From NCBI GenBank assembly GCA_016125075.1, contig WGMO01000019.1, positions 1-64,000 on the forward strand: a stretch of 64,000 bases of DNA, given 5' to 3'. Shown in pieces: positions 1-64,000 of the stretch (position 1 is its first letter; every line of letters begins with the position of its first letter). The DNA is from Terrimonas sp. Lineage in GTDB: Bacteria > Bacteroidota > Bacteroidia > Chitinophagales > Chitinophagaceae. The translations under genes were made by a program, and so were the position numbers. The notes under the pieces are model-generated. The model was not told the origin of the DNA and ran no database searches. It saw nothing but the letters and a program-made list of their open reading frames with translations.

Positions 1-103
1 AACGCGGTGGTTCGGCAAATAAGCTTCCTATAACATCCATATAACTACAGTACCAAAACTCATTTTTTTAAATGGTCAAAAACCAAATACTGCCCTTTTA
101 ATG

Positions 104-131
104 AAAAAAGGCCATCCTTTTTGGACAGCCT
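104..131 (-). terminator. Rho-independent terminator of the ECF sigma operon
   Basis: Read on the minus strand, a 9-bp stem (with two adjacent G-U pairs) encloses a 5-base loop and is followed by six T residues. It lies 7 bases past the stop of the small membrane protein gene, so it ends the minus-strand operon. Nothing can be assigned to the first 100 bases of the window. Confidence 0.75.
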
Positions 132-137
132 CTTTTT

Positions 138-473
138 TTATGCTGATTTTTCCTCTTCTTTTTTACCCGGGAAAAAACGGCTGCAGCGGTCCCTGAATTT
201 CGCCTTATCCTCCTCGCTCATTCCTGCCCATTTATCCTGCCAGTGTTTTTTCATATGCCGGTTGCCCCTGCAACCACCACCCCTGAAACCGCCAAAGAGG
301 ATCTTGGATAACAATAATAAGCCTGCCGCCTGCCAGAAACTGATAAGGCTGACACCCAATAAAGCGGGCAGGATGGCATTCCACAATAACATGACTACCC
401 AGCTCAGTAAAGCAATTCCCGCTACTACAAATAAGATAATAAAGGGTATCCTGCGCATCCAATATCTTTTCAT
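138..473 (-). CDS. Small two-helix membrane protein encoded after an ECF sigma factor
   Basis: This 111-residue protein has two hydrophobic segments near residues 9-31 and 35-60. A Gly/Arg/Cys/His-rich stretch follows (GGFRGGGCRGNRHMKKHW), then a charged tail with the phrase MSEEDKAKFRDR. The gene starts 12 bases after the sigma gene stop and is followed at once by a terminator, so the two are co-transcribed. The tail resembles the charged helices of small periplasmic or membrane proteins that often sit next to ECF sigma genes. A role in controlling the sigma factor is an inference from position only. No recognised anti-sigma domain is visible, and the function is unknown. Confidence 0.7.
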   Translation of the reverse strand: MKRYWMRRIPFIILFVVAGIALLSWVVMLLWNAILPALLGVSLISFWQAAGLLLLSKILFGGFRGGGCRGNRHMKKHWQDKWAGMSEEDKAKFRDRCSRFFPGKKEEEKSA

Positions 474-485
474 CTTTTAAAATTT

Positions 486-1076
486 TTAATGATTAAGGAT
501 TTCATCGTACAACTGCTGCAGTTTTTTTCTTAAATGCAGCACGGCATATCTTTTTCTTGAAAGCAGGGTATTGATATTTTCACCCGTCTGTTCGGCAATA
601 TCCTGGTAGGACATGTCTTCTATTTCATGCAATAAAAACACCCTCCTTTGTTCTTCCGGCAGTTCTGCCAGCGCTTCCTCCAGTGTTTCCCAGAAAGCAG
701 CCCTTAATACCTCCATTTCGGGGTTTTTGGAGTCATCCAGTAAAATGCTGCGAAAATCGGCATTCAGGAAATCACCGTCTTCATCCGGGGGCACCATATC
801 GTCTAACAATACCGGTTTCTTTTTTCGGTAACTGTCGGTTATCCTGTTCCTGGCCACCGTAAATAACCAGCTTCCGGCATTTTCGATGGTATTCAAATCA
901 ACGACGCTGGTAAGCTGATACCAAACATCCTGCAAAATATCTTCTGCATCCTCCTCGGTCCTAACCCTTTTCCTGATAAATGCACTCAGCCTTTTACCAA
1001 ACTGGTTGATGATTCCGCCTATATTGTTTCTTTGCTCGTCGCTCATTGCAGGTGATATGCCCAATGGTTGCGTCAT
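486..1076 (-). CDS. ECF-type RNA polymerase sigma factor
   Basis: This 196-residue sigma-70 family protein has region 2 near residues 28-90 (EEDAEDILQDVWYQL, then SWLFTVARNRITDSYRKKK). Region 4 lies near residues 135-190 (LPEEQRRVFLLHEIEDMSYQDIAE and a helix-turn-helix). The linker between them is acidic and longer than usual. It would direct core RNA polymerase to a specific promoter set, and the target regulon cannot be read here. It is the third gene of a minus-strand run (RidA, phosphoesterase, sigma, small membrane protein). An internal ATG at residue 11 is an alternative start. Confidence 0.93.
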   Translation of the reverse strand: MTQPLGISPAMSDEQRNNIGGIINQFGKRLSAFIRKRVRTEEDAEDILQDVWYQLTSVVDLNTIENAGSWLFTVARNRITDSYRKKKPVLLDDMVPPDEDGDFLNADFRSILLDDSKNPEMEVLRAAFWETLEEALAELPEEQRRVFLLHEIEDMSYQDIAEQTGENINTLLSRKRYAVLHLRKKLQQLYDEILNH

Positions 1077-1124
1077 AAAACAATAGACGCAACAGGAATG
1101 TAAATATTTTAGTTGAGGGGTAAT

Positions 1125-2222
1125 CTAGGTTAATTGTTGCTGCAGTTCCGACACCGGCTTGGTTTCCAGCAGCTTTCTGACAGATTTCCCTTTTTCTGTT
1201 TCCCACTTGACCAGGCTGATAGCCCCCCGGGCTATTTCAATACCGGTAATATCGCCATCGCTGAAACAGCAACACCCCGAATTAAAATAACCCGGCAGGG
1301 TTTTAGACACCCCAAAGGTGGAGGAATCATGCACCTGCTCCCGGTTCCGGATCTTTTCTTCGATCGATTTTATTTTTTCCATCGCCTGGTTTTGCCTGGC
1401 CATATCCAGCTCTCTTTGCAACCTTTCATAATGGGTGAGGGAGGCGAAAACAGGTTGGTGGGTATGACCGGTGATGAGGCAGCCATTTTTCTGTGTGGCA
1501 CTCCATTCATACATGATACGGTTATGTTTTGTTTTTACCGCTTCATCATAGGCAGGCGTATTGGGATTAATGCGCAGATAGGCTTGCAACGGGGCCCAGA
1601 TATTGGCTACAAAAAACTTACTGAACCAGTTGCCATCACTCGCCCTGTCGCCCTGGTGTCCATGCGTCAGGAAAAAACGGAAGGGCTTATTTTCTGTCTT
1701 CATCTTCAGGATGACTCCTTCATATATTTTTATATCCCTGCCATAAATCCTTTTTAATTGCCAGGCGGCAAAGGGGTCATTTGCCCAGAACAGGTCATGG
1801 TTACCGAACACTTTGAAATAGGCATCTCGCTCAATAAACAGTTTTTCCGCCTCAAAGGTCAGTGTATTATGCTTTTTTACCGCCGACAGTGAGTTTTCCC
1901 ATAACTCCTCTGCATCACCAAGACTGATCAATATAAAGCCCTGTTCATTGTAATATTCCAGTGCCCGGAGATAATTCGGTTCTGCATCCATAAAATCATC
2001 AGCACGGTTTTTAGCCCCGCGGTGCTGATCGGAAAAAACGATAAAATTATCGTTTGAGATTTCTGTTTCTATCAGCGGCCCTTTTAAGCCCGGTGCCTCG
2101 AGGATGGCATCCTGTAAATCAGAAAGGGCTTTGAATATCCTTTCCGGATCGGGTTGTGAGGCAAATTTAGAAGCGGCCCAAAGAACCGGTTTGAGCAATA
2201 TGAACTGTAGCAGTTGCCGCAT
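1125..2222 (-). CDS. Calcineurin-like metallophosphoesterase
   Basis: This 365-residue protein carries the ordered metal-binding motifs of the calcineurin-like phosphoesterase fold: SDQHRG near residue 68, GDAEELW near 102, GNHD near 140, HGHQGD near 187 and TGHTHQP near 251. A dinuclear metal site and hydrolysis of a phosphoester are therefore expected, but the substrate is unknown. The sequence does not match UDP-2,3-diacylglucosamine hydrolase (LpxH) closely enough to name it. The N-terminus is hydrophobic only for a short stretch and no clear signal peptide is seen. It starts 4 bases after the RidA stop, so the two are co-transcribed. Confidence 0.9.
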   Translation of the reverse strand: MRQLLQFILLKPVLWAASKFASQPDPERIFKALSDLQDAILEAPGLKGPLIETEISNDNFIVFSDQHRGAKNRADDFMDAEPNYLRALEYYNEQGFILISLGDAEELWENSLSAVKKHNTLTFEAEKLFIERDAYFKVFGNHDLFWANDPFAAWQLKRIYGRDIKIYEGVILKMKTENKPFRFFLTHGHQGDRASDGNWFSKFFVANIWAPLQAYLRINPNTPAYDEAVKTKHNRIMYEWSATQKNGCLITGHTHQPVFASLTHYERLQRELDMARQNQAMEKIKSIEEKIRNREQVHDSSTFGVSKTLPGYFNSGCCCFSDGDITGIEIARGAISLVKWETEKGKSVRKLLETKPVSELQQQLT

Positions 2223-2226
2223 GATG

Positions 2227-2607
2227 TTATTTGGAAGCGATCATACTGATCTCCACATTTACCATCCTGGGCAGTGCGGCCACCTGCACGGTTTCCCGGG
2301 CCGGGAAATAATCGTGGAAGTATTTTCCATACACTTCATTGATTTCTGTAAACCTGTTCATATCAGTGATGAAAATACTCGTTTTCACAACATGCGTAAA
2401 ATCCATCCCCGCTTCTGATAATATGGCTTTCAGGTTATGCATGACCTGGTGGGTCTCATCCTGGATATCCTTATTCTTCAAAACACCAGTGGAGGGGTCG
2501 ATGCAGATCTGTCCTGAAATGAAAAGCAAATCACCGGCAAGAATTGCCTGGTTATAAGGTCCTATCGGATCGGGCGCCATCCTGGTATTAACAATCTTTT
2601 TCTCCAT
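2227..2607 (-). CDS. ridA: RidA family enamine/imine deaminase
   Basis: This 126-residue protein is full length for the YjgF/YER057c/UK114 family. It shows the GPYNQAI segment near the N-terminus, FISGQICIDP, the KTSIFITDMNRF segment and the PARETVQVAALP block, which holds the conserved Arg that binds the carboxylate of imine substrates. Family members hydrolyse reactive 2-aminoacrylate-type intermediates in the cytosol. An upstream codon at 2664 would add 19 residues with no family counterpart, so the ATG at 2607 was chosen. It is the first gene of the minus-strand run that leads into the phosphoesterase gene. Confidence 0.93.
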   Translation of the reverse strand: MEKKIVNTRMAPDPIGPYNQAILAGDLLFISGQICIDPSTGVLKNKDIQDETHQVMHNLKAILSEAGMDFTHVVKTSIFITDMNRFTEINEVYGKYFHDYFPARETVQVAALPRMVNVEISMIASK

Positions 2608-2675
2608 ATCAATCCTGGTATTTAATTGTATCAACGAATTTAAGTTTATGCCTTTTCTTTGCAAAAAATAACTGC

Positions 2676-3311
2676 ATGCAGCTGGTTATACTGGCCAATA
2701 ATGATCAAAGGGAGGCAATTACGGCTTCTTTATCACCGGAAGAAAAGGAGATTTCCTGGATTGACACTCCGGAAGCATTCTTACACTATCGGCAGGCACA
2801 TGCATTTATCGACCTGTTATTCGAAAATACTGGAGAGAGAATAAAGATCCTGGCCGGGCTATTACCACAACCGGTATTTATCAATGCTGTTACAGACTGC
2901 CTGGATTCCATTCACCCCTCCTTTATCAGGATAAACGGGTGGGAAGGATTTTTAAGCAACAGGATCGTGGAAGCCGCAGCCCTGGACGATTCCCGCCGGT
3001 CTGCAGCAGCTGCGATCTGGGACCAACTGAACAAAAAGATTGTTTGGTGTCCCGATTTGCCGGGTTTCATATCGGCCCGTGTCATCGCGATGATCATCAA
3101 TGAGGCTTACTGGGCACTGGAAGAAGGCGTTGCCACAAAAGAGGATATGGATATAGCCATGAAAACCGGTACGAACTACCCCTTTGGACCTTTTGAATGG
3201 GGCCGAAAAATCGGGCTGTTGAATATATACACCCTTTTGCAAACAATGAGCAAGGGGCATGAAAAATACCGCCCCTGTCCCTTATTAAAAACAGAAGCCC
3301 AAATAACCTGA
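2676..3311 (+). CDS. 3-hydroxyacyl-CoA dehydrogenase-like protein with an atypical N-terminal domain
   Basis: The second half of this 211-residue protein matches the 3-hydroxyacyl-CoA dehydrogenase C-terminal domain (PGFISARVIAMIINEAYWAL and TNYPFGPFEWGRKIG, residues about 128-185). The first half occupies the place of the NAD-binding Rossmann domain but is short and lacks a GxGxxG motif (it begins MQLVILANNDQ). Normal NAD-dependent catalysis is therefore doubtful. Fatty-acid oxidation enzymes of this family are usually about 280 residues or longer. The stop is one base from the tsaB start, so the two are co-transcribed. A weak -7-like box (ending CTTTG at 2661) lies 14 bases before the start. 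Confidence 0.85.
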   Translation: MQLVILANNDQREAITASLSPEEKEISWIDTPEAFLHYRQAHAFIDLLFENTGERIKILAGLLPQPVFINAVTDCLDSIHPSFIRINGWEGFLSNRIVEAAALDDSRRSAAAAIWDQLNKKIVWCPDLPGFISARVIAMIINEAYWALEEGVATKEDMDIAMKTGTNYPFGPFEWGRKIGLLNIYTLLQTMSKGHEKYRPCPLLKTEAQIT

Positions 3312-3312
3312 T

Positions 3313-3990
3313 ATGTCATTATTGTTAGCGATCGATACCTCTCTGGAAAAAGCTTCCGTTTGCCTGGCAGAAGATCAGGAGATTTTATCCCTGCAAACCA
3401 ATGCAAAGCAGAAGGACCATGCATCCTGGATTCATACTGCCATTCAAAGCCTGTTTGCCGATACCCGTATAAAAATGGAAGCGCTTACAGCCGTTGCGGT
3501 CAGCATCGGCCCGGGCTCCTATACCGGTATCCGGATAGGCTTATCCAGCGCAAAAGGAATTTGTTATGCACTGCATAAACCGCTTATCACAATTAATACG
3601 CTTGAAATGATGGCCCGTGCTGTTAAGGATGAAGCTACTGACCTGATCTGCCCCATGATCGATGCCAGGCGAATGGAAGTGTTTTATGCCCTGTTTACAA
3701 AATCAATCGATTGGGTTGAACCCCCTGCGGCAAAGATTTTATATCCCGACAGTTTTGAAGAATACCTGGATCAGCACCAGATTCTCTTTACAGGCAGCGG
3801 AATAAAAAAATTCCGGGAATTATCCCATAATAGTAAAAAATATGTCTTTTTTGAAGGCCATTTTGATTGTTCCCAGCTTATTGTCCCTGCCACCCTCAAA
3901 CTAAAGAATCTTGATTTTGCCGACCTTGCTTATTCTGAACCCCTTTATATCAAAGAGTTCCATACAACTGCCCAAAAACCATTCAAATAA
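3313..3990 (+). CDS. tsaB: tRNA threonylcarbamoyladenosine biosynthesis protein TsaB
   Basis: This 225-residue protein has the N-terminal ASKHA fold signature of TsaB (LLAIDTSLEKASVCL) and the conserved SIGPGSYTGIRIGLSSAKG block near residues 63-81. TsaB is the scaffold partner of TsaD and TsaE in making the t6A37 modification of ANN-decoding tRNAs. It lacks the metal-binding His residues of TsaD, which separates it from that paralogue. The length is normal for the family. It is coupled to the preceding dehydrogenase-like gene with a one-base gap. Confidence 0.95.
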   Translation: MSLLLAIDTSLEKASVCLAEDQEILSLQTNAKQKDHASWIHTAIQSLFADTRIKMEALTAVAVSIGPGSYTGIRIGLSSAKGICYALHKPLITINTLEMMARAVKDEATDLICPMIDARRMEVFYALFTKSIDWVEPPAAKILYPDSFEEYLDQHQILFTGSGIKKFRELSHNSKKYVFFEGHFDCSQLIVPATLKLKNLDFADLAYSEPLYIKEFHTTAQKPFK

Positions 3991-4081
3991 TATTATCATC
4001 TTTTAACATTTTAATATATGAGGATAAGGAACTGGGTTATAATTTTGCTTGCAGGAAAACGAAACCTACACACCTAATTCT

Positions 4082-4420
4082 ATGAGCAATTATTCCCTCA
4101 CGCTTAATCAACGATCCCCCGACGGAAATATCATAACAATTGATCTTCTCAACCTGAAAAAGGGGGCACTAGTCCTCAGGGCCCTGAACCATAAATTAAG
4201 GCAGCAGATCGTTAAGTTGATCGACGAAAGTGAAAAGATTACCGTAACGGAAATCTATACCCATCTCCGCATCGAACAGTCGGTTGCCTCCCAGCACCTG
4301 GCCATTCTCCGGAAAGCAGGTATTGTAGATACTTCGCGTAACGGAAAATATATTTTTTACTCAATCAATGTAAAAAGGGTTGATGAACTGAATGAAATGG
4401 TGAGCCAGCTCCTGAAATAG
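4082..4420 (+). CDS. ArsR/SmtB-type winged-helix transcriptional regulator
   Basis: This 112-residue protein has a winged helix-turn-helix (ALNHKLRQQIVKLIDE, then VTEIYTHLRIEQSVASQHLAILRKAGIV, followed by the wing RNGKYIFYSIN). The VASQHLAILRKAG helix is the DNA-recognition element typical of the ArsR family. No paired Cys residues are present in the DNA-binding helix, so metal sensing of the ArsR/CadC type is not supported. A TTG codon at 4049 would extend the protein by 11 residues; the ATG at 4082 was preferred. It converges with the acyltransferase gene, with 6 bases between the stops. The target and signal are unknown. Confidence 0.88.
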   Translation: MSNYSLTLNQRSPDGNIITIDLLNLKKGALVLRALNHKLRQQIVKLIDESEKITVTEIYTHLRIEQSVASQHLAILRKAGIVDTSRNGKYIFYSINVKRVDELNEMVSQLLK

Positions 4421-4426
4421 GGAAGA

Positions 4427-5305
4427 TCATTGTACCAGGTTACCGAATTCTTCTTTCCACTCCCATTTCCAGCGGCGATGGCTCCAAAGCCACATTTCCG
4501 GATGTTCCGTAATAAATTGCTGGAGAAATTGAACATATCTTTTTGTGATTTCACCTTCCGGCAGGCTGGCTGGGTTTTCTGCTCCCATTTCGAAAACAAT
4601 CTCATAATAGCCCCTTTTCTTTTTTAAGAACTTACAAAACAGGATGGGGATATTATCTTTCCGCGAGGCTTTTTCAGGACCACTCACAAAGGGGGTCAGT
4701 TTGCCAAAAAAATTCAGCCAGTATGAGCTTCTGGGGCTTCCGGGGTTTTGGTCGGCCCCCAGCACCAGCATATATTGTGATGAGAGGTGGGGGGCAATGG
4801 CCTGCTTCATTTCCGTAGCCGGGAGCATCACAGCACCATTGCGGGTCCTGATTTTATAAATGAGCCTTTCAAAAAGGGGGCTGCTGAGTTTCAGGTAAAC
4901 TACAAGAAATTTGTGCCGGATATCAAGGGGCATCCTTAACATGGCCATTTCCCAGTTGAAATTATGCCCTACCAGCAGCTGGCATTTTCTCCCGCTTTCA
5001 TACAGTTGGTCACAAAGAGAAAAATCGCCTGTGAAATGTTTTTTTAAGAAAGCAGGTGATGCAGAGATCAGTTTGATGGTTTCAATAAAATTATCGGTAA
5101 AGTTGTGGTAGAAGGCTTTTGCCAGGCGTACTCTTTCCTGGTTTGTTTTGTCCGGAAATGCCTGTAACAGGTTTTTCATCACCACGTCTTTCCGGTAACC
5201 CACCCCATAATAAATAATACAGTAGGCGAAATCTGAAAAGAGATGCAATACCCAAAACGGAAGCAGGGATAGCAGGTAAAATATTCCGTAAACGATATAA
5301 TACAT
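4427..5305 (-). CDS. LpxL/HtrB-type lipid A acyltransferase
   Basis: This 292-residue protein belongs to the lysophospholipid/lipid A acyltransferase family. An N-terminal membrane segment (YYIVYGIFYLLSLLPFWVL) precedes the conserved block NLLQAFPDKT. The catalytic H-x4-E motif is seen as HNFNWE near residue 113, and GADQNP and a WLWSHRRWK-type tail complete the family signature. It should transfer an acyl chain to the lipid A precursor at the inner membrane. Starts at 5317 or 5410 are also possible; 5410 would overlap nadB deeply and was rejected. It follows nadB closely on the same strand. Confidence 0.88.
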   Translation of the reverse strand: MYYIVYGIFYLLSLLPFWVLHLFSDFAYCIIYYGVGYRKDVVMKNLLQAFPDKTNQERVRLAKAFYHNFTDNFIETIKLISASPAFLKKHFTGDFSLCDQLYESGRKCQLLVGHNFNWEMAMLRMPLDIRHKFLVVYLKLSSPLFERLIYKIRTRNGAVMLPATEMKQAIAPHLSSQYMLVLGADQNPGSPRSSYWLNFFGKLTPFVSGPEKASRKDNIPILFCKFLKKKRGYYEIVFEMGAENPASLPEGEITKRYVQFLQQFITEHPEMWLWSHRRWKWEWKEEFGNLVQ

Positions 5306-5321
5306 GAATGAAAGCATTAAA

Positions 5322-6923
5322 CTATAAAACGATATTTTGAACAAGATCACTCTTGCCCGGGTAATCAGTATTATAATGAAGCCCCCTGCTTTCCTTCCTG
5401 AAGGAGGCACCTTTTACGATCAGGTACCCGACAGTGATCATATTCCGGAGCTCCACGAGTTGTGGGGAAACTACAGATGACTTGTACAGATTCTCGGTTT
5501 CCTCCCAGAGGAGATCCAGCCGCCTGCTGGCACGTTGTAAACGGATATCGTTCCTTACGATCCCCACATAATCGGTCATGATCTGCTGAAGCTCTTTCAG
5601 GCTCTGTGTAATCAGGATCATCTCCTGCGGTTCTGAGGTCCCCATTGCATTCCAGTCGGGGATGGCGGTATTGATGCTGATATCCCCCACCTGTTTTACG
5701 GAATCGGTATAACAGCGGTGTGCAAATACCATGGCCTCCAGCAGCGAATTACTGGCAAGACGGTTGGCGCCATGCAAACCGGTACTGGAACATTCACCAC
5801 AGGCATAAAGATGTTTGATGGAACTTCTCCCCCATTCATCCGTTTTTATGCCTCCGCACATATAATGAGCTGCCGGGGCCACCGGAATCATATCCTTTGA
5901 AATATCAATACCGATGGACAGGCATTTCTGGTAGATATTGGGAAAATGCTCTGTGAAATTTAAGGGGTCCATATGACGGCAATCGAGATAAACATGTTCC
6001 GTACCATTGCGTTTCATTTCATTATCGATGGCCCTTGCCACGATATCCCGGGGTGCCAGATCCTTCCGTTCGTCATAACGCTCCATAAAGGCTTCACCAT
6101 GTTTATTACGCAGTATGCCCCCGTCGCCCCGTACAGCTTCAGTTATTAAGAAAGACTGGCCCCTGATGCCCGGTTCAAATAAAGCCGTAGGATGAAACTG
6201 GATAAATTCCATATTTTCTATCCGTCCCTTCGCCCGATAAGCCATCGACACCCCGTCACCGGTTGCAATCGCCGGATTGGTGGTGGTCCTGTAAACCTGG
6301 CCGTTACCGCCGGTAGCCAGCAACGTGATCTTGGCAAGGATCTTTTCGATTTTGTTTTCATGAAGATTCAATACATATACCCCATAACATTCGATATCGG
6401 GCGTTGACTTGGTTACCAGATACCCCAGGTGGTGTTGTGTAATGATATCTACTACAAAACAATGCTTGATGATTTCAATATTTTTTTTGCGCGAGACCGC
6501 ATCCAGCAAAGCTCTTTCCATTTCTTTGCCGGTTACATCCTTGTGGTGCAGGATCCGGTATTCCGAATGCCCCCCTTCCCTGCCCAGTTTATAATCACCG
6601 TCTGCTTCTTTATCAAAATTCGCTCCCCACCGGATGATTTCACTGACCCTTTCAGGTCCTTCCTTCACGACCATTTCCACCACCTGCCTGTTGCAGAGCC
6701 CATCACCGGCTACGAGGGTGTCTTCAATATGTTTTTCAAAACTGTCATGCACCGGATCATTCACCACGGCAATGCCTCCCTGTGCATATTTGGTGTTGGT
6801 TTCATCCGCTGCTGCCTTGGTTACGACCAGCACTTTCTTTTCGGGAAAATGGTCGGCCACTTTCAACGCATAGGTAAGCCCTGCAATCCCGGAACCGATC
6901 ACTAAGAAATCTGTTTGCTGCAT
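5322..6923 (-). CDS. nadB: L-aspartate oxidase
   Basis: This 533-residue flavoenzyme of the succinate dehydrogenase/fumarate reductase flavoprotein family has the FAD motif GSGIAGLTYALKVAD at the N-terminus. It also has GREGGHSEYRILHHKD and EFIQFHPTAL, and the second FAD contact HGANRLASNSLLEAMVF near residue 380. It oxidises aspartate to iminoaspartate for quinolinate and NAD synthesis. nadA and nadC are not in this window. The ATG at 6923 is one base past the stop of the lysoplasmalogenase gene, which gives a tight operon and sets the start; the longer reading from 6992 overlaps that gene. Confidence 0.95.
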   Translation of the reverse strand: MQQTDFLVIGSGIAGLTYALKVADHFPEKKVLVVTKAAADETNTKYAQGGIAVVNDPVHDSFEKHIEDTLVAGDGLCNRQVVEMVVKEGPERVSEIIRWGANFDKEADGDYKLGREGGHSEYRILHHKDVTGKEMERALLDAVSRKKNIEIIKHCFVVDIITQHHLGYLVTKSTPDIECYGVYVLNLHENKIEKILAKITLLATGGNGQVYRTTTNPAIATGDGVSMAYRAKGRIENMEFIQFHPTALFEPGIRGQSFLITEAVRGDGGILRNKHGEAFMERYDERKDLAPRDIVARAIDNEMKRNGTEHVYLDCRHMDPLNFTEHFPNIYQKCLSIGIDISKDMIPVAPAAHYMCGGIKTDEWGRSSIKHLYACGECSSTGLHGANRLASNSLLEAMVFAHRCYTDSVKQVGDISINTAIPDWNAMGTSEPQEMILITQSLKELQQIMTDYVGIVRNDIRLQRASRRLDLLWEETENLYKSSVVSPQLVELRNMITVGYLIVKGASFRKESRGLHYNTDYPGKSDLVQNIVL

Positions 6924-6924
6924 G

Positions 6925-7608
6925 TCATTTTTCCTTTGGTACCAGGATATAACGAACCGCTCCTTCCACCAGGCAAAGCTGTGCCAGTCCATAGGTGAGC
7001 ATTACCGCAACTCCTGCATGATTAAATGATTGATAGAATTTATTGATGGCGAGGGTAGAATCGGAGACCACAAACAGGATGGCCCCGGCCACCATGAACC
7101 AGCCCGCCCACTTATTGTTGATGTAAAGCATCTGGAGCGCCATCCAGAGCATGATCATGATAACGGCACCATATATGCGAACCGGTACCGAAAGGTCGCC
7201 CAGTTTAGCGGGCTGTATGAGTTTCATGAGGATAAAATACCAGACAACAGCAATGACACCCAGCATGACCTGCCGTTTGGAGCTCTCCTCCCTTTGAATC
7301 GTGCTAAAAAAAGTTATGTAGAAAAAATGGGCTACCAGGAAGGCCACCAGACCGGCCATAAAGAAACGGGTATCCTGCTGCTCAAACATCAGCAATACAT
7401 CACCCAGCCAGGAAAATACAAGTGCCAGTATGATCCATTTTGTCAGTTTTGAACCGGAGGCCCTGACCGCAGTGAAGAAATAACTTCCCAGGACGATCAG
7501 TAAAAGAGATTTTGAAAGGTACCGCAGCGTATCCTTGCCAAAATAGATAAGCAGCAGGTCTGCTGCCAGAACCGCCATAAATAGGAGTACCCAATGTTGT
7601 TTTTTCAT
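6925..7608 (-). CDS. YhhN/TMEM86 family lysoplasmalogenase-like membrane protein
   Basis: This 227-residue protein with about eight hydrophobic helices shows the YhhN family motifs: SWLGDVLLM near residue 65 and AGAILFVVSDSTLAINKF near residue 175. The conserved acidic residues in these two motifs are proposed to be catalytic in the family. Characterised relatives cleave the vinyl-ether bond of lysoplasmalogens, and bacterial members are less well defined. It overlaps the end of ispG by 4 bases and is followed one base later by nadB, so ispG, this gene and nadB form one translationally coupled unit. Confidence 0.88.
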   Translation of the reverse strand: MKKQHWVLLFMAVLAADLLLIYFGKDTLRYLSKSLLLIVLGSYFFTAVRASGSKLTKWIILALVFSWLGDVLLMFEQQDTRFFMAGLVAFLVAHFFYITFFSTIQREESSKRQVMLGVIAVVWYFILMKLIQPAKLGDLSVPVRIYGAVIMIMLWMALQMLYINNKWAGWFMVAGAILFVVSDSTLAINKFYQSFNHAGVAVMLTYGLAQLCLVEGAVRYILVPKEK

Positions 7609-9623
7609 GATTGTTGGTTTGGTTCTGTCCAGACGCTGTTTTCTTTCAGTAATCCGATCAATTCATCGACCGCCACATCACTGTTCACATTTCGTTTAAC
7701 AATTTCTTTCCCTTTATACAGGGTGATCTTACCCGGCCCGCTGCCGACATATCCAAAATCCGCATCTGCCATTTCACCGGGTCCGTTAACAATACAACCC
7801 ATGATGGCGATTTTCACTCCTTTCAGGTGATGGGTAACCGCCCTGATTTTCGCCGTGGTTTCCTGGAGATCAAAAAGGGTCCTCCCGCAACTGGGGCAAC
7901 TGATATATTCCGTTTTTGAAATCCGGGTACGGCTGGCCTGCAAGATGCTGAAAGCTGTATTATTGGTAAACTGGTAACTATCTTTTACCGGCAGGTAGGT
8001 TCTCCCTGCAGCCTGTACCGTATCCATGGTGGCCCCTTTGCCGTACCCGAGGCAAATCCCGTCACCCAACCCATCCAATAACAGGGCGCCGGTCTCGGCA
8101 GCGAAATGTATCAGGTGTTCATCCGGGGTTTTCCAGTTACTGTCGGTGATCAGGATAACCGGGTTCATGATCTTACGGTTCAATAATGCGGTGAACATCC
8201 TTCTCACCGACTGCATCGCATTTTTGCGGGTACTGCTCAGGCCAATAACTACAGCAGGATCATTGGCCACAGCGTCCAGAAAAGTATAATCATTGATTTC
8301 CGTTTCGTCGCTATAACAGTCCAGCATCACGAAATTCAGATGTTCACTGACATGATCCGCCTCCGCAAATCCCTTGGCATCAAAAATGGGGAAATACTTG
8401 GAGGGATCCGGTGATAGCTGCCAGGCTGCCGGATACGCAATGACTTTTAATGTTCCCGGTAATTCAAAATCCAGGAGCTGGTGACCGGTGAATATATAAT
8501 CGGCAGCAGCATCCCCGATCAGCCATTTATCGGATTCCGGGTGATACCGGTAACCGATACTTTCAAGATGCTGTGTTGTTATTTTTTCAATGCCGGAAAG
8601 ATCAGCGATGACTACCGGGACCTGCTCGCCTCCGATATTGTCAACAGGATAGGTCTTTCTCCGCTGGTAATGGAAGGGATCATAGCCCAAACCCGTTTCC
8701 AGTGTTTCTGGGTCATTTGCCGTGGTAGGCTGTTCTTTCATTTTGGTATATCGCTTCACCAGGTCCCTGCAAACCGGTATTTCAAATTCGGGGTCTTCTG
8801 TTAAGGAAACCCGGATCGTATCACCGATCCCGTCTTCCATCAGCGATCCAATACCAATGGCGGATTTGATTCGGCCGTCTTCCCCATCGCCTGCTTCCGT
8901 AACACCCAAATGCAGCGGATAACATTCCCCAAATTCTTCAAACATGGTCTTAATGAGCAAGCGGTAAGCCTGTACCATGACCTGCGGGTTGCTGGATTTC
9001 ATGCTTAAAAGGATATTATGATAGGATTCATCCCGGGCAATCCGCAGGAATTCCATCGCGCTTTCCACCATCCCTACAGGGGTATCGCCATACCGGCTCA
9101 TGATCCGGTCACTGAGAGAACCATGGTTCGTTCCGATACGCATAGCAGTTCCATATTCCTTGCAGATCTTAACAAGGGGGGTAAACCGATCCCTTATCCG
9201 TTCTATTTCTTCTGCATAATCTGCATCCGAATATTCGATCAGTTCAAATTTCTTTTTATCGACATAATTGCCAGGGTTCACGCGAACCTTTTCCACGATC
9301 CTGGCAGCGATCTCTGCGGCATTGGGCGTAAAATGGATATCGGCCACCAGGGGAACAAAATAACCCCGCCTGTGTAATTCTTCCCTGATGGGGAGCAGGT
9401 TTTCGGCTTCTTTTTTTGAAGGAGCAGTGATCCTTACCAGTTCTGCCCCCGCTTCGATACAACGGATGGTCTGCTCAACAGTAGCGATCGTATCCATGGT
9501 ATCCGTAGTCGTCATGGTTTGTACCCTGACAGGATGAAAATTCCCCAGCAACAGGTTACCGATCCTGACTTCCCTGGTCTTGAGCCGTTTATATTGTGTG
9601 AGTGATTCGCTGTAAAATTGCAT
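7605..9623 (-). CDS. ispG: 4-hydroxy-3-methylbut-2-enyl diphosphate synthase (long form)
   Basis: This 672-residue IspG/GcpE has an N-terminal TIM-barrel (VRVQTMTTTDTMDT, RIGTNHGSLSDR, LGVTEAGDGEDG). A large middle insertion spans roughly residues 300-540, and the C-terminal iron-sulfur domain has the cluster cysteines in SCPSCGRTLF and MGCIVNGPGE. It reduces methylerythritol cyclodiphosphate to HMBPP in the MEP isoprenoid pathway. The inserted domain is the known difference between the Bacteroidota/plant/Chlamydia form and the E. coli form of about 370 residues. An exact -7 box lies 26 bases upstream of the start. Confidence 0.96.
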   Translation of the reverse strand: MQFYSESLTQYKRLKTREVRIGNLLLGNFHPVRVQTMTTTDTMDTIATVEQTIRCIEAGAELVRITAPSKKEAENLLPIREELHRRGYFVPLVADIHFTPNAAEIAARIVEKVRVNPGNYVDKKKFELIEYSDADYAEEIERIRDRFTPLVKICKEYGTAMRIGTNHGSLSDRIMSRYGDTPVGMVESAMEFLRIARDESYHNILLSMKSSNPQVMVQAYRLLIKTMFEEFGECYPLHLGVTEAGDGEDGRIKSAIGIGSLMEDGIGDTIRVSLTEDPEFEIPVCRDLVKRYTKMKEQPTTANDPETLETGLGYDPFHYQRRKTYPVDNIGGEQVPVVIADLSGIEKITTQHLESIGYRYHPESDKWLIGDAAADYIFTGHQLLDFELPGTLKVIAYPAAWQLSPDPSKYFPIFDAKGFAEADHVSEHLNFVMLDCYSDETEINDYTFLDAVANDPAVVIGLSSTRKNAMQSVRRMFTALLNRKIMNPVILITDSNWKTPDEHLIHFAAETGALLLDGLGDGICLGYGKGATMDTVQAAGRTYLPVKDSYQFTNNTAFSILQASRTRISKTEYISCPSCGRTLFDLQETTAKIRAVTHHLKGVKIAIMGCIVNGPGEMADADFGYVGSGPGKITLYKGKEIVKRNVNSDVAVDELIGLLKENSVWTEPNQQS

Positions 9624-9649
9624 AAGGGCGGTCCGCTTTAAAATAGTTA

Positions 9650-9657
9650 CAAAACTA
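9650..9657 (-). promoter_or_regulatory. Bacteroidota-type -7 box for ispG
   Basis: On the minus strand this reads TAGTTTTG, an exact match to TAnnTTTG. It lies 26 bases before the ispG start, so transcription would begin about 20 bases upstream of the ATG. No convincing -33 TTTG box was found at the usual spacing. Confidence 0.5.
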
Positions 9658-9678
9658 ACAAAGAAAGCGGCGTGATGT

Positions 9679-10293
9679 TTACCAATCTTTTTTCACCGTA
9701 CCGGCATTGTTTGCGGGTTTTTTCTGAATCCTTTGCTGTGTTTTTTGTTCTTTCTGCTGCAGGTCTTTTAGCTTTTGTTCCGCTTGTTTTGGATTGAGCT
9801 TCGGGCGGGGAGGTTGCTTATCGGGTTGTTTTTTATTTTTCCGGTCTTCTTTTTTGGGAGGCGGATTTTTCAACTTCAACGCAGAAAGGGCTTTTTGTAA
9901 ATTTTCTCTGGCATCATTATCAAAAGGATTGGCCCGCAGCGCATTTTTATATGCTTCAATACTGGCTGCCAGGTTATTTTTCCCGGAAAAGATGACGCCT
10001 TCATTGTAATACAATTTTGAAAGACGCAGGGGATCCGTTTCCCCCCTCCGCATTTTTTCAAATGCTGCCAGGGCGGAGTCGGCTTTATCTTCTTTATAAA
10101 AAGTCAGTGCAAGATTATAAGTAGCAACAGGATCTTCGGGTGATCCGGACAATACTAACTTGTATTGCTTTGCAGCCTGCTCATACCGGCCCTCCCTGTA
10201 GGCCATGTTCCCGGACTGAATCTTTTCTGCCTCTTTCTGTGCCTGCGAAAACATATAGGCGAGCAGCAATAGAAGGGTGAATGATTTTTTCAT
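9679..10293 (-). CDS. BatC-like secreted tetratricopeptide repeat protein
   Basis: This 204-residue protein has a signal peptide (MKKSFTLLLLLAYMFSQA) and about three TPR units (GNMAYREGRYEQAAKQYKLV, then PVATYNLALTFYKEDKADSA, then EGVIFSGKNNLAASIEAYKNA). A Lys/Gln/Pro-rich low-complexity tail ends in KKDW. This layout is that of BatC in Bacteroides aerotolerance (Bat) operons, where it partners with VWA proteins at the inner membrane. It overlaps the VWA gene by 4 bases (ATGA-type), which fixes the start at 10293. The expected downstream BatD gene is missing; ispG follows instead. Confidence 0.85.
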   Translation of the reverse strand: MKKSFTLLLLLAYMFSQAQKEAEKIQSGNMAYREGRYEQAAKQYKLVLSGSPEDPVATYNLALTFYKEDKADSALAAFEKMRRGETDPLRLSKLYYNEGVIFSGKNNLAASIEAYKNALRANPFDNDARENLQKALSALKLKNPPPKKEDRKNKKQPDKQPPRPKLNPKQAEQKLKDLQQKEQKTQQRIQKKPANNAGTVKKDW

Positions 10294-11321
10294 ACAATGA
10301 CTAACTTTTTCCGTTCCGGTACAAAGAACTCCGCTAATATTAATAGAAACATGGGAATTGCAAACCAAAGATAATAGCTCTTAAAATTCACCAGCGAAAT
10401 ATCACTCAGGGCCTCTTTTTTTACCCCTGACAGGTGCCCAATGATCTGGTCAGCAGGATCGGCCGTTTGATTGATTTGCACATAAATCCCGTTGGTCAGC
10501 GAAGCAATTAGCATCAATTCCGAAGCATTGAGTCGGGAATTGATCCGATTGCCCATGGCATCAAGGGCAGGCATGCCGGTGGAGGGGTCGGTGATGATGG
10601 TACCTTCAGCGGTTCCAATTCCAACCGTATTGATCATAACACCCCGCGCAGCCATTTCCCTCGCGGTTGCCAGGGCATCCGGATCATGGTCTTCGCCATC
10701 GGAAAACAGGATGACTGATTTAAACTTTCTTTCCTGTTTGTTAAAAGCCCTGTCGGTCATGTTCATGGCATCGCTGATCACCGTGCCCTGTTGGGGAATG
10801 GCGGTGGGATCTGCAGATGCCACAAAAAGTTTTGCAGCTGAATGGTCGGAGGTCAGGGGCATCTGCAAATAAGCTTTCCCGGCAAAAAGAACAAGACCAA
10901 TCCTGTTATCCGGCATTTTATCGATCAGATCGTTGATAATGGTTTTTGCTTTTTCCAACCGGTTGGGTGCAATATCCTTTGCCCACATACTCCTGCTTAT
11001 ATCCAGTGCAATGACAACATCAATACCCTTCCTGCTTCCACCGGTATCACCACCGGGTTTCCTGGGGTTTACCAACGAAAATATCCCGGCCGCAACAGCC
11101 GTCATCAGCAATACAAACTTTAAAACAACCCGGAATGGTGAAGCTTCCCTGATGAGTTCGCTGACAAGACGGGGATCGCCGATTGTACTGACCGCTTTTT
11201 TTTTCCACCGCAGGTAAAAGTAAAAGAATCCCGATAATACAGGGATAAGCAATAATAACCAAAAGGCCGTACGGTATTGAAACTGAAGATCCAACCTATA
11301 TTGTTTGCAGAAAGGAAGCAA
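10290..11321 (-). CDS. BatB-like membrane-anchored VWA domain protein
   Basis: This 343-residue protein has membrane segments near residues 19-37, 63-83 and 315-333, with a von Willebrand factor A domain between them. Its MIDAS metal site is visible as DISRSM near residue 105, followed by the threonine/aspartate positions in QMPLTSD and FSDGEDHD. It has the architecture of BatA/BatB, which are thought to form a periplasmic or membrane complex with a MoxR ATPase. No moxR, DUF58 or batD gene lies in the window, so this is a reduced two-gene version. A TTG at 11294 (start of LDLQFQY) is a credible alternative start. Confidence 0.88.
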   Translation of the reverse strand: MLPFCKQYRLDLQFQYRTAFWLLLLIPVLSGFFYFYLRWKKKAVSTIGDPRLVSELIREASPFRVVLKFVLLMTAVAAGIFSLVNPRKPGGDTGGSRKGIDVVIALDISRSMWAKDIAPNRLEKAKTIINDLIDKMPDNRIGLVLFAGKAYLQMPLTSDHSAAKLFVASADPTAIPQQGTVISDAMNMTDRAFNKQERKFKSVILFSDGEDHDPDALATAREMAARGVMINTVGIGTAEGTIITDPSTGMPALDAMGNRINSRLNASELMLIASLTNGIYVQINQTADPADQIIGHLSGVKKEALSDISLVNFKSYYLWFAIPMFLLILAEFFVPERKKLVIV

Positions 11322-11366
11322 GGATTGTGCTAAAAACGAATGAAAAGCGGAAATTGTATCAGCTCT

Positions 11367-12200
11367 TTACATTTTCCCTTCCAGGAAACCCAGCTTTTTG
11401 AGGATATCCTTTAACATTTTCATCCTGACAACTGGCATATCAAAATCCCTGGATTCCGATTCAATATTCAGCACAAAGAAATAAGGATGCTTGTTCTCTA
11501 CCACCCAGCCAATGATCCATCCTACCTGTCTGTTTGTGCTGGCATTCCAACCGGTCCAACCTGTTTTATAACTAAGCTGGTAATTGGAATTATCTTCAAA
11601 AAGCATGGCCCTTTTCACCATTTCCTGGTAGGTCCTGAAAAAAGGTAGTTTATCGAAATACAAGAGGTTAACAAGTCCCAGTTGTTCATCCGGGGTGACC
11701 TTTACGGTGCCATTGAGCCAAAAAGAATCAATGGGGCCGGTCAGGGGTTGTTTCCCGTATTTCTGCGCATACCCGATACTGTCGAGCCAGAACTGCATTC
11801 TTTCCCGGCCGATCCTCCTGGCCACTTCCTGGTAATACGGAACGGAAGAAACCCGGAAGGCCTCATACATCGTAAGGTCCTTATTCCACTCCGGAACAGA
11901 CCTTTCGATACCATCCCAGGGAATGGTCATGGTATCACTGCTGATCTTGCCTTCCTGTAATCCGATCAGGGAGTTCACAATCTTAAAAGTGGAAGCGGGT
12001 GAATACGTGCTGTCAAAAAAACGGTCGCGGTCATAAACGGTGATCTTACCGGTGCCATTATCAAACAAGGCAAAACACCCTTTTACATTGTTCTCCGTAA
12101 AAAATTTTCCCAGTGCATTATCGATCTTAATATTATTGGCGGTACAGGAAAAAAGTACGAATGATGATGCCATAATCACTATCAGGGAAATTTGCCGCAT
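11367..12200 (-). CDS. Class D (OXA-type) beta-lactamase-like lipoprotein
   Basis: This 277-residue serine hydrolase has the three class D landmarks in order: S70-x-x-K73 (PASTFK), S118-x-V120 (VSSVPYY) and K212-T-G (YKTGWTG). It also has a SFWLNG tryptophan segment near residue 160. The Y-G-N motif of classical OXA enzymes appears as YGK. A lipobox (FVLFSC, Cys19) predicts a periplasm-facing lipoprotein. Known family members hydrolyse penicillins and sometimes carbapenems. Whether this one confers resistance cannot be told from sequence. No mobile element is nearby, which suggests an intrinsic gene. The upstream -7 box covers the alternative TTG at 12215 and so supports the ATG at 12200. Confidence 0.9.
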   Translation of the reverse strand: MRQISLIVIMASSFVLFSCTANNIKIDNALGKFFTENNVKGCFALFDNGTGKITVYDRDRFFDSTYSPASTFKIVNSLIGLQEGKISSDTMTIPWDGIERSVPEWNKDLTMYEAFRVSSVPYYQEVARRIGRERMQFWLDSIGYAQKYGKQPLTGPIDSFWLNGTVKVTPDEQLGLVNLLYFDKLPFFRTYQEMVKRAMLFEDNSNYQLSYKTGWTGWNASTNRQVGWIIGWVVENKHPYFFVLNIESESRDFDMPVVRMKMLKDILKKLGFLEGKM

Positions 12201-12212
12201 GATTTTTTTTTG

Positions 12213-12220
12213 CAAAGTTA
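12213..12220 (-). promoter_or_regulatory. -7 box for the class D beta-lactamase gene
   Basis: The minus strand reads TAACTTTG, an exact TAnnTTTG match, 12 bases before the ATG at 12200. It decides the start, because the in-frame TTG at 12215 lies inside the box and would be upstream of or at the transcription start. Confidence 0.5.
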
Positions 12221-12244
12221 AAGATTCAGTTCGCTGGGCGCCAT

Positions 12245-12273
12245 AAAAAAAGCAATATCAGGAAGATATTGCT
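12245..12273 (-). terminator. Terminator of the 42-residue lipoprotein gene
   Basis: On the minus strand a perfect 9-bp stem (AGCAATATC with its complement, 5-base loop) runs into seven T residues. It lies about 25 bases past the small lipoprotein stop and separates that gene from the beta-lactamase promoter. Confidence 0.85.
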
Positions 12274-12297
12274 CAAAGAAATTATCTGTTGAACAGC

Positions 12298-12426
12298 TTA
12301 GATATAAATTCCGTTTTTTGTTTTATAGTGCTTGACCCCGTTGCAATCTCTTTTCATGGAAGTACAGGAGGATAGCAGAAAAACCAACAGTGATCCCGTT
12401 AGCAGGACAAATAATAATTTTTTCAT
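12298..12426 (-). CDS. 42-residue putative lipoprotein
   Basis: The open frame begins with ATG at 12426 and encodes a signal peptide (MKKLLFVLLTGSLLVFLLSS) with a lipobox ending at Cys21. A short mature part contains CTSMKRDCNGVKHYKTKNGIYI split around Cys28. A terminator follows closely. The signal peptide, lipobox, clean stop and dedicated terminator together argue that it is a real gene despite its size. Its function is unknown; the mature part is only 22 residues, basic, with two cysteines and aromatic residues. It is probably anchored in the inner or outer membrane. Confidence 0.72.
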   Translation of the reverse strand: MKKLLFVLLTGSLLVFLLSSCTSMKRDCNGVKHYKTKNGIYI

Positions 12427-12614
12427 TATTTGATTTCTGGGTGAATGAATACGGCTAATTCAAAGGAAGGATCTGTAAAATTGGTTCATCAGAGGGATAA
12501 CGAAAATAATACACAGATATTGCAAGTCATAATTTTGAGCAGGGAAAAACCAGCATACTGCGGATCAAATAAAAAAATGACAGGAACTACTTTGTTTTCA
12601 ACAATTTAGAAGAA

Positions 12615-13802
12615 TCATTTTAACACGCCCAACTCTTTCCCGATCCTCACAAAAGCGGCAATTGCTTTGTCAAGATGCGGTTGTTCATGGGCTGCGCTCA
12701 ATTGCACCCGGATCCGGGCCTGGCCCTTTGGCACCACCGGAAAGAAAAACCCGATCACATAGATCCCTTCATCCAGCAATTTTGTGGCAAAATTTTGAGC
12801 CAGCACCGCATCATAGAGCATGATCGGAACAATGGGATGATCGCCTGGTTTAATATCAAAACCGGCCTCTGTCATCTTTGTACGAAAGTATTTCGTATTG
12901 TATTCCAGCCGGTCTCTTAATTCGGTGGTTTCGGTCAGCATGTTCAAAACGGCTATTGAACCTCCCACGATCGAAGGAGCCAGGGTATTGCTAAAGAGAT
13001 AAGGCCTTGATTTTTGCCTTAACATCTCAATCACTTCTTTTTTGCCGGAAGTAAAGCCACCGGAAGCACCTCCCAGTGCCTTACCCAATGTGCCGGTAAT
13101 GATATCGATCCTTCCCATGACACCCCTGTATTCGTGTGTCCCCCTTCCTGTTTTTCCCAGGAAACCGGAAGAATGGCATTCGTCGATCATCACAACAGCA
13201 TCGTAACGGTCGGCCAGATCACAAATCTTATCCAGTTGTGCAATGGTTCCATCCATACTAAATGAACCATCACTGACAATGATCCTGCTCCTGCATCCGG
13301 CTGCCTCTTTGAGTTTCAGTTCCAGGTCCTCCATATTATTATGATCATACCGGAAACACTGGGCCTTACACAATCTTACCCCGTCAATGATCGATGCATG
13401 ATTGAGTGCATCGGAAATAATGGCATCCTCTTCATTAAATAAAGGCTCAAAAACGCCCCCATTGGCATCAAAAGCCGCTGCATAAAGTATGGTATCTTCT
13501 GTTCCCAGGAATTCAGACAGCTTCTTTTCAAGTTCTTTATGGATATCCTGTGTGCCGCAGATAAAACGGACACTGCTCATCCCGTAACCGCGAGAATCAA
13601 TGGCCCGGTGCGCCGCTTCAATCACTTTCGGGTGGGATGAAAGCCCCAGGTAATTGTTGGCACAAAAATTAAGGACTGTCTTACCCCCTACCTGGATCTC
13701 AGCATCCTGTGGACTTGTGATGATCCTTTCCGTTTTAAAAAGCCCTGCTTCCCTGATCGCTTCTACTTCCCCTGCAATCCTTTTTGCAAATTTTTCATTC
13801 AT
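12615..13802 (-). CDS. kbl: 2-amino-3-ketobutyrate CoA ligase / glycine C-acetyltransferase
   Basis: This 395-residue PLP enzyme belongs to the alpha-oxoamine synthase family. It shows [16 protein letters not shown], the [13 protein letters not shown] segment, the PLP-contact stretches [12 protein letters not shown] and [13 protein letters not shown], and the Schiff-base lysine in [13 protein letters not shown]. The full-length match, in particular [10 protein letters not shown], favours Kbl (threonine degradation, aminoacetone/glycine route) over BioF or serine palmitoyltransferase. The partner threonine dehydrogenase gene (tdh) is not adjacent. The ATG at 13802 lies 19 bases after an exact -7 box; a start at 13844 would fall before that box. 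Confidence 0.92.
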
Positions 13803-13821
13803 ATCCAAACGGTTTGAACAG

Positions 13822-13829
13822 CAAATATA
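13822..13829 (-). promoter_or_regulatory. -7 box for kbl
   Basis: The minus strand reads TATATTTG, an exact TAnnTTTG match, with 19 bases to the ATG at 13802. It rules out the longer reading frame that begins at 13844. Confidence 0.55.
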
Positions 13830-13966
13830 AACCGATGTCAACATTATCAGCTTTCCTGGTCATATTGTCAATCTGAATCATATGTGATACTCCTGTTGAC
13901 ATAAAAGCCGGAGAAACCTGTAACATTTTCTTTCCTTCCTTCGTCAAATACCTAAACCATCCTTGT

Positions 13967-14185
13967 ATGCAACGGAATAAACTCATGAGAATCAGTCTTT
14001 GGAGCATTGCTTTTCTATCAGCATTATTCATCCTAACCTCTTCTGCCAATACCAGAAAAAATGAATCAGCCACTGATTCCTCCAATTCATGTTGCATTGA
14101 ATCCGGCCATAGCTGTGAATCCGGAGAATTACCCTGGGAAAGCCTTCCCCGTCAATTCATTTCCTCAATAAATATAATTCATTGA
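13967..14185 (+). CDS. Small secreted cysteine-containing protein
   Basis: This 72-residue protein has a signal peptide (MRISLWSIAFLSALFILTSSA from residue 7). A Ser/Asn-rich middle with SCCIESGHSCES follows, and the tail is LPWESLPRQFISSINIIH. The W-E-x-L-x-RQF-x-S-x pattern at the C-terminus looks conserved in style with small Bacteroidota exported proteins, but that is from memory and unchecked. Two starts are possible (13967 and 13985). It lies about 106 bases upstream of an ECF sigma/anti-sigma/outer-membrane set on the same strand and may be connected with it. The function is unknown. Confidence 0.65.
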   Translation: MQRNKLMRISLWSIAFLSALFILTSSANTRKNESATDSSNSCCIESGHSCESGELPWESLPRQFISSINIIH

Positions 14186-14291
14186 TTATCAATGTTTGAT
14201 TTTGTTTCAACTCCTGTAACATTTCAATCTCCAAAACGTATTACTAGCATCAACTGTTCTTAAAGTAACTTTAGTTTTCTATCCGCTGTTT

Positions 14292-14777
14292 ATGACTGAA
14301 AGGGAATATAATGAGTGTGTTAACACCTATGCCGATAATGTTTATCGCTTTATCCTGAAAAATCTCAGGCATGAAGAAGATGCCCGGGATGTGGTACAGA
14401 CCACTTTTGAAAAAATGTGGATCCACCGGGAAGAGATCGATACCCAGAAAAGCAAATCCTATCTTTTCACGGTAGCTTACCGGCAGATGATCGATCATAT
14501 CAGGAAGGTAAAAAGGATACAACTAAAAGAGGAATTCAATGAAAATACAAGGATACAAAATCAACCCGCATCGAATATTAAGAAAATCCTGAACGAAGCC
14601 CTGAACAGGCTGAGCGAAACACAACGATCATTGGTTCTATTGAAAGATTATGAAGGATATAGTTATGAGGAAATCGGACAGATCACCGGATTGAGCGAAA
14701 GCCAGGTAAAAGTTTACCTGCACAGAGCCAGGACCCAGTTGAAGAATTTCCTGGTAAGCCCTGAAAATGTTATTTAA
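14292..14777 (+). CDS. ECF-type RNA polymerase sigma factor
   Basis: This 161-residue protein shows sigma region 2 (HEEDARDVVQTTFEKMW, then SYLFTVAYRQMIDHIRK) and region 4 (LSETQRSLVLLKDYEGYSYEEI, then LSESQVKVYLHRARTQLKNF). It is the first gene of a compact plus-strand set with a probable anti-sigma factor 17 bases downstream and then an outer-membrane protein. That layout suggests an envelope-responsive regulatory circuit. A near-match -7 box (TAACTTTA) sits about 30 bases upstream. Confidence 0.93.
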   Translation: MTEREYNECVNTYADNVYRFILKNLRHEEDARDVVQTTFEKMWIHREEIDTQKSKSYLFTVAYRQMIDHIRKVKRIQLKEEFNENTRIQNQPASNIKKILNEALNRLSETQRSLVLLKDYEGYSYEEIGQITGLSESQVKVYLHRARTQLKNFLVSPENVI

Positions 14778-14794
14778 TCGAAACAGGAGGCAAT

Positions 14795-15868
14795 ATGAAA
14801 ATTGACAGACATAATTATGAAACGTTTTTCCTGTTGTATGTGGATAATGAACTGACCCCTGATCAGCGAATGGATGTTGAACAGTTTGTACAGGCCAATT
14901 CAGATCTTGAAGCTGAATTTCTTTTATGGCAACAATCCCGGTTAACCACCGACCCTTCCATCTCTTTCGGGCCAAAAGATAGTTTACTTCGTAATACCGC
15001 AACCCCTGAACACGGCTCATCCGGATATGAAGAAACCCTTCTTTCCTATATTGACAATGAACTGACCACCGCAGAAGAACAATCCTTTACGGATCTGGCC
15101 GCTTCAAACCCAACCATAAAAAAAGAGCTTGCCCTTTATCTGCAGGCCAAACTATCTCCTGAAGCTTCCATTGTTTTTCCCGATAGGGCATCCTTATACA
15201 GGAAGGAAGAAACTGCCCGTATCATTGCATTCAGCTGGAGAAGGATCGCCGTTGCGGCCGTATTCATCCTTGCCCTGAGTACGACCGGTATCCTCCTGTT
15301 CACCGGCAATATTCGCCAGGGTGACCCTGCAGGCGCTACTGCCAACATTTTGCCCCCTGAAAATAAACCGGTAAATAATAACTCTGCAGCACTTCCCTCA
15401 CAAAAGCAGCCAGATGCCATTGTTGAGCAACCGGCACAGAACAGAGGTTCCCTGGTTGCCAAAACGGATCTTCCTCAATCCGGAAGCGAACAGCAGGTAA
15501 CGAAAAAAAACAGGCCTGAAGAGCGGGATTTGCCAAAGCAAGACGAGAATAAAGTGGAACCGCCCCTCTACGCAGTGCTGGAAACCAATTCGGTTGTCCC
15601 TGAACAAAAGAACAGGACGGTGACTTCTGCCACACCGATTGAAAATAAAAATATGAACCCCGATCTTTCTGCCTCTTCACTATCCATTAACAAGGCACCT
15701 GTAACAATCCCTACCTACGCAACGTATAACATAACAGATGAGGGTAATAACAAAACCCGCGGACTGTTCCGGAAAGTCACCAGGTTATTTGAAAGAAATA
15801 CCAACATCGACGCTGCTACGGATGATAACAAATTACTCATTGGTAGCTTTGCGGTAAGCCTTAAATAA
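14795..15868 (+). CDS. Probable anti-sigma factor with a duplicated N-terminal module
   Basis: This 357-residue membrane protein has one transmembrane helix near residues 146-168 (IAVAAVFILALSTTGILLF). The cytoplasmic part contains two copies of a module of about 60 residues. Copy one (residues about 8-67) has YVDNELTPDQR, and copy two (about 77-136) has YIDNELTTAEE; each ends in a P-x-S-L-x-R phrase. The part after the membrane helix is long and rich in Pro, Asn, Gln and Lys, and its last 50 residues look ordered. Position directly after an ECF sigma gene and the single-helix topology support an anti-sigma role, but no classic zinc-binding HxxxCxxC motif is seen. A strong AGGAGG sits upstream of the start. 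Confidence 0.75.
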   Translation: MKIDRHNYETFFLLYVDNELTPDQRMDVEQFVQANSDLEAEFLLWQQSRLTTDPSISFGPKDSLLRNTATPEHGSSGYEETLLSYIDNELTTAEEQSFTDLAASNPTIKKELALYLQAKLSPEASIVFPDRASLYRKEETARIIAFSWRRIAVAAVFILALSTTGILLFTGNIRQGDPAGATANILPPENKPVNNNSAALPSQKQPDAIVEQPAQNRGSLVAKTDLPQSGSEQQVTKKNRPEERDLPKQDENKVEPPLYAVLETNSVVPEQKNRTVTSATPIENKNMNPDLSASSLSINKAPVTIPTYATYNITDEGNNKTRGLFRKVTRLFERNTNIDAATDDNKLLIGSFAVSLK

Positions 15869-15889
15869 TTAAACTTATAAATTAATCAA

Positions 15890-16714
15890 ATGAAACGGAC
15901 GCTACTACTATGCATGGCTGTATGTATGATGCTGACAGGCTTTGCCCAAAATGACAGCACAGGAAAACAGCAAAATGATACCATCAAAGTGGGTGGGATG
16001 ATCATCATTCGTAAAAAAGGGGCCAATAACCATGATAATGAAAACACACAGGTTACCATCAACAGGAGGAATGACGGAAAACAATCCAATGTCAGCACCA
16101 ACTGGTGGATCGTAGACCTGGGATTTTCAAACTATAACGACCAGACCAATTATAACTCCGCCGCAGCCCAAGCATTTGCCCCGGGAATTACAGAAGACAA
16201 TCTGCAACTCCGTTCCGGGAAATCTAGAAATGTGAATATCTGGGTGTTTATGCAACGGTTGAATATTATTAAACATGTCGTGAACCTCAAATATGGAATG
16301 GGTTTGGAACTGAATAACTATTATTTTGACGACACCCGGGTCAGGTTTTCCAAGAACCCCACTATGATCAACCTGGCCACCGAAGAACTGAAAAAAGCTA
16401 AACTGGCAGCCGATTATCTAACGATTCCCCTGATGATCAATTTCAACTTTACCCCGGACCGCAAAAGAGGTTTTGGTTTCAGTGCGGGGGTAAGTGGAGG
16501 GTATCTCTATTCTGCCAGGTTCAAAACCAAACAAAGCGGTGATATCAATAAAGTAAAAAATGATTTTGACCTTAAGCGCTGGAAACTTTCCTATGTGGGC
16601 GAACTTTCGCTGGGACCGGTCAGGTTATATGGCAGTTATGCGATGGATAATATGTGGGATAAAGGACTTGACATGACGCCTTATACCGTTGGATTCAGGT
16701 TAAGCAACTGGTAA
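15890..16714 (+). CDS. Outer-membrane beta-barrel protein (PorT-like fold)
   Basis: This 274-residue protein has a signal peptide (MKRTLLLCMAVCMMLTGFAQ) and a polar stretch to about residue 65. About eight amphipathic strands follow, each with alternating aromatic residues (WWIVDLGFSNY, VNLKYGMGLELNNYYF, FGFSAGVSGGYLYSARF, LSLGPVRLYGSYAM), and the C-terminus is YTVGFRLSNW. This is typical of the small outer-membrane barrel family common in Bacteroidota. It is the last gene of the sigma/anti-sigma set and is followed by a terminator. It may be a target or sensor of that circuit, but no direct evidence shows which. Confidence 0.85.
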   Translation: MKRTLLLCMAVCMMLTGFAQNDSTGKQQNDTIKVGGMIIIRKKGANNHDNENTQVTINRRNDGKQSNVSTNWWIVDLGFSNYNDQTNYNSAAAQAFAPGITEDNLQLRSGKSRNVNIWVFMQRLNIIKHVVNLKYGMGLELNNYYFDDTRVRFSKNPTMINLATEELKKAKLAADYLTIPLMINFNFTPDRKRGFGFSAGVSGGYLYSARFKTKQSGDINKVKNDFDLKRWKLSYVGELSLGPVRLYGSYAMDNMWDKGLDMTPYTVGFRLSNW

Positions 16715-16739
16715 AAAATTTGGGTTTCTCATGAACAAC

Positions 16740-16777
16740 ACCGGCAAACTGAGTCTTCCGTATTGCCGGTTTTTTTT
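16740..16777 (+). terminator. Terminator of the sigma/anti-sigma/barrel operon
   Basis: An 8-bp perfect stem (ACCGGCAA with its complement, 15-base loop) is followed by seven T residues. It lies 25 bases after the outer-membrane protein stop. Confidence 0.85.
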
Positions 16778-16839
16778 AGCCATTCCCCCAAAAACTTACT
16801 ATACTGCCTTATCTTTATTGCTTTAACAAACTCAATTAT

Positions 16840-17247
16840 ATGCATTACAAGATTGAAGATATTGAAGGTATCGGTGCCGCATACGGAGAAAGGCTGGAGA
16901 AGACAGGTATTGCCACGACACATGACTTACTGGAGAAAGCAGGAACAAAAAAAGGAAGACAGTCACTGGCCGAAAAAACAAATATCCCTGAATCGCTGAT
17001 ATTAACATGGGTCAACCATGCCGACCTGATGCGTATCAATGGTGTAGCCGGACAGTTTTCTGAATTACTGGAAGCAGCGGGTGTTGACACAGTAAAGGAA
17101 TTTGCCCTTAGAAACGCCGAAAACCTGCATGCAAAAATGCTGGAAGTAAATGAAAAATACGGGCTTTCAGGAAAAGTTCCTTCTGCCGAATCTCTGCAGG
17201 ATATGATTGCACAGGCAAAGAAAATGGAGCAGCGGGTCTTTCACTAA
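16840..17247 (+). CDS. DUF4332 helix-hairpin-helix protein
   Basis: This 135-residue protein shows the DUF4332 pattern of two helix-hairpin-helix-like units (IEDIEGIGAAYGERLEKTGI near residue 5 and LMRINGVAGQFSELLEAAGV near residue 63). HhH units of this kind contact DNA backbone or act as protein scaffolds. No catalytic residues are evident and no partner gene is adjacent, as it has its own upstream and downstream terminators. It is likely cytosolic. The biological role of the family is not established. Confidence 0.85.
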   Translation: MHYKIEDIEGIGAAYGERLEKTGIATTHDLLEKAGTKKGRQSLAEKTNIPESLILTWVNHADLMRINGVAGQFSELLEAAGVDTVKEFALRNAENLHAKMLEVNEKYGLSGKVPSAESLQDMIAQAKKMEQRVFH

Positions 17248-17320
17248 GTAATTCTCAAAAATACCTTGCTGAACTCCCTGTGCAATCCACTTCATATTAC
17301 AATAAATAATTTATTAATAT

Positions 17321-17351
17321 CCTGTTGTTCCGGCAACAGGATTTTCTTTTT
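17321..17351 (+). terminator. Terminator after the DUF4332 gene
   Basis: A perfect 7-bp stem (CCTGTTG with its complement, 6-base loop) is followed by ATTTTCTTTTT. It lies about 75 bases past the DUF4332 stop. Confidence 0.7.
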
Positions 17352-17438
17352 GCAAAAACATCGTTAAATCAATAGTATGCCTGAAAATAAAGCTCAGTGG
17401 CATGGCGTTTGAAACAATAGGACCAAAGGAGTAGCACC

Positions 17439-18008
17439 ATGAAAACTTTTCTATTTATTGCAGCCGTATGCGCCATTGTTATTTTCCCGGGCAGCAAAGC
17501 ATTCAATAATACCACCATAAACAACCGGCAATTCCATTTGCATAACAGGACCTTCTTACCTCCCAATGGCACTGTATATGTTATCGTGGATAAATCAGAT
17601 TATGAATTGAGTGTGTATGATAATGATGGTTGGTATGCCACCTACCCAGTGGTATTTGGTAACCCTTCACTCGCTGATAAAAAAATGGAAGGCGACCGGA
17701 ATACACCGGAGGGTAAATTCACGATCATCTCCAAACGTATCCACGACAAATGGTATCGTTTTATGGCCCTGGATTATCCAACCCCTGAAAGCTGGGAAAA
17801 ATTCAAAAGAAGAAAACAATCCGGAGAAATACCGCAAAGGGCTAGCATCGGAGGTGGAATTGGTATTCATGGCACCTGGCCCAACGAGGATTACCAAATT
17901 GACCGTTACCGGAACTGGACATTAGGCTGTATTTCCATGAAGAATTCAGACGTGGATGAACTGTACCGCTATATTCCGGTGGGAACAAAAGTCATTATCA
18001 GGAAATAA
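17439..18008 (+). CDS. Secreted L,D-transpeptidase (YkuD domain)
   Basis: This 189-residue protein has a signal peptide (MKTFLFIAAVCAIVIFPGSKA) and a YkuD catalytic domain. The domain shows GDRNTPEGKF near residue 85, the catalytic His144 in GIHGTW and the nucleophile Cys164 in LGCISM. Family members form 3-3 peptidoglycan cross-links or attach proteins to the wall in the periplasm. Unusually for this genome it has a good Shine-Dalgarno sequence (AAAGGAG) about 9 bases before the ATG. It ends exactly where the opposing hydrolase gene ends, with no base between the two stop codons. Confidence 0.93.
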   Translation: MKTFLFIAAVCAIVIFPGSKAFNNTTINNRQFHLHNRTFLPPNGTVYVIVDKSDYELSVYDNDGWYATYPVVFGNPSLADKKMEGDRNTPEGKFTIISKRIHDKWYRFMALDYPTPESWEKFKRRKQSGEIPQRASIGGGIGIHGTWPNEDYQIDRYRNWTLGCISMKNSDVDELYRYIPVGTKVIIRK

Positions 18009-18977
18009 CTATCGCAAAAATTGCACAACAGTATCATGCCATTTATCGTTTTCCGACCAGCATAAAGGAACATGACCTGACTGGTCATATACGACCAATT
18101 GCTTCTTTGAGGTACCTATATTCTTAAAGATTGCCTTTATCTCCGATTCCTTTACGTATTCATCCTGTTTTCCCCACTGGAGCAAAACCGGGCACTTGAT
18201 CTTCCTGACATAGGTTGTTGTTTTATGTGCATAGCCCCAGTAACCCTGCTCGAGACCTGTCCAGAATGTAACAAAAAAGGCAAAGGGTTCTTCCGGAAAC
18301 CCGAGGGTCCTTGCCCGGCTTCTCAAATGATCTTCCAGGGAAGAAAAGGGCATTTCAAGTATTATTTTCGAAGGGGAGATTGCATAATCGTCAATGGCCT
18401 TTGCGATAATAACGGCACCTACAGACATGCCCCATAACAAAATATTGCTCTCCCCCTTTCCCTTGATATAATCATACGCCAGTTTCACTTCTTCCGATTC
18501 TTTATAGCCCAAAGAAAAGGCCTTTCCTTCACTGGCCCCATGGGCACGGAGATCGATCAGCAGGGTATTATAACCCAGCAACCTCAATTCCGCCGCTTCA
18601 TTCAGGGGCTGCCCCTTATTTGACCCTAATCCATGAAACAGGATGGCTGTGCCGATGGCGGTATCGGCCCTTATATACCAACCACTGATTTTTAAACCAT
18701 TGCTTAGGGAGAGGCTCAGGGTATCATAAGGTACCGAGGGGGTATAGACAATTGGAGACCGTCCATATCTTTTTCCAACCATGAGCCGCCAGGTCCTTAA
18801 CAGGAAAGTGCCTGCAGAAGGGGGCTGGTTATAGACCGCTTTATCTGAATAAAAATGCGTGAACTTATAAGCATGAAAAGCAGCGCTGATATTAATCAGG
18901 ATCAACTGAAACAGGAGTACCCTGAAAATCCATTTCAGTATCCCTTTGCCCCACAATGTTGAAAAAAATGGCTGCAT
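18009..18977 (-). CDS. Membrane-anchored alpha/beta hydrolase
   Basis: This 322-residue protein has an N-terminal membrane helix (WIFRVLLFQLILINISAAF) and an alpha/beta hydrolase domain. The oxyanion segment is LFHGLGSNKG, the nucleophile elbow is GMSVGA, the acid is in WGKQDEYV and the catalytic His is in QSGHVPL. It belongs with the YqkD/Abhd-like serine hydrolases of unknown substrate. It converges with the L,D-transpeptidase gene with zero spacing, so their transcripts must overlap at the 3' ends. Confidence 0.87.
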   Translation of the reverse strand: MQPFFSTLWGKGILKWIFRVLLFQLILINISAAFHAYKFTHFYSDKAVYNQPPSAGTFLLRTWRLMVGKRYGRSPIVYTPSVPYDTLSLSLSNGLKISGWYIRADTAIGTAILFHGLGSNKGQPLNEAAELRLLGYNTLLIDLRAHGASEGKAFSLGYKESEEVKLAYDYIKGKGESNILLWGMSVGAVIIAKAIDDYAISPSKIILEMPFSSLEDHLRSRARTLGFPEEPFAFFVTFWTGLEQGYWGYAHKTTTYVRKIKCPVLLQWGKQDEYVKESEIKAIFKNIGTSKKQLVVYDQSGHVPLCWSENDKWHDTVVQFLR

Positions 18978-19076
18978 ATCAGCAAAATAAGGTACAGGCT
19001 ATGATTATCAAGCCTTAAAAATAGCTTTTATGCTTATAAATTCTAAAGGAAAAGGCGGGAAATTATAGTTAGGTAC

Positions 19077-19084
19077 TATTTTTG
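19077..19084 (+). promoter_or_regulatory. -7 box pointing into an intergenic hairpin
   Basis: The plus strand reads TATTTTTG, an exact TAnnTTTG match. The only transcribable feature downstream on this strand is the U-tailed hairpin at 19123-19152. No -33 TTTG is present at normal spacing. Confidence 0.35.
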
Positions 19085-19089
19085 TTGTT

Positions 19090-19152
19090 GTTACAACATT
19101 AAACTGATTAGAAAAACCTATTAAAGCAACTCCCTTCCGTAGTTGCTTTTTT
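19090..19152 (+). ncRNA. Candidate short RNA ending in a strong intrinsic terminator
   Basis: A perfect 9-bp stem (19123-19131 with 19141-19149, 9-base loop) is followed by a T tract to 19152. It is oriented for plus-strand transcription, yet no plus-strand gene precedes it for over 1 kb; the neighbours on both sides are on the minus strand. An exact -7 box lies about 6 bases before the proposed RNA start. The predicted RNA is about 63 bases. The alternative is that the stem is simply the acs terminator read on the minus strand, where the tail after the stem is the weaker TTTAATAGGTTTTTC. Confidence 0.4.
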
Positions 19153-19154
19153 AT

Positions 19155-21092
19155 TTATACCCTCCCTTTACTGATCTCGGCAACAATAGCAGGATCCAAT
19201 AAAGTGGTAATATCTCCCAGGTTTTCAGTCTCCCCCTCCGCGATTTTCCGGAGTATCCTGCGCATGATTTTTCCGCTCCTCGTTTTTGGAAGGCCATTCA
19301 CAAACTGAATTTTGTCGGGCTTGGCAATAGGACCAATGATCCTGGTCACGGTTTGAAGGATATCTTTACGGGTCAATTCCTCGTCACCATGGGTATTACT
19401 GTCGATCACAAAGGCATATATGCCCTGGCCTTTTACATCATGAGGATAACCGACAACAGCACTTTCTACCACACCGGCATGCATATTGATCGCATTCTCA
19501 ACTTCTGCGGTACCGATACGGTGACCGCTTACATTTAAAACATCATCCACCCTTCCGGTGATCCTGAAATTACCGGCTTCATCCTGAAGAGCACCGTCGC
19601 CGGTAAAATATAAATTGGGGTAAGCGGCAAAATAATTGGTGCGGCAACGCTCATGATCGCCATATGTCGTCCTTAATATGGAGGGCCAGGGCGCTTTGAT
19701 ACACAGGTTCCCTTTGCGATAACCGTTTTCATCTTTATCCTGCACTTCATTTCCCTGGTCATCTACCAGTAATGGTTGAACGCCGGGCAGGGGCAGCGTT
19801 GCCCACCCGGGTCTTGAAGGTGTTACACCCGCCAGGTTGGAGATAAGGATACCCCCTGTTTCTGTTTGCCACCATGTATCTACGATGGGACATTTCTTTT
19901 TGCCCACATTTTCATCATACCAGTGCCAGGCTTCCTCATTGATCGGTTCACCCACCGTGCCAAGGATCTTTAATGAATCCAGGTGTTTGCCCTGCAGTGG
20001 CCCATTGCCAAATCCCATCAATGACCGGATGGCCGTTGGCGCTGTATAAAGAATATTCACCTTGTACTTGTCAACAATATCCCAAAACCTTCCGGCATCG
20101 GGCCAGGTGGGTATGCCTTCAAACATGACAGAGGTGGCGCCGGCGCTTAACGGTCCATATACGATATAACTGTGCCCGGTTATCCAACCGATATCTGCCG
20201 TACAGAAATGAATATCGCCCGGCTGGTAATTGAATACATTGACAAAAGTATAAGTCGTCCACACCATATATCCCGCACAGCTATGTACTACGCCCTTGGG
20301 CTTTCCGGTACTGCCGGAAGTATAGAGAATAAACAGGGGATCCTCTGCATCCATCTCCGCTGCCGGGAAATTGATGGTGCCTTCCTTTTCCAACTGATCC
20401 TCTGCAAAAAGCATTTCATCTTCCCACCATACATCCCTTCCTTTGATCATGGAAACCGGGGTCCTTGTTCGGGTATATACGATTACTTTTTTAATGGTTT
20501 TGTTTCCGATCAAGGCGTCATCGATCACAGATTTCAGAGGAATATCTTTTCCCCCCCGGTAAGCACCGTCGCAGGTAACGATAAATTCAGCCTGTGCATC
20601 ATCAAGCCTGTCGGCAATACTTTGCGCAGAAAAACCACCAAATATCACGCTGTGGATAGCCCCGATCCTTGCACAACCCAGGATGGCATAGGCCAGTTCC
20701 GGCACCATCCCCATATAGATACAAACGCGGTCTCCCTTTTTTACACCGTTATTCTTCAATACCTGGGCAAACTGGCAAACTCTTTTGTGCAACCGGTTAT
20801 AGGTGACCACCCGGGTTCTTTCTTCGGGGTTATTGGGTTCCCAGATGATCGCGGGCTTATCACCCATCACCGCCAGGTGCCGGTCAATACAGTTTTCCGT
20901 GATATTCAGTTTAGCACCGCTGAACCATTCCACTTTGGGTTGGCTGAAATTCCAGCTGAGCACATTGTCCCATTTTTTTCTCCATTGAAAGTTTTCCGCA
21001 ACTGCCTGCCAAAACTTTTCAGGATCCTCCAAACTTTTTTTATACGCTTCCTGATACTGCTCCAGGGAAGTGATCTGGTAGGGATATGACAT
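19155..21092 (-). CDS. acs: Acetyl-CoA synthetase (acetate-CoA ligase, AMP-forming)
   Basis: This 645-residue ANL-family enzyme is full length for Acs. It shows the N-terminal FWQAVAENFQWRKKWD, the phosphate loop YTSGSTGKPKG, the WWQTETGG motif, YFTGDGALQDEAGNF and the C-terminal lysine motif SGKIMRRILRKIA, in which the lysine is the known acetylation control site of the family. It activates acetate to acetyl-CoA in the cytosol. The acetate transporter gene lies 70 bases upstream on the same strand, so uptake and activation are probably co-expressed. Confidence 0.97.
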   Translation of the reverse strand: MSYPYQITSLEQYQEAYKKSLEDPEKFWQAVAENFQWRKKWDNVLSWNFSQPKVEWFSGAKLNITENCIDRHLAVMGDKPAIIWEPNNPEERTRVVTYNRLHKRVCQFAQVLKNNGVKKGDRVCIYMGMVPELAYAILGCARIGAIHSVIFGGFSAQSIADRLDDAQAEFIVTCDGAYRGGKDIPLKSVIDDALIGNKTIKKVIVYTRTRTPVSMIKGRDVWWEDEMLFAEDQLEKEGTINFPAAEMDAEDPLFILYTSGSTGKPKGVVHSCAGYMVWTTYTFVNVFNYQPGDIHFCTADIGWITGHSYIVYGPLSAGATSVMFEGIPTWPDAGRFWDIVDKYKVNILYTAPTAIRSLMGFGNGPLQGKHLDSLKILGTVGEPINEEAWHWYDENVGKKKCPIVDTWWQTETGGILISNLAGVTPSRPGWATLPLPGVQPLLVDDQGNEVQDKDENGYRKGNLCIKAPWPSILRTTYGDHERCRTNYFAAYPNLYFTGDGALQDEAGNFRITGRVDDVLNVSGHRIGTAEVENAINMHAGVVESAVVGYPHDVKGQGIYAFVIDSNTHGDEELTRKDILQTVTRIIGPIAKPDKIQFVNGLPKTRSGKIMRRILRKIAEGETENLGDITTLLDPAIVAEISKGRV

Positions 21093-21161
21093 GAGAAATA
21101 TTTTTAGGATAAAAAAATAGTATTGCAGGGATTGCGCACGAATTTTGAGGCCGGAGCGGGT

Positions 21162-21752
21162 TTATTTTTTGGGCACCGCCCCTACGGGTAATACCGTTTT
21201 TCCATACACTTCATTCAAGAGCGTGGCAACTCCCGTATAGATGGCGGAACCCCCGCAAATAATGCCTTCATACCCGGTAAAGGTCTTAATACCGCTGTTA
21301 CCCGTTGCATCACCGATGGCCAGCAAAAAGAATAAGATCGTTAAGGTGGCAAACACAAACTGCAAAGCTTTATTGATCCTTAAGGTACCGAAAAATAAAA
21401 GCCCGGTAAAAATACCCCACATTATTAAATAGGCGACCATCCCTTCCGTAGAAGGTGCTGCTGCCAGGTTCCATTTTGGTAACAGGATCAACGCAACCAG
21501 CGTGAGCCAGAAGAAACCATAAGAGACAAATGCAGTGAGGCCAAAGGTGTTATTCTTTTTTGCTTCCAGAATACCCGCCACAATCTGTGCCAGCCCACCA
21601 TAAAAGATACCCATCGCCAGTATCATAGAATTCATTTCATAAAAACCGGCATTATGCAGGTTTAATAATACGGTCGTTAAACCAAAGGCCAAAAGCCCCA
21701 GCGGTCCGGGGTTAGCACTATTGTCTTTAATAACGATTGCTGAGGATTCCAT
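21162..21752 (-). CDS. satP: Acetate/succinate transporter of the GPR1/FUN34/SatP family
   Basis: This 196-residue protein has six hydrophobic helices. The family signature appears as [21 protein letters not shown] near the N-terminus, followed by [17 protein letters not shown]. Characterised SatP proteins import acetate or succinate across the inner membrane. Position directly upstream of acs supports acetate as the substrate. The ATG at 21752 gives the usual length; the longer reading from 21797 adds 15 residues without family support. Confidence 0.92.
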
Positions 21753-21842
21753 ATAACAGCTGTGTTTACAAAATAAAGAATGAGGTTTCTCTCTCAAATA
21801 TCAATTTTTTTTTAAAATCAGACATTTTTCTTTTTGATACTG

Positions 21843-21921
21843 CTACCCGGTAAAGACAAAGCATCCGCAAGCCAACAGTGTTAGAGGTGTCTGATAAATG
21901 CCCTCACTTTCCGGGTAAATG
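21843..21921. other. Inverted repeat that could fold as a long-range stem upstream of satP
   Basis: TACCCGG (21844-21850) plus AAAG (21852-21855) pair with CTTT (21907-21910) plus CCGGGTA (21911-21917). This gives an 11-bp stem with one bulged base around about 51 bases, inside which a short GAGG/CCTC hairpin can form. It lies between the nhaA stop and the satP start. Read on the minus strand it would be in the satP leader or nhaA trailer. No known riboswitch consensus was recognised. Confidence 0.35.
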
Positions 21922-21994
21922 ACTGCACCGGAAAAGACCCGTTGTATTTATCACCGGAGCGGAGAAACAGTGAAATTTTAAATATTGTATAACG

Positions 21995-23176
21995 TTAATC
22001 ATTAACCGATTTTTTTCCGGATGTTCTTAACAGGATAAACCCACCGATGGCCGCCAGGCAGGAAGCGGACAGGATAGCGATTTTTGAATTGATCACCAGG
22101 CTTTCGTCATCAAAAGCCAGCAGGGCAATGAAGATAGACATGGTAAACCCGATGCCTGCTAATAATCCTACCCCCAACAGGTGTTTCCAGTTGACCTGCA
22201 AGGGTAAACGGCTAAGCCTGGTTTTAACACCCACCCAGGCAAATAACAGGATCCCCAGGGGTTTTCCCAATACCAATCCTGAAATGATACCAATACTGTT
22301 TTTCGACAACAGATCGCTGTAAAAACCGGGTTGCAACACGATGCCCGTATTGGCCAGGGCAAACAAAGGGACAATGACAAAGGCTACCGGCTTATGCAAA
22401 CTATGCTGCAGCCTGTAGGAGAGTGAATCCTGATCCCCTTTGCCAAAAGGAATGGCAAATGCCAATAAAACACCGCTGATCGTGGCATGAACACCCGACC
22501 GAAACATGCAATACCACAGCGCGATACCGGGCAGGATATAAAACAGGAGCCTGCGTACCCCCATCCTTCCCATCAGGTACAGACCCGCAAATATGCCCAG
22601 GGCTATCATTAAATAAAACAAGGAAACGGTTTCGGTATAAAAAACGGCTATAATCAAAATAGCCCCCAAATCATCGATGATGGCTAAGGCCGTCAGGAAT
22701 ATCTTCAAGGCCGGGGGCACTGATTTCCCCGCCAGTGCGAGTATCCCCAGGGCAAAAGCGATATCGGTAGCCATGGGAATCGCGTACCCATTGACCGTAG
22801 GAGTACCCATATTGATCGCAAAATGGAACGCAGCAGGCACCATCATCCCACCCACCGCTGCAATGATCGGGAGAGAGGCATTCCTGATAGAAGATAACTC
22901 ACCGATATATAATTCCCTTTCAATTTCCAGGCCCACCAATAAAAAGAATACCGCCATCAGGGCATCATTGATCCAGTAACGGACCGAAAGCCCCCCGGCT
23001 TCTTCCTGCCAGATTTTTGCATAGCCCTCCCCCCAGCCGGAATTGGCAATAATGAGAGAAATTGCCGTACAAAGGATAAGGATAATACCTGAAGCCTTCT
23101 CACTATTGAAAAACTCGGTAAAGAGTTTTGAAAATAGAACGGGAAAACCGGTTTCTTCTTTGATTATGTTGGCCAT
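21995..23176 (-). CDS. nhaA: Na+/H+ antiporter NhaA
   Basis: This 393-residue, about 12-helix protein has the NhaA hallmark LTALAIIDDLGAILIIAVFY, with the adjacent aspartates that carry Na+/H+ exchange. It also has ATDIAFALGILALAG, the LVGLEIERELYIGEL block and the GLVLGKPLGILLFAW segment. It exports Na+ in exchange for protons at the inner membrane and so supports pH and sodium homeostasis. A second antiporter, NhaD, is encoded at 33.7-35.0 kb. It is divergent from the small exported protein gene at 23336. Confidence 0.96.
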   Translation of the reverse strand: MANIIKEETGFPVLFSKLFTEFFNSEKASGIILILCTAISLIIANSGWGEGYAKIWQEEAGGLSVRYWINDALMAVFFLLVGLEIERELYIGELSSIRNASLPIIAAVGGMMVPAAFHFAINMGTPTVNGYAIPMATDIAFALGILALAGKSVPPALKIFLTALAIIDDLGAILIIAVFYTETVSLFYLMIALGIFAGLYLMGRMGVRRLLFYILPGIALWYCMFRSGVHATISGVLLAFAIPFGKGDQDSLSYRLQHSLHKPVAFVIVPLFALANTGIVLQPGFYSDLLSKNSIGIISGLVLGKPLGILLFAWVGVKTRLSRLPLQVNWKHLLGVGLLAGIGFTMSIFIALLAFDDESLVINSKIAILSASCLAAIGGFILLRTSGKKSVND

Positions 23177-23335
23177 CCTGCCTGTTTTAAAAATAAAAAT
23201 ATTGATTCCAAACGGAAAGACGGCAAACTCAGATTGGCAGTATCGCCTTTCCTGTTCTAAGAATTCCTAAAATACTGAGAAAATTTTCAAACAAATTTGC
23301 AAATTGCTTGTTGACTTGAGATATTTACATCCATT

Positions 23336-23629
23336 TTGAAATGCTTTGTAACCATATTATTGATGATTTTCACGGTCACCGTCATTGGCCCGGCCGTTCA
23401 GGCCCTGCATAAGCAAGCGTCTGTCAGTTTATTTTCAGCTGATGAAGAAAAAAGCAATTCACAGCAAAATGAAAATGAAGGATTTAAAAAAGAATCTGAC
23501 AAGCATTTTATTACCGGCACCCTGCAGTTTCAGCAAAAGGAGTACCCTGATTTCAACTTTGTTGTCCTCCCCAAAAGGATCAGTTCGCCTTTCCTGGAAT
23601 ATGCTGCGCCCCCACCCGATCTTTCCTGA
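23336..23629 (+). CDS. Small exported protein with PPP-type C-terminus, upstream of an export operon
   Basis: This 97-residue protein (TTG start; an in-frame ATG at residue 10 is the alternative) has an N-terminal hydrophobic helix (VTILLMIFTVTVIGPAV). A polar, acidic Glu/Asn/Gln/Lys-rich linker follows near residues 36-56. The C-terminal third is ordered-looking and ends in SPFLEYAAPPPDLS. It is 66 bases upstream of the ABC exporter gene, with a 6-bp hairpin (23641-23658) in the gap. It shares its layout with the 106-residue protein at 28160, which ends in ELLSPPPNFPL. Function unknown. It could be a substrate, accessory or sensor of the neighbouring transporter. Confidence 0.6.
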   Translation: MKCFVTILLMIFTVTVIGPAVQALHKQASVSLFSADEEKSNSQQNENEGFKKESDKHFITGTLQFQQKEYPDFNFVVLPKRISSPFLEYAAPPPDLS

Positions 23630-23695
23630 TTTCCCATCCCGCTTCCCCATCCGGAAGCCTTCTGTATCATTTTACTAACATTGAAAATTTCCTGA

Positions 23696-25387
23696 ATGGA
23701 AAATACGCTGACTCCTGTTAACAGGATATGGAAACTGGTGCGCCAGGATAAATCCGAAATTACTGCCATCTACTTTTATGCGGTGCTCGCCGGTCTCATC
23801 CAGTTATCACTACCGGTGGGTATCCAGTCCATCATCAATTTTGTGTTGGGGGGATCCATGTCTGCTTCGCTGATCGTACTGATTATCCTGGTCGTTCTGG
23901 GTGTGCTGGCGACAGGTCTTATCTATATCAACCAGATGAAATTGATTGAAAAGATCCAGCAAAAGATCTTTGTACGGTTCTCGATCGATTTCGCCGATCA
24001 TATCCCCCGGATCGATCTGCAAAAAGCCGATTCGTTTTACCTGCCGGAACTGGTGAACCGATTTTTTGAGATCCCCTCGCTACAAAAGGGATTATCAAAA
24101 CTGTTATTGGATATCCCAACGGCCACTATCCAGATCCTTTTCGGCTTGATCCTGCTCTCCCTCTATCACCCTGCTTTTATCCTTTTCGGCATCCTGCTTA
24201 TTGCCATACTGGTTATGATCCTTTACTACACGGGTGCCAGGGGCCTTCGAACCAGTTTGGCAGAAAGTGCCTATAAATACAAGGCTGCTGCCTGGCTGGA
24301 AGAACTGGCCCGGGTGATCAAGTCTTTTAAACTTTCAAAAGGAACATCCCTCCACCTGAAAAAAGCAGATGAGCACACCACACAATACCTGCATGCCCGA
24401 ACCCAGCACTTTTCGGTATTACTGTTTCAGTACCGGGTATTGGTTACCCTGAAAACGATCATCACGGCCGCCATGCTGGTAGTAGGTTCATTCCTGCTGG
24501 TCAACCAACAGTTAAACATCGGTCAGTTTATTGCTGCTGAAATCGTGATCCTGATCGTCATCGGAGCCGTGGAAAAAATGATCGGAACCCTGGATAGTGT
24601 ATATGATGTACTGACCTCTGTTGAAAAGATCGGGAAGCTGACCGACAAACCGGTAGAAAAAGGCGGGACGCAATTGCTGGAGAACCGTAAAAAAGGAGTA
24701 AGTGTTGAATTAAAAGATATCAGTTTTCGTTTTGCCAACACGGGTAATATCATTGATCATGTCAGTTTTTATGTGGCCCCGGGAGAAAAAGTCTGCCTGC
24801 GCGGAAAAGAAGGCAGTGGTAAATCCACGTTGCTGCGCTTACTGGCTGGCACCTACGCTGATTTCTCGGGTACCGTGCTGATCGATGACATCCCCATTGG
24901 AAACTATGACCTGGATTCATTACGATCCCAAACCGGTATATTCCTGAGCCAGCAGGATATTTTCCAGGGCACCCTTTTGGAAAACATAACCATGGGGAAT
25001 CCGAAAACAGATATGGATGAAATAAAAAAATGGGTGGCCCTGATCGGTTTGTCGCCGATGGTCAATTCTTTCAAAAACGGTTTTGATACGGAGTTGGACC
25101 CGGTGGGCAATCATCTGCCGGGTAATGTGATCCGTAAAATACTGCTCCTTAGGGCCCTGATCAACCAACCCCGCCTGGTACTGCTGGAAGAACCCTGGCT
25201 CGGATTCCCGGATGATCTGAAAGAAAGGATCCAGGATGCCCTCCTGCAAAAGACGGAAAACAGTACGGTTATCGTCATCAGCAATGATGAGCAATTTGCA
25301 GCCCGTTGCCATAAGGTCATTCAAATCAGCGAAACAGAAACATTGATCACGAACAACAAAACAGGAGGGGAAAATGAGCATCAATAA
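23696..25387 (+). CDS. ABC exporter (fused membrane and ATPase domains) with degenerate ATPase motifs
   Basis: This 563-residue type I exporter half-molecule has membrane helices over residues about 22-290 and an ATPase domain from about 335. Walker A is intact (GKEGSGKST, 370-378) and the Q-loop is present (FLSQQD, 417-421). The signature LSGGQ is replaced by LPGNV (474-478), Walker B reads LVLLEE with Glu for the usual Asp, the D-loop is PWLGFP, and the switch His is Asn530 (VISND). No peptidase C39 domain is present. It overlaps the HlyD-like gene by 14 bases and belongs to a tripartite ABC/adaptor/TolC export operon. With one ABC gene only, a homodimer would carry two unusual sites. Confidence 0.9.
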   Translation: MENTLTPVNRIWKLVRQDKSEITAIYFYAVLAGLIQLSLPVGIQSIINFVLGGSMSASLIVLIILVVLGVLATGLIYINQMKLIEKIQQKIFVRFSIDFADHIPRIDLQKADSFYLPELVNRFFEIPSLQKGLSKLLLDIPTATIQILFGLILLSLYHPAFILFGILLIAILVMILYYTGARGLRTSLAESAYKYKAAAWLEELARVIKSFKLSKGTSLHLKKADEHTTQYLHARTQHFSVLLFQYRVLVTLKTIITAAMLVVGSFLLVNQQLNIGQFIAAEIVILIVIGAVEKMIGTLDSVYDVLTSVEKIGKLTDKPVEKGGTQLLENRKKGVSVELKDISFRFANTGNIIDHVSFYVAPGEKVCLRGKEGSGKSTLLRLLAGTYADFSGTVLIDDIPIGNYDLDSLRSQTGIFLSQQDIFQGTLLENITMGNPKTDMDEIKKWVALIGLSPMVNSFKNGFDTELDPVGNHLPGNVIRKILLLRALINQPRLVLLEEPWLGFPDDLKERIQDALLQKTENSTVIVISNDEQFAARCHKVIQISETETLITNNKTGGENEHQ

Positions 25388-26690
25388 TTATACCGTAGAG
25401 GCGTACCAGCATATATACCGGTACAATACCCATAGCCGGGTGAAATACTGGTTTGGGGGTCTGTTCCTGCTGCTGGTGATCATCGCATTTCTTCCCTGGA
25501 CCCAAAATATCCGATCAAGGGGAAGCGTAACGACCTTAAGACAGGAGCAAAGGCCCCAGCAGATCAATACGATTATACCCGGTAAGCTGGTGAAATGGTA
25601 TGTAAAGGAAGGCGATTTTGTAAAAAAAGGCGATACCATCCTTCAACTGTCAGAAGTAAAAGACGATTATCTCGATCCGAACCTGATCATGCGTACAGAA
25701 GAGCAAATGAAAGCCAAATCCATTTCGATCGATCTGTATAAAAATAAAGCCGGAACAGCGGCCTCACAGATGACCGCACTGGCCAATGAAAGAGACCTCA
25801 AACTGGAACAGACCCGGAATAAGATCAGGCAACAGGAAAGAAAAATTGAAAGCGACCAGTTGGATCTCCAGGCTGCTATCAACGAGTTGAATGTTTCAAA
25901 CCGCCAGTTACAGGCGGGTCAGGCCATGCTGGATTCAGGAGTGATTGCACTCATCGATTATGAAAAAAGAAAAGTGGCTTACCAAAATACCCAGGCCAAG
26001 AAGATCAGTGCAGAAAATAAACTGGCCAATGCGCAACAGGAACTAACCATCCTGAAAATTGAATTAAATGCACTTGAACAGGAGTATACCGAAAAAATAT
26101 CAAAGGTGACCGGCGAACGATGGCAGTCTCTGTCGGAGGTGGCCAGCGGCCAGGGTGATATAGCAAAGTTGCAAAACCAGTTCAGTAACTATAATATCCG
26201 CAATGAAATGTATTATATCCTGGCGCCACAAAACGGGCAAATCACCAAGGCCAAAAAAGCCGGGATCGGTGAAATTGTCAAAGAAGGAGACATACTGGTT
26301 GAAATCGTACCGGATCACCTGCAATATGCCGTTGAGGTCTTTGTAAGGCCGGTTGACTTACCGCTGATTGCCATAGGACAAAAAGTGCGGTTTTGGTTTG
26401 ACGGGTTTCCCGCGATCGTTTTCAGCGGCTGGCCCAATGCTTCCTATGGCACATTCGGGGGAAAGGTGTTTGCAGTGGAAAATTCAGTAAGCAGCAATGG
26501 GAAATTCAGGGTACTGGTGGAGGAAGATCCGGATGACCGGCCCTGGCCAAAACAGTTAAGGATTGGCGGAGGGGCACAGGGAATGGCTCTTTTGAAAAAT
26601 GTGCCCGTTTGGTACGAGCTATGGCGAAACATCAATGGGTTTCCACCGGATTATTACAAACCCTCACTGGAAAAAACAGCAAAACAATGA
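25374..26690 (+). CDS. HlyD-family membrane fusion (periplasmic adaptor) protein
   Basis: This 438-residue protein has one membrane helix near residues 26-43 (YWFGGLFLLLVIIAFLPW). A biotinyl-lipoyl half (VKWYVKEGDFVKKGDTILQL) precedes a long coiled-coil hairpin (residues about 105-260). The second lipoyl half follows (APQNGQITKAKKAGIGEIVKEGDIL), then a beta-barrel with RPVDLPLIAIGQKVRFWFDG. It would bridge the ABC exporter and the TolC-like channel across the periplasm. It starts inside the end of the ABC gene with a strong GGAGGGG ribosome site, and its stop overlaps the TolC start (ATGA), so all three are translationally coupled. Confidence 0.93.
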   Translation: MSINNYTVEAYQHIYRYNTHSRVKYWFGGLFLLLVIIAFLPWTQNIRSRGSVTTLRQEQRPQQINTIIPGKLVKWYVKEGDFVKKGDTILQLSEVKDDYLDPNLIMRTEEQMKAKSISIDLYKNKAGTAASQMTALANERDLKLEQTRNKIRQQERKIESDQLDLQAAINELNVSNRQLQAGQAMLDSGVIALIDYEKRKVAYQNTQAKKISAENKLANAQQELTILKIELNALEQEYTEKISKVTGERWQSLSEVASGQGDIAKLQNQFSNYNIRNEMYYILAPQNGQITKAKKAGIGEIVKEGDILVEIVPDHLQYAVEVFVRPVDLPLIAIGQKVRFWFDGFPAIVFSGWPNASYGTFGGKVFAVENSVSSNGKFRVLVEEDPDDRPWPKQLRIGGGAQGMALLKNVPVWYELWRNINGFPPDYYKPSLEKTAKQ

Positions 26691-28090
26691 AGCAAGTATT
26701 CTTATTGGTCTTGATCATCCTCCCGATAAAAGCCCTCCAGGCACAGGACAGTACAAAGGTTTTTACCCAAAATGAACTGATGGCTGTCGTGCTGAAATAT
26801 CATCCGGTTGCCCTGCAGGCGGATATCAATATCGAAAAGTCGATCGCTGATATATTGATTGCCCGTGGTGATTTTGACCCGATGGCCACTGCCGGTACGG
26901 CTCAAAAAACATTTGACGGCACCCAATATTATAATCATGCACAACCCGAAATCCGTATTCCCACCTGGTATGGAATAGAACTGGTTGCAGGCGCCGAATA
27001 CCTGGAGGGAAACCGGACCAACAGGGAAGAAACACTGGGACAAACGAGTTATGCTGGCATGGTCATTCCCCTGGGAAAAAACCTGCTGATGGACAAAAGA
27101 AGGGCTGCCCTTCAAACAGCAAAAATTTTCCGGTCCTTATCGGAAGTGGAAAAAAGAAGTACCCTGAATAATTTATTACTGGAGGCCAATAAAGCTTACT
27201 GGGACTGGGCATTACAATACCAGCAATACCAGGTGATCCGGAATGCTGTTACCGTTGCTCAAAACAGGTTGGCCCTGATAAAAATATCCTTCCGGCAGGG
27301 CGACAGACCGGCATTGGATACCACTGAGGCCCTTACGCAACTCCAAAGTTTTCAATACCGGGAACAGGAGGCATTATTACAATTACAGAATGCTTCCCTG
27401 GAACTTTCGGTATTTCTCTGGCAGCAAAATACAGCAAGCTATACCCTGCAACCGGATGTGATACCGGAGAAAAACTGGATCACCGAACCTACTAATGCCC
27501 TGAGCATTCCGGTATTGGATGAATTGTTGCAACAGGCCGTCATTGCCCATCCTGACCTGCAGCAATATGCATTCAAACTGGACGCGCTGTCAATCGACAG
27601 GAAACTAAAGTTCCAGGAATTATTGCCCAAACTGGATTTCAAATACAACCAGTTGGGCAAGGGCTATAACCTGTTGAATGCAAAATCCGGTCCCCTATTC
27701 AATAATAATTTTCAGTATGGGATAGCGTTTTCGCTGCCCCTCCGACTTTCAAAAGGCAGGGGTGAATTCCGTAAAGCCAAACTAAAAATAACGGAAACCC
27801 AGCTTGAGCAACAGATGAAGAAGCGGTTGGTGGAAAACAAAGTCAAAACCTATTATAATGAATTACTGGCCATAAGCTCACAGGCAGCGATACTTGAAAA
27901 AGCATACCAGAATTTTGCTGTCTTACAAAAAGGAGAAGAATTAAAGTTCCGGAATGGAGAAAGTTCCCTGTTCCTGGTCAACAGCCGCGAAAACAAAACG
28001 CTGGATGCCTTAGAAAAGTTATTGAAAACCAAAGCGTCATATTTCAAATCAAGGGCAGGTTTGTTTTGGGCGGCAGGTTTGTTAAACTAA
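26687..28090 (+). CDS. TolC-family outer-membrane efflux protein
   Basis: This 467-residue protein has a signal peptide (MKQVFLLVLIILPIKALQAQ). The internally duplicated TolC pattern is present: ELMAVVLKYHPVALQADINI at the start, long helices with NNLLLEANKAYWDWALQYQQY and the repeat at VLDELLQQAVIAHPDLQQYA, then GIAFSLPLRLSKGRGEFRKAKLKI. It forms the outer-membrane exit duct. The ATG at 26687 overlaps the adaptor stop and directly begins the signal peptide; an upstream reading from 26609 lies inside the adaptor gene. The exported substrate of the system is not evident. Confidence 0.92.
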   Translation: MKQVFLLVLIILPIKALQAQDSTKVFTQNELMAVVLKYHPVALQADINIEKSIADILIARGDFDPMATAGTAQKTFDGTQYYNHAQPEIRIPTWYGIELVAGAEYLEGNRTNREETLGQTSYAGMVIPLGKNLLMDKRRAALQTAKIFRSLSEVEKRSTLNNLLLEANKAYWDWALQYQQYQVIRNAVTVAQNRLALIKISFRQGDRPALDTTEALTQLQSFQYREQEALLQLQNASLELSVFLWQQNTASYTLQPDVIPEKNWITEPTNALSIPVLDELLQQAVIAHPDLQQYAFKLDALSIDRKLKFQELLPKLDFKYNQLGKGYNLLNAKSGPLFNNNFQYGIAFSLPLRLSKGRGEFRKAKLKITETQLEQQMKKRLVENKVKTYYNELLAISSQAAILEKAYQNFAVLQKGEELKFRNGESSLFLVNSRENKTLDALEKLLKTKASYFKSRAGLFWAAGLLN

Positions 28091-28145
28091 AGTAAAGGGA
28101 TTGTAATTTATCGTCATAAAACTACCTTACCAGCCCCGATAAGAC

Positions 28146-28153
28146 TATATTTG
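28146..28153 (+). promoter_or_regulatory. -7 box immediately before the second PPP-type protein gene
   Basis: The sequence reads TATATTTG, an exact TAnnTTTG match, ending 6 bases before the GTG at 28160. Transcription would begin at or within a base or two of that GTG, which implies a leaderless or near-leaderless mRNA. It also suggests that this gene and the SulP/carbonic anhydrase genes have their own promoter, separate from the export operon. Confidence 0.5.
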
Positions 28154-28159
28154 CAATCC

Positions 28160-28480
28160 GTGAGCAGGAACAAATCCATATTCAACGCATTTTTGGCTGT
28201 TTTCATGATCCTTATCTTATCATGGCTAACGGTGAGTCTTCCTTTTCTGACCAGGCATGAGCTCCAGACTGAGCAACAGTCGAATGATAATTTCCCCAAC
28301 AGTTCTGAAGAAAACAATACCGGCAATATTTCCTTTGCCGAAGAATTTGTACATCATCAGAAGGAAGATGCCGGCCTTTTACTCCCTGCCGTCGCCCGGA
28401 CAGGTTACCCCGGTAATGAAACGGCCTATGAGGCTTTCCATGGCGAACTGCTATCACCTCCCCCCAACTTCCCGCTGTAG
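28160..28480 (+). CDS. Second small exported protein with PPP-type C-terminus, upstream of SulP
   Basis: This 106-residue protein has an N-terminal hydrophobic helix (FNAFLAVFMILILSWLTVSL) after a basic MSRNK start. A polar, acidic linker (EQQSNDNFPNSSEENN) follows, then a segment with EEFVHHQKED, and the end is ELLSPPPNFPL. The GTG start gives the basic residues expected before a signal or anchor helix; an in-frame ATG at 28205 would drop them. It has the same plan as the 97-residue protein at 23336, and the spacing to the transporter gene is also alike (71 bases to the SulP gene). The two are probably distant paralogues. The function is unknown. Confidence 0.65.
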   Translation: MSRNKSIFNAFLAVFMILILSWLTVSLPFLTRHELQTEQQSNDNFPNSSEENNTGNISFAEEFVHHQKEDAGLLLPAVARTGYPGNETAYEAFHGELLSPPPNFPL

Positions 28481-28551
28481 TTTTTCCATTTCCCTGTATG
28501 CACTGCTCATGCACTCCATGAGACCGTAATTATTATTCAAAAAAAATCACT

Positions 28552-30177
28552 ATGGCACCCCGTGCAAAAGATTATATAAAAAGTTTTCCAAATGATTTCG
28601 CCGCCTCGATTGTTGTTTTCCTCGTGGCCGTTCCCCTCTGCCTGGGCATCGCCCTGGCATCCAATGCCCCGCTTTTTAGCGGGTTGATCGCCGGTATCGT
28701 TGGTGGTATCGTTGTGGGTATTGCCAGTAAATCACACCTCAGTGTCAGTGGCCCTGCAGCAGGTCTTACCGCCATTGTTGCGGTGGCCATCACAACTCTT
28801 CCTTCTTTTGAAGCCTTCCTCCTGGCAGTGGTGATCTGTGGCGCCATACAAATTATCTTAGGCTTTATCAGGGCCGGGATTATTGGCGATTATGTACCCA
28901 ACAGTGTGATCAAGGGAATGCTGGCCGCCATCGGTTTGATACTCATACTGAAACAGTTTCCGCACCTCGTGGGCTATGATAAAGACTACGAGGGCGATCA
29001 GGCATTTTTGCAAACGGATGATGAAAATACTTTTTCCGCTATCTTCCGTTCTTTCAATCATATTGCACCCGTTGCAGCATTGATCGGCATCTGCTGTCTC
29101 GTATTTTATTTTGTTTGGGAAAAATGGGTGTCGGGCAAAAAGGGTTTTATAAAAATGATACCGGCCCCCCTGATTGTTGTATTGATCGGCGTTGCCATTA
29201 ATGAATTCGCGAAACAAATATACCCGGCATATGCAGTGACCGGCGATCACCTGGTGAAAATACCCGAGGCCAATTCCACAAAAGAGTTCTTCTCCTTTTT
29301 CTCCTTTCCGGATTGGCAGCATATTTTCAATAGCCAGGTGCTGGTGGCGGGGATTACATTGGCACTCGTAGCCAGCCTGGAAAGCCTTTTGAGCATTGAA
29401 GCAGTGGATGACCTGGATCCTTACCAGCGGGTAACACCCACCAACCGGGAATTAAAAGCCCAGGGGCTGGGAAATATGGTATCCGGCCTGATCGGCGGCT
29501 TGCCCGTAACCAGTGTCATAGTAAGATCATCTGCCAACGTAACTGCCGGAGCAAAAACCAAAATGTCATCCATCTATCATGGTATCCTGATGCTGATCAG
29601 TGTGGCCTTTATACCCTTCGTGCTGAACCTGGTTCCGAATGCGGCTTTAGCAGCGATCCTGATCTTTACAGGGTACAAGCTGGCTAAACCTTCCTTATTC
29701 AAAGCGTTTTATAAAAAAGGCTGGGACCAGTTTCTGCCTTTTGTCATCACCATTACCGCAATCCTGTTTACCGACCTGTTAAAAGGGGTTATCATTGGGA
29801 TTGGGGTCGGCCTTTTCTTCGTAGTGAGGAGCAATTTTAAGAAGGCAGTTTCCGTGATCAATGATAAACAGAACTACCTCGTAAGGTTGAAAAAAGATGT
29901 ATCTTTTCTGAACAAACCCATTATAAAAAATATACTGGAAAAAATCCCTCCCGGCTCATTTGTTTTAATCGATGCAGGACGGGCTGACTTTATTGACCTG
30001 GATATTATTGAAGTCATAGAAGATTTTATGATTCATGCGCCCTTAAAGGATATCAGGGTGGAACTGAAGAAAAATATGCAAAAAGAGCAGGGATTTGATC
30101 CCACACTCAACATCTGGCAAAATATCAGGAAAAGCTTTGTCAGAACCTATGAAAAAAAGATCGAAGAAATTAATTAA
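28552..30177 (+). CDS. SulP-family inorganic anion transporter
   Basis: This 541-residue protein has about 12-14 helices and the SulP signatures near the N-terminus (FLVAVPLCLGIALASNAPL, LSVSGPAAGLTAIV). GGLPVTSVIVRSSANVTAGA lies near residue 320. The C-terminal cytosolic part (residues about 430-541) has a shortened STAS-like segment (SFVLIDAGRADFIDLDIIE). SulP proteins carry sulfate, bicarbonate or other anions. The beta-carbonic anhydrase gene begins 16 bases downstream, which favours bicarbonate as substrate by analogy with BicA-type systems, though this is inference. Confidence 0.93.
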   Translation: MAPRAKDYIKSFPNDFAASIVVFLVAVPLCLGIALASNAPLFSGLIAGIVGGIVVGIASKSHLSVSGPAAGLTAIVAVAITTLPSFEAFLLAVVICGAIQIILGFIRAGIIGDYVPNSVIKGMLAAIGLILILKQFPHLVGYDKDYEGDQAFLQTDDENTFSAIFRSFNHIAPVAALIGICCLVFYFVWEKWVSGKKGFIKMIPAPLIVVLIGVAINEFAKQIYPAYAVTGDHLVKIPEANSTKEFFSFFSFPDWQHIFNSQVLVAGITLALVASLESLLSIEAVDDLDPYQRVTPTNRELKAQGLGNMVSGLIGGLPVTSVIVRSSANVTAGAKTKMSSIYHGILMLISVAFIPFVLNLVPNAALAAILIFTGYKLAKPSLFKAFYKKGWDQFLPFVITITAILFTDLLKGVIIGIGVGLFFVVRSNFKKAVSVINDKQNYLVRLKKDVSFLNKPIIKNILEKIPPGSFVLIDAGRADFIDLDIIEVIEDFMIHAPLKDIRVELKKNMQKEQGFDPTLNIWQNIRKSFVRTYEKKIEEIN

Positions 30178-30193
30178 TCAAAAAAAGAAAAAA

Positions 30194-30826
30194 ATGACCT
30201 CTTACGAGCGATTATTACTGGAAAATAAGGCATGGGCTGATGAAAAAGTTGTTGAAGATAAAAATTACTTTAAACGTCTTTCAGAACTTCAAACACCGGA
30301 GTTTCTCTGGATTGGCTGCAGTGACAGCCGGGTTCCTGCCAATGAAATTACAGGTACCAGCCCGGGTGAAATTTTTGTGCACCGCAATGTTGCCAACATG
30401 GTGGTCCATACCGACCTTAATCTGCTTACAGTACTCGATTATGCAGTCAATTACCTGAAGGTGAAGCATATCATTGTTTGCGGACACTATGGTTGCGGCG
30501 GTATAAAAGCATCCATGACCAATCATAATTTCGGGATCATCAATAAATGGTTGCGGAATATAAAGGATGTGTACCGTATTCACCGGGAGGAAATCAACCA
30601 GATCCGGGATGAAGAAGAAAAAACAGACCGGCTTGTAGAACTGAATGTACAGGAACAGGTAATGAATCTTGCAAAAACATCCATCGTTCAAAAAGCCTGG
30701 CTCCATGAACAAAGACCCCATCTGCACGGCTGGGTGTATGGTCTGAAGGACGGCATCATTAAACCTGTTTTTGAAATGGAAGCGGGTACACACCTGGATC
30801 CGCTTTATGAATTTGATGACCTGTAA
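30194..30826 (+). CDS. can: Beta-class carbonic anhydrase
   Basis: This 210-residue enzyme has the zinc ligands Cys42 (GCSDSR), His98 and Cys101 (CGHYGCGG). The Asp44-Arg46 dyad marks the beta class. It interconverts CO2 and bicarbonate in the cytosol. It follows the SulP gene with a 16-base gap that is almost pure A, so they form one unit: anion uptake coupled to CO2/bicarbonate balance. The ATG at 30194 was chosen because the reading from 30095 lies within the SulP gene. It converges with the LysR-type regulator gene 20 bases away. Confidence 0.96.
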   Translation: MTSYERLLLENKAWADEKVVEDKNYFKRLSELQTPEFLWIGCSDSRVPANEITGTSPGEIFVHRNVANMVVHTDLNLLTVLDYAVNYLKVKHIIVCGHYGCGGIKASMTNHNFGIINKWLRNIKDVYRIHREEINQIRDEEEKTDRLVELNVQEQVMNLAKTSIVQKAWLHEQRPHLHGWVYGLKDGIIKPVFEMEAGTHLDPLYEFDDL

Positions 30827-30845
30827 AAAAGGAGCTGATAGCTGC

Positions 30846-31772
30846 TTATTTGAAGTTTTCATACCAATCAAACTTCTCCTTAACAATATTTGCCTTTTCT
30901 TTCAAAACATAATCCAGGTAACCCTGTGCAACCGGTGAAAGCTTTTTCTCTTTTAGCCAAATCAGGTTCCACACAGAAATAATGGGAAATCCTTTTACCG
31001 GAATGATTTGCAGGTCATGGTTTCCCAATTCATTTTTTATGCCGATCAGAGGCATGATAGAATATCCCATGCCTGCAATTAAAGCCTGTTTTACGGCTTC
31101 ATTGGATGTGAGTTCCATTTTCATCTTTAAGGGCAGGTTATTCCTGGACATGAATTGCTCAAAGGTATGGCGGGTACCGGATCCCGGCTCCCGGAAGATC
31201 ATCGGCAGGGATTCGAGTATTTCCCATCCATATCCTTTTTTCTTGAAACGCTGCTCTGCCGGGGCCACCAGGAAAAGCTTGTTCTTTATCAATTCCACTT
31301 TTGAAATGTTCATGTGCTGCGGCAACACCGATACCAGCGAAAAATCGACCTGGTTGTTCTCCAAACTCTTGACCACTTTTTCCTTGTTCGTTACATCCAT
31401 CTGTAACTCCACCCCTTCGTGCTGCTGCATAAATCCTGATAAAAAATAAGGCATCACATATTGGCCGGTTGATACGATCGATATTTTAAGCCGGCCGGTC
31501 AACTTCCCTTTGTAAGCCATTGTTTTGTAATTGATCGCATAGGCCTCATTGAGGATCGCTTCTGCCGCATTTGCAATTTCCTCTCCGAAATCGGTGATAA
31601 ACAGTTTCCGACCGATGACTTCTGTGAGGGGAATTTCAAACTGATCCTGGAAATTCCTTAACTGTATGGAAACCGCCGGCTGGCTCAGGTGCAATGCTTC
31701 CGCTGCACGTGTAATATTTTTGGTTTGTGCGATTTTCAAAAAAACCTCCAGTTGGTGCAAGGTATAGTTCAT
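30846..31772 (-). CDS. LysR-type transcriptional regulator
   Basis: This 308-residue protein has an N-terminal winged helix (YTLHQLEVFLKIAQTKNITR, then ALHLSQPAVSIQLRNFQ). A LysR substrate-binding domain of two alpha/beta halves follows (about residues 90-300, with EPGSGTRHTFEQF and GMGYSIMPLIGI). The sequence style is close to the CbbR/CysB-like group, whose members often respond to carbon or sulfur metabolites. It is convergent with the carbonic anhydrase gene and divergent from the isocitrate dehydrogenase gene. Either the SulP/anhydrase pair or icd could be its target, and LysR proteins most often control the divergent neighbour. Confidence 0.93.
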   Translation of the reverse strand: MNYTLHQLEVFLKIAQTKNITRAAEALHLSQPAVSIQLRNFQDQFEIPLTEVIGRKLFITDFGEEIANAAEAILNEAYAINYKTMAYKGKLTGRLKISIVSTGQYVMPYFLSGFMQQHEGVELQMDVTNKEKVVKSLENNQVDFSLVSVLPQHMNISKVELIKNKLFLVAPAEQRFKKKGYGWEILESLPMIFREPGSGTRHTFEQFMSRNNLPLKMKMELTSNEAVKQALIAGMGYSIMPLIGIKNELGNHDLQIIPVKGFPIISVWNLIWLKEKKLSPVAQGYLDYVLKEKANIVKEKFDWYENFK

Positions 31773-31865
31773 AAATATTTTTTATGCAATTTATATTAAA
31801 TATAAATAATCACTTATGTAAATTTTTACCAATTTTGTACCCACAAAAAAAATAAAAAACAACAT

Positions 31866-33302
31866 ATGCAAACAGTAACAGTAGCAAAAGGAGATGGTAT
31901 CGGGCCGGAAATAATGGATGCCACCCTTTCTATTATCATGGCCGCAGGCGCCCGTATCAAGGTGGAAGAGATCGAAGTTGGTGAAAAGGTCTATCTGGCC
32001 GGAAACACATCGGGTATCGCCAAGGAGTCCTGGGACATTATCCGGAAAAACAAGATATTCCTAAAGGCCCCCATTACCACCCCACAGGGCGGCGGATACA
32101 AGAGTCTGAACGTAACCACCAGAAAATTCCTGGGTTTGTATGCCAATGTTCGACCCTGTATGAGCCTTCACCCTTTTGTAAAGACAAAGCATCCCGTAAT
32201 GGATATCGTCATCATCCGGGAAAATGAAGAAGACCTGTATGCCGGGATCGAACATCAGCAAACGGACGAAGTAGTACAATGCCTGAAACTGATCAGCAGA
32301 CCCGGATGTGAAAAGATCATACGCTATGCCTTTGAATATGCCCGGCAATACGGAAGAAAGAAAGTCACCTGCTTTACAAAAGATAATATCATGAAACAAA
32401 CTGATGGTTTGTTTCACCGGGTATTTGACGAAATAGCCGCAGAATATCCAAACATTCAGCATGAACATTGGATCATTGATATCGGAGCCGCAAAAATGGC
32501 AGATACCCCCGAGGCATTTGATGTAATCGTAATGCCCAATTTATACGGAGATGTGTTGTCAGATGTCGCAGCCCAGATTACAGGATCCGTAGGTTTGGCC
32601 GGTTCGGCCAATATCGGGGAAACCTGTTCCATGTTCGAGGCCATTCATGGTTCCGCTCCCAGGAGAGCAGGACAGAATACAGCCAATCCATCGGGTTTAT
32701 TGCAGGGTGCCATTATGATGCTCAACCATATCGGACAAACCGATGTGGCCGAAAAAGTGCAAAATGCCTGGTTGAAAACCATTGAAGATGGCGTTCATAC
32801 CAACGATATTTTTAAAGAAGGGACCAGTAAGAAATTAGTAGGTACTAAAGAATTCGCAGAGGAAGTGATCAAAAACCTGGGACAGGAACCCAGTGAACTT
32901 AAAAAAGTCAGGTATGAAAAAGGCATGTCACTGAACCTGCCTAAATATGTCAGGAAATCACCTTCAAAAAAAGAACTGGTGGGTGTGGATGTGTTTGTGC
33001 AATGGAATGGCAACAACCCCGATGAATTGGCGACCCTGATGCAAAAAACCGATCTGGAAGAGATCAAATTATCCATGATCACCAACAGGGGCATCAAAGT
33101 ATGGCCAGAAGGATTTGATGAAACTTTCTGTACAGACCATTGGCGATGCAGATTTAAAACAATTAACGGCCACCCGATTTCCAAAAAAGACATCATCGAA
33201 CTCCTGAAAAAAGCGGAGGAAAACCAGATTGACACTATCAAAACCGAAAACCTTTACCACTTTGACGGCATCCAGGCTTTTTCAATGGGCCAGGGCCAAT
33301 AA
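31866..33302 (+). CDS. icd: NADP-dependent isocitrate dehydrogenase, Thermus-like type with C-terminal extension
   Basis: This 478-residue member of the isocitrate/isopropylmalate dehydrogenase family has VAKGDGIGPEIMDATL at the N-terminus. The substrate segment is ITTPQGGGYKSLNVTTRK and VRPC, and the metal and catalytic stretch is MPNLYGDVLSDVAAQITGSVG, with an adenine-site GSAPRRAGQNTANPSG. An extra domain of about 140 residues follows the catalytic core (VDVFVQWNGNNPDELATLMQ onward). That extension is known from the Thermus and Rickettsia enzymes and separates them from E. coli Icd (about 416 residues). It runs the oxidative decarboxylation step of the TCA cycle. It is divergent from the LysR gene. 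Confidence 0.9.
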   Translation: MQTVTVAKGDGIGPEIMDATLSIIMAAGARIKVEEIEVGEKVYLAGNTSGIAKESWDIIRKNKIFLKAPITTPQGGGYKSLNVTTRKFLGLYANVRPCMSLHPFVKTKHPVMDIVIIRENEEDLYAGIEHQQTDEVVQCLKLISRPGCEKIIRYAFEYARQYGRKKVTCFTKDNIMKQTDGLFHRVFDEIAAEYPNIQHEHWIIDIGAAKMADTPEAFDVIVMPNLYGDVLSDVAAQITGSVGLAGSANIGETCSMFEAIHGSAPRRAGQNTANPSGLLQGAIMMLNHIGQTDVAEKVQNAWLKTIEDGVHTNDIFKEGTSKKLVGTKEFAEEVIKNLGQEPSELKKVRYEKGMSLNLPKYVRKSPSKKELVGVDVFVQWNGNNPDELATLMQKTDLEEIKLSMITNRGIKVWPEGFDETFCTDHWRCRFKTINGHPISKKDIIELLKKAEENQIDTIKTENLYHFDGIQAFSMGQGQ

Positions 33303-33312
33303 ATTATAACGT

Positions 33313-33555
33313 ATGGAACTACAATTAATAAAAGGTGTTTTTGAAAAGAAAGAAATCCTGGATATCATCACGCAAATGGTTCATGTCAAAATAAAATTTC
33401 ATGAAAACAAAATAAGCAAATCCAGTAATGAAGAAGATATCAAATTCCGGGAAAGCAGGATCAAAAAACTTCAAAAACAACTCTATGAAGTATCCAGGTT
33501 CATAGAAAGTAAGAAGGATTTATCCGATGTCCAATCCAGCATCATCATTGAATGA
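33313..33555 (+). CDS. Small coiled-coil protein of unknown function after icd
   Basis: This 80-residue basic/acidic helical protein (MELQLIKGVFEKKEILDIIT, then RESRIKKLQKQLYEVSRFIE) starts 10 bases after the icd stop. It is followed by a strong hairpin, so it is the last gene of that unit. It has no signal peptide or membrane segment. Heptad-like spacing of Leu/Ile suggests a coiled coil or helical hairpin. Similar short proteins occur in Bacteroidota in my recollection, but no function is known to me. Confidence 0.72.
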   Translation: MELQLIKGVFEKKEILDIITQMVHVKIKFHENKISKSSNEEDIKFRESRIKKLQKQLYEVSRFIESKKDLSDVQSSIIIE

Positions 33556-33631
33556 TGGTAAATAAACCCGGCAGGAATAGATGCCGTGGAGCAGACGACG
33601 AAATGTGAAAATTCCTGTGAAGAACCAGAAT

Positions 33632-33685
33632 GAACCGTATTTAAGCAGCAAGCCTGGTTAGCGCCTGCTTAAATACGGTTCTTTT
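33632..33685 (+). terminator. Long-stem terminator between convergent icd and nhaD units
   Basis: A perfect 17-bp stem (33632-33648 with 33665-33681) encloses a 16-base loop and is followed by TTTT. It sits between the stops at 33555 (plus) and 33687 (minus) and can act on both strands, with the better T tail on the plus strand. Confidence 0.8.
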
Positions 33686-33686
33686 A

Positions 33687-34964
33687 TCAGGTATGAAATA
33701 AATATTGCTCTAACAGGTAGGCACCGGCACCGGCGAGGTAACCGATCAGGGCCAGCCAGGCAATCTTTTTCAGGTACCAGAAAAATTCGATCTTTTCAAT
33801 ACCCATCGCAGCCACCCCGGCCGCTGAGCCAATAATGAGGCAACTGCCCCCTGTTCCGGCACAATAGGCAAGGAATTCCCAGAAATAATGATCTTTCGGG
33901 AACTGGTCCATCCCATACATGCCCTGGGCTGCCGCCACCAACGGCACGTTATCGACAATGGAAGACAATAACCCGATGGAGATCGTTATGATCCTGATAT
34001 CCCCGATACCCTGGTTCATCCACAAAGCCATCTCCCGCAATACGCCAATGGACTGCAAGGCACTTACGCTGATCAGGATGCCGAGAAAAAATAATATGCT
34101 GGGAGAATCTATTTTCCGCAGTGCATAATTCACCGAAAGGATATCCTTATCCCTTTCGTCCTTTTCGCTATGTATCATCTCCGTAACGATCCACATAATA
34201 CCCAGTCCGAATAAAATGCCCATATAAGGAGGCAAATGAGTGATCGTCTTAAAGATGGGAACAAATAATAAAGCACAAATGCCGATGAAGAAGACGGCTT
34301 TTCGTTCACCCGGAAGTGAAGACAGGTTTGGGGTGGCGGGCTTTGGCTTTTCCAGTTCGCCTTTGACCTGCAGGCTGATAATAGTAGCAGGAATGGCAAA
34401 ACAGACAAAGCTTGCGATAAAGGTCTTCATGATGATATTACCCGCACTGATCTGCCCCCCGATCCATAACATCGTGGTCGTCACATCCCCAATGGGAGAC
34501 CAGGCGCCTCCGGCATTAGCTGAAATGACCACCAGGCCGGCAAACAGCAATCGTTCTTTGTTAGAAGGTATTATTTTCCTGAGCAGCGACACGATAACGA
34601 TCGTGGTGGTAAGGTTATCCAGCACCGCGGAAAGAAAAAAGGTGATGATGCCAATGATCCAGACCATCTTCTTCTTGCTTTTTGTCTGGATCCTGTCCGT
34701 TATGATCTCGAAACCATCATGGGCATCGATCAATTCAACGATCACCATGGCACCCAGTAAAAAGAAAAGGATACCGGCAACATCGCCCAGGTGTTCCGTC
34801 AGGCTTTCTACCACATGTTCTTTGTCTGGTGTAAAAAGCGAAAACACCGTCCAGCATAAAACCCCGGTCACCAAAGCCGAGGCAGCCTTATTGATTTTAA
34901 TGGGATGCTCCAATGCGATCGCCGCATAACCGAAAATAAAGATCAATGAAACGATAAGGACCAT
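33687..34964 (-). CDS. nhaD: NhaD-type Na+/H+ antiporter
   Basis: This 425-residue protein of the ion transporter superfamily has about 12 helices. The NhaD-type signatures are FFLSAVLDNLTTTIVIVSLL, SANAGGAWSPIGDVTTTMLW, SIVDNVPLVAAAQGMY and the GTGGSCLIIGSAAGVAAMG loop. It exchanges Na+ or Li+ for protons across the inner membrane, mainly at alkaline pH in studied relatives. It stands alone on the minus strand and converges with the icd unit. Confidence 0.93.
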   Translation of the reverse strand: MVLIVSLIFIFGYAAIALEHPIKINKAASALVTGVLCWTVFSLFTPDKEHVVESLTEHLGDVAGILFFLLGAMVIVELIDAHDGFEIITDRIQTKSKKKMVWIIGIITFFLSAVLDNLTTTIVIVSLLRKIIPSNKERLLFAGLVVISANAGGAWSPIGDVTTTMLWIGGQISAGNIIMKTFIASFVCFAIPATIISLQVKGELEKPKPATPNLSSLPGERKAVFFIGICALLFVPIFKTITHLPPYMGILFGLGIMWIVTEMIHSEKDERDKDILSVNYALRKIDSPSILFFLGILISVSALQSIGVLREMALWMNQGIGDIRIITISIGLLSSIVDNVPLVAAAQGMYGMDQFPKDHYFWEFLAYCAGTGGSCLIIGSAAGVAAMGIEKIEFFWYLKKIAWLALIGYLAGAGAYLLEQYLFHT

Positions 34965-35326
34965 GCTTACTATTCTTTTGGTTGTTCAGAATGCAAAATC
35001 TGGCAGTCAGATAACTGATAAAAAAATTTTACCCGATACCGGCGAAGTTATGGGTTTAAGTTGTTAAGCGTGCAGGAAGCAGATACTGTTTTAGCAGCAT
35101 TTTCGCTCGTAAAGTCAGGGAATAAAATAAAAAAATCTATCCATGGATGAACCTGATTATTTTATCCATTCTGCTTCGATGGAAACAAAAGAAAATATGA
35201 ATTGACGAACGATTGTTCACGGAAATCAGTCCCGGATTGTTAACAGCATACAGGATACCTCCTGCAGACAAAAGATTGGCATCCCCAAAAATCATAATCC
35301 TATATTTACAAAAACAGATTTCCAGT
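34965..35326. other. Intergenic region between divergent nhaD and GH130-like genes
   Basis: These 362 bases carry no convincing gene. They must hold two promoters. Near the right end TATATTTA (one mismatch to TAnnTTTG) lies about 16 bases before the GH130-like start. A 10-base palindrome ATCCATGGAT occurs near 35140. A longer upstream reading of the GH130-like frame to 35213 has no signal peptide logic and was not accepted. Confidence 0.5.
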
Positions 35327-36421
35327 ATGAGATACCTCCAACTCATAATCCTTATTACCATTTTGGGATGTAATGCTTCGGCGCCAGGCACCACGAGGCC
35401 CAACCCCGAATGGTCCTTGACTCCCTTTGAAAAAGTTGATTCCCTGAACCCCATCCTTCTTGCGGATACGAATTCAGTTTTTCACTGCCCGGTCCGAAAC
35501 CAGCCCATACAGTGGGAAGCAAAAGATGTATTCAACCCGGCGGCCGTTGTCAGGAATGACACGGCTTTTCTACTATACAGGGCTGAAGATAAAATCGGGA
35601 AATATGCCGGCACCTCCAGGATTGGCATTGCCTGGAGCAGGGATGGTTTAAATTTTACGAAATACCCTTACCCGGTGCTGTACCCGGAAAAGGATTCATT
35701 TGATATCTATGAATGGGAAGGCGGCTGCGAAGACCCCCGGATCGTGGAGGATGAACAGGGCATCTATTACATGACCTATACCTCCTATGATGGCCAAACC
35801 GCCCGCCTGATGGTGGCTTCTTCCCCGGATCTCTTTCACTGGAAAAAGACAGGCCCGGCTTTTGCAAAAGCTGAAAACGGTAAATTCATGCAATTATGGA
35901 GCAAGTCGGGGGCTATCATTTGCCGGTATCAACAAGGGAAAGCGGTGGCGGTAAAGATCAACGGAAAATACTGGATGTACTGGGGTGATACCAATATATT
36001 CCTGGCGGCATCGAATGACCTCATCAACTGGACCCCGGTTGAAAATGGCGGGGGTGGGATCCTGCCGGTTTTTGGCCCGAGAAAAGGGATGTTTGACAGC
36101 GACCTTGTTGAACCCGGTCCCCCCGCCATGCTGACTGACAAAGGCATTTTACTGATCTATAACAGCCGGAATGTACGGGCTAGAGGCGACAGCAGCTTAC
36201 CCGAAGGCACGTATACCGTTTCACAGATCCTGCTGGATCCGCAGCAACCTTCCAAAGTGATCAGCAGGATGGACCATTATTTTATCAAACCCGATCAGCC
36301 CTATGAGTTGAATGGCCAGGTGAATAATGTTTGTTTCGCAGAAGGGCTTATTTACTATAAGAATAGATGGATACTTTACTACGGTACGGCAGATGCAAAA
36401 ATTGCAGCAGCCATTCAGTAA
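35327..36421 (+). CDS. GH130-like lipoprotein (mannoside phosphorylase family fold)
   Basis: This 364-residue protein has a lipoprotein signal (MRYLQLIILITILGC) and a five-bladed beta-propeller of the GH43/GH130 kind. The catalytic-type block GGCEDPRIVEDEQGIYYMTY lies near residue 130, NPAAVV near residue 68 and FDSDLVEPGPPAML near residue 235. GH130 enzymes phosphorolyse or hydrolyse beta-mannosides using the Asp of the E-D-P-R motif. Export as a lipoprotein makes phosphorolysis less likely, because free phosphate is scarce outside, so a hydrolase or binding role is possible. No SusC/SusD pair is adjacent, so this is not a typical polysaccharide utilisation locus. Confidence 0.82.
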   Translation: MRYLQLIILITILGCNASAPGTTRPNPEWSLTPFEKVDSLNPILLADTNSVFHCPVRNQPIQWEAKDVFNPAAVVRNDTAFLLYRAEDKIGKYAGTSRIGIAWSRDGLNFTKYPYPVLYPEKDSFDIYEWEGGCEDPRIVEDEQGIYYMTYTSYDGQTARLMVASSPDLFHWKKTGPAFAKAENGKFMQLWSKSGAIICRYQQGKAVAVKINGKYWMYWGDTNIFLAASNDLINWTPVENGGGGILPVFGPRKGMFDSDLVEPGPPAMLTDKGILLIYNSRNVRARGDSSLPEGTYTVSQILLDPQQPSKVISRMDHYFIKPDQPYELNGQVNNVCFAEGLIYYKNRWILYYGTADAKIAAAIQ

Positions 36422-36489
36422 TTAGGGGCCGATGCTGATGAAATGAATTAAATTCGCAAATCTGCAAGGAATCAATCTGCAATCTGAAT

Positions 36490-37413
36490 ATGTCAATACA
36501 AGTAACTGATCTTTTGAAAGTTTACGGCAGCCAAAAAGCCGTCGATCATATTTCTTTCCATGTCAATAAAGGTGAGATCGTTGGTTTCCTGGGCCCCAAT
36601 GGAGCGGGCAAATCCACAACGATGAAAATACTCACCGGTTACTTACAGGCGGATGGGGGGACCTGTTCAGTTTGCGATATCGATGTGGCTACTGATCCAA
36701 TTGGCGTAAAAAAGAGAATTGGGTATCTGCCCGAACTCAACGCCCTTTATTACGATATGTATGTACGGGAATACCTGGGTTTTATCGCCTCCTTACACAA
36801 GGTCGGCCATGCCAGGTTGGCCATTGAGAAAACGATCAGTTTGGTTGGGCTGGAAAGAGAATCAGGGAAAAAACTGGGGCAGCTCTCCAAGGGATATAAA
36901 CAAAGGGTGGGCCTAGCAGCCTCACTGATCCATCAGCCGGAAGTCCTGATACTCGATGAACCGACATCGGGCCTGGACCCCAACCAGATCGTTGAAATAA
37001 GGGAAGTAATCCGGCAACAGGGAAAAGACAAAACTGTCCTTTTTTCCTCCCATATACTACAGGAAGTGGAAGCCATCTGCGACCGGGTCATCATTATCAA
37101 TAAAGGAACGCTCGTAGCGGATGACAAACTGGCCAACCTCCGGGAACAGTCTGTTTCCAATATCGTGAAGGTTGAATTCAAGGAAGAAGTACCAGAAGAA
37201 TTATTCAACAATTTACCGGCACTCCAATCAAAAATAAATACCAATACAAACAACTGGCAGTTAGCAACGGCAGACCCGGAATCCCTGCGTAAACAAATAT
37301 TGGAACTGGCTTTGCAGCATAATCTCAACATCGTTTCTTTGCAAAGTGAAAACAGGAGCCTGGAAGATATTTTCAGGACGCTGACACAGGAAGCCGTTAC
37401 TGCCAGCATATAA
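36490..37413 (+). CDS. gldA: Gliding-motility type ABC transporter ATPase GldA
   Basis: This 307-residue ABC ATPase has Walker A GPNGAGKST, signature LSKGYKQRVGLAASL, Walker B VLILDEPTSGLDP and switch His in LFSSHIL, all intact. The tail of about 80 residues after the core (KVEFKEEVPEELFNNLPALQ onward) is typical of GldA. GldA works with the membrane proteins GldF and GldG in Flavobacterium gliding. Neither gene is adjacent here; enolase follows. Naming it GldA rests on overall sequence style and phylum, since related NatA-type ATPases look alike. Confidence 0.82.
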   Translation: MSIQVTDLLKVYGSQKAVDHISFHVNKGEIVGFLGPNGAGKSTTMKILTGYLQADGGTCSVCDIDVATDPIGVKKRIGYLPELNALYYDMYVREYLGFIASLHKVGHARLAIEKTISLVGLERESGKKLGQLSKGYKQRVGLAASLIHQPEVLILDEPTSGLDPNQIVEIREVIRQQGKDKTVLFSSHILQEVEAICDRVIIINKGTLVADDKLANLREQSVSNIVKVEFKEEVPEELFNNLPALQSKINTNTNNWQLATADPESLRKQILELALQHNLNIVSLQSENRSLEDIFRTLTQEAVTASI

Positions 37414-37458
37414 ACAGGAAAACCGGTAAATCTAAAAATCATATCAACTAATAATTAA

Positions 37459-38754
<1,296 letters not shown>

Positions 38755-38761
38755 TTTACTG

Positions 38762-38802
38762 ATGGTTGTTTACGGCACTGAAATTGTGCCGTAAACAACC
38801 AT
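38762..38802 (+). terminator. Perfect 17-bp hairpin after enolase
   Basis: Positions 38762-38778 pair perfectly with 38786-38802 around a 7-base loop. No T tract follows on the plus strand, so it may protect the eno 3' end or act as a weak terminator. It also shows that the divIC-like gene cannot begin as far upstream as 38766, because the stem would lie inside the coding sequence. Confidence 0.65.
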
Positions 38803-38828
38803 ACAAAAACAACATTTATTCCAGCAAC

Positions 38829-39128
38829 TTGAAACTATTTGAACATATACCTGCCTGGTTAAGGAATAAATATTTTATTGCTTTTATTGTTTTTGGCGCC
38901 ACACTGCTCTTCTTTGATAAGAATGACCTCTTTACCCAGCGTGCCAGGAGCCGGGAACTCAGAACCCTTGAAAAAAGCAAACTGTATTACGAATCCCAGA
39001 TCGCAGCACAAAAAAAAGAACTCGACCAACTGAAAAATGACCCTGCCACGCTTGAAAAATTAGCCCGGGAAAAATACCTGATGAAAAAGGACAATGAAGA
39101 TGTCTATATCATTCCGGAAAAAGACTAG
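38829..39128 (+). CDS. DivIC/FtsB-like septum formation protein
   Basis: This 99-residue protein (TTG start) has one membrane helix (KYFIAFIVFGATLLFF, residues about 14-29) and a coiled coil (SRELRTLEKSKLYYESQIAAQ). The family's C-terminal motif is seen as LEKLAREKYLMKKDNEDVYI. FtsB/DivIC proteins act with FtsL and FtsQ/DivIB in the divisome. No ATG is available before the membrane helix; the TTG at 38829 gives the normal short cytosolic N-terminus. It lies 26 bases after the eno hairpin. Confidence 0.87.
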   Translation: MKLFEHIPAWLRNKYFIAFIVFGATLLFFDKNDLFTQRARSRELRTLEKSKLYYESQIAAQKKELDQLKNDPATLEKLAREKYLMKKDNEDVYIIPEKD

Positions 39129-39240
39129 CCTCTCTGTTGAAAAACCGCACAATAAGAATATCCAATTTGCGTTTATATAGCGGACGTTTTACACAACACT
39201 TTCGTAATTTATTAATTTTCAGGACATTAAAGGTTTGCCA

Positions 39241-39477
39241 ATGACCAACTTTACACCAGAGGATCTTTTATTGTATTTGTACAAGGAAACAAGCCCTGAA
39301 CAGTCTGCCGCCATCGACGAGGCCCTAAAAAGCGACTGGACACTCAGGGAAAAACTAAATGTATTAAGGACATCTATGCAAAGAATTGAACGCATCACGG
39401 AATCCCCCCGCACAGAAGTGGTATTAAACATACTCAACTATGCGCGGCTGGTATCGGCATCGGAAGAAGTCAAATAA
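39241..39477 (+). CDS. Small conserved-type protein with anti-sigma-like N-terminus
   Basis: This 78-residue soluble protein (MTNFTPEDLLLYLYKETSPE, then AIDEALKSDWTLREKLNVLR, ending ILNYARLVSASEEVK) resembles the first cytosolic helices of Bacteroidota anti-sigma proteins. Those begin with a similar phrase (LLxYLYxExS) and then a counted helix pair, but here there is no membrane helix. It could be a free-standing regulator, though the function is unknown. A strong terminator lies 27 bases downstream. The ATG at 39241 was preferred over a TTG two codons upstream. Confidence 0.72.
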   Translation: MTNFTPEDLLLYLYKETSPEQSAAIDEALKSDWTLREKLNVLRTSMQRIERITESPRTEVVLNILNYARLVSASEEVK

Positions 39478-39504
39478 TCAGATCCTTTCTATCCAATTTA
39501 TTGT

Positions 39505-39533
39505 AGCATCAGCTTCGGCTGATGCTTTTTTTT
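39505..39533 (+). terminator. Intrinsic terminator with TTCG tetraloop
   Basis: The perfect 9-bp stem AGCATCAGC with its complement encloses a stabilising TTCG loop and is followed by seven or eight T residues. It ends the small protein gene at 39241-39477. Confidence 0.92.
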
Positions 39534-39563
39534 GCCGCATCATCCCCATATCTGATCATCCTT

Positions 39564-39571
39564 TACTTTTG
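39564..39571 (+). promoter_or_regulatory. -7 box directly before nth
   Basis: The sequence reads TACTTTTG, an exact TAnnTTTG match. It ends 4 bases before the nth ATG, so the transcript would be leaderless if the box is used. Confidence 0.45.
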
Positions 39572-39575
39572 TAAG

Positions 39576-40223
39576 ATGACCCAAAAAGAGCGATATCAAA
39601 ATGTGATTGACTATTTTGAAAAGCATATACCGGTTGCCGAAACAGAACTATCCTACGACAACCCTTACGAACTGCTGGTGGCTGTAATTCTTTCAGCCCA
39701 GTGCACCGACAAGCGGGTGAACCTTACCACACCGGCTCTCTTTGAAAAATATCCGGATATTATATCCCTATCCCAAACTTCTTTTGAAGAGTTATTCCCC
39801 CTGATCAGCAGCATCTCCTATCCCAACAATAAAACCAAACATTTAATCGGGATGGCACAAAAAGTAGTCACTGTATTTAATGGAGAGATCCCCATGACCG
39901 TTGAGGAACTCATACATTTGCCGGGGGTGGGGCGCAAGACCGCCAATGTGATTACCTCCGTAATCGACCAGCAACCGAATATGGCGGTTGACACCCATGT
40001 GTTCCGGGTCAGTAAACGTATTGGCCTGGTACCACAAAAGGCAAACACTCCGCTGGCCGTAGAAAAAGAATTGGTAAAAAATATTCCTGAAAACCTTATC
40101 CATAAAGCCCACCACTGGCTGATCCTTCACGGACGATATACCTGTATGGCCAGGAACCCCCAATGCGCAACCTGTGGTATCCGGTTTACTTGTCGCTATT
40201 ACGAAAAAAAGATAAACCACTAA
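39576..40223 (+). CDS. nth: Endonuclease III (DNA glycosylase/AP lyase)
   Basis: This 215-residue enzyme has the helix-hairpin-helix LPGVGRKTANVI with the catalytic Lys. The catalytic Asp is in VDTHVFRVSKRIG, and the [4Fe-4S] ligands have the spacing C-x6-C-x2-C-x5-C in CMARNPQCATCGIRFTC. It removes oxidised pyrimidines and cuts the abasic site in base excision repair. The ATG at 39576 gives the usual N-terminus (MTQKERYQNVIDYFEKHIP). The longer reading from 39522 begins inside the preceding terminator and was rejected. Confidence 0.96.
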   Translation: MTQKERYQNVIDYFEKHIPVAETELSYDNPYELLVAVILSAQCTDKRVNLTTPALFEKYPDIISLSQTSFEELFPLISSISYPNNKTKHLIGMAQKVVTVFNGEIPMTVEELIHLPGVGRKTANVITSVIDQQPNMAVDTHVFRVSKRIGLVPQKANTPLAVEKELVKNIPENLIHKAHHWLILHGRYTCMARNPQCATCGIRFTCRYYEKKINH

Positions 40224-40323
40224 ATCGATTCGTATTATTTCGTCGGAAAACTGCTGTTGGCCCAAAGATATTAGGGCAGGAATTAGTTTAGCACAATAAT
40301 TGATTCCCATAGGTCATTACCCT

Positions 40324-42285
40324 ATGTATCGTATCAATACGCCAAGAAAAAAAATGCTGGCCCTTGTTGCCCTGTGGATCATGCTATCATTAATGGCCCA
40401 TCCACAATTGGCAGCACAGATGCCACCTATACAATGGGCTCACCAATACGGTGGCTCTTCTGTTGATATCCCTTTTGTGATCAAGTTTACCCGAGATGGA
40501 GGAACCATTACGGCCGGTTATACCACTTCAAAAGACGGACAGGTAGGAAATATCGCTACCAGGGATTATTGGGACCTGTGGATCGTCAAACTTGACAAGT
40601 GCGGGAATATACAATGGCAAAAAGTACTGGGTGGCAGTGGTTATGAATCTGCCCGGGATGTGGAAGAAACGGCAAACGGAGGATTTATCATTCTTGGAGA
40701 AACCAATTCCACAGATGGAGGAGTAGTAGCGGGATACGGGGGGACAAAAGACATTTGGCTGATTCAGTTGGACGCCTCCGGCAACCTGCAGTGGCAAAAA
40801 AGATATGGTGGTAATGGGCTTGATATCGGAAACAAAATAATGATACTGGATGATGGCAGTTACCTGATCGCCGCTTCAACTTCTTCCAACGATGGTGATG
40901 TACAAGGTAACCATGGCACCGGAGGATATACTGATGCCCTGGTGATGAAAGTTTCTGCCCTGGGAACGATGCTTTGGTGCAAATGTTTTGGCGGAAGCAA
41001 GAATGAAGAATTACTCGACTTTATCATCATGAATGGCCGGATCTATCTTTCCGGCTATGCAAATTCTACCGATGGGGATATCCCGCCCAGTCAGAAAAAT
41101 TATGATGTATGGCTACTGGCCATTGATCTGAACGGCAATAAGGTGTTCAGTAAAGTGTACGGCGGTTCCCAGAACGATGTCGCGTATTCAATGACAAAGG
41201 CAGCCAACGGCTCGCTGACACTGGCCGGATATACCACTTCAAATGACGGAGACGTGAGCGGGGCCCGTGGCAGCCAGGATTACTGGATCATCAATATTTC
41301 GGAAACCGGCCAACTGAATTGGCAGCAGGTAATGGGTGGAACCGATGCGGAATATGCCAATACTGTTTTACAGGATGAGGATGGCGGATTCCTGGTAGGG
41401 GGCATCACTTATTCAACCAACGGGGATATCCAAAACAACCTGGGGGAAGGTGATTACTGGATCGTTAAGCTGGATGCGTCGGGAAATATGCTTTGGAATC
41501 AAACCTTGGGTGGCAGTACAAATGACCATCTCCGTTATATGATATTTAATCCCCCGGAGAAGACTTATTACCTGGCAGGCGACACCGACTCCTTTGATGG
41601 TGATTTTTCTAACGGCCAGGGGGAGACTGATTTTGGGATCATCAAATTAAGATGGCCCGACATCATCATTAGGGATTCTGTGGTTTGTACGAGCATCGGG
41701 TTTCAATCACCAAATGATACCCTGCGGGATGCCTGTGGAAATGACTCAGTATTCCTGACCTACCGGCCGGTGCTGATCAACAAGCCATTTGAAAATATGC
41801 AAAGGAGGGATACAATATTCGCCGGCGAAACCATCACCCTGCCTTCTGCCGGTAACGGCACCATTTATTGGAACCCCGACCCAACACTGAGTTGTACCCA
41901 ATGTCCTCATCCTGTAGCCTCCCCCACCATCACTACCGTTTATACGGCGAATAATAGCCTTGCTTCCGATTGCAATGTTACTGACCGTTTCACAGTCGTT
42001 GTACTTGATGACGTACTGGTGAGGATCCCAACAGCATTTACCCCGAATGGTGATGGGCTGAATGACCTCTTCGGGCCAGTGGGTAAAGTGCCGGAGGGTT
42101 ACAGCATGCAAATCTATAACCGGAACGGTGAATGTGTATTCAGGAGTTCATCCCTTGATGCCCGTTGGAATGGCAGGTTCAGGGGCAAAATTCAGCCGAC
42201 AGGGGTTTTTATCTATTATATACAATACAGGGACCTCCAGAATAATAAACACCAGGAAAAAGGAACATTCGTGTTGATCCGATAA
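40324..42285 (+). CDS. Secreted repeat protein with gliding-motility type C-terminal domain
   Basis: This 653-residue protein has a signal peptide (MLALVALWIMLSLMAHPQLAA after a basic start). About seven repeats of roughly 58 residues follow, each containing a phrase like DYWIVKLDASGNxxW and YGG or GGS followed by an acidic Asp-Gly turn (TTSNDGDVSG), which is probably a beta-propeller. A middle region has CTQCPHPVASP. The last 90 residues are a gliding-associated (CHU_C-type) domain (RIPTAFTPNGDGLNDLFGP to the end), which marks cargo for type IX secretion and surface attachment. It heads a plus-strand set with DUF1800 and DUF1501 genes. Confidence 0.9.
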   Translation: MYRINTPRKKMLALVALWIMLSLMAHPQLAAQMPPIQWAHQYGGSSVDIPFVIKFTRDGGTITAGYTTSKDGQVGNIATRDYWDLWIVKLDKCGNIQWQKVLGGSGYESARDVEETANGGFIILGETNSTDGGVVAGYGGTKDIWLIQLDASGNLQWQKRYGGNGLDIGNKIMILDDGSYLIAASTSSNDGDVQGNHGTGGYTDALVMKVSALGTMLWCKCFGGSKNEELLDFIIMNGRIYLSGYANSTDGDIPPSQKNYDVWLLAIDLNGNKVFSKVYGGSQNDVAYSMTKAANGSLTLAGYTTSNDGDVSGARGSQDYWIINISETGQLNWQQVMGGTDAEYANTVLQDEDGGFLVGGITYSTNGDIQNNLGEGDYWIVKLDASGNMLWNQTLGGSTNDHLRYMIFNPPEKTYYLAGDTDSFDGDFSNGQGETDFGIIKLRWPDIIIRDSVVCTSIGFQSPNDTLRDACGNDSVFLTYRPVLINKPFENMQRRDTIFAGETITLPSAGNGTIYWNPDPTLSCTQCPHPVASPTITTVYTANNSLASDCNVTDRFTVVVLDDVLVRIPTAFTPNGDGLNDLFGPVGKVPEGYSMQIYNRNGECVFRSSSLDARWNGRFRGKIQPTGVFIYYIQYRDLQNNKHQEKGTFVLIR

Positions 42286-42303
42286 CTAAAGAAAATATCC
42301 TTT

Positions 42304-43941
42304 ATGGACAGAAGATCATTTTTAACCGGGGTTACAAAGAAGATACCCGCAACAGGGAAAATACAGGATACCCGTTACCGCAATACCGACAGTGGTTTAA
42401 CCGCCTATTCCGGGAACTGGACAAGGAATGAAATCAGCCATCTGCTGAAACGCACGATGTTTGGCGCGAAAAAATCAGATATTGATTATTTCTTGGGAAT
42501 GTCTGCCAGCGAGGCGGTGGATGAATTACTGAATGCTGTTATTCCCTCCCCCAGCCCGCCATTGCGGGATTATGGTCTCATTAGTGATGAAGACGGTGTG
42601 CTGCACGATGATAAGGGGGTTGCGCAGGGACAAACCTGGGTGAATGATTATAATACACTCAGCGACCCGGTGGTGAAAGGCTCGATCAACCGGCTGCGGA
42701 TCGAAAGCCTGCGGAAATGGTGGGCGGGTCTTATCGTCCACCAAAACCGGAGTATCTGGGAAAAGATGGTATTGTTCTGGCACCATCATTTTTCCGTACA
42801 GGTGGAAGAAGTGGACAATGCGACCATGATGTGGAAACATCATAACCTGCTTCGCACAAATGCATTGGGCAATGTAAAACAACTTGTAAAAGAGGTGACC
42901 ATCGACCCCGCCATGCTGATCCACCTGAATGGCTACCTGAACTCGAAACAGGCACCCGACGAAAACTACGCCCGGGAGATGCAGGAACTGTTTACGGTAG
43001 GCAAGGGGCCGGATTCTGCTTACACGGAAAATGATGTGATCACGGCTGCCAGGGTGTTGACAGGATGGAGGATTGACAATACTTATACCGCTTACCTGGA
43101 CAGCAATAGCCATGATACAGGCAGTAAAACCTTTTCTTCCTTTTATAACAATACTACCATCAGCGGAAGCGGTCAGTCCGAGGTAAGTGATCTTGTCGAC
43201 ATGATCTATTCGACCACCGAGGCAGCCCGTTTTTTCTGCCGAAAACTCTATACCTGGTTTGTGTATTACCAGGTCGATGAAACCGTGGAAACGAATATTA
43301 TTGTCCCGCTCGGGGAAATGCTGATCAGCAACGGTTTTGATGTGAAACCGGTGTTATCCGCCCTTTTAAAAAGTGAACATTTCTTTGACCCGGAAAACCA
43401 GGCCTGTTCTATCAAAAGCCCCCTGGATATGATTGCCGGTACCCTGCGGGAATTCAATGTCCCCTTTCCTCCCTATACAGATTATATAAACGGATACCCA
43501 TTGTTTTACGCCGTTTATGGTAAGGCTTCTGCCATGCAGGAGACCTTATTACAGCCACCCGATGTTTCAGGCTGGCAGGCCTATTACCAGGACCCCATGT
43601 TCTATGAAATATGGGTGAACAGTAACTCCCTGCCGAAAAGGGCGGATTTTACAGACGCCCTCGTGGAGGACAACGTAATTGATTACAGGGCCTTTGCAGG
43701 GAATACCAGTAATCCCGCTGACCCGAACCAGTTAATCGATGAGGTGACTGAACTGCTCTTACGGTATCCCTTATCCGGTAATTCAAAACTTTATATAAAG
43801 AACAGATTCCTGATCAATAATACGGGCAATGACGCCACCTGGACGAATGCATGGAATAGTAACAATAATGCTGTCATCAATAGTTCATTGAGCGCCCTGT
43901 TTAAGTTCATGATGAACCTGCCGGAATTCCATTTGTGTTAA
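42304..43941 (+). CDS. DUF1800 family protein
   Basis: This 545-residue protein matches DUF1800 throughout: WTRNEISHLLKRTMFGAKKSD near residue 40, WEKMVLFWHHHFSVQ near 157, NYAREMQELFTVGKG near 222 and LTGWRI. It begins MDRRSFLTGVTKK, a short twin-arginine-like start, though no strong hydrophobic core follows. DUF1800 genes are regularly paired with DUF1501 genes, as here, and the pair is thought to be exported, but the reaction is unknown. It starts 18 bases after the repeat protein stop. Confidence 0.92.
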   Translation: MDRRSFLTGVTKKIPATGKIQDTRYRNTDSGLTAYSGNWTRNEISHLLKRTMFGAKKSDIDYFLGMSASEAVDELLNAVIPSPSPPLRDYGLISDEDGVLHDDKGVAQGQTWVNDYNTLSDPVVKGSINRLRIESLRKWWAGLIVHQNRSIWEKMVLFWHHHFSVQVEEVDNATMMWKHHNLLRTNALGNVKQLVKEVTIDPAMLIHLNGYLNSKQAPDENYAREMQELFTVGKGPDSAYTENDVITAARVLTGWRIDNTYTAYLDSNSHDTGSKTFSSFYNNTTISGSGQSEVSDLVDMIYSTTEAARFFCRKLYTWFVYYQVDETVETNIIVPLGEMLISNGFDVKPVLSALLKSEHFFDPENQACSIKSPLDMIAGTLREFNVPFPPYTDYINGYPLFYAVYGKASAMQETLLQPPDVSGWQAYYQDPMFYEIWVNSNSLPKRADFTDALVEDNVIDYRAFAGNTSNPADPNQLIDEVTELLLRYPLSGNSKLYIKNRFLINNTGNDATWTNAWNSNNNAVINSSLSALFKFMMNLPEFHLC

Positions 43942-43970
43942 ACATTCACAAACCCTTTGAAAAACAAGTT

Positions 43971-45578
43971 ATGAACAGACGTCATTTTATCAAGAATACC
44001 GTTCCCGCCGCCGTTTCACTCCCGGCATTGGTAAACGGATTTTCCTTTTCCGCCTACGGATCATCGGAACATGCGCTTGGCCGGATGTTTAACGGAGCGG
44101 CTGCCAACGATCATGTACTGGTGCTGATCCAACTGTCCGGGGGCAACGACGGCATCAATATGGTGATCCCGCTCGATGTGTATGCCAATTATTATAATGC
44201 CAGGACCAATATAGCTATTCCGCAGAGTAAAGTATTACGGTTAGACGGCACCGATAAGTCTGGCCTGCATCCGGCCATGACCGATCTCCAGAATATGTTT
44301 TCTGCCGGCAAACTGAATGTGGTCCAATCCGTCGGTTATGAAAACCAGGACTTCTCCCATTTCCGGTCTACGGATATCTGGATGAGTGGTGACAGTACAA
44401 AAAACCGTTTTGACCGGGTTAAGACCGGTTGGCTGGGCAGATACCTCGACAATGAATATCCCGGTTATCCTGATGCTTATCCCGATAGTGAAATGCCCGA
44501 CCCCCTGGCCATCCAGATCAGCAATATCCCGACACTAAAGGTGCAGGGGCCTGTCCTATCCATGGGACTTTCCATTACAGACCCTGAAAAACTATACAGT
44601 TTTGTTAACCCGTTTTCCGACTACCCGCTTACCACCACAGCTGCCAACAAGGAGTTAAGGTATATCCGGGTCATTTCAGAAAAAACAAAAATCTATTCGG
44701 ATATCATCCGTGCTGCTTACCAGCGGGCTAATAACCTTGCTGCCTATCCGGAAAACAGCCTGGCGCACCAGTTACAGATCGTGGCAAGACTAATTAAAGG
44801 GGGATTAAAGACGAAGGTCTATACGGTAAATATTGGCGGTTTTGATACGCATAAGAAACAGGTGAATGCCAGCGATACCACAACCGGGAACCATGCCAAC
44901 CTGATGAAGGAACTTTCTACCGGTATCAGCGCCTTTCAAAAAGACCTGGAACTAATGGGATTGGATGACCGTGTAATGGGCATGACCTTTTCTGAATTTG
45001 GAAGACGCATCAAGTCAAATGCCAGCCTGGGGACCGATCATGGAGCCGCAGCTCCCCTATTGTTATTTGGCAAACATGTCAAAAAAGGCATCCTGGGTAA
45101 CAGCCCGGAGATCCCGGCCGATATACAGGTTGTCAACAATATCCCTTTCCAGTATGATTTCAGGAGTGTATATGCTACAATCCTCGAAAGGTGGTTTTGC
45201 GTGCAACAGCCTTTGATCAATACCATTCTTTTGAATAACTACCAGTCATTGCCCCTGATCAAGGGAGGACCCTGCGGTTTACCGGATGATATAGATGATA
45301 CCAATAACCTGTCGGAGAAACTGGTTTTAAAGATGTACCCTAACCCCTATTCAATCAATGCCACCTTACAGTTCTCCACAACCGGGGGGCATACATTGAT
45401 CCAGCAGATCAATACGCTGGGTCAGGTGGTAAGGGTGTTGACCAACCAGGCATATGCCAGTGGCACTTATAATATTGACATCTATGGTGACGGACTGCCG
45501 GGCGGGGTCTACTTTATCCGGCTGCAAAACCAATCACTGCAAAAAGTGATCAGTGTTGTAAAAACAAGCCAACAATAA
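43971..45578 (+). CDS. DUF1501 family exported protein with Por-type sorting tail
   Basis: This 535-residue protein has a twin-arginine-like start (MNRRHFIKNTVPAAVSLPAL). A DUF1501 (alkaline-phosphatase-superfamily-like) core follows, with LIQLSGGNDGINMVIPLD, NVVQSVGYENQDFSHFRSTD, GGFDTHKKQ and TFSEFGRR. The last 80 residues form a T9SS type A sorting domain (LKMYPNPYSINATLQF, then GVYFIRLQNQSLQKVISVVK). Such a tail directs export through type IX secretion. The partner DUF1800 protein lacks a recognisable tail. The ATG at 43971 was chosen because it starts the signal; the GTG at 43935 overlaps the DUF1800 end. Confidence 0.93.
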   Translation: MNRRHFIKNTVPAAVSLPALVNGFSFSAYGSSEHALGRMFNGAAANDHVLVLIQLSGGNDGINMVIPLDVYANYYNARTNIAIPQSKVLRLDGTDKSGLHPAMTDLQNMFSAGKLNVVQSVGYENQDFSHFRSTDIWMSGDSTKNRFDRVKTGWLGRYLDNEYPGYPDAYPDSEMPDPLAIQISNIPTLKVQGPVLSMGLSITDPEKLYSFVNPFSDYPLTTTAANKELRYIRVISEKTKIYSDIIRAAYQRANNLAAYPENSLAHQLQIVARLIKGGLKTKVYTVNIGGFDTHKKQVNASDTTTGNHANLMKELSTGISAFQKDLELMGLDDRVMGMTFSEFGRRIKSNASLGTDHGAAAPLLLFGKHVKKGILGNSPEIPADIQVVNNIPFQYDFRSVYATILERWFCVQQPLINTILLNNYQSLPLIKGGPCGLPDDIDDTNNLSEKLVLKMYPNPYSINATLQFSTTGGHTLIQQINTLGQVVRVLTNQAYASGTYNIDIYGDGLPGGVYFIRLQNQSLQKVISVVKTSQQ

Positions 45579-45652
45579 GTAGCGGTTCATGAGACCCCCA
45601 TCGATTCCGCAGGCACCCGATGACGGATAGGAGTATAACATTCAATCAGTAC

Positions 45653-45684
45653 AAAAAAAATCCCCCGGTTTTTTGGCCGGGGGA
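45653..45684 (-). terminator. Terminator of korA
   Basis: On the minus strand an 8-bp GC-rich stem (TCCCCCGG with its complement, 8-base loop) runs into eight T residues. It lies 19 bases after the korA stop. Confidence 0.88.
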
Positions 45685-45703
45685 CGGAATATATCTTATG
45701 GGT

Positions 45704-47548
45704 TTATAAATATTTCCTGATCTCTTCCACCAGTTCTGTTTTGGTGATCGGCACACCCATGATCTTGTTGTAGGGAATGGCATCTACAAAATAAACATCA
45801 CGGATGATCTTGACCAATTGCCCGTTATTGATTTCAGGGATGATCACTTTTTCGTAATTCTTCAGCACTTCGCCCAGGTTTTTAGGAAAAGGCCTCAGGT
45901 AACGGATATGAGCATGCGCTACTGAATATCCTTCTTCCAGCAGGTCTTCCACCGCCGTTTTGATGGCGCCGTAGGTTGACCCCCAGCCCAGGACCAGGAT
46001 CTTTCCTTTGACAGGCCCGTTGTCTATTTTCTGGTCAGGTATATAATCGGCGATCCTGTCCACTTTTGCCTGCCGCACTTTAACCATGTGCTGGTGGTTC
46101 TCCGGATCATAGCTCACATTACCGGTAATGTCTTCCTTTTCCAAACCACCGATACGGTGTTCAAACCCTTTGGTACCGGGAATAGCCCAGGGCCTGGTCA
46201 GCTTTTCATCCCTTTTATAGGGCAGGTATTTCTCTTCCCCTTCATCCAATTCCGTTTTAAATGAAGTTTTGATCAGGGGAAGATTCGCACTCACCGGGTA
46301 TTTCCAGGGCTCTGCACCATTGGCGATATAACCATCGCTCAACAGGATAACAGGTGTCATATGCTGTACAGACAGGCGGGCCGCTTCATAGGCCACATCA
46401 AAACAGTCGGCCGGTGTTGAAGAGGCGATTACCGGCATCGGACATTCGCCATTCCTTCCATAATAAGCCTGTAAAAGATCACTTTGTTCCGTCTTGGTAG
46501 GCAACCCGGTGGAAGGGCCCCCTCTTTGAATATTGACAATGACCAGGGGAATCTCCAGCATGACAGCCAGCCCCATGGCTTCTGCCTTTAAGGCAATGCC
46601 AGGGCCCGATGACGTGGTCACAGCCAGGCTGCCGCCATAGCTGGCACCAATCGCCGATGTAATGGCAGCGATCTCATCCTCTGCCTGGAAGGTCCTCACG
46701 CCAAAATTCTTGTGTCTCGCCAGTTCATGTAAGATATCCGAGGCCGGTGTAATGGGATATGAGCCCAGGAACAGGGGTAGCCCGCTTTTCTGGGAAGCGG
46801 CAATCAAACCATAGGACAAAGCCTGGTTACCCATGACGGACCGGTAAGATCCGGGTTCCATCTTTGCCTTTTCCACTTTATACGTGGTGGTAAAGGTCTC
46901 CGTAGTATCGCCATAATTATATCCTGCGCGCAAAACCCTGATATTGCTTTCCAGGATATCGGGTTTTTTGCCAAATTTATCTTTCAGGAACTGCTCGGTA
47001 TTTTCCAGGGTCCTTCCATACATGAAATACAGGAAACCCAGTACAAACATATTTTTAGCCCTGTCTTTCTCTTTCATACCCATCGTCATATCACTTAATG
47101 ACTCACGGGTCATCTTGGTAACATCGATCTTAATAAGTTCATAATTTCCCAGGCTTCCGTTTTCCAATGGATTGACGCCGTCGGGGTAATTGGCCAGCCG
47201 CAGGTTCTTGGCATCAAAACCATCGGTATTGGCAATGATCTTTCCACCTTTCTTTAAAACACTAAGATTGGTTTTGAGTGCGGCTGCATTCATGGCTACC
47301 AACACATCACACATATCGCCGGGGGTAAAAACAGGTTTGCTGGAAAACCTCAGCTGGAAACCGCTCACGCCCGGGAGCGTTCCCTGGGGAGCACGGATCT
47401 CCGCCGGAAAATCCGGAAAGGTTGCGAGATCGATACCTAATAATGCTGTGTTATTTGTAAACTGGCTGCCGGTAAGCTGCATTCCGTCTCCGCTGTCTCC
47501 TGCAAATTTGATCACCACATCTTCTACCACCTTTACTTGTCGGGTCAT
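45704..47548 (-). CDS. korA: 2-oxoacid:acceptor oxidoreductase, gamma-alpha fusion (2-oxoglutarate type)
   Basis: This 614-residue protein combines a gamma domain (KFAGDSGDGMQLTGSQFTNN, residues about 12-190) with the alpha pyrimidine-binding domain (GNQALSYGLIAA, then YPITPASDILHELA near residue 266, QAEDEIAAI and SGPGIALK). This is the usual layout of KorA, which with the TPP- and iron-sulfur-bearing beta subunit oxidises 2-oxoglutarate to succinyl-CoA using ferredoxin. The beta gene normally follows directly; here a terminator comes instead and no beta-like gene is found in the window. It follows serS on the same strand after about 150 bases. Confidence 0.9.
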   Translation of the reverse strand: MTRQVKVVEDVVIKFAGDSGDGMQLTGSQFTNNTALLGIDLATFPDFPAEIRAPQGTLPGVSGFQLRFSSKPVFTPGDMCDVLVAMNAAALKTNLSVLKKGGKIIANTDGFDAKNLRLANYPDGVNPLENGSLGNYELIKIDVTKMTRESLSDMTMGMKEKDRAKNMFVLGFLYFMYGRTLENTEQFLKDKFGKKPDILESNIRVLRAGYNYGDTTETFTTTYKVEKAKMEPGSYRSVMGNQALSYGLIAASQKSGLPLFLGSYPITPASDILHELARHKNFGVRTFQAEDEIAAITSAIGASYGGSLAVTTSSGPGIALKAEAMGLAVMLEIPLVIVNIQRGGPSTGLPTKTEQSDLLQAYYGRNGECPMPVIASSTPADCFDVAYEAARLSVQHMTPVILLSDGYIANGAEPWKYPVSANLPLIKTSFKTELDEGEEKYLPYKRDEKLTRPWAIPGTKGFEHRIGGLEKEDITGNVSYDPENHQHMVKVRQAKVDRIADYIPDQKIDNGPVKGKILVLGWGSTYGAIKTAVEDLLEEGYSVAHAHIRYLRPFPKNLGEVLKNYEKVIIPEINNGQLVKIIRDVYFVDAIPYNKIMGVPITKTELVEEIRKYL

Positions 47549-47699
47549 ATTGATCGGGTAAGTTTTTTGTAAAGTTAAGTCTATGTATTGAGTAATAAAA
47601 TCGATTATTCCAGCTGCATATTTAATAAAAATTCATCAAACCCACGATGATTCCCGGGGTAAATATGGATGATTTGGGCAAAAGCAGGTTTTTCATTGT

Positions 47700-48974
47700 T
47701 TACAGGGTCAGGCTACCGGCTCCAAAATAAGGATGCAGTACAGCCGGCAGATCGATATGATCCCCGGCCTGGTTATTCTCCAGCAGGCAGGCAACAATTC
47801 TTGGCAGGGCCAGCGAACTTCCGTTCAATGAATGCGCCAGTTGCATCTTACCATTTGCATCTTTAAAACGGATCTTCATCCTGTTGGTCTGGAAGGATTC
47901 AAAATTACTGACAGAGCTCACTTCCAGCCATCTTTCCTGTGCCGCACTATATACTTCGAAGTCAAAGGTGAGGGCCGATGCAAAACTCATATCCCCACCA
48001 CAGAGTTTCAGGATGCGATAAGGCAACTCCAAACTTTGCAGTAACGACTCCACATGGTTCACCATTTCTTCCAGTACGGCATAACTCTTGTCGGGATGAA
48101 CGATCTGAACAATCTCCACCTTATCGAACTGGTGAACCCTGTTTAAGCCCCTCACATCTTTTCCAAAACTTCCGGCTTCCCGTCTGAAACAGGGCGTGTA
48201 GGCCGTCATTTTAATGGGTAGTTCCTCTTCCTTCACAATCTCATCGCGGTAAATATTGGTCACCGGCACTTCAGCTGTAGGGATTAGGTAAAAATTATCC
48301 GCCGGCATAAAATACATCTGCCCTTCTTTATCGGGTAACTGACCGGTTCCATAGGCCGATGCTTCATTGACCATTAAAGGAGGCAAATACTCGGTATAAC
48401 CCGCTGCTGTATTATAGTCCAGGAAATACTGGATCAGGCTCCTCTGGAGTTTGGCTCCCTTCCCTTTGTATAAGGGGAAACCGCTACCGGTGATCCTGGC
48501 ACCTGTTTCAAAGTCGACGATCCCGAACTGGTTAATAAGGTCCCAATGCGGAACAGCCCCCTGGGGTAAAACGGGTTTTGCTCCTCCTTCTCTTACCGTT
48601 ATATTATCAGATGGTAATTTACCGGCAGGCACATCCTGCGCAGGAAGATTGGGCAGTTTCACCAGTTCCCCCTGTAATTGTTGCCCCACTATGTTTAATT
48701 GTTCGGAAATGGGTTGCAGGGAAGTTTTTAAGGCCGCCACTTCCAACTTCCTGGTGGCCGCTTCTTCCTGCTGCCCTTTACCCATGAGCAACCCGATCTC
48801 CCGGGAAGCCGTATTCACTTTTGACTGGGTTGTATCAAATTCCAACTGTAATCTTTTTCTTTCTTCATCCAGCCTGATCACTTCATCCACAACGGACAAA
48901 TCCTTAAACTGCTTAACCGCCAGCCTTTTTTTGACTAAATCCGGGTGCTGTCTGATATATGCGACCTGCAACAT
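47700..48974 (-). CDS. serS: Seryl-tRNA synthetase
   Basis: This 424-residue class II synthetase starts MLQVAYIRQHPDLVKKRL. Its N-terminal coiled-coil arm spans residues about 25-105, and the catalytic core has motif 2 (TPCFRREAGSFGKDVRG) and motif 3 (AHSLNGSSLALPRIVACLLE). It charges tRNA-Ser. The ATG at 48974 was chosen because it gives the standard N-terminus and lies 17 bases after an exact -7 box; the longer reading from 49064 runs through that box. It is divergent from the small gene at 49097. Confidence 0.97.
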   Translation of the reverse strand: MLQVAYIRQHPDLVKKRLAVKQFKDLSVVDEVIRLDEERKRLQLEFDTTQSKVNTASREIGLLMGKGQQEEAATRKLEVAALKTSLQPISEQLNIVGQQLQGELVKLPNLPAQDVPAGKLPSDNITVREGGAKPVLPQGAVPHWDLINQFGIVDFETGARITGSGFPLYKGKGAKLQRSLIQYFLDYNTAAGYTEYLPPLMVNEASAYGTGQLPDKEGQMYFMPADNFYLIPTAEVPVTNIYRDEIVKEEELPIKMTAYTPCFRREAGSFGKDVRGLNRVHQFDKVEIVQIVHPDKSYAVLEEMVNHVESLLQSLELPYRILKLCGGDMSFASALTFDFEVYSAAQERWLEVSSVSNFESFQTNRMKIRFKDANGKMQLAHSLNGSSLALPRIVACLLENNQAGDHIDLPAVLHPYFGAGSLTL

Positions 48975-48991
48975 GGTATTGAAATTTGCCG

Positions 48992-48999
48992 CAAAGATA
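48992..48999 (-). promoter_or_regulatory. -7 box for serS
   Basis: The minus strand reads TATCTTTG, an exact TAnnTTTG match, with 17 bases to the ATG at 48974. It rejects the longer frame. Confidence 0.6.
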
Positions 49000-49084
49000 A
49001 CCGAACCGCTGCTTTCCCCCTGAAAACAACCGGGTACCTGCATGAATTTTTGTGCCGGCATCATCCATTCCGGTGAACAGGAAT

Positions 49085-49092
49085 TATATTTG
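49085..49092 (+). promoter_or_regulatory. -7 box directly before the gene at 49097
   Basis: The sequence reads TATATTTG, an exact TAnnTTTG match, ending 4 bases before the ATG at 49097. A leaderless transcript is implied unless the ATG at 49106 is used. Confidence 0.5.
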
Positions 49093-49096
49093 CCGG

Positions 49097-49450
49097 ATGA
49101 AACAGATGCAGGATGATTTACAGACCCGGTGGTGGAACCTCGAAGCGAAACTGGTTGAACGTTTCAATAAAAAACCGGACCTGGAGACCTTGCTTTTCCT
49201 TATCGGCATCCAGGAATTCGGCCAGATTAAAGAAAAATTTACCAAAGAACAGAAACAGGACCTGATGCATGTGGCGGTTTGCAGCCTTTTTGCCCAAAGC
49301 GGTTATTATGAAATGATGGGAAAAGACAATGAAGGCTGGCCGCATTTCAGGCAATTAAAACCCCTGCCCGAATTGAATGCGAAAGAGCAGGAAGATTTCC
49401 TGAAAGACCATATCTTACTCTATTTTCAAACAAATGCATTAACCGATTGA
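49097..49450 (+). CDS. Conserved-type cytosolic protein of unknown function
   Basis: This 117-residue helical protein (MKQMQDDLQTRWWNLEAKLV, then ETLLFLIGIQEFGQIKEKFT, then DLMHVAVCSLFAQSGYYEMM) has no signal or membrane segment. The layout looks like a compact helical domain. It is followed after one base by the cyclophilin gene, so the two are co-transcribed. I recognise no domain name. Similar proteins occur in Bacteroidota next to peptidyl-prolyl isomerases in my recollection, but this is unchecked. Confidence 0.78.
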   Translation: MKQMQDDLQTRWWNLEAKLVERFNKKPDLETLLFLIGIQEFGQIKEKFTKEQKQDLMHVAVCSLFAQSGYYEMMGKDNEGWPHFRQLKPLPELNAKEQEDFLKDHILLYFQTNALTD

Positions 49451-49451
49451 T

Positions 49452-50153
49452 ATGAAAAAAACAGGTTTGGCACTTCTCTTTCTCCTGCCCTCGATCTTCT
49501 CTTTCGGCCAGAAAGATTCCATCATCAGGAAAAAAGACCGGAAAAGGGATGTATTGTTGCAGACTTCCATGGGCGATATCGTGATCCGTCTTTCTGATTC
49601 AACACCTCTTCACCGTGATAATTTTTTACGCCTGGTTAAAACTGGCTATTACGACAGTGTCCTTTTTCACCGGGTCATCAGGGATTTTATGATCCAGTCG
49701 GGTGATCCAAACAGCAAAAGGGCCCCGAAAGGACAACCCCTGGGCAGCGGCGGGCCTGGCTACAGGATCCCGGCCGAATTCAGGGAATCATTGTTCCACA
49801 AAAAGGGGGTGATAGCAGCCGCCCGTGATAATAACCCCGAAAAAGCGAGCAGTGGAAGCCAGTTCTATATTGTACAAGGAAAAAAATTTACAGATGAAGA
49901 ACTGGACAAGGTTGAAACGAACCGCCTCGAAGGAAGAAAAATCCCTTTACAGCAGCGGGAAATTTATAAGACCCTGGGTGGAACGCCCCATCTTGACCAG
50001 GGTTATACGGTGTTTGGAGAAGTCATTACGGGGTTGGATGTGGTGGATGCGATTGCCGGTGTTGCCACCAGTACCGGCAGGGACCGGGACCGGCCCCTGG
50101 AAGATGTAAGGATTCTACATGCCAAATTGATCAAACGCAAAAAACACAAATAA
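49452..50153 (+). CDS. Exported cyclophilin-type peptidyl-prolyl isomerase
   Basis: This 233-residue protein has a signal peptide (MKKTGLALLFLLPSIFSFGQ) and a cyclophilin domain. The catalytic Arg lies in FHRVIRDFMIQSGD, and GSQFYIVQGKKF and GYTVFGEVITGLDVVDAIA are also present. An insert of about 35 residues (residues 150-185, KVETNRLEGRKIPLQQREIY) separates the last two, which is usual for the Bacteroidota form. It should catalyse cis-trans proline isomerisation in the periplasm and so aid folding of exported proteins. Confidence 0.94.
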   Translation: MKKTGLALLFLLPSIFSFGQKDSIIRKKDRKRDVLLQTSMGDIVIRLSDSTPLHRDNFLRLVKTGYYDSVLFHRVIRDFMIQSGDPNSKRAPKGQPLGSGGPGYRIPAEFRESLFHKKGVIAAARDNNPEKASSGSQFYIVQGKKFTDEELDKVETNRLEGRKIPLQQREIYKTLGGTPHLDQGYTVFGEVITGLDVVDAIAGVATSTGRDRDRPLEDVRILHAKLIKRKKHK

Positions 50154-50215
50154 CAGCCCCAATTTATTATTCCGGTAAACTTGTAACATAATTGATTATT
50201 TTACTTGCTTTTATT

Positions 50216-50223
50216 AATCTTTG
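50216..50223 (+). promoter_or_regulatory. -7-like box for gcvH
   Basis: The sequence reads AATCTTTG (one mismatch to TAnnTTTG; a TA with one extra spacer base precedes). It lies 20 bases before the gcvH ATG, and a TTG at 50192-50194 is a possible -33 element. Confidence 0.4.
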
Positions 50224-50243
50224 CAACTCAAAAATTTCATCAC

Positions 50244-50621
50244 ATGAATTTTCCCGCCAATCTCCGTTATACTAAAGATCATGAATGGGTAAGTCTTGAG
50301 GGTAATACTGCAACTGTGGGTATTACAGATTTCGCACAGAGTGAACTGGGTGATATCGTATATGTTGAGGTCGAGACTATTGGAAAATCACTCCAGTCGG
50401 GGGATGTTTTCGGAACAGTAGAAGCCGTAAAAACGGTTTCCGACCTTTTTCTACCTGTAAACGGAACTATAATTGAATTAAATCCCGCCCTGGCCAATGC
50501 ACCGGAATTGGTCAATAATGATCCATATGGAGCAGGCTGGATGATCAGGATGACCGTTAATGACCCTGCTGATGTGGAGAGTTTACTGGATGCTGCAGGG
50601 TATGAAGCCGTGGTAGGATAA
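50244..50621 (+). CDS. gcvH: Glycine cleavage system H protein
   Basis: This 125-residue protein has the lipoyl-carrier fold. It starts MNFPANLRYTKDHEWVSLEG, with GITDFAQSELGDIVYVEV in the middle and the lipoylated Lys63 in GTVEAVKTVSDLFLPVNG. It shuttles the aminomethyl group between the P, T and L proteins of the glycine cleavage system. gcvT and gcvP are not in this window, which is common in this phylum. The upstream TTG-type frame from 50205 was rejected because the -7 box lies within it. Confidence 0.96.
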   Translation: MNFPANLRYTKDHEWVSLEGNTATVGITDFAQSELGDIVYVEVETIGKSLQSGDVFGTVEAVKTVSDLFLPVNGTIIELNPALANAPELVNNDPYGAGWMIRMTVNDPADVESLLDAAGYEAVVG

Positions 50622-50699
50622 ATCTGCCCCATTAGATATTACGTAAATGCATTCGGATATCCCGGTATCCGGGTTTTTCTTTATCTTTTAGCCAACTGA

Positions 50700-51239
50700 T
50701 TGAATCTGAAAACCAAATACAGCGAACAGGAGCTGGTGGCTTTGTTACAACAGCAAAGTGAACCTGCGTTTAATTATCTCTATGATAATTACTCCGGCGC
50801 CTTGTATGGTATCATTCATCAGATGATCATGGATTCGGAAACAGCCAATGATGTACTGCAGGAAGTATTTATCAATATCTGGAGAAAAATAAGTCTCTAT
50901 GATGCGGCAAAAGGAAGATTATACACCTGGATGCTGAATATTGCGAGGAATGCTGCCATCGACAAACTTCGTTCAAGGGGATTTCAGGAAAGCAGGAAAA
51001 ACCAGGCGATGCCTGAAAACGTAGATACCATCAGTGCCAGTGTGGGGCCAAAAATTGATGATGTAGGTTTAAAAAAAGTGTTAGTGCAATTAAAAGATGA
51101 ACACAGGACATTGGTGGACCTATCCTATTTCCAGGGGTTTACCCATGAGGAGATTGCAAAAATGATGGATATCCCCCTGGGTACTGTTAAAACCAGGATC
51201 CGGTCGGCTTTGACACAATTAAGGACTTTATTAAAATAA
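50700..51239 (+). CDS. ECF-type RNA polymerase sigma factor (third in window)
   Basis: This 179-residue protein shows region 2 (YDNYSGALYGIIHQMIMDSE, then VLQEVFINIWRKI, then YTWMLNIARNAAIDKLRS) and region 4 (LKDEHRTLVDLSYFQGFTHE, then IPLGTVKTRIRSALTQLRTL). It is paired with an RskA-like anti-sigma gene one base downstream, the usual SigK/RskA arrangement. The start is TTG; the first in-frame ATG lies in region 2 and would remove conserved sequence. Confidence 0.94.
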   Translation: MNLKTKYSEQELVALLQQQSEPAFNYLYDNYSGALYGIIHQMIMDSETANDVLQEVFINIWRKISLYDAAKGRLYTWMLNIARNAAIDKLRSRGFQESRKNQAMPENVDTISASVGPKIDDVGLKKVLVQLKDEHRTLVDLSYFQGFTHEEIAKMMDIPLGTVKTRIRSALTQLRTLLK

Positions 51240-51240
51240 A

Positions 51241-52029
51241 TTGAATATACAGGAATACATATCAAGTGGAATCATCGAAAGCTATGTGCTGGGGCTCGCT
51301 TCTGCAGAAGAAAAGAACGAGTTTGAGCAATTCTGCCGTCAATATCCCGAAATAAGGGAAGCAAGGGAAGCTTTTGAATTATTGCTTGAAAAACAGGCCA
51401 TGGAACAGGCTGTTCCTCCACCACCCGACCTGAAACAAAAGATTTGGGGCCAGATCAATTTCAATGCCCCGGTTGGCCAAACCGCTCCTATCGGGGAAAT
51501 ACCGCAAAGCCCTGTTGCCAGGATGGGATGGCTGCGATATGCTGTGGCGGCCTGCCTGGTCCTGCTGGCCGGCAGCCTATACTGGAATCTTTCTTTACAA
51601 AAACAAAACACTGCTATCAGGGAATCCTTATCATCGGTTCAAAATGACCTCGATGCTGCCAAAAACACGATTGCAGGACTTGAAGCAGATGCCAAAGTGA
51701 TCCAGGGTAATAATATCAAAATGGCGGCTTTAAAGGGCATGCCTGAATCGCCACAGTCTTTTGCTACGGTTTACTGGGATACCACATCCAAGGATGTTTA
51801 CCTGATGGTCAATAACCTTCCCAAACCTGCCTCCAACCAGCAATACCAGTTATGGGCCTTACTGGATGGCCAGCCGATTGACATGGGTTTACTGACCATC
51901 ACGGAAAAACCACTCCAGTTATATAAGATGAAAAATGCCCGGGCCGCACAGGCTTTTGCCATTACGCTGGAAAAGAAAGGGGGCAATCCAACACCTGAAG
52001 GTAAAATGTATGTGATGGGTAATCTTTAA
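51241..52029 (+). CDS. RskA-like anti-sigma factor
   Basis: This 262-residue protein has an N-terminal anti-sigma domain (IQEYISSGIIESYVLGLASA to about residue 60) and one membrane helix near residues 97-116 (LRYAVAACLVLLAGSLYW). A short coiled coil (LQKQNTAIRESLSSVQNDLD) follows, then an RskA C-terminal domain (FATVYWDTTSKDVYLMVNNL, then QQYQLWALLDGQPIDMG). It should hold the preceding sigma factor at the membrane until released by an envelope signal. The TTG start lies one base after the sigma stop. No ATG is available before the conserved N-terminus. Confidence 0.92.
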   Translation: MNIQEYISSGIIESYVLGLASAEEKNEFEQFCRQYPEIREAREAFELLLEKQAMEQAVPPPPDLKQKIWGQINFNAPVGQTAPIGEIPQSPVARMGWLRYAVAACLVLLAGSLYWNLSLQKQNTAIRESLSSVQNDLDAAKNTIAGLEADAKVIQGNNIKMAALKGMPESPQSFATVYWDTTSKDVYLMVNNLPKPASNQQYQLWALLDGQPIDMGLLTITEKPLQLYKMKNARAAQAFAITLEKKGGNPTPEGKMYVMGNL

Positions 52030-52125
52030 CCTGTCTGTTTCAATCTGAAAATTTATTGATTACGTATCTGATTACAGGAATGATTCCATTATTCCATAGC
52101 TTTTTTGGTTCTATAGTTGGTTAAC

Positions 52126-52154
52126 GGGGGCTCTCTTTTGGGAGCCCCTTTTTT
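52126..52154 (+). terminator. Terminator of the sigma/RskA operon
   Basis: GGGGCTC pairs with GAGCCCC around an 8-base loop, followed by six T residues. It lies about 95 bases past the anti-sigma stop and just before the VanZ-like gene. Confidence 0.88.
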
Positions 52155-52183
52155 CATGTATCATTGCAGGAAAAAGATTCGGT

Positions 52184-52564
52184 TTGCAGCTATTAAAACG
52201 TTTTCTCCCCGCAATGCTATGGTTGATCATCCTTACTGTTCTGCATTGCCTGCCGGGTGATGAAATTCCAACTGGGGGCTTGTTCAACATTCCACAGCTG
52301 GACAAAGTGGTCCATTTTTGTTTATTCATGATCCTCGTTATCCTGAGTTGCCGGGTTATTGATCGCACAGCCATCAACCCGTCACGGTTAAAAAAGATCT
52401 ATCTGACCATTGCGATTTCGGGTTTGCTGTATGGGATTGCCATGGAATTTGTACAGTATTATTTTATTATCAACAGGACATTTGATATAGCCGATATGGC
52501 CGCAGATGCCGTTGGGAGTTACGGTGGTTTCCTGTTCGCCACGAAAAGGTATATAAAAAAATAG
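52184..52564 (+). CDS. VanZ-like membrane protein
   Basis: This 126-residue protein has four hydrophobic segments (LPAMLWLIILTVLHCLP, VVHFCLFMILVILSCRV, IYLTIAISGLLYGIAMEF and the C-terminal part). The VanZ family pattern is present: PQLDKVVHF near residue 37 and GIAMEFVQYYF, then FDIADMAADAVGSYGG. VanZ relatives are linked with glycopeptide tolerance in Gram-positive bacteria, but the biochemical role in this phylum is unknown. The TTG start at 52184 supplies the basic residues before the first helix; an ATG at 52214 is the alternative. It ends inside the U tract of the convergent candidate RNA. Confidence 0.85.
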   Translation: MQLLKRFLPAMLWLIILTVLHCLPGDEIPTGGLFNIPQLDKVVHFCLFMILVILSCRVIDRTAINPSRLKKIYLTIAISGLLYGIAMEFVQYYFIINRTFDIADMAADAVGSYGGFLFATKRYIKK

Positions 52565-52653
52565 ACCCCTGTGGAAACAGGGGTCGCAACCAAAACTAAC
52601 TGCTTATGAGAAAATTGACTGCTTTATTGAGAATTCGTTTTTTCTAATTATTA
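52555..52653 (-). ncRNA. Candidate small RNA with promoter box and intrinsic terminator
   Basis: On the minus strand an exact -7 box (TAAATTTG, at 52659-52666) is followed about 70 bases later by a perfect 9-bp hairpin (GACCCCTGT with its complement, 52564-52585, 4-base loop) and then TATTTTTTT. The hairpin has no T tail on the plus strand, so it is built for minus-strand termination, yet no minus-strand ORF of normal size lies between. The predicted RNA is about 98 bases. On the opposite strand a 13-codon frame (52606-52647, MRKLTALLRIRFF) can be read, which is an alternative explanation for conservation. Confidence 0.45.
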
Positions 52654-52666
52654 TAACGCAAATTTA

Positions 52667-52983
52667 CTGCCAATATTTTGATGTTTGCTGTTAAGGAAAG
52701 TTTAAAAGGCCATGCTAGAAAAATCCCCATGTATTATCCACATCTGTTTCTGTTAGAATTCCGCTAAAACGCTATTGATAACAACAAGAACTACAATCAT
52801 ATAACGGGAATAGGTCCTGAATGTTGCATCGTTTTTTCTTAATTTTTATCTAAAGAAATCATTTAAGTATGACAAAAAACTGACAATAGCCTGAAATACA
52901 ATAACAAAAAAGCTGCCAATTTGGTATTCCGGGTAAACCCCTGCCAATCGGGAGTTTATTCACATTTGAAAAGTATTGTGCAT
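52667..52983. other. AT-rich intergenic region
   Basis: I see no gene, tRNA or clear repeat in these roughly 317 bases. They lie upstream of the candidate minus-strand RNA and downstream of the DUF937-like gene terminator, and probably hold only the promoter of the RNA. Confidence 0.5.
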
Positions 52984-53007
52984 AAAAAAAGGATACATCA
53001 TGTATCC
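52984..53007 (-). terminator. Terminator of the DUF937-like gene
   Basis: On the minus strand GGATACA pairs with TGTATCC around a 3-base loop and runs into seven T residues. It lies 25 bases past the stop at 53032. Confidence 0.85.
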
Positions 53008-53031
53008 TCCTTTATCCATCACGATCAGTTG

Positions 53032-53649
53032 TTAGTTTCCCATCAGTCCTTTGAGCATATCCATGATCCCGCCGCCCTGTTGTTGTCGTCCAATATTGTT
53101 TTGTGCCCGACTCGTGAACTTGGCAATCATATCCTGCATATCTACATCCCCGTCGCCGTCTACATCCATCCCGCCCCCGGTGAACCTGCTGATCAGCCCA
53201 CCAATATCAAATCCCCCATTTCCGGTTTCGGCTTGCCCTCCACCCGATAAACTATCGAGGATTCCATTCAAATCAAACTGGCTGTTAGTAGGATCATTTG
53301 ATTTTTGGATCAAACCTTTTAAGGTGTCCGGTATCAGTTGACTGGCTACAGATCCGGCAGCCTGGGGACTCATATTATACTTACTCACCAGTTTTTGGGT
53401 AAAGTGGCCGATCATCATCGCAACCATCGGGTTCTTCATCAGGGATGCCACATTATTTTGATCACCGCCGGTAAACATTTGAATGATATTTTGAACGCCA
53501 CCTCCGGCCATCACATTTTGCAAACCGCTGGCAACCGTATTAGTGGCTTCCGCTACGATGTCCTGGTTTTGCTGGTTGGGAATTTCCTGATTCCTGATAA
53601 CGGGCTCCTCTGCGTACTCCTTAACAAGATTTAAAAGTTGATCAAGCAT
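53032..53649 (-). CDS. DUF937-like protein with a calcium-loop-like tail
   Basis: This 205-residue protein has Ala/Gly/Gln-rich helices. The first part (MLDQLLNLVKEYAEE, then MIGHFTQKLVSKYNMSPQAA, then ASQLIPDTLKGLIQKS) has the style of the DUF937/YidB-like bacterial proteins. Near residue 165 DVDGDGDVDMQD matches an EF-hand or dockerin-type calcium loop. The end is Gly/Gln-rich with GGGIMDMLKGLMGN. No signal peptide is visible. It has its own terminator and stands alone. The function is unknown, and calcium binding is an inference from the loop only. Confidence 0.78.
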   Translation of the reverse strand: MLDQLLNLVKEYAEEPVIRNQEIPNQQNQDIVAEATNTVASGLQNVMAGGGVQNIIQMFTGGDQNNVASLMKNPMVAMMIGHFTQKLVSKYNMSPQAAGSVASQLIPDTLKGLIQKSNDPTNSQFDLNGILDSLSGGGQAETGNGGFDIGGLISRFTGGGMDVDGDGDVDMQDMIAKFTSRAQNNIGRQQQGGGIMDMLKGLMGN

Positions 53650-53704
53650 TTTTTTTATTTCAAGTTATACAATACTGCGAAATGATTGTATTAATAAAAA
53701 GATA

Positions 53705-54769
53705 TTATTGCTGTTTCGCCATTTTATCAGCATTCTCAGCAAACTGAAGGGCATCGATAAAATCCTGTATATCGCCATTCATCACAGCATCGAGATTATA
53801 GGAAGTATAATTGATCCGGTGATCCGTCACCCTTCCCTGGGGGAAATTATAGGTTCGGATTTTTGCGCTCCGGTCTCCGGTACTGACAAGGCTCTTTCGA
53901 TGCCTGGCAATTTCATCCTCCTGTTTCCTGACCTGCTCTTCATATAATTTTGTCCGCATCATCTGCATGGCTTTTTCACGATTCGCAAGCTGTGTCCTTT
54001 CTGTCTGGCAGATAACAACCGTACCGGTAGGTATATGGGTCAATAAAACCTTTGTCTCTACCTTGTTCACGTTCTGTCCACCGGCCCCGCCACTTCTTGC
54101 CGTTTCCATCTTCACATCACTTTCTTTCAGTTCGAAGTCCACTTCCTCCGCTTCCGGCATTACTGCCACAGTGGCCGCTGAGGTATGAACCCGGCCGCTG
54201 GCTTCCGTATCGGGCACCCTTTGCACGCGGTGCACCCCGCTTTCAAATTTCAAGGTTCCATACACCTCTTCCCCGGTCACTTCCAACTGTACTTCTTTAT
54301 AGCCGCCGACGGTTCCCTCATTCTCGCTCAGGATAGCGGTTTTCCATCCCCGGCCTTCACAGTACCTGATATACATCCGCAACAGGTCGCCGGCAAACAA
54401 ACTGGCTTCATCGCCACCGGTCCCGGCCCGGATTTCAAGGATGGCATTTTTTTCATCCTGCGGATCCCTGGGGATCAGCATTTGCCGGATCCTGAACTCC
54501 AGGCTGGTTTTTCTCGCTTCCAGTTCCGGCATTTCTGTTTTGGCCAGGTCCCGGAGTTCTTCATCGGTACCTTTCATGGCTTCACTATAAAAAGCCACAT
54601 CGTCCAATATCCTGCGATAATCGTGATAGGCGGTAACAATCTTCTCCAGGCTCCTGTATTCCTTACTGGTGGCGGTAAATTTTTTACTGTCCCCAATGAT
54701 CTCGGGATTCGTCAAGGCCACACCCAATTGGTCAAATCTTGCTTTTATCGCTTCCAGTTTGTCTAACAT
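53705..54769 (-). CDS. prfA: Peptide chain release factor 1
   Basis: This 354-residue factor has the GGQ peptidyl-hydrolysis motif ([14 protein letters not shown], near residue 230) and the codon-recognition region [18 protein letters not shown]. There the tripeptide P-x-T is PDT instead of the PAT of E. coli RF1; it is clearly not the SPF of RF2. It releases the chain at UAA and UAG stops. The start is only about 75 bases from the divergent amidohydrolase start, so their promoters share that gap. prmC is not adjacent. Confidence 0.96.
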
Positions 54770-54844
54770 AAAATGCTAATTCTAAATTCAATTGCCGAAA
54801 TTCGAAACGGAATTAAGGCGTGCAAAGTTAAAAGAATAAAAGGC

Positions 54845-56023
54845 ATGAGATTTAGAAAATTCAGGGCAGATCAGCTATTCGACGGGTATACATTCAGGGA
54901 GGCAACCGCTGTTCTCATCACAGATCGGGAGGGCGTGGTGCAGGACATTGTTCCCGAATCAGAAGCGGGGGATGAGATCGCATACGTGGAAGGCATCCTG
55001 TCTCCCGGTTTTATCAATTGTCATTGCCACCTTGAGCTCAGTCACCTGAAAAATGTGATCCCTCCGCATACCGGCCTGATCGATTTTCTCTGTTCCGTAG
55101 TGACCAAACGGGGGTTCGATCCTGCATTCATCCAACTGGAGATTGTGCGGGCTGAAAAGGAAATGTATGAAAACGGGATTGTCGCTGTTGGAGATATCGG
55201 TAATACGGCCGATACGGCCAGGGTCAAATCGAGCAGCCGGATCCGCTGGAGTAATTTTGTAGAGGTACTCGGATTTACAGATGCAAAAGCAGCAGAGAAC
55301 CTCGCACATTATTCGCATATAAAAGAATTGATGACGGAGCAACTAAAAAGATCACCCTTGCCCCATCAAAGTTCCCTTGTACCCCACGCCCCTTACAGTA
55401 TTTCCCCCCTGACCTTCCAACTGATCAACAAAGCCACCGCCGGTCAGGTGATTTCCATCCATAACCAGGAACATCCGGCAGAAGATGAATTGTATCAAAA
55501 AGGGGGAGGCGATTATCTCCGGTTGTTTAAAATCTTTGGCATCAACGAATCTCCTTTCCCGGTAACCGGGAAAAGTTCCCTACGATCATACCTGCCCTAT
55601 TTTACCCTTGGCCAAACCCTTATCCTGGTGCATAATACCTTTACGACCGAAGAAGATATTATCTGGGCTAACGCCTTTGCTGCCGAACAGGGCATAAAAC
55701 TGGTATATTGTTTTTGCGTCAATGCCAATCTCTATATTGAAAACAGGACCCCAGCAATTGAAAATTTCATCAACCAGCATTGCCATATCGTGATGGGGAC
55801 AGACAGTTACAGCAGCAACTGGCAGCTCAGCATGGCCAAAGAAGTTCAGGCGATAAAAAAACATTTTCCGCATCTGCCGCTGGCTGATCTGCTGCAATGG
55901 TCGACCAGCAACGGGGCGAAAGCCCTGCAATGGGATGATGCACTGGGTAGTTTTGAAAAAGGGAAAATGCCCGGGATCATCCGGATCAGCCATGATCTTT
56001 CTGTATCGGAAAGGATATTGTAA
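54845..56023 (+). CDS. Amidohydrolase (cytosine deaminase/chlorohydrolase-like superfamily)
   Basis: This 392-residue metal-dependent hydrolase has the H-x-H metal motif in SPGFINCHCHLELSH near residue 60. HAPYSISPLTFQLI lies near residue 180, the third His in SIHNQEHPAEDE and the late Asp in IVMGTDSYSSNWQLSM. This set fits the COG0402 deaminase group (guanine, adenosine or aminodeoxyfutalosine deaminases, chlorohydrolases). The exact substrate is not clear from the motifs. The upstream frame to 54773 nearly abuts the prfA start and was not used. Confidence 0.87.
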   Translation: MRFRKFRADQLFDGYTFREATAVLITDREGVVQDIVPESEAGDEIAYVEGILSPGFINCHCHLELSHLKNVIPPHTGLIDFLCSVVTKRGFDPAFIQLEIVRAEKEMYENGIVAVGDIGNTADTARVKSSSRIRWSNFVEVLGFTDAKAAENLAHYSHIKELMTEQLKRSPLPHQSSLVPHAPYSISPLTFQLINKATAGQVISIHNQEHPAEDELYQKGGGDYLRLFKIFGINESPFPVTGKSSLRSYLPYFTLGQTLILVHNTFTTEEDIIWANAFAAEQGIKLVYCFCVNANLYIENRTPAIENFINQHCHIVMGTDSYSSNWQLSMAKEVQAIKKHFPHLPLADLLQWSTSNGAKALQWDDALGSFEKGKMPGIIRISHDLSVSERIL

Positions 56024-56046
56024 TTAACAGTAATACGGTAGGCTAT

Positions 56047-56796
56047 TCATGATCCCAGGATGGCTTTCAGCACCGGTAAGGTCTTCAGCGTGCCAAAGTC
56101 CGGCAGGTGCAGTGCATAATAGTTTTCATAAGCATGCAGCAGGACGCGACGAAATGAATGGTTAAGTTTGATATCCCGGAGTTCACCGGGGTGCATGACT
56201 TTGAGTAATTCTGAACTGACCCTGGCCTCTTCCCCTTCCAGGAAATAAGGATGACCGGGATTTTCTGATACAAAGGAACCTTCCTGCAAATCAAGGAAAT
56301 GATTCCTGCCGGAATAACGGTCATCAATCCTGAAACCGAAAAAAGTGGCGAAATTAAGGGCGAAATAAAGAGCGAAATTGGCCATCACCGCATCACTGCA
56401 GGTATCCAGGCAAAGCAGTGCATCCTCGCAAAAATGAAAAAGATCACTGTTGGGCTCGGGTTGTTTCAGGCATTTCGTCATCAGTTCTACCATAAACTGT
56501 GTCACTGCATGTCGGGGTATATCAGAAAAAATTTGCTGGTACAGCAGCTGCCATTTATATTCTTTGATTCGTTGCAGGTTTTTGTTTTCATTATGATAAA
56601 CCACCATGTCGAGAATTGCCGCCGGTTGAAACATACTGGCTTTTCCCCCTGCCTTTTTTAACGAACTGCGCACACCATTCACGAGGTAGGATTGTATACC
56701 GAATAATTCGGTATAGATGGAAACGATTATACTGGTTTCTCCATACTTGACGGTCCGTAACACAATGCCTTTTGTATGATGTAACTTATCTGTCAT
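56047..56796 (-). CDS. recO: DNA repair protein RecO
   Basis: This 249-residue protein shows the RecO N-terminal OB fold (TKGIVLRTVKYGETSIIVSIYTE, then LVNGVRSSLKKAG). The helical C-terminal half follows (FHFCEDALLCLDTC, NFATFFGFRIDDRY). The zinc-finger cysteines of some RecO proteins are absent, as in many Bacteroidota. RecO loads RecA onto SSB-coated single strands with RecR. It begins 3 bases after the PorZ-like gene stop on the same strand, so repair and secretion genes are co-transcribed here. Confidence 0.93.
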   Translation of the reverse strand: MTDKLHHTKGIVLRTVKYGETSIIVSIYTELFGIQSYLVNGVRSSLKKAGGKASMFQPAAILDMVVYHNENKNLQRIKEYKWQLLYQQIFSDIPRHAVTQFMVELMTKCLKQPEPNSDLFHFCEDALLCLDTCSDAVMANFALYFALNFATFFGFRIDDRYSGRNHFLDLQEGSFVSENPGHPYFLEGEEARVSSELLKVMHPGELRDIKLNHSFRRVLLHAYENYYALHLPDFGTLKTLPVLKAILGS

Positions 56797-56799
56797 TTT

Positions 56800-59106
56800 T
56801 TATCGAGCAATAAATACAATTTTTGTCGCCAGCTTTTCCTGCCGGCTATCGTCACTGACCAGTACCAGGTACACGCCGGTGGAAATCTTTTTACCCCGGT
56901 AATCCTTTCCATCCCAGATTGCCTGGCCGCCCAAAGCGCGGGTCTGGTAGACCAGTCTCCCATCCAATTCTGTGATCTTAACAACCGCATGCTCCACAAG
57001 GCCTCTGATGGCAATGGTACCGGCATATCCAGGGGGGACCGGATTCGGGAAAACCAATACATTGGAATTGGTGCTTCCGCCGGTGGTGGCTGTGCCCCTG
57101 AAAGAACAGATGCCTTTGACCGTACCCAAAAACACTTCGCCGCTGATGTTATCGATACAAACCTGTCTTACGTCATTGCTCAGCAGGGCACTGTTTTCTT
57201 CAGTAAAATGTTCAATCAGTTTTTCCCCGTCGGCACTGATCAGGAATACCCCCTGGCTGGTGGCCACCCATTTCCTGTCGGCACCATCCACTGCCATACT
57301 CCTCACTTCTTCCCCTTTGAAGAGGTAACCGGCAAAATTCCCTTGCTGTACGATCGGTAAAACAGCTTCACAACCCGGGCTGCTGAAAACCTGCTGCGGG
57401 CATTGGATCACCGCCATACCATCGTCGGTTCCGACCCAGATAAAACCGCTTTTATCCAGCAGTATGCTTAACACATTATTGGAAGGCAGGTTGCCATTGC
57501 CCGCACCGAAACGAAAAAGCTTCCACCGGTCATCAACAGGATTATCAATTGAGTGGTTATCATCAAAACAGATCAGCCCGTTCCCTTTTGGCGAAATCAT
57601 CCATTTCTGGCCACTATCATCGATGATGATTCCGGCGGCAGCATTTTCAGTGAGGGAAAAAGGAGCAGTGAACGATACCCAGTTGCCGTCATTTTTTTTC
57701 ACGAGCAGGTTTCGGGAAGCCCCGTCATTGGCCATCCAAAGATTATGATCATGATCAAATGCCAGGCCGGCCACACGGTAACTGCTCCTATCAAAATTGG
57801 CAGGCTGTATAGGGGAATTCTGTTTAAATAATTCCAGGGATTGGTCTTTTGGGATATGCAGTAAGCCTCCGCCAAATGAACCGGCCCATATTGAACCATC
57901 CACGGGATCATTGGCCACTGCAATGATATCCTTTACACTATCCAGAACAGGTGAAAAAGAGGAATTATAATTGGTCCAGTCTCCATCTGCCAGGCGAAAG
58001 AGCCCGTTGGTATTTTGACGGGGCTCCCATTGTTCATTCACCGTTCCGGCTGCTGCAAGAAACACCTGATCCTTCGACAGGAGCTGACCTGTTGCCACAG
58101 AATCGGGAGAAGCCGGCCGGAACGACACGGCCTGTCCATTGGCATATTTCAACAAGGAATACAGGGGGTCTGCGATCCAATAATTTCCCTGGTAATGCAG
58201 CACATCTGCCGGCACCGAGATGCCATCCTGAATATATTCACTGACGGCCCCTGTCATATCCAGAACGGCAATCCTGCCGGTTTGATTTTTTTGCTGACAG
58301 ACCAGTACCCGGTTATCTGAAAAGCTGACCCTGTTGATCGACCAGGCAATATCGTTATACAGGAGATCCCAGTTGTTTCCGTTCCTGATAAAGAGGCTGT
58401 CCCCGATAAGTGAAAGGATCGTGCCGGGCAGTGACAGGACCGCTTTGCAGTTCCCGGGCGGTAACCCGTTTAAGCCGCTTTCCTGTTGCCAGTTATTAAA
58501 ATTGGCGGGGTCATTATTACTGACCGCTGTGCTTTTTAACCCTTCTTCTGTTGCGGCATAATAGAAACCATTGGAAACGGTAATACCATTCACTTTTACA
58601 TAATTCCCACCATTCCCGATACGCCAGGTATCCTTCACTTCATATTTTTCGCCATCGATGATGATGATGCCCAACCCCGAAGAGAGGTAAAAGTTTCCGC
58701 CAAATGTATAAATACTGTAAATAGTTTTATCGGCCTGCAGGTTGGCCCTTTTGATATCGGGAACATGGTAGACATCATTCCGGTACAGGATATCAATATC
58801 ACTGTTGGTATAGGCAATCAAAAGTTTTTGGGTCTGTTCATCAAATTCAATTGCCCGTACACCGGTTGCATGCAATCCGTTGGTCTTACTGTACCGGGTT
58901 ATGGAATACTCCGAAAGGTCCAGCGAAAAAACACTAAATGGTGTGGCACAAAAAATGTTGTTCTCCCCCTGCGTTAAGCCGATGACAGTTTTATAGGGTA
59001 AATGGTCCCTCCATTGTCCCACCGGCGGCAGGGATGACTGGCAAAGAAGAGAAGAGGAATGCATTAAAAAAGCCAAACCCATCCATATAATAAAATTGCG
59101 CCTCAC
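56800..59106 (-). CDS. porZ: PorZ-like two-component-regulator-propeller protein of type IX secretion
   Basis: This 768-residue protein has a signal peptide (basic MRR start, WMGLAFLMHSSSLLC). Two beta-propeller regions carry many short repeats of the WxGxxGGG/IxxDxxGxxWxGTxxG kind (DKSGFIWVGTDDGMAVI, DGADRKWVATSQGVFLI). The C-terminal domain of about 85 residues is of sorting type (VLVFPNPVPPGYAGTIAI, then KISTGVYLVLVSDDSRQEKL). The WRDHLPYKTVIGLTQ start fits PorZ, a surface component of the T9SS attachment complex. The GTG at 59106 gives the basic signal start but lies 4 bases after a -7 box; the ATG at 59082 is the alternative. Confidence 0.87.
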   Translation of the reverse strand: MRRNFIIWMGLAFLMHSSSLLCQSSLPPVGQWRDHLPYKTVIGLTQGENNIFCATPFSVFSLDLSEYSITRYSKTNGLHATGVRAIEFDEQTQKLLIAYTNSDIDILYRNDVYHVPDIKRANLQADKTIYSIYTFGGNFYLSSGLGIIIIDGEKYEVKDTWRIGNGGNYVKVNGITVSNGFYYAATEEGLKSTAVSNNDPANFNNWQQESGLNGLPPGNCKAVLSLPGTILSLIGDSLFIRNGNNWDLLYNDIAWSINRVSFSDNRVLVCQQKNQTGRIAVLDMTGAVSEYIQDGISVPADVLHYQGNYWIADPLYSLLKYANGQAVSFRPASPDSVATGQLLSKDQVFLAAAGTVNEQWEPRQNTNGLFRLADGDWTNYNSSFSPVLDSVKDIIAVANDPVDGSIWAGSFGGGLLHIPKDQSLELFKQNSPIQPANFDRSSYRVAGLAFDHDHNLWMANDGASRNLLVKKNDGNWVSFTAPFSLTENAAAGIIIDDSGQKWMISPKGNGLICFDDNHSIDNPVDDRWKLFRFGAGNGNLPSNNVLSILLDKSGFIWVGTDDGMAVIQCPQQVFSSPGCEAVLPIVQQGNFAGYLFKGEEVRSMAVDGADRKWVATSQGVFLISADGEKLIEHFTEENSALLSNDVRQVCIDNISGEVFLGTVKGICSFRGTATTGGSTNSNVLVFPNPVPPGYAGTIAIRGLVEHAVVKITELDGRLVYQTRALGGQAIWDGKDYRGKKISTGVYLVLVSDDSRQEKLATKIVFIAR

Positions 59107-59110
59107 CTTT

Positions 59111-59118
59111 CAAAAATA
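59111..59118 (-). promoter_or_regulatory. -7 box before the porZ-recO operon
   Basis: The minus strand reads TATTTTTG, an exact TAnnTTTG match. It ends 4 bases before the GTG at 59106 and 28 bases before the ATG at 59082, so it bears on which start is used. Confidence 0.45.
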
Positions 59119-59175
59119 TCAATACTGCTGCAATTATTATATTTTCTGTTTCTTTGCGCCACAGCACCTGATATT

Positions 59176-61503
59176 ATGTGGAGAAACCTCGGACAATTTA
59201 TCGTAAAGCACCGTTTACCGTTATTAATCGTATTGGCCATTCTTACTACCGGGATGGGGTTTCTTGCGAAAAAAGTGGAACTCAGTTATGAGTTTGCCCG
59301 GGCCATACCGACCGATCATCCAAAGTACAAAGCTTACCAGGAATTCAGGAAAAAGTTTGGGGAAGATGGCAACCTGCTGGTAATGGGTATTCAAACAAAC
59401 CGGTTGTTTGAAGCCGATACCTGGAATCACTATGCCGCTGCAGCCAGGGATATCAAGAACCTGCCGGGTGTGGAAGATGTGATTGCTGCCCCTTCCTCCA
59501 TCAACCTGGTAAAAGCAGACAGTTCGGAAAGACTGTTGTCCATACCGATTTTCAGGGATACCCTACTTGGGCAGGCAGAAATTGACAGTTGCCGGGATAT
59601 CCTTTATAAGCTCCCGTTTTATCATAATCTCTTATACAATCCCGAAACCCATGCCTGGTTGATGGGTGTGCGGATCAACAAACAAATACTGGCATCCAAA
59701 AAAAGAGAGAAAGTGGTTGCCGACATTTCTGCCATCGTGAATGATTTTGGCCGTGCCAATAATATAGAAATTCATCTCAGCGGTTTACCCTTGATCCGGA
59801 CAGTTCTGGCCACCAGGATCGCTAATGAAATGCGTTGGTTCCTGATTGCCTCCATTGCCTTATCGGCCATTATTTTATTGCTGTTCTTTCGGTCCTTATC
59901 GGCCATGTGGTTATCCCTGGCAGTCGTGATCATTGGGGTGATCTGGAGCCTGGGGGTAATGTCGTTGCTGCAATATAAGATCACCTTACTCACTGCCCTG
60001 ATCCCTCCCTTGATCGTGGTGATTGGGATCCCCAACTGCATCTACTTCCTCAATAAGTTCCATACCTCCTTTAATGAAACCGGTGAAAAAAATGCGGCAC
60101 TTGTATTAATGGTGGAGAAAATGGGCATCGTAACCTTATTCTGTAACCTGACAGCTGCGATCGGCTTTGCCGTATTTGCATTGACCCGAAGCGAAGTGCT
60201 GCAGGAGTTCGGGGTGGTGGCAGGTTCCAGCATCATGCTATTATTTTTTATCTCGCTGGTCTTGATACCGGGGGTTTTGAGTTTTCTACCCGCCCCAAAA
60301 TCAAGACATACAAAATATCTTGATAATCCAAGATTAAAACGCTGGCTGAACAGGCTTGAAACCTGGTCGTTGAACCACCGCAGGCTGATCTATATCTATT
60401 CCTTTATCATTGTGGCCATATCCATCGCCGGAATGTTCCGTTTGAGAAGTGAAGGATTTATCGTTGATGACCTGCCCAGGACAGATAAGATCTATACGGA
60501 CCTGAAATTTTTTGAAAAGAATTTCAGGGGCATCATGCCTTTGGAAATCATCCTGGATACACGGCAGAAAAATGGTTTAAGGAGAAACGCCCTGCAAACT
60601 TTCCGGAACATCGATTCTCTTTCGCAGTTTATTGCCTCCCGGCCCGAAATGGCAAGACCCCTTTCCATTGTTGAAGGGATGAAATTTGCGAAACAGGCGT
60701 TTTTTGACGGCGACAGTAATTATTATTCTGTTCCGGATGAATATGTGATGCCTGCCCTTAACCAGTATTTCAATATGAAGGGGGGCGAATCCGACAATAC
60801 CAATTCTTTTTCCCGGATTGTATCCTCGTTCATGGATAGCAATAAACAGGAGACGAGGATCAGTGTAAATATGGCGGATGTGGGCAGCCATCGGTTACCC
60901 ATGATACTCGACAGCATTCAAAAAAGGGCCGACCAGTTATTTGATACGAGTAAGTATAATGTTAGACTGACCGGCACCAGTGTGACCTTCCAGGAAGGGA
61001 GCAGTTTTATTATACATGGATTAAAAGAAAGCATCCTTTGGGCCTTTTTCCTGATCGCCCTCTGTATGCTTTACCTTTTTAAATCACTCAGGATATTATT
61101 CTGTTCCCTTATCCCGAATATCATACCGCTGCTGATTACTGCGGGGGTGATGGGTTGGGCAGGTGTACGCTTAAAACCTTCAACAGTTTTGATCTTCAGT
61201 GTTGCGTTGGGTATTGCCATCGATGTGACCATCCGTTTCCTTGTCAATTTCAAACAGGAGCTGCCGGCACAGGGTTATGATATGAAGAAAACGGTTATTG
61301 AAACGATCCATAGTACCGGCATCAGCATCATATATACCTCACTGGTACTAATAGCCGGGTTTATCATCTTTTGCTTTAGCGGATTTGGAGGCACCCAGTC
61401 CCTGGGGTGGCTCACCTCGCTGACTTTGATTACGGCAACCATCACCAATCTCGTGCTGTTACCCTCTGTTTTGATTTCCCTTGTCAGGTTCAAAAAAAAG
61501 TAA
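59176..61503 (+). CDS. MMPL/RND-superfamily membrane transporter
   Basis: This 775-residue protein has two similar halves. Each has one helix, a periplasmic domain of about 180-200 residues and then five helices (first half helices near 15-35 and 215-370; second half near 405-425 and 620-770). The family segments are LSYEFARAIPTDHPKYKAYQ, LTALIPPLIVVIGIPNCIYF and GVALGIAIDVTIRF-like (VALGIAIDVTIRFLVNF). MMPL-type proteins export lipids or hydrophobic compounds using the proton gradient, and in Bacteroidota the cargo is unknown. A -7-like box (TTTCTTTG at 59149-59156) lies 19 bases before the start; it is divergent from porZ. Confidence 0.92.
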   Translation: MWRNLGQFIVKHRLPLLIVLAILTTGMGFLAKKVELSYEFARAIPTDHPKYKAYQEFRKKFGEDGNLLVMGIQTNRLFEADTWNHYAAAARDIKNLPGVEDVIAAPSSINLVKADSSERLLSIPIFRDTLLGQAEIDSCRDILYKLPFYHNLLYNPETHAWLMGVRINKQILASKKREKVVADISAIVNDFGRANNIEIHLSGLPLIRTVLATRIANEMRWFLIASIALSAIILLLFFRSLSAMWLSLAVVIIGVIWSLGVMSLLQYKITLLTALIPPLIVVIGIPNCIYFLNKFHTSFNETGEKNAALVLMVEKMGIVTLFCNLTAAIGFAVFALTRSEVLQEFGVVAGSSIMLLFFISLVLIPGVLSFLPAPKSRHTKYLDNPRLKRWLNRLETWSLNHRRLIYIYSFIIVAISIAGMFRLRSEGFIVDDLPRTDKIYTDLKFFEKNFRGIMPLEIILDTRQKNGLRRNALQTFRNIDSLSQFIASRPEMARPLSIVEGMKFAKQAFFDGDSNYYSVPDEYVMPALNQYFNMKGGESDNTNSFSRIVSSFMDSNKQETRISVNMADVGSHRLPMILDSIQKRADQLFDTSKYNVRLTGTSVTFQEGSSFIIHGLKESILWAFFLIALCMLYLFKSLRILFCSLIPNIIPLLITAGVMGWAGVRLKPSTVLIFSVALGIAIDVTIRFLVNFKQELPAQGYDMKKTVIETIHSTGISIIYTSLVLIAGFIIFCFSGFGGTQSLGWLTSLTLITATITNLVLLPSVLISLVRFKKK

Positions 61504-61904
61504 ATATCCCTCCGGGAGATGGTTATCCCGAATCATAAAGAGCCGATAAGACCGGAAACAGGAATGAAGGCCAAATTGGGTTTTGGATCCTTCCATTAAT
61601 TATATATCTTCCTTTGCAGGTTTTTATACACAATATATTGTAAATCAATTATTTTTATTGCGAACAAGTGTTTTTATTGACAATCAAATATTATTTATTT
61701 TAATATATATTACCGCTGGGCAACTATTATCAGGGTTAATACGTATAGTTAAGCAGCAATTCCTATAAATATTTTGTCAATTATTTCACATTTAAAGGTT
61801 GCTAAAACATTAACAATCTTTAAAAAAACCAGTTGAATCCATTTATTTTAGATTTTACTGGTGTTATTTTGTCTTTTATTAACATTAACTTAAACTAAGT
61901 ACAC
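61504..61904. other. AT-rich upstream region of the SusC-like gene
   Basis: These 401 bases are strongly AT-rich compared with the neighbouring genes and contain no gene I can support. An open frame of about 60 codons at 61583-61768 reads as random hydrophobic sequence and has no start signal. The stretch most likely holds the promoter and a long leader of the SusC-like gene. Confidence 0.5.
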
Positions 61905-64000
61905 ATGAGGAAATTGCTATTTCTTGTAGCTGCTTTTGCATTTATCGGACTGAATGCCCAAGCTCAGCGTACAATTACAGGCAAGGTTACCGACGAATCC
62001 GGTGCCCCTGTATCAAATGCCTCTGTTCAGGTGAAAGGAACACCCACCGGAACAGCTACCAAAGCAGACGGAACTTTTACACTCCAGGTTCCGCAAAATG
62101 CCACCACATTAGTTATTTCTTCCATTAACATGGAAACTAAAGAAGTAGCGATCGGCTCCCAATCTGTGATTAATGTGAGCCTGGCATTAAATGCTTCTAC
62201 ACTGGAAACAGTTGTTGTAACCGTACCATACGGTACGATTAAGAAAACAGCGTTTACCGGTTCGGAAAACACGATCAGCGCCACCACCATCCAAAAGCAG
62301 CAGGTAGCTTCTGTTACCCGTGCCCTGGAAGGTTTGGTGCCCGGTTTGATTGCCACCAACGGTGGTGGTGCTCCCGGTACCGGTGCCAGTGTTTTGATCC
62401 GTGGTGTTGGATCAGTGAGTTCTTCAAGTGCCCCGTTATATGTTTTAAACGGTGTGCCTTATGATGGTTCGATTTCTGCCATCTCTACTGATGATATAGA
62501 ATCAGTAACCGTGTTGAAAGATGCTGCTGCTGCAGCCCTGTACGGATCCCGTGCCGCAAATGGTGTGATCATGATCACCACCAAAAAAGGTAAGAAAGGA
62601 AAATCTGTAACCAGTGCTACACTGAGACAGGGTTTTATGAGCCGTGGAATTCCGGAATATGACCGCGTAGGCATCAAAGAATATTATGAACTGTTCTGGG
62701 AATCTTACAGGAATTCCTATATGGCAGGTGGTGATAATATGGCAACTGCCGGTACAAAGGCCTCCAACGTTTTGGCCGGGCCAAATGGACTGGTGTATAA
62801 TGCCTATAATGTACCTGCTGCACAAGTGGTAGATCCTACAACCGGAAAATTGAATCCCAATGCGCAATTGTTATGGAATGAATCATGGGAAGATGCATTA
62901 TTCCGTAATGCTTCCCGTACCAATGCCAATTTCAATATTTCAGGGGCCACCGACAAAACTGATTATTATGTTTCTGCCGGTTTCCTGAACGAAGATGGCA
63001 TTGTCAGGTTTTCCGGATATAAGCGCTATAATTTCCGTATCAACGTCAATACAGCGGCTACTGACTGGCTGACCACCGGTGTGAACCTGGATGGTGCCAT
63101 GGCAGAAAGAAAGGATGTACCCAGTGGCGGTACCGCTACTACCAACCCATTCTATTACACAAGACAAATGGGACCGATCTACCCGGTATATCAGCACGAC
63201 CTGACCACGGGAGCTTTTGTGATCGATCCCACCACCGGTAAGAATATGCTGGATTGGGGTACGGTTGACCAGATGGGAACCCGTCCTTATGCCGGTCGTT
63301 CAAACCTGCTGGGTTCATTGGACCTTGACGACCGTTCCAGGAATATCTTTAACGGCAACATGAACACCTATGCTGAGATCAAATTCCTGAAAGATTTTTC
63401 TTTCAAAGCAACCTTAGGTGTTAACTATTTTGGAAACAATATCACCAGCTACCAGAATAACCAGTACGGCGATGCTGCTCCTACACCCGGTTTGAGTGAC
63501 GGGGGTAGGTCAACCAAGACCAATGACAGGCAGGTTTCACTTACAGGTAACGAAGTATTATCCTGGAGCAGAAAATTCGGAAAGCATAATGTAAGGGCGC
63601 TGGCAGGTCATGAAAATTATAAATACCAGTATAGCTATGTATCTGCAAATGCCTCAGGTTTTACATTCCCCGGCCAAACAGAACTGGATAATGGTACAGG
63701 ACCTTTTGGACCAGCCAGTTCAGCCACCGATAACCAAAGGATTGAAAGTTATTTTGGCGGCGTGAACTACGACTATGATCAGAAATACCTCCTATCAGGA
63801 AGCTACCGTACAGATGGTTCTTCCAGGTTCCGCGATGAAGTTCGTTGGGGTAATTTCTATTCTGTAGGTGTGGGCTGGAGATTGTCTGAAGAGAATTTCC
63901 TGAAAAATGTAAGCTGGATCAATGAGTTGAAGTTCAAAGCCAGCTACGGTGAGCAGGGTAATGAGAATATCGGTCTGTTCTATCCTTATGTATCTTATTA
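61905..64000 (+). CDS. SusC/RagA-family TonB-linked outer-membrane receptor (cut by window end)
   Basis: The frame is open from the ATG at 61905 to the window edge, about 698 codons. It shows a signal peptide (MRKLLFLVAAFAFIGLNAQA) and a carboxypeptidase-D-like regulatory domain (RTITGKVTDESGAPVSNASV to about residue 95). The TonB-box region and plug follow (ETVVVTVPYG, ALEGLVPGLIATNGGGAPG, RGVGSVSSSSAPLYVLNGVP, AAAALYGSRAANGVIMITTK), then beta-barrel strands. It imports a large ligand across the outer membrane with TonB energy. The SusD partner, if any, would lie beyond the window. Several barrel segments read as in SusC proteins of Chitinophagaceae. Confidence 0.95.
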   Translation, partial: MRKLLFLVAAFAFIGLNAQAQRTITGKVTDESGAPVSNASVQVKGTPTGTATKADGTFTLQVPQNATTLVISSINMETKEVAIGSQSVINVSLALNASTLETVVVTVPYGTIKKTAFTGSENTISATTIQKQQVASVTRALEGLVPGLIATNGGGAPGTGASVLIRGVGSVSSSSAPLYVLNGVPYDGSISAISTDDIESVTVLKDAAAAALYGSRAANGVIMITTKKGKKGKSVTSATLRQGFMSRGIPEYDRVGIKEYYELFWESYRNSYMAGGDNMATAGTKASNVLAGPNGLVYNAYNVPAAQVVDPTTGKLNPNAQLLWNESWEDALFRNASRTNANFNISGATDKTDYYVSAGFLNEDGIVRFSGYKRYNFRINVNTAATDWLTTGVNLDGAMAERKDVPSGGTATTNPFYYTRQMGPIYPVYQHDLTTGAFVIDPTTGKNMLDWGTVDQMGTRPYAGRSNLLGSLDLDDRSRNIFNGNMNTYAEIKFLKDFSFKATLGVNYFGNNITSYQNNQYGDAAPTPGLSDGGRSTKTNDRQVSLTGNEVLSWSRKFGKHNVRALAGHENYKYQYSYVSANASGFTFPGQTELDNGTGPFGPASSATDNQRIESYFGGVNYDYDQKYLLSGSYRTDGSSRFRDEVRWGNFYSVGVGWRLSEENFLKNVSWINELKFKASYGEQGNENIGLFYPYVSY

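Follow-up and report, generated by a model that had tools for sequence, protein, structure and literature searches.

FopS, a family of paralogous sRNAs of Bacteroides thetaiotaomicron, has 14 copies in that species and 12 to 15 in others, and according to excerpts of its published description it acts on the start regions of susC-like mRNAs, with both targets and protein partner proven; one member, FopS-14, is 3′UTR-derived and FopS sequence was also found in a phage (PMC11697453). A precedent for sigma54-controlled sRNAs is given by the Qrr sRNA of Vibrionaceae, an excerpt on which describes sigma54-dependent transcription of Qrr1 (PMC10162802), and CrcZ/CrcY of Azotobacter and Pseudomonas are presented in part of a further article as paralogous sRNAs (PMC6292655). 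In a flavobacterium, passages of one study report sigma54-type −24/−12 motifs and give TAnnTTTG as the sigmaA box (PMC9723704).

No sRNA studies of Chitinophagaceae were among the matches listed in our literature searches. We analysed a locus in a stretch of 64,000 nucleotides of Terrimonas sp. DNA, hereafter the window, for which a sequence-only reading had proposed an undescribed small RNA on the minus strand beside a VanZ-like gene. Our comparisons support, by computation, a nearly invariant unpaired core of 26 nt (33 nt at the vanZ locus) that runs straight into an intrinsic terminator.

Results

Layout of the predicted sRNA locus

The features of the locus, in window coordinates, were as follows.

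52184–52564, plus strand: VanZ-like gene (PF04892, E 2.9e-8), convergent, its 3′ end overlapping the terminator
52555–52561, minus strand: U tract T7, read from the sequence
52564–52585, minus strand: terminator stem-loop, 9 bp, loop UUCC, from the sequence, a terminator scan and covariation in 56 copies
52588–52613, minus strand: conserved 26-nt core UUUCUCAUAAGCAGUUAGUUUUGGUU, from invariant columns; the invariant block at the vanZ locus reaches 52620
52555–52646, minus strand: predicted sRNA of ~92 nt, from promoter and terminator positions and a fold z of −2.85
52658–52672, minus strand: putative sigma54-type promoter TGGCAG-TAAAT-TTGC, containing TAAATTTG (52666–52659), from GG-N10-GC spacing and score
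52690–52694, minus strand: TTAAC box upstream of the −24/−12 site, at a constant 35 nt ahead of the G in GC

Read along the minus strand from 52694 to 52555, the TTAAC box comes first and then TGGCAG-TAAAT-TTGC; an AT-rich leader and AAGCAGTCAAT lead to the core TTTCTCATAAGCAGTTAGTTTTGGTT, after which come the hairpin, TA, and T7. The hairpin at 52585–52564, GACCCCTGT-TTCC-ACAGGGGTC, had 9 pairs, 6 of them GC, and was thus the perfect GC-rich hairpin that the sequence-only reading had described; the GGAA-type loop given there holds as a plus-strand reading, the loop of the RNA strand being UUCC. The seven-base U tract (T7 at 52561–52555) occurred, as claimed, on the minus strand only, both by reading of the sequence and in the terminator scan, and the VanZ gene did end in it, with its stop at 52564: the final base falls within the stem, and the final codons overlap the U tract. 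Three minus-strand ORFs of at least 20 aa (24, 28, and 39 aa) overlapped 52540–52700 and none of them spanned the core, in agreement with the earlier remark that no normal ORF is present. A 6-kb scan listed 14 terminator-like sites where shuffles would give 7.6, and a single terminator-scan match therefore carries little weight; the window hairpin had the second-highest GC-pair count among the 14. The fold of 52550–52655 had a z of −2.85, with 1 of 200 shuffles equally good. From these positions we infer an RNA start about 12 nt past the GC of the promoter and a size of ~92 nt. Just upstream of the VanZ gene, at 50700–52029 on the plus strand, lay a gene for an ECF sigma factor and, after it, one for an RskA_C anti-sigma protein, a pair ended by a strong plus-strand terminator at 52126–52149.

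Placed where the VanZ gene ends, the hairpin could be a mere shared terminator of that gene with no separate RNA, but the VanZ strand lacks the U tract, and the core was conserved at VanZ-free loci, at hsp20 3′ ends, and in phages. The missing U tract together with the conservation elsewhere ruled this explanation out, and we consider it extremely improbable; conservation of the core at loci without VanZ also contradicted the refuting case named in the sequence-only reading, that nothing would be conserved beyond a shared VanZ terminator. Rfam 15 gave no matches in the window and none above the gathering score in 20 loci with other copies. At the sRNA stretch itself the 9 matches had E values of 1.2 to 9.9; since every match was far below its gathering score, a known Rfam family was ruled out as the identity of the RNA, and the candidate keeps its designation as undescribed. 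The letters of the core motif were likewise not found in the literature searched by text.

Conservation of the core and covariation of the stem

The core of the RNA, UUUCUCAUAAGCAGUURGUUUUGGUU, is 26 nt long, unpaired, and directly 5′ of the terminator. Together with a varying GC hairpin and a U run it forms a module with 3 occurrences in the Terrimonas sp. genome (3.92 Mb, 32 contigs), in which three sites lay within 3 mismatches of the core, each adjoining a terminator-like hairpin. Among 59 genomes, comprising the Terrimonas genome and relatives, the core pattern was found at 56 places in 23 genomes, all of them among the 36 Chitinophagaceae genomes (23/36) and none among the 23 from other families of the order, and the reversed pattern gave no matches in the 59. 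A stem and U run followed at 56 of these 56 first-set places by an automatic test, and all 56 were also read. When the 56 copies were aligned, 14 columns were invariant, every one within the core, and the stem was paired in 97.0% of cells with 9 of 9 pairs changed on both sides; these are the compensatory changes that the sequence-only reading had named as support. The stem covariation score was 0.699, as opposed to 0.210 in shuffled alignments and at most 0.228 when the stem was slid. In 18 copies, which were chosen by hand and were mostly vanZ-adjacent, 33 consecutive bases were invariant.

With an exact 21-mer of the core, a stem and U run came next in 118 of the 120 genomic places among the matches listed (one of the two exceptions ends at the edge of its stretch) and in 18 of 20 viral places; control stretches 300 nt upstream of the same places gave 0 genomic and 0 viral cases. 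Judged by these sequence comparisons, the recurrence of core and hairpin across Chitinophagaceae is more than chance. The locus has both a conserved RNA body and an intrinsic terminator, as an sRNA gene should.

Two further explanations of the core were rejected. A plus-strand short peptide (ATGAGAAAATTG..., 13 codons, by eye) failed as a general explanation because the copies diverge just past the core, and the remnant of a receptor-gene start was ruled out because the core adjoins a terminator at all 56 first-set places. The TAACTGA repeats of Beggiatoaceae resemble the core in a few letters only. Two tandem-looking pairs of matches, ~180–210 nt apart on one strand, were seen (G090:C1:1037221/1037435 and G123:C33:120019/120196).

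Distribution among genomes and viruses

A covariance model built from the 56 first-set copies matched 152 of 195 Chitinophagaceae genomes at E ≤ 0.001; in 138 of the 195 the best match reached E ≤ 1e-10, and 14 had a weak match alone. At the same threshold of E ≤ 0.001, 81 of 101 Chitinophagaceae genera were matched, which, with the 33-base block above, supplies the conserved body that the sequence-only reading had named as support. Matched genomes held 1 to 14 matches each, weak ones counted. In a class-wide sample of 198 genomes the model matched two at E ≤ 1e-5, both Chitinophagaceae, and no others. The exact 21-mer occurred in at least 119 stretches of named genomes, and among the 80 titles listed for its matches 78 were Bacteroidota names, many of them Chitinophagaceae, and 2 were ‘Williamsia’; the genera named include Niabella, Niastella, Terrimonas, Flavihumibacter, Sediminibacterium, and Ferruginibacter. 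The ‘Williamsia’ titles place the core on two contigs (L206 and L232) of a MAG whose title, Williamsia sp., carries an actinobacterial genus name, and this MAG is probably mislabelled or contaminated. Viral sequences contained the 21-mer in 20 stretches on 19 contigs; a search of plasmids gave 2 matches, both irrelevant.

Genomic contexts of the copies

When copies identical in the core ±30 nt were counted once, 218 distinct copies remained, 200 genomic and 18 viral; neighbours were classed from BLAST clusters and simple ORF calling, so that the following counts are approximate. A convergent gene of the BLAST cluster of the window's VanZ gene stood beside 78 of the 218, and an hsp20-type gene lay upstream on the same strand of 25. 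Pfam assigned VanZ to 4 of 5 sampled members of the VanZ cluster (one below the cut-off, the fifth without a match) and HSP20 to 4 of 4 sampled hsp20-type genes and also at L005. A same-strand stop was found no more than 60 nt upstream of 41 of the 200 genomic copies and 14 of the 18 viral copies. Some viral copies were located in operons of head genes. On three viral contigs the copy was just upstream of a gene matching ‘major head and protease protein’, and on two of these a portal gene directly preceded it. More generally, on viral contigs L291–L310 the core and terminator were located at phage gene ends. In a cluster represented by L246, four copies lay 2–24 nt past the gene for a small basic protein of ~58 aa.

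These contexts suggest another explanation, namely that core and hairpin form a 3′-end module bound by an RNA-binding protein (e.g. an RRM protein), which would protect or process 3′ ends or be titrated by them, in sRNA, hsp20, and phage transcripts alike. That the core always abuts the terminator is consistent with such a module, as are the 25 of 218 copies that follow hsp20-type stops and the 14 of 18 viral copies within 60 nt past a phage stop. However, 1 to 14 copies per genome, weak ones included, are few for a general 3′-end signal, and the vanZ-locus copies retain a putative promoter of their own. We regard the module as a real possibility, held with less than even confidence. The claim that the window contains a stand-alone sRNA gene stands as regards its conserved body and terminator, and needs qualifying in that this gene belongs to a set of several near-identical copies, among them mRNA 3′ ends and phage-borne ones.

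The promoter region

The exact −7 box of the sequence-only reading, TAAATTTG, was present at 52666–52659 on the minus strand, and it sits inside TGGCAG-TAAAT-TTGCG. We scored the region upstream of the copies for the sigma54-type arrangement GG-N10-GC. A score of at least 8 was obtained upstream of 19 of the 56 first-set copies, compared with 1.04 in shuffles. By class, with copies having less than 100 nt upstream left out, such scores were found for 44/75 vanZ-locus copies (0.85 expected), 21/79 other copies (0.75 expected), 4/16 other 3′UTR copies (0.20 expected), 0/25 hsp20-type copies (0.10 expected), and 1/18 viral copies (0.15 expected). With the search anchored on TTTGC alone, 44 of 49 vanZ-locus copies had GG at N10, as had 24 of 31 other copies, a set that may include vanZ-locus copies whose VanZ neighbour was missed; each of the other GG spacings from 6 to 16 was seen in 0 to 2 copies. 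Because copies at the same locus share ancestry and their counts are not independent, the figure for other loci, 24 of 31, tells more. Among the copies with TTTGC, a TTAAC box was found 35 nt upstream of the G in GC for 38/49 at the vanZ locus and 16/31 elsewhere. The exact motif TTAAC-N17-TGGCA-N5-TTTGC occurred 5 times in 35 genomes, always just upstream of a copy, the window's included. Allowing one mismatch added 44 matches in the same 35 genomes, at least 3 of which precede sRNA copies; of the resulting 49, a single genome contributed 9, and the reversed pattern gave 22.

A stand-alone sRNA could instead be transcribed from an ordinary Bacteroidota −7 box, TAnnTTTG, with the sigma54 likeness accidental. 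The window copy has an exact TAAATTTG, TAnnTTTG occurred in 19/75 vanZ-locus copies against 6.5 expected, and it matches the flavobacterial sigmaA box as given in the passages cited above (PMC9723704). Yet many copies read TGGCACTGGATTTGC or similar, without TA, and GG stood at N10 from TTTGC in the large majority of copies from either set. Moreover, in the 44 scored vanZ-locus promoters the T and A of TAnn were present in 25 and 24, as compared with 43 and 39 for the C and A of TGGCA, a comparison in which the score itself favours TGGCA. We consider transcription from the −7 box improbable. A better reading of the box places it within the putative sigma54-type promoter, and by sequence comparison the locus appears to have a promoter of its own.

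Of the 75 vanZ-locus copies, 31 had no good sigma54 score, and several low-scoring ones read TTAACA...TTTTGCGTC without GG. At the vanZ-locus copies L036, L221, L236, L247, and L270, TTAACA and GCGTC were kept and the sigma54-type GG was lost. The GG-less copies have perhaps switched or replaced their promoter type. RpoN was found in 59 of 59 genomes, including those without the sRNA, and its co-occurrence thus has no discriminating power. Taken together, the computations support a single module shared by stand-alone genes, of which many have a putative sigma54-type promoter, and by the 3′ ends of genes of hsp20 type and of phages.

Search for targets

In the complement of the core, AACCAAAAC precedes ATGAGAAA, an arrangement that resembles the 5′ leader and start of a gene for an exported protein. 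We infer a FopS-like antisense sRNA whose pairing sites would be start regions of the kind ACCAAAAC...AUGAGAAA. The evidence for such targets was weak. Among 380 gene starts, taken from the window and 20 stretches of 20 kb, the best duplex (−25.5 kcal/mol) involved the leader ACCAAAACTACCCGGCGTATGAGAAA of a 1107-aa protein whose N terminus resembles a signal peptide; this energy was reached by 4 of 200 controls that kept UCUCAU, and the site was kept in the sister species at −21.7 kcal/mol. The number of strong duplexes was not above shuffles in the 380 starts, where a coding-stretch control was equally null, or in 1121 gene starts, and upstream CCAAAA showed no link to ATGAGAAA starts (2/18 vs 39/1103, p 0.14). 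Target counts that do not exceed controls favour the 3′-end module described above, as does the presence of 5 RRM proteins in the Terrimonas genome.

The gapped pattern CCAAAACN{10,14}ATGAGAAA, whose spacing leaves out the sRNA copies themselves, gave 20 matches in the 59 genomes against 4 for its reverse. Fifteen of the matches were in the 23 core-bearing genomes, 3 in 13 other Chitinophagaceae, and 2 in 23 genomes of other families, and 12 of the 20 open an MRK-starting frame of at least 190 aa. The words AACCAA, ACCAAA, CCAAAA, and CAAAAC were enriched 2.3 to 3.6-fold in leaders, an enrichment that may be generic. Allowing one mismatch, a 13-mer was found at 5 places beyond the 3 copies, compared with 2 for the reversed pattern; one place was at the start of a gene that, by reading alone, looks like pcm. 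From a set of 30 receptor loci, 5 had no start found; 2 of the 25 scored beat all 100 shuffles, which we take as no more than a hint, several frames having been wrongly chosen short. A SusC/RagA-type receptor gene at window position 61904 on the plus strand runs past the window end; its start, AUGAGGAAAUUG, pairs moderately with the core, at −17.1 kcal/mol.

Conservation of the best target was assessed in 9 of 30 fetched loci, chosen post hoc and some of them paralogues. In genomes with the sRNA the duplexes were −25.5, −21.7, −24.4, −17.0, and −11.1 kcal/mol; in genomes without a strong sRNA match they were −10.6, −9.3, −9.9, and −11.3 kcal/mol.

Discussion

We propose, with about even confidence, that 52646–52555 on the minus strand is the vanZ-locus representative of a multicopy, undescribed sRNA family of Chitinophagaceae, which would act by antisense blocking of start regions. 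Separate signals, namely a sigma54 activator, heat shock, and phage expression, would all yield one identical short RNA, the core of which, the complement of AACCAAAACYAACUGCUUAUGAGAAA, would pair with the 5′ leader plus start codon in a selected set of mRNAs, probably encoding exported proteins. Such pairing would prevent translation, much as FopS does in Bacteroides, and one of the five RRM proteins encoded in the Terrimonas genome may serve as partner. Comparison shows the family and its hairpin and, at many loci, its promoter type; from these we would expect transcription from the predicted start site and release of the RNA from the mRNAs that carry it, with targets and a partner of the kind just outlined. 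Antisense repression at start codons is in our judgement the likeliest mechanism, though only a little ahead of the protein-binding 3′-end module.

Phages that carry the core at gene ends, e.g. between portal and head genes, might turn this host translational switch during infection, the RNA being fed by sigma54, by heat-shock 3′ ends, and by phages; this extension of the antisense proposal is speculative, and we think it rather unlikely. Recurrence of the module in one large family of mainly environmental bacteria and in some of its viruses points to an undescribed gene-control system, and the locus is likely an sRNA gene. A short, near-invariant core present in most sampled genera, with sigma54-type promoters as well as heat-shock-gene and phage versions, offers a concrete and testable entry point.

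Comparison with known systems

CrcZ/CrcY are under sigma54 control and sequester a protein by means of repeated A-rich motifs, whereas the Chitinophagaceae sRNA has one core per RNA; the comparison bears mainly on the protein-binding alternative. The Qrr sRNAs are multicopy in some vibrios and dependent on Hfq. As far as the excerpts on Qrr go, a sigma54-type promoter is what they have in common with the Chitinophagaceae sRNA, for which the −24/−12 arrangement GG-N10-GC was found in 44/49 and 24/31 copies with TTTGC; the phyla differ and no sequence relation is expected.

FopS gave no sequence match via Rfam 15, a release that may lack it, and in the class sample the Chitinophagaceae model stayed within its own family. 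In the described portions of the FopS work, FopS is nonetheless the nearest in design: both RNAs are multicopy in one bacterial family and have a single-stranded conserved stretch followed by a terminator, and both have 3′UTR-derived members and phage-borne copies. According to the same portions they differ in that the seed of FopS lies at the RNA 5′ end whereas the Chitinophagaceae core abuts the terminator, in that FopS has sigmaABfr promoters and the Chitinophagaceae sRNA putative sigma54-type ones, and in that targets and a protein partner are proven for FopS and predicted here. The Chitinophagaceae RNA would be a second multicopy ‘seed plus terminator’ RNA family in Bacteroidota beside FopS, and a possible case of phages borrowing such a family.
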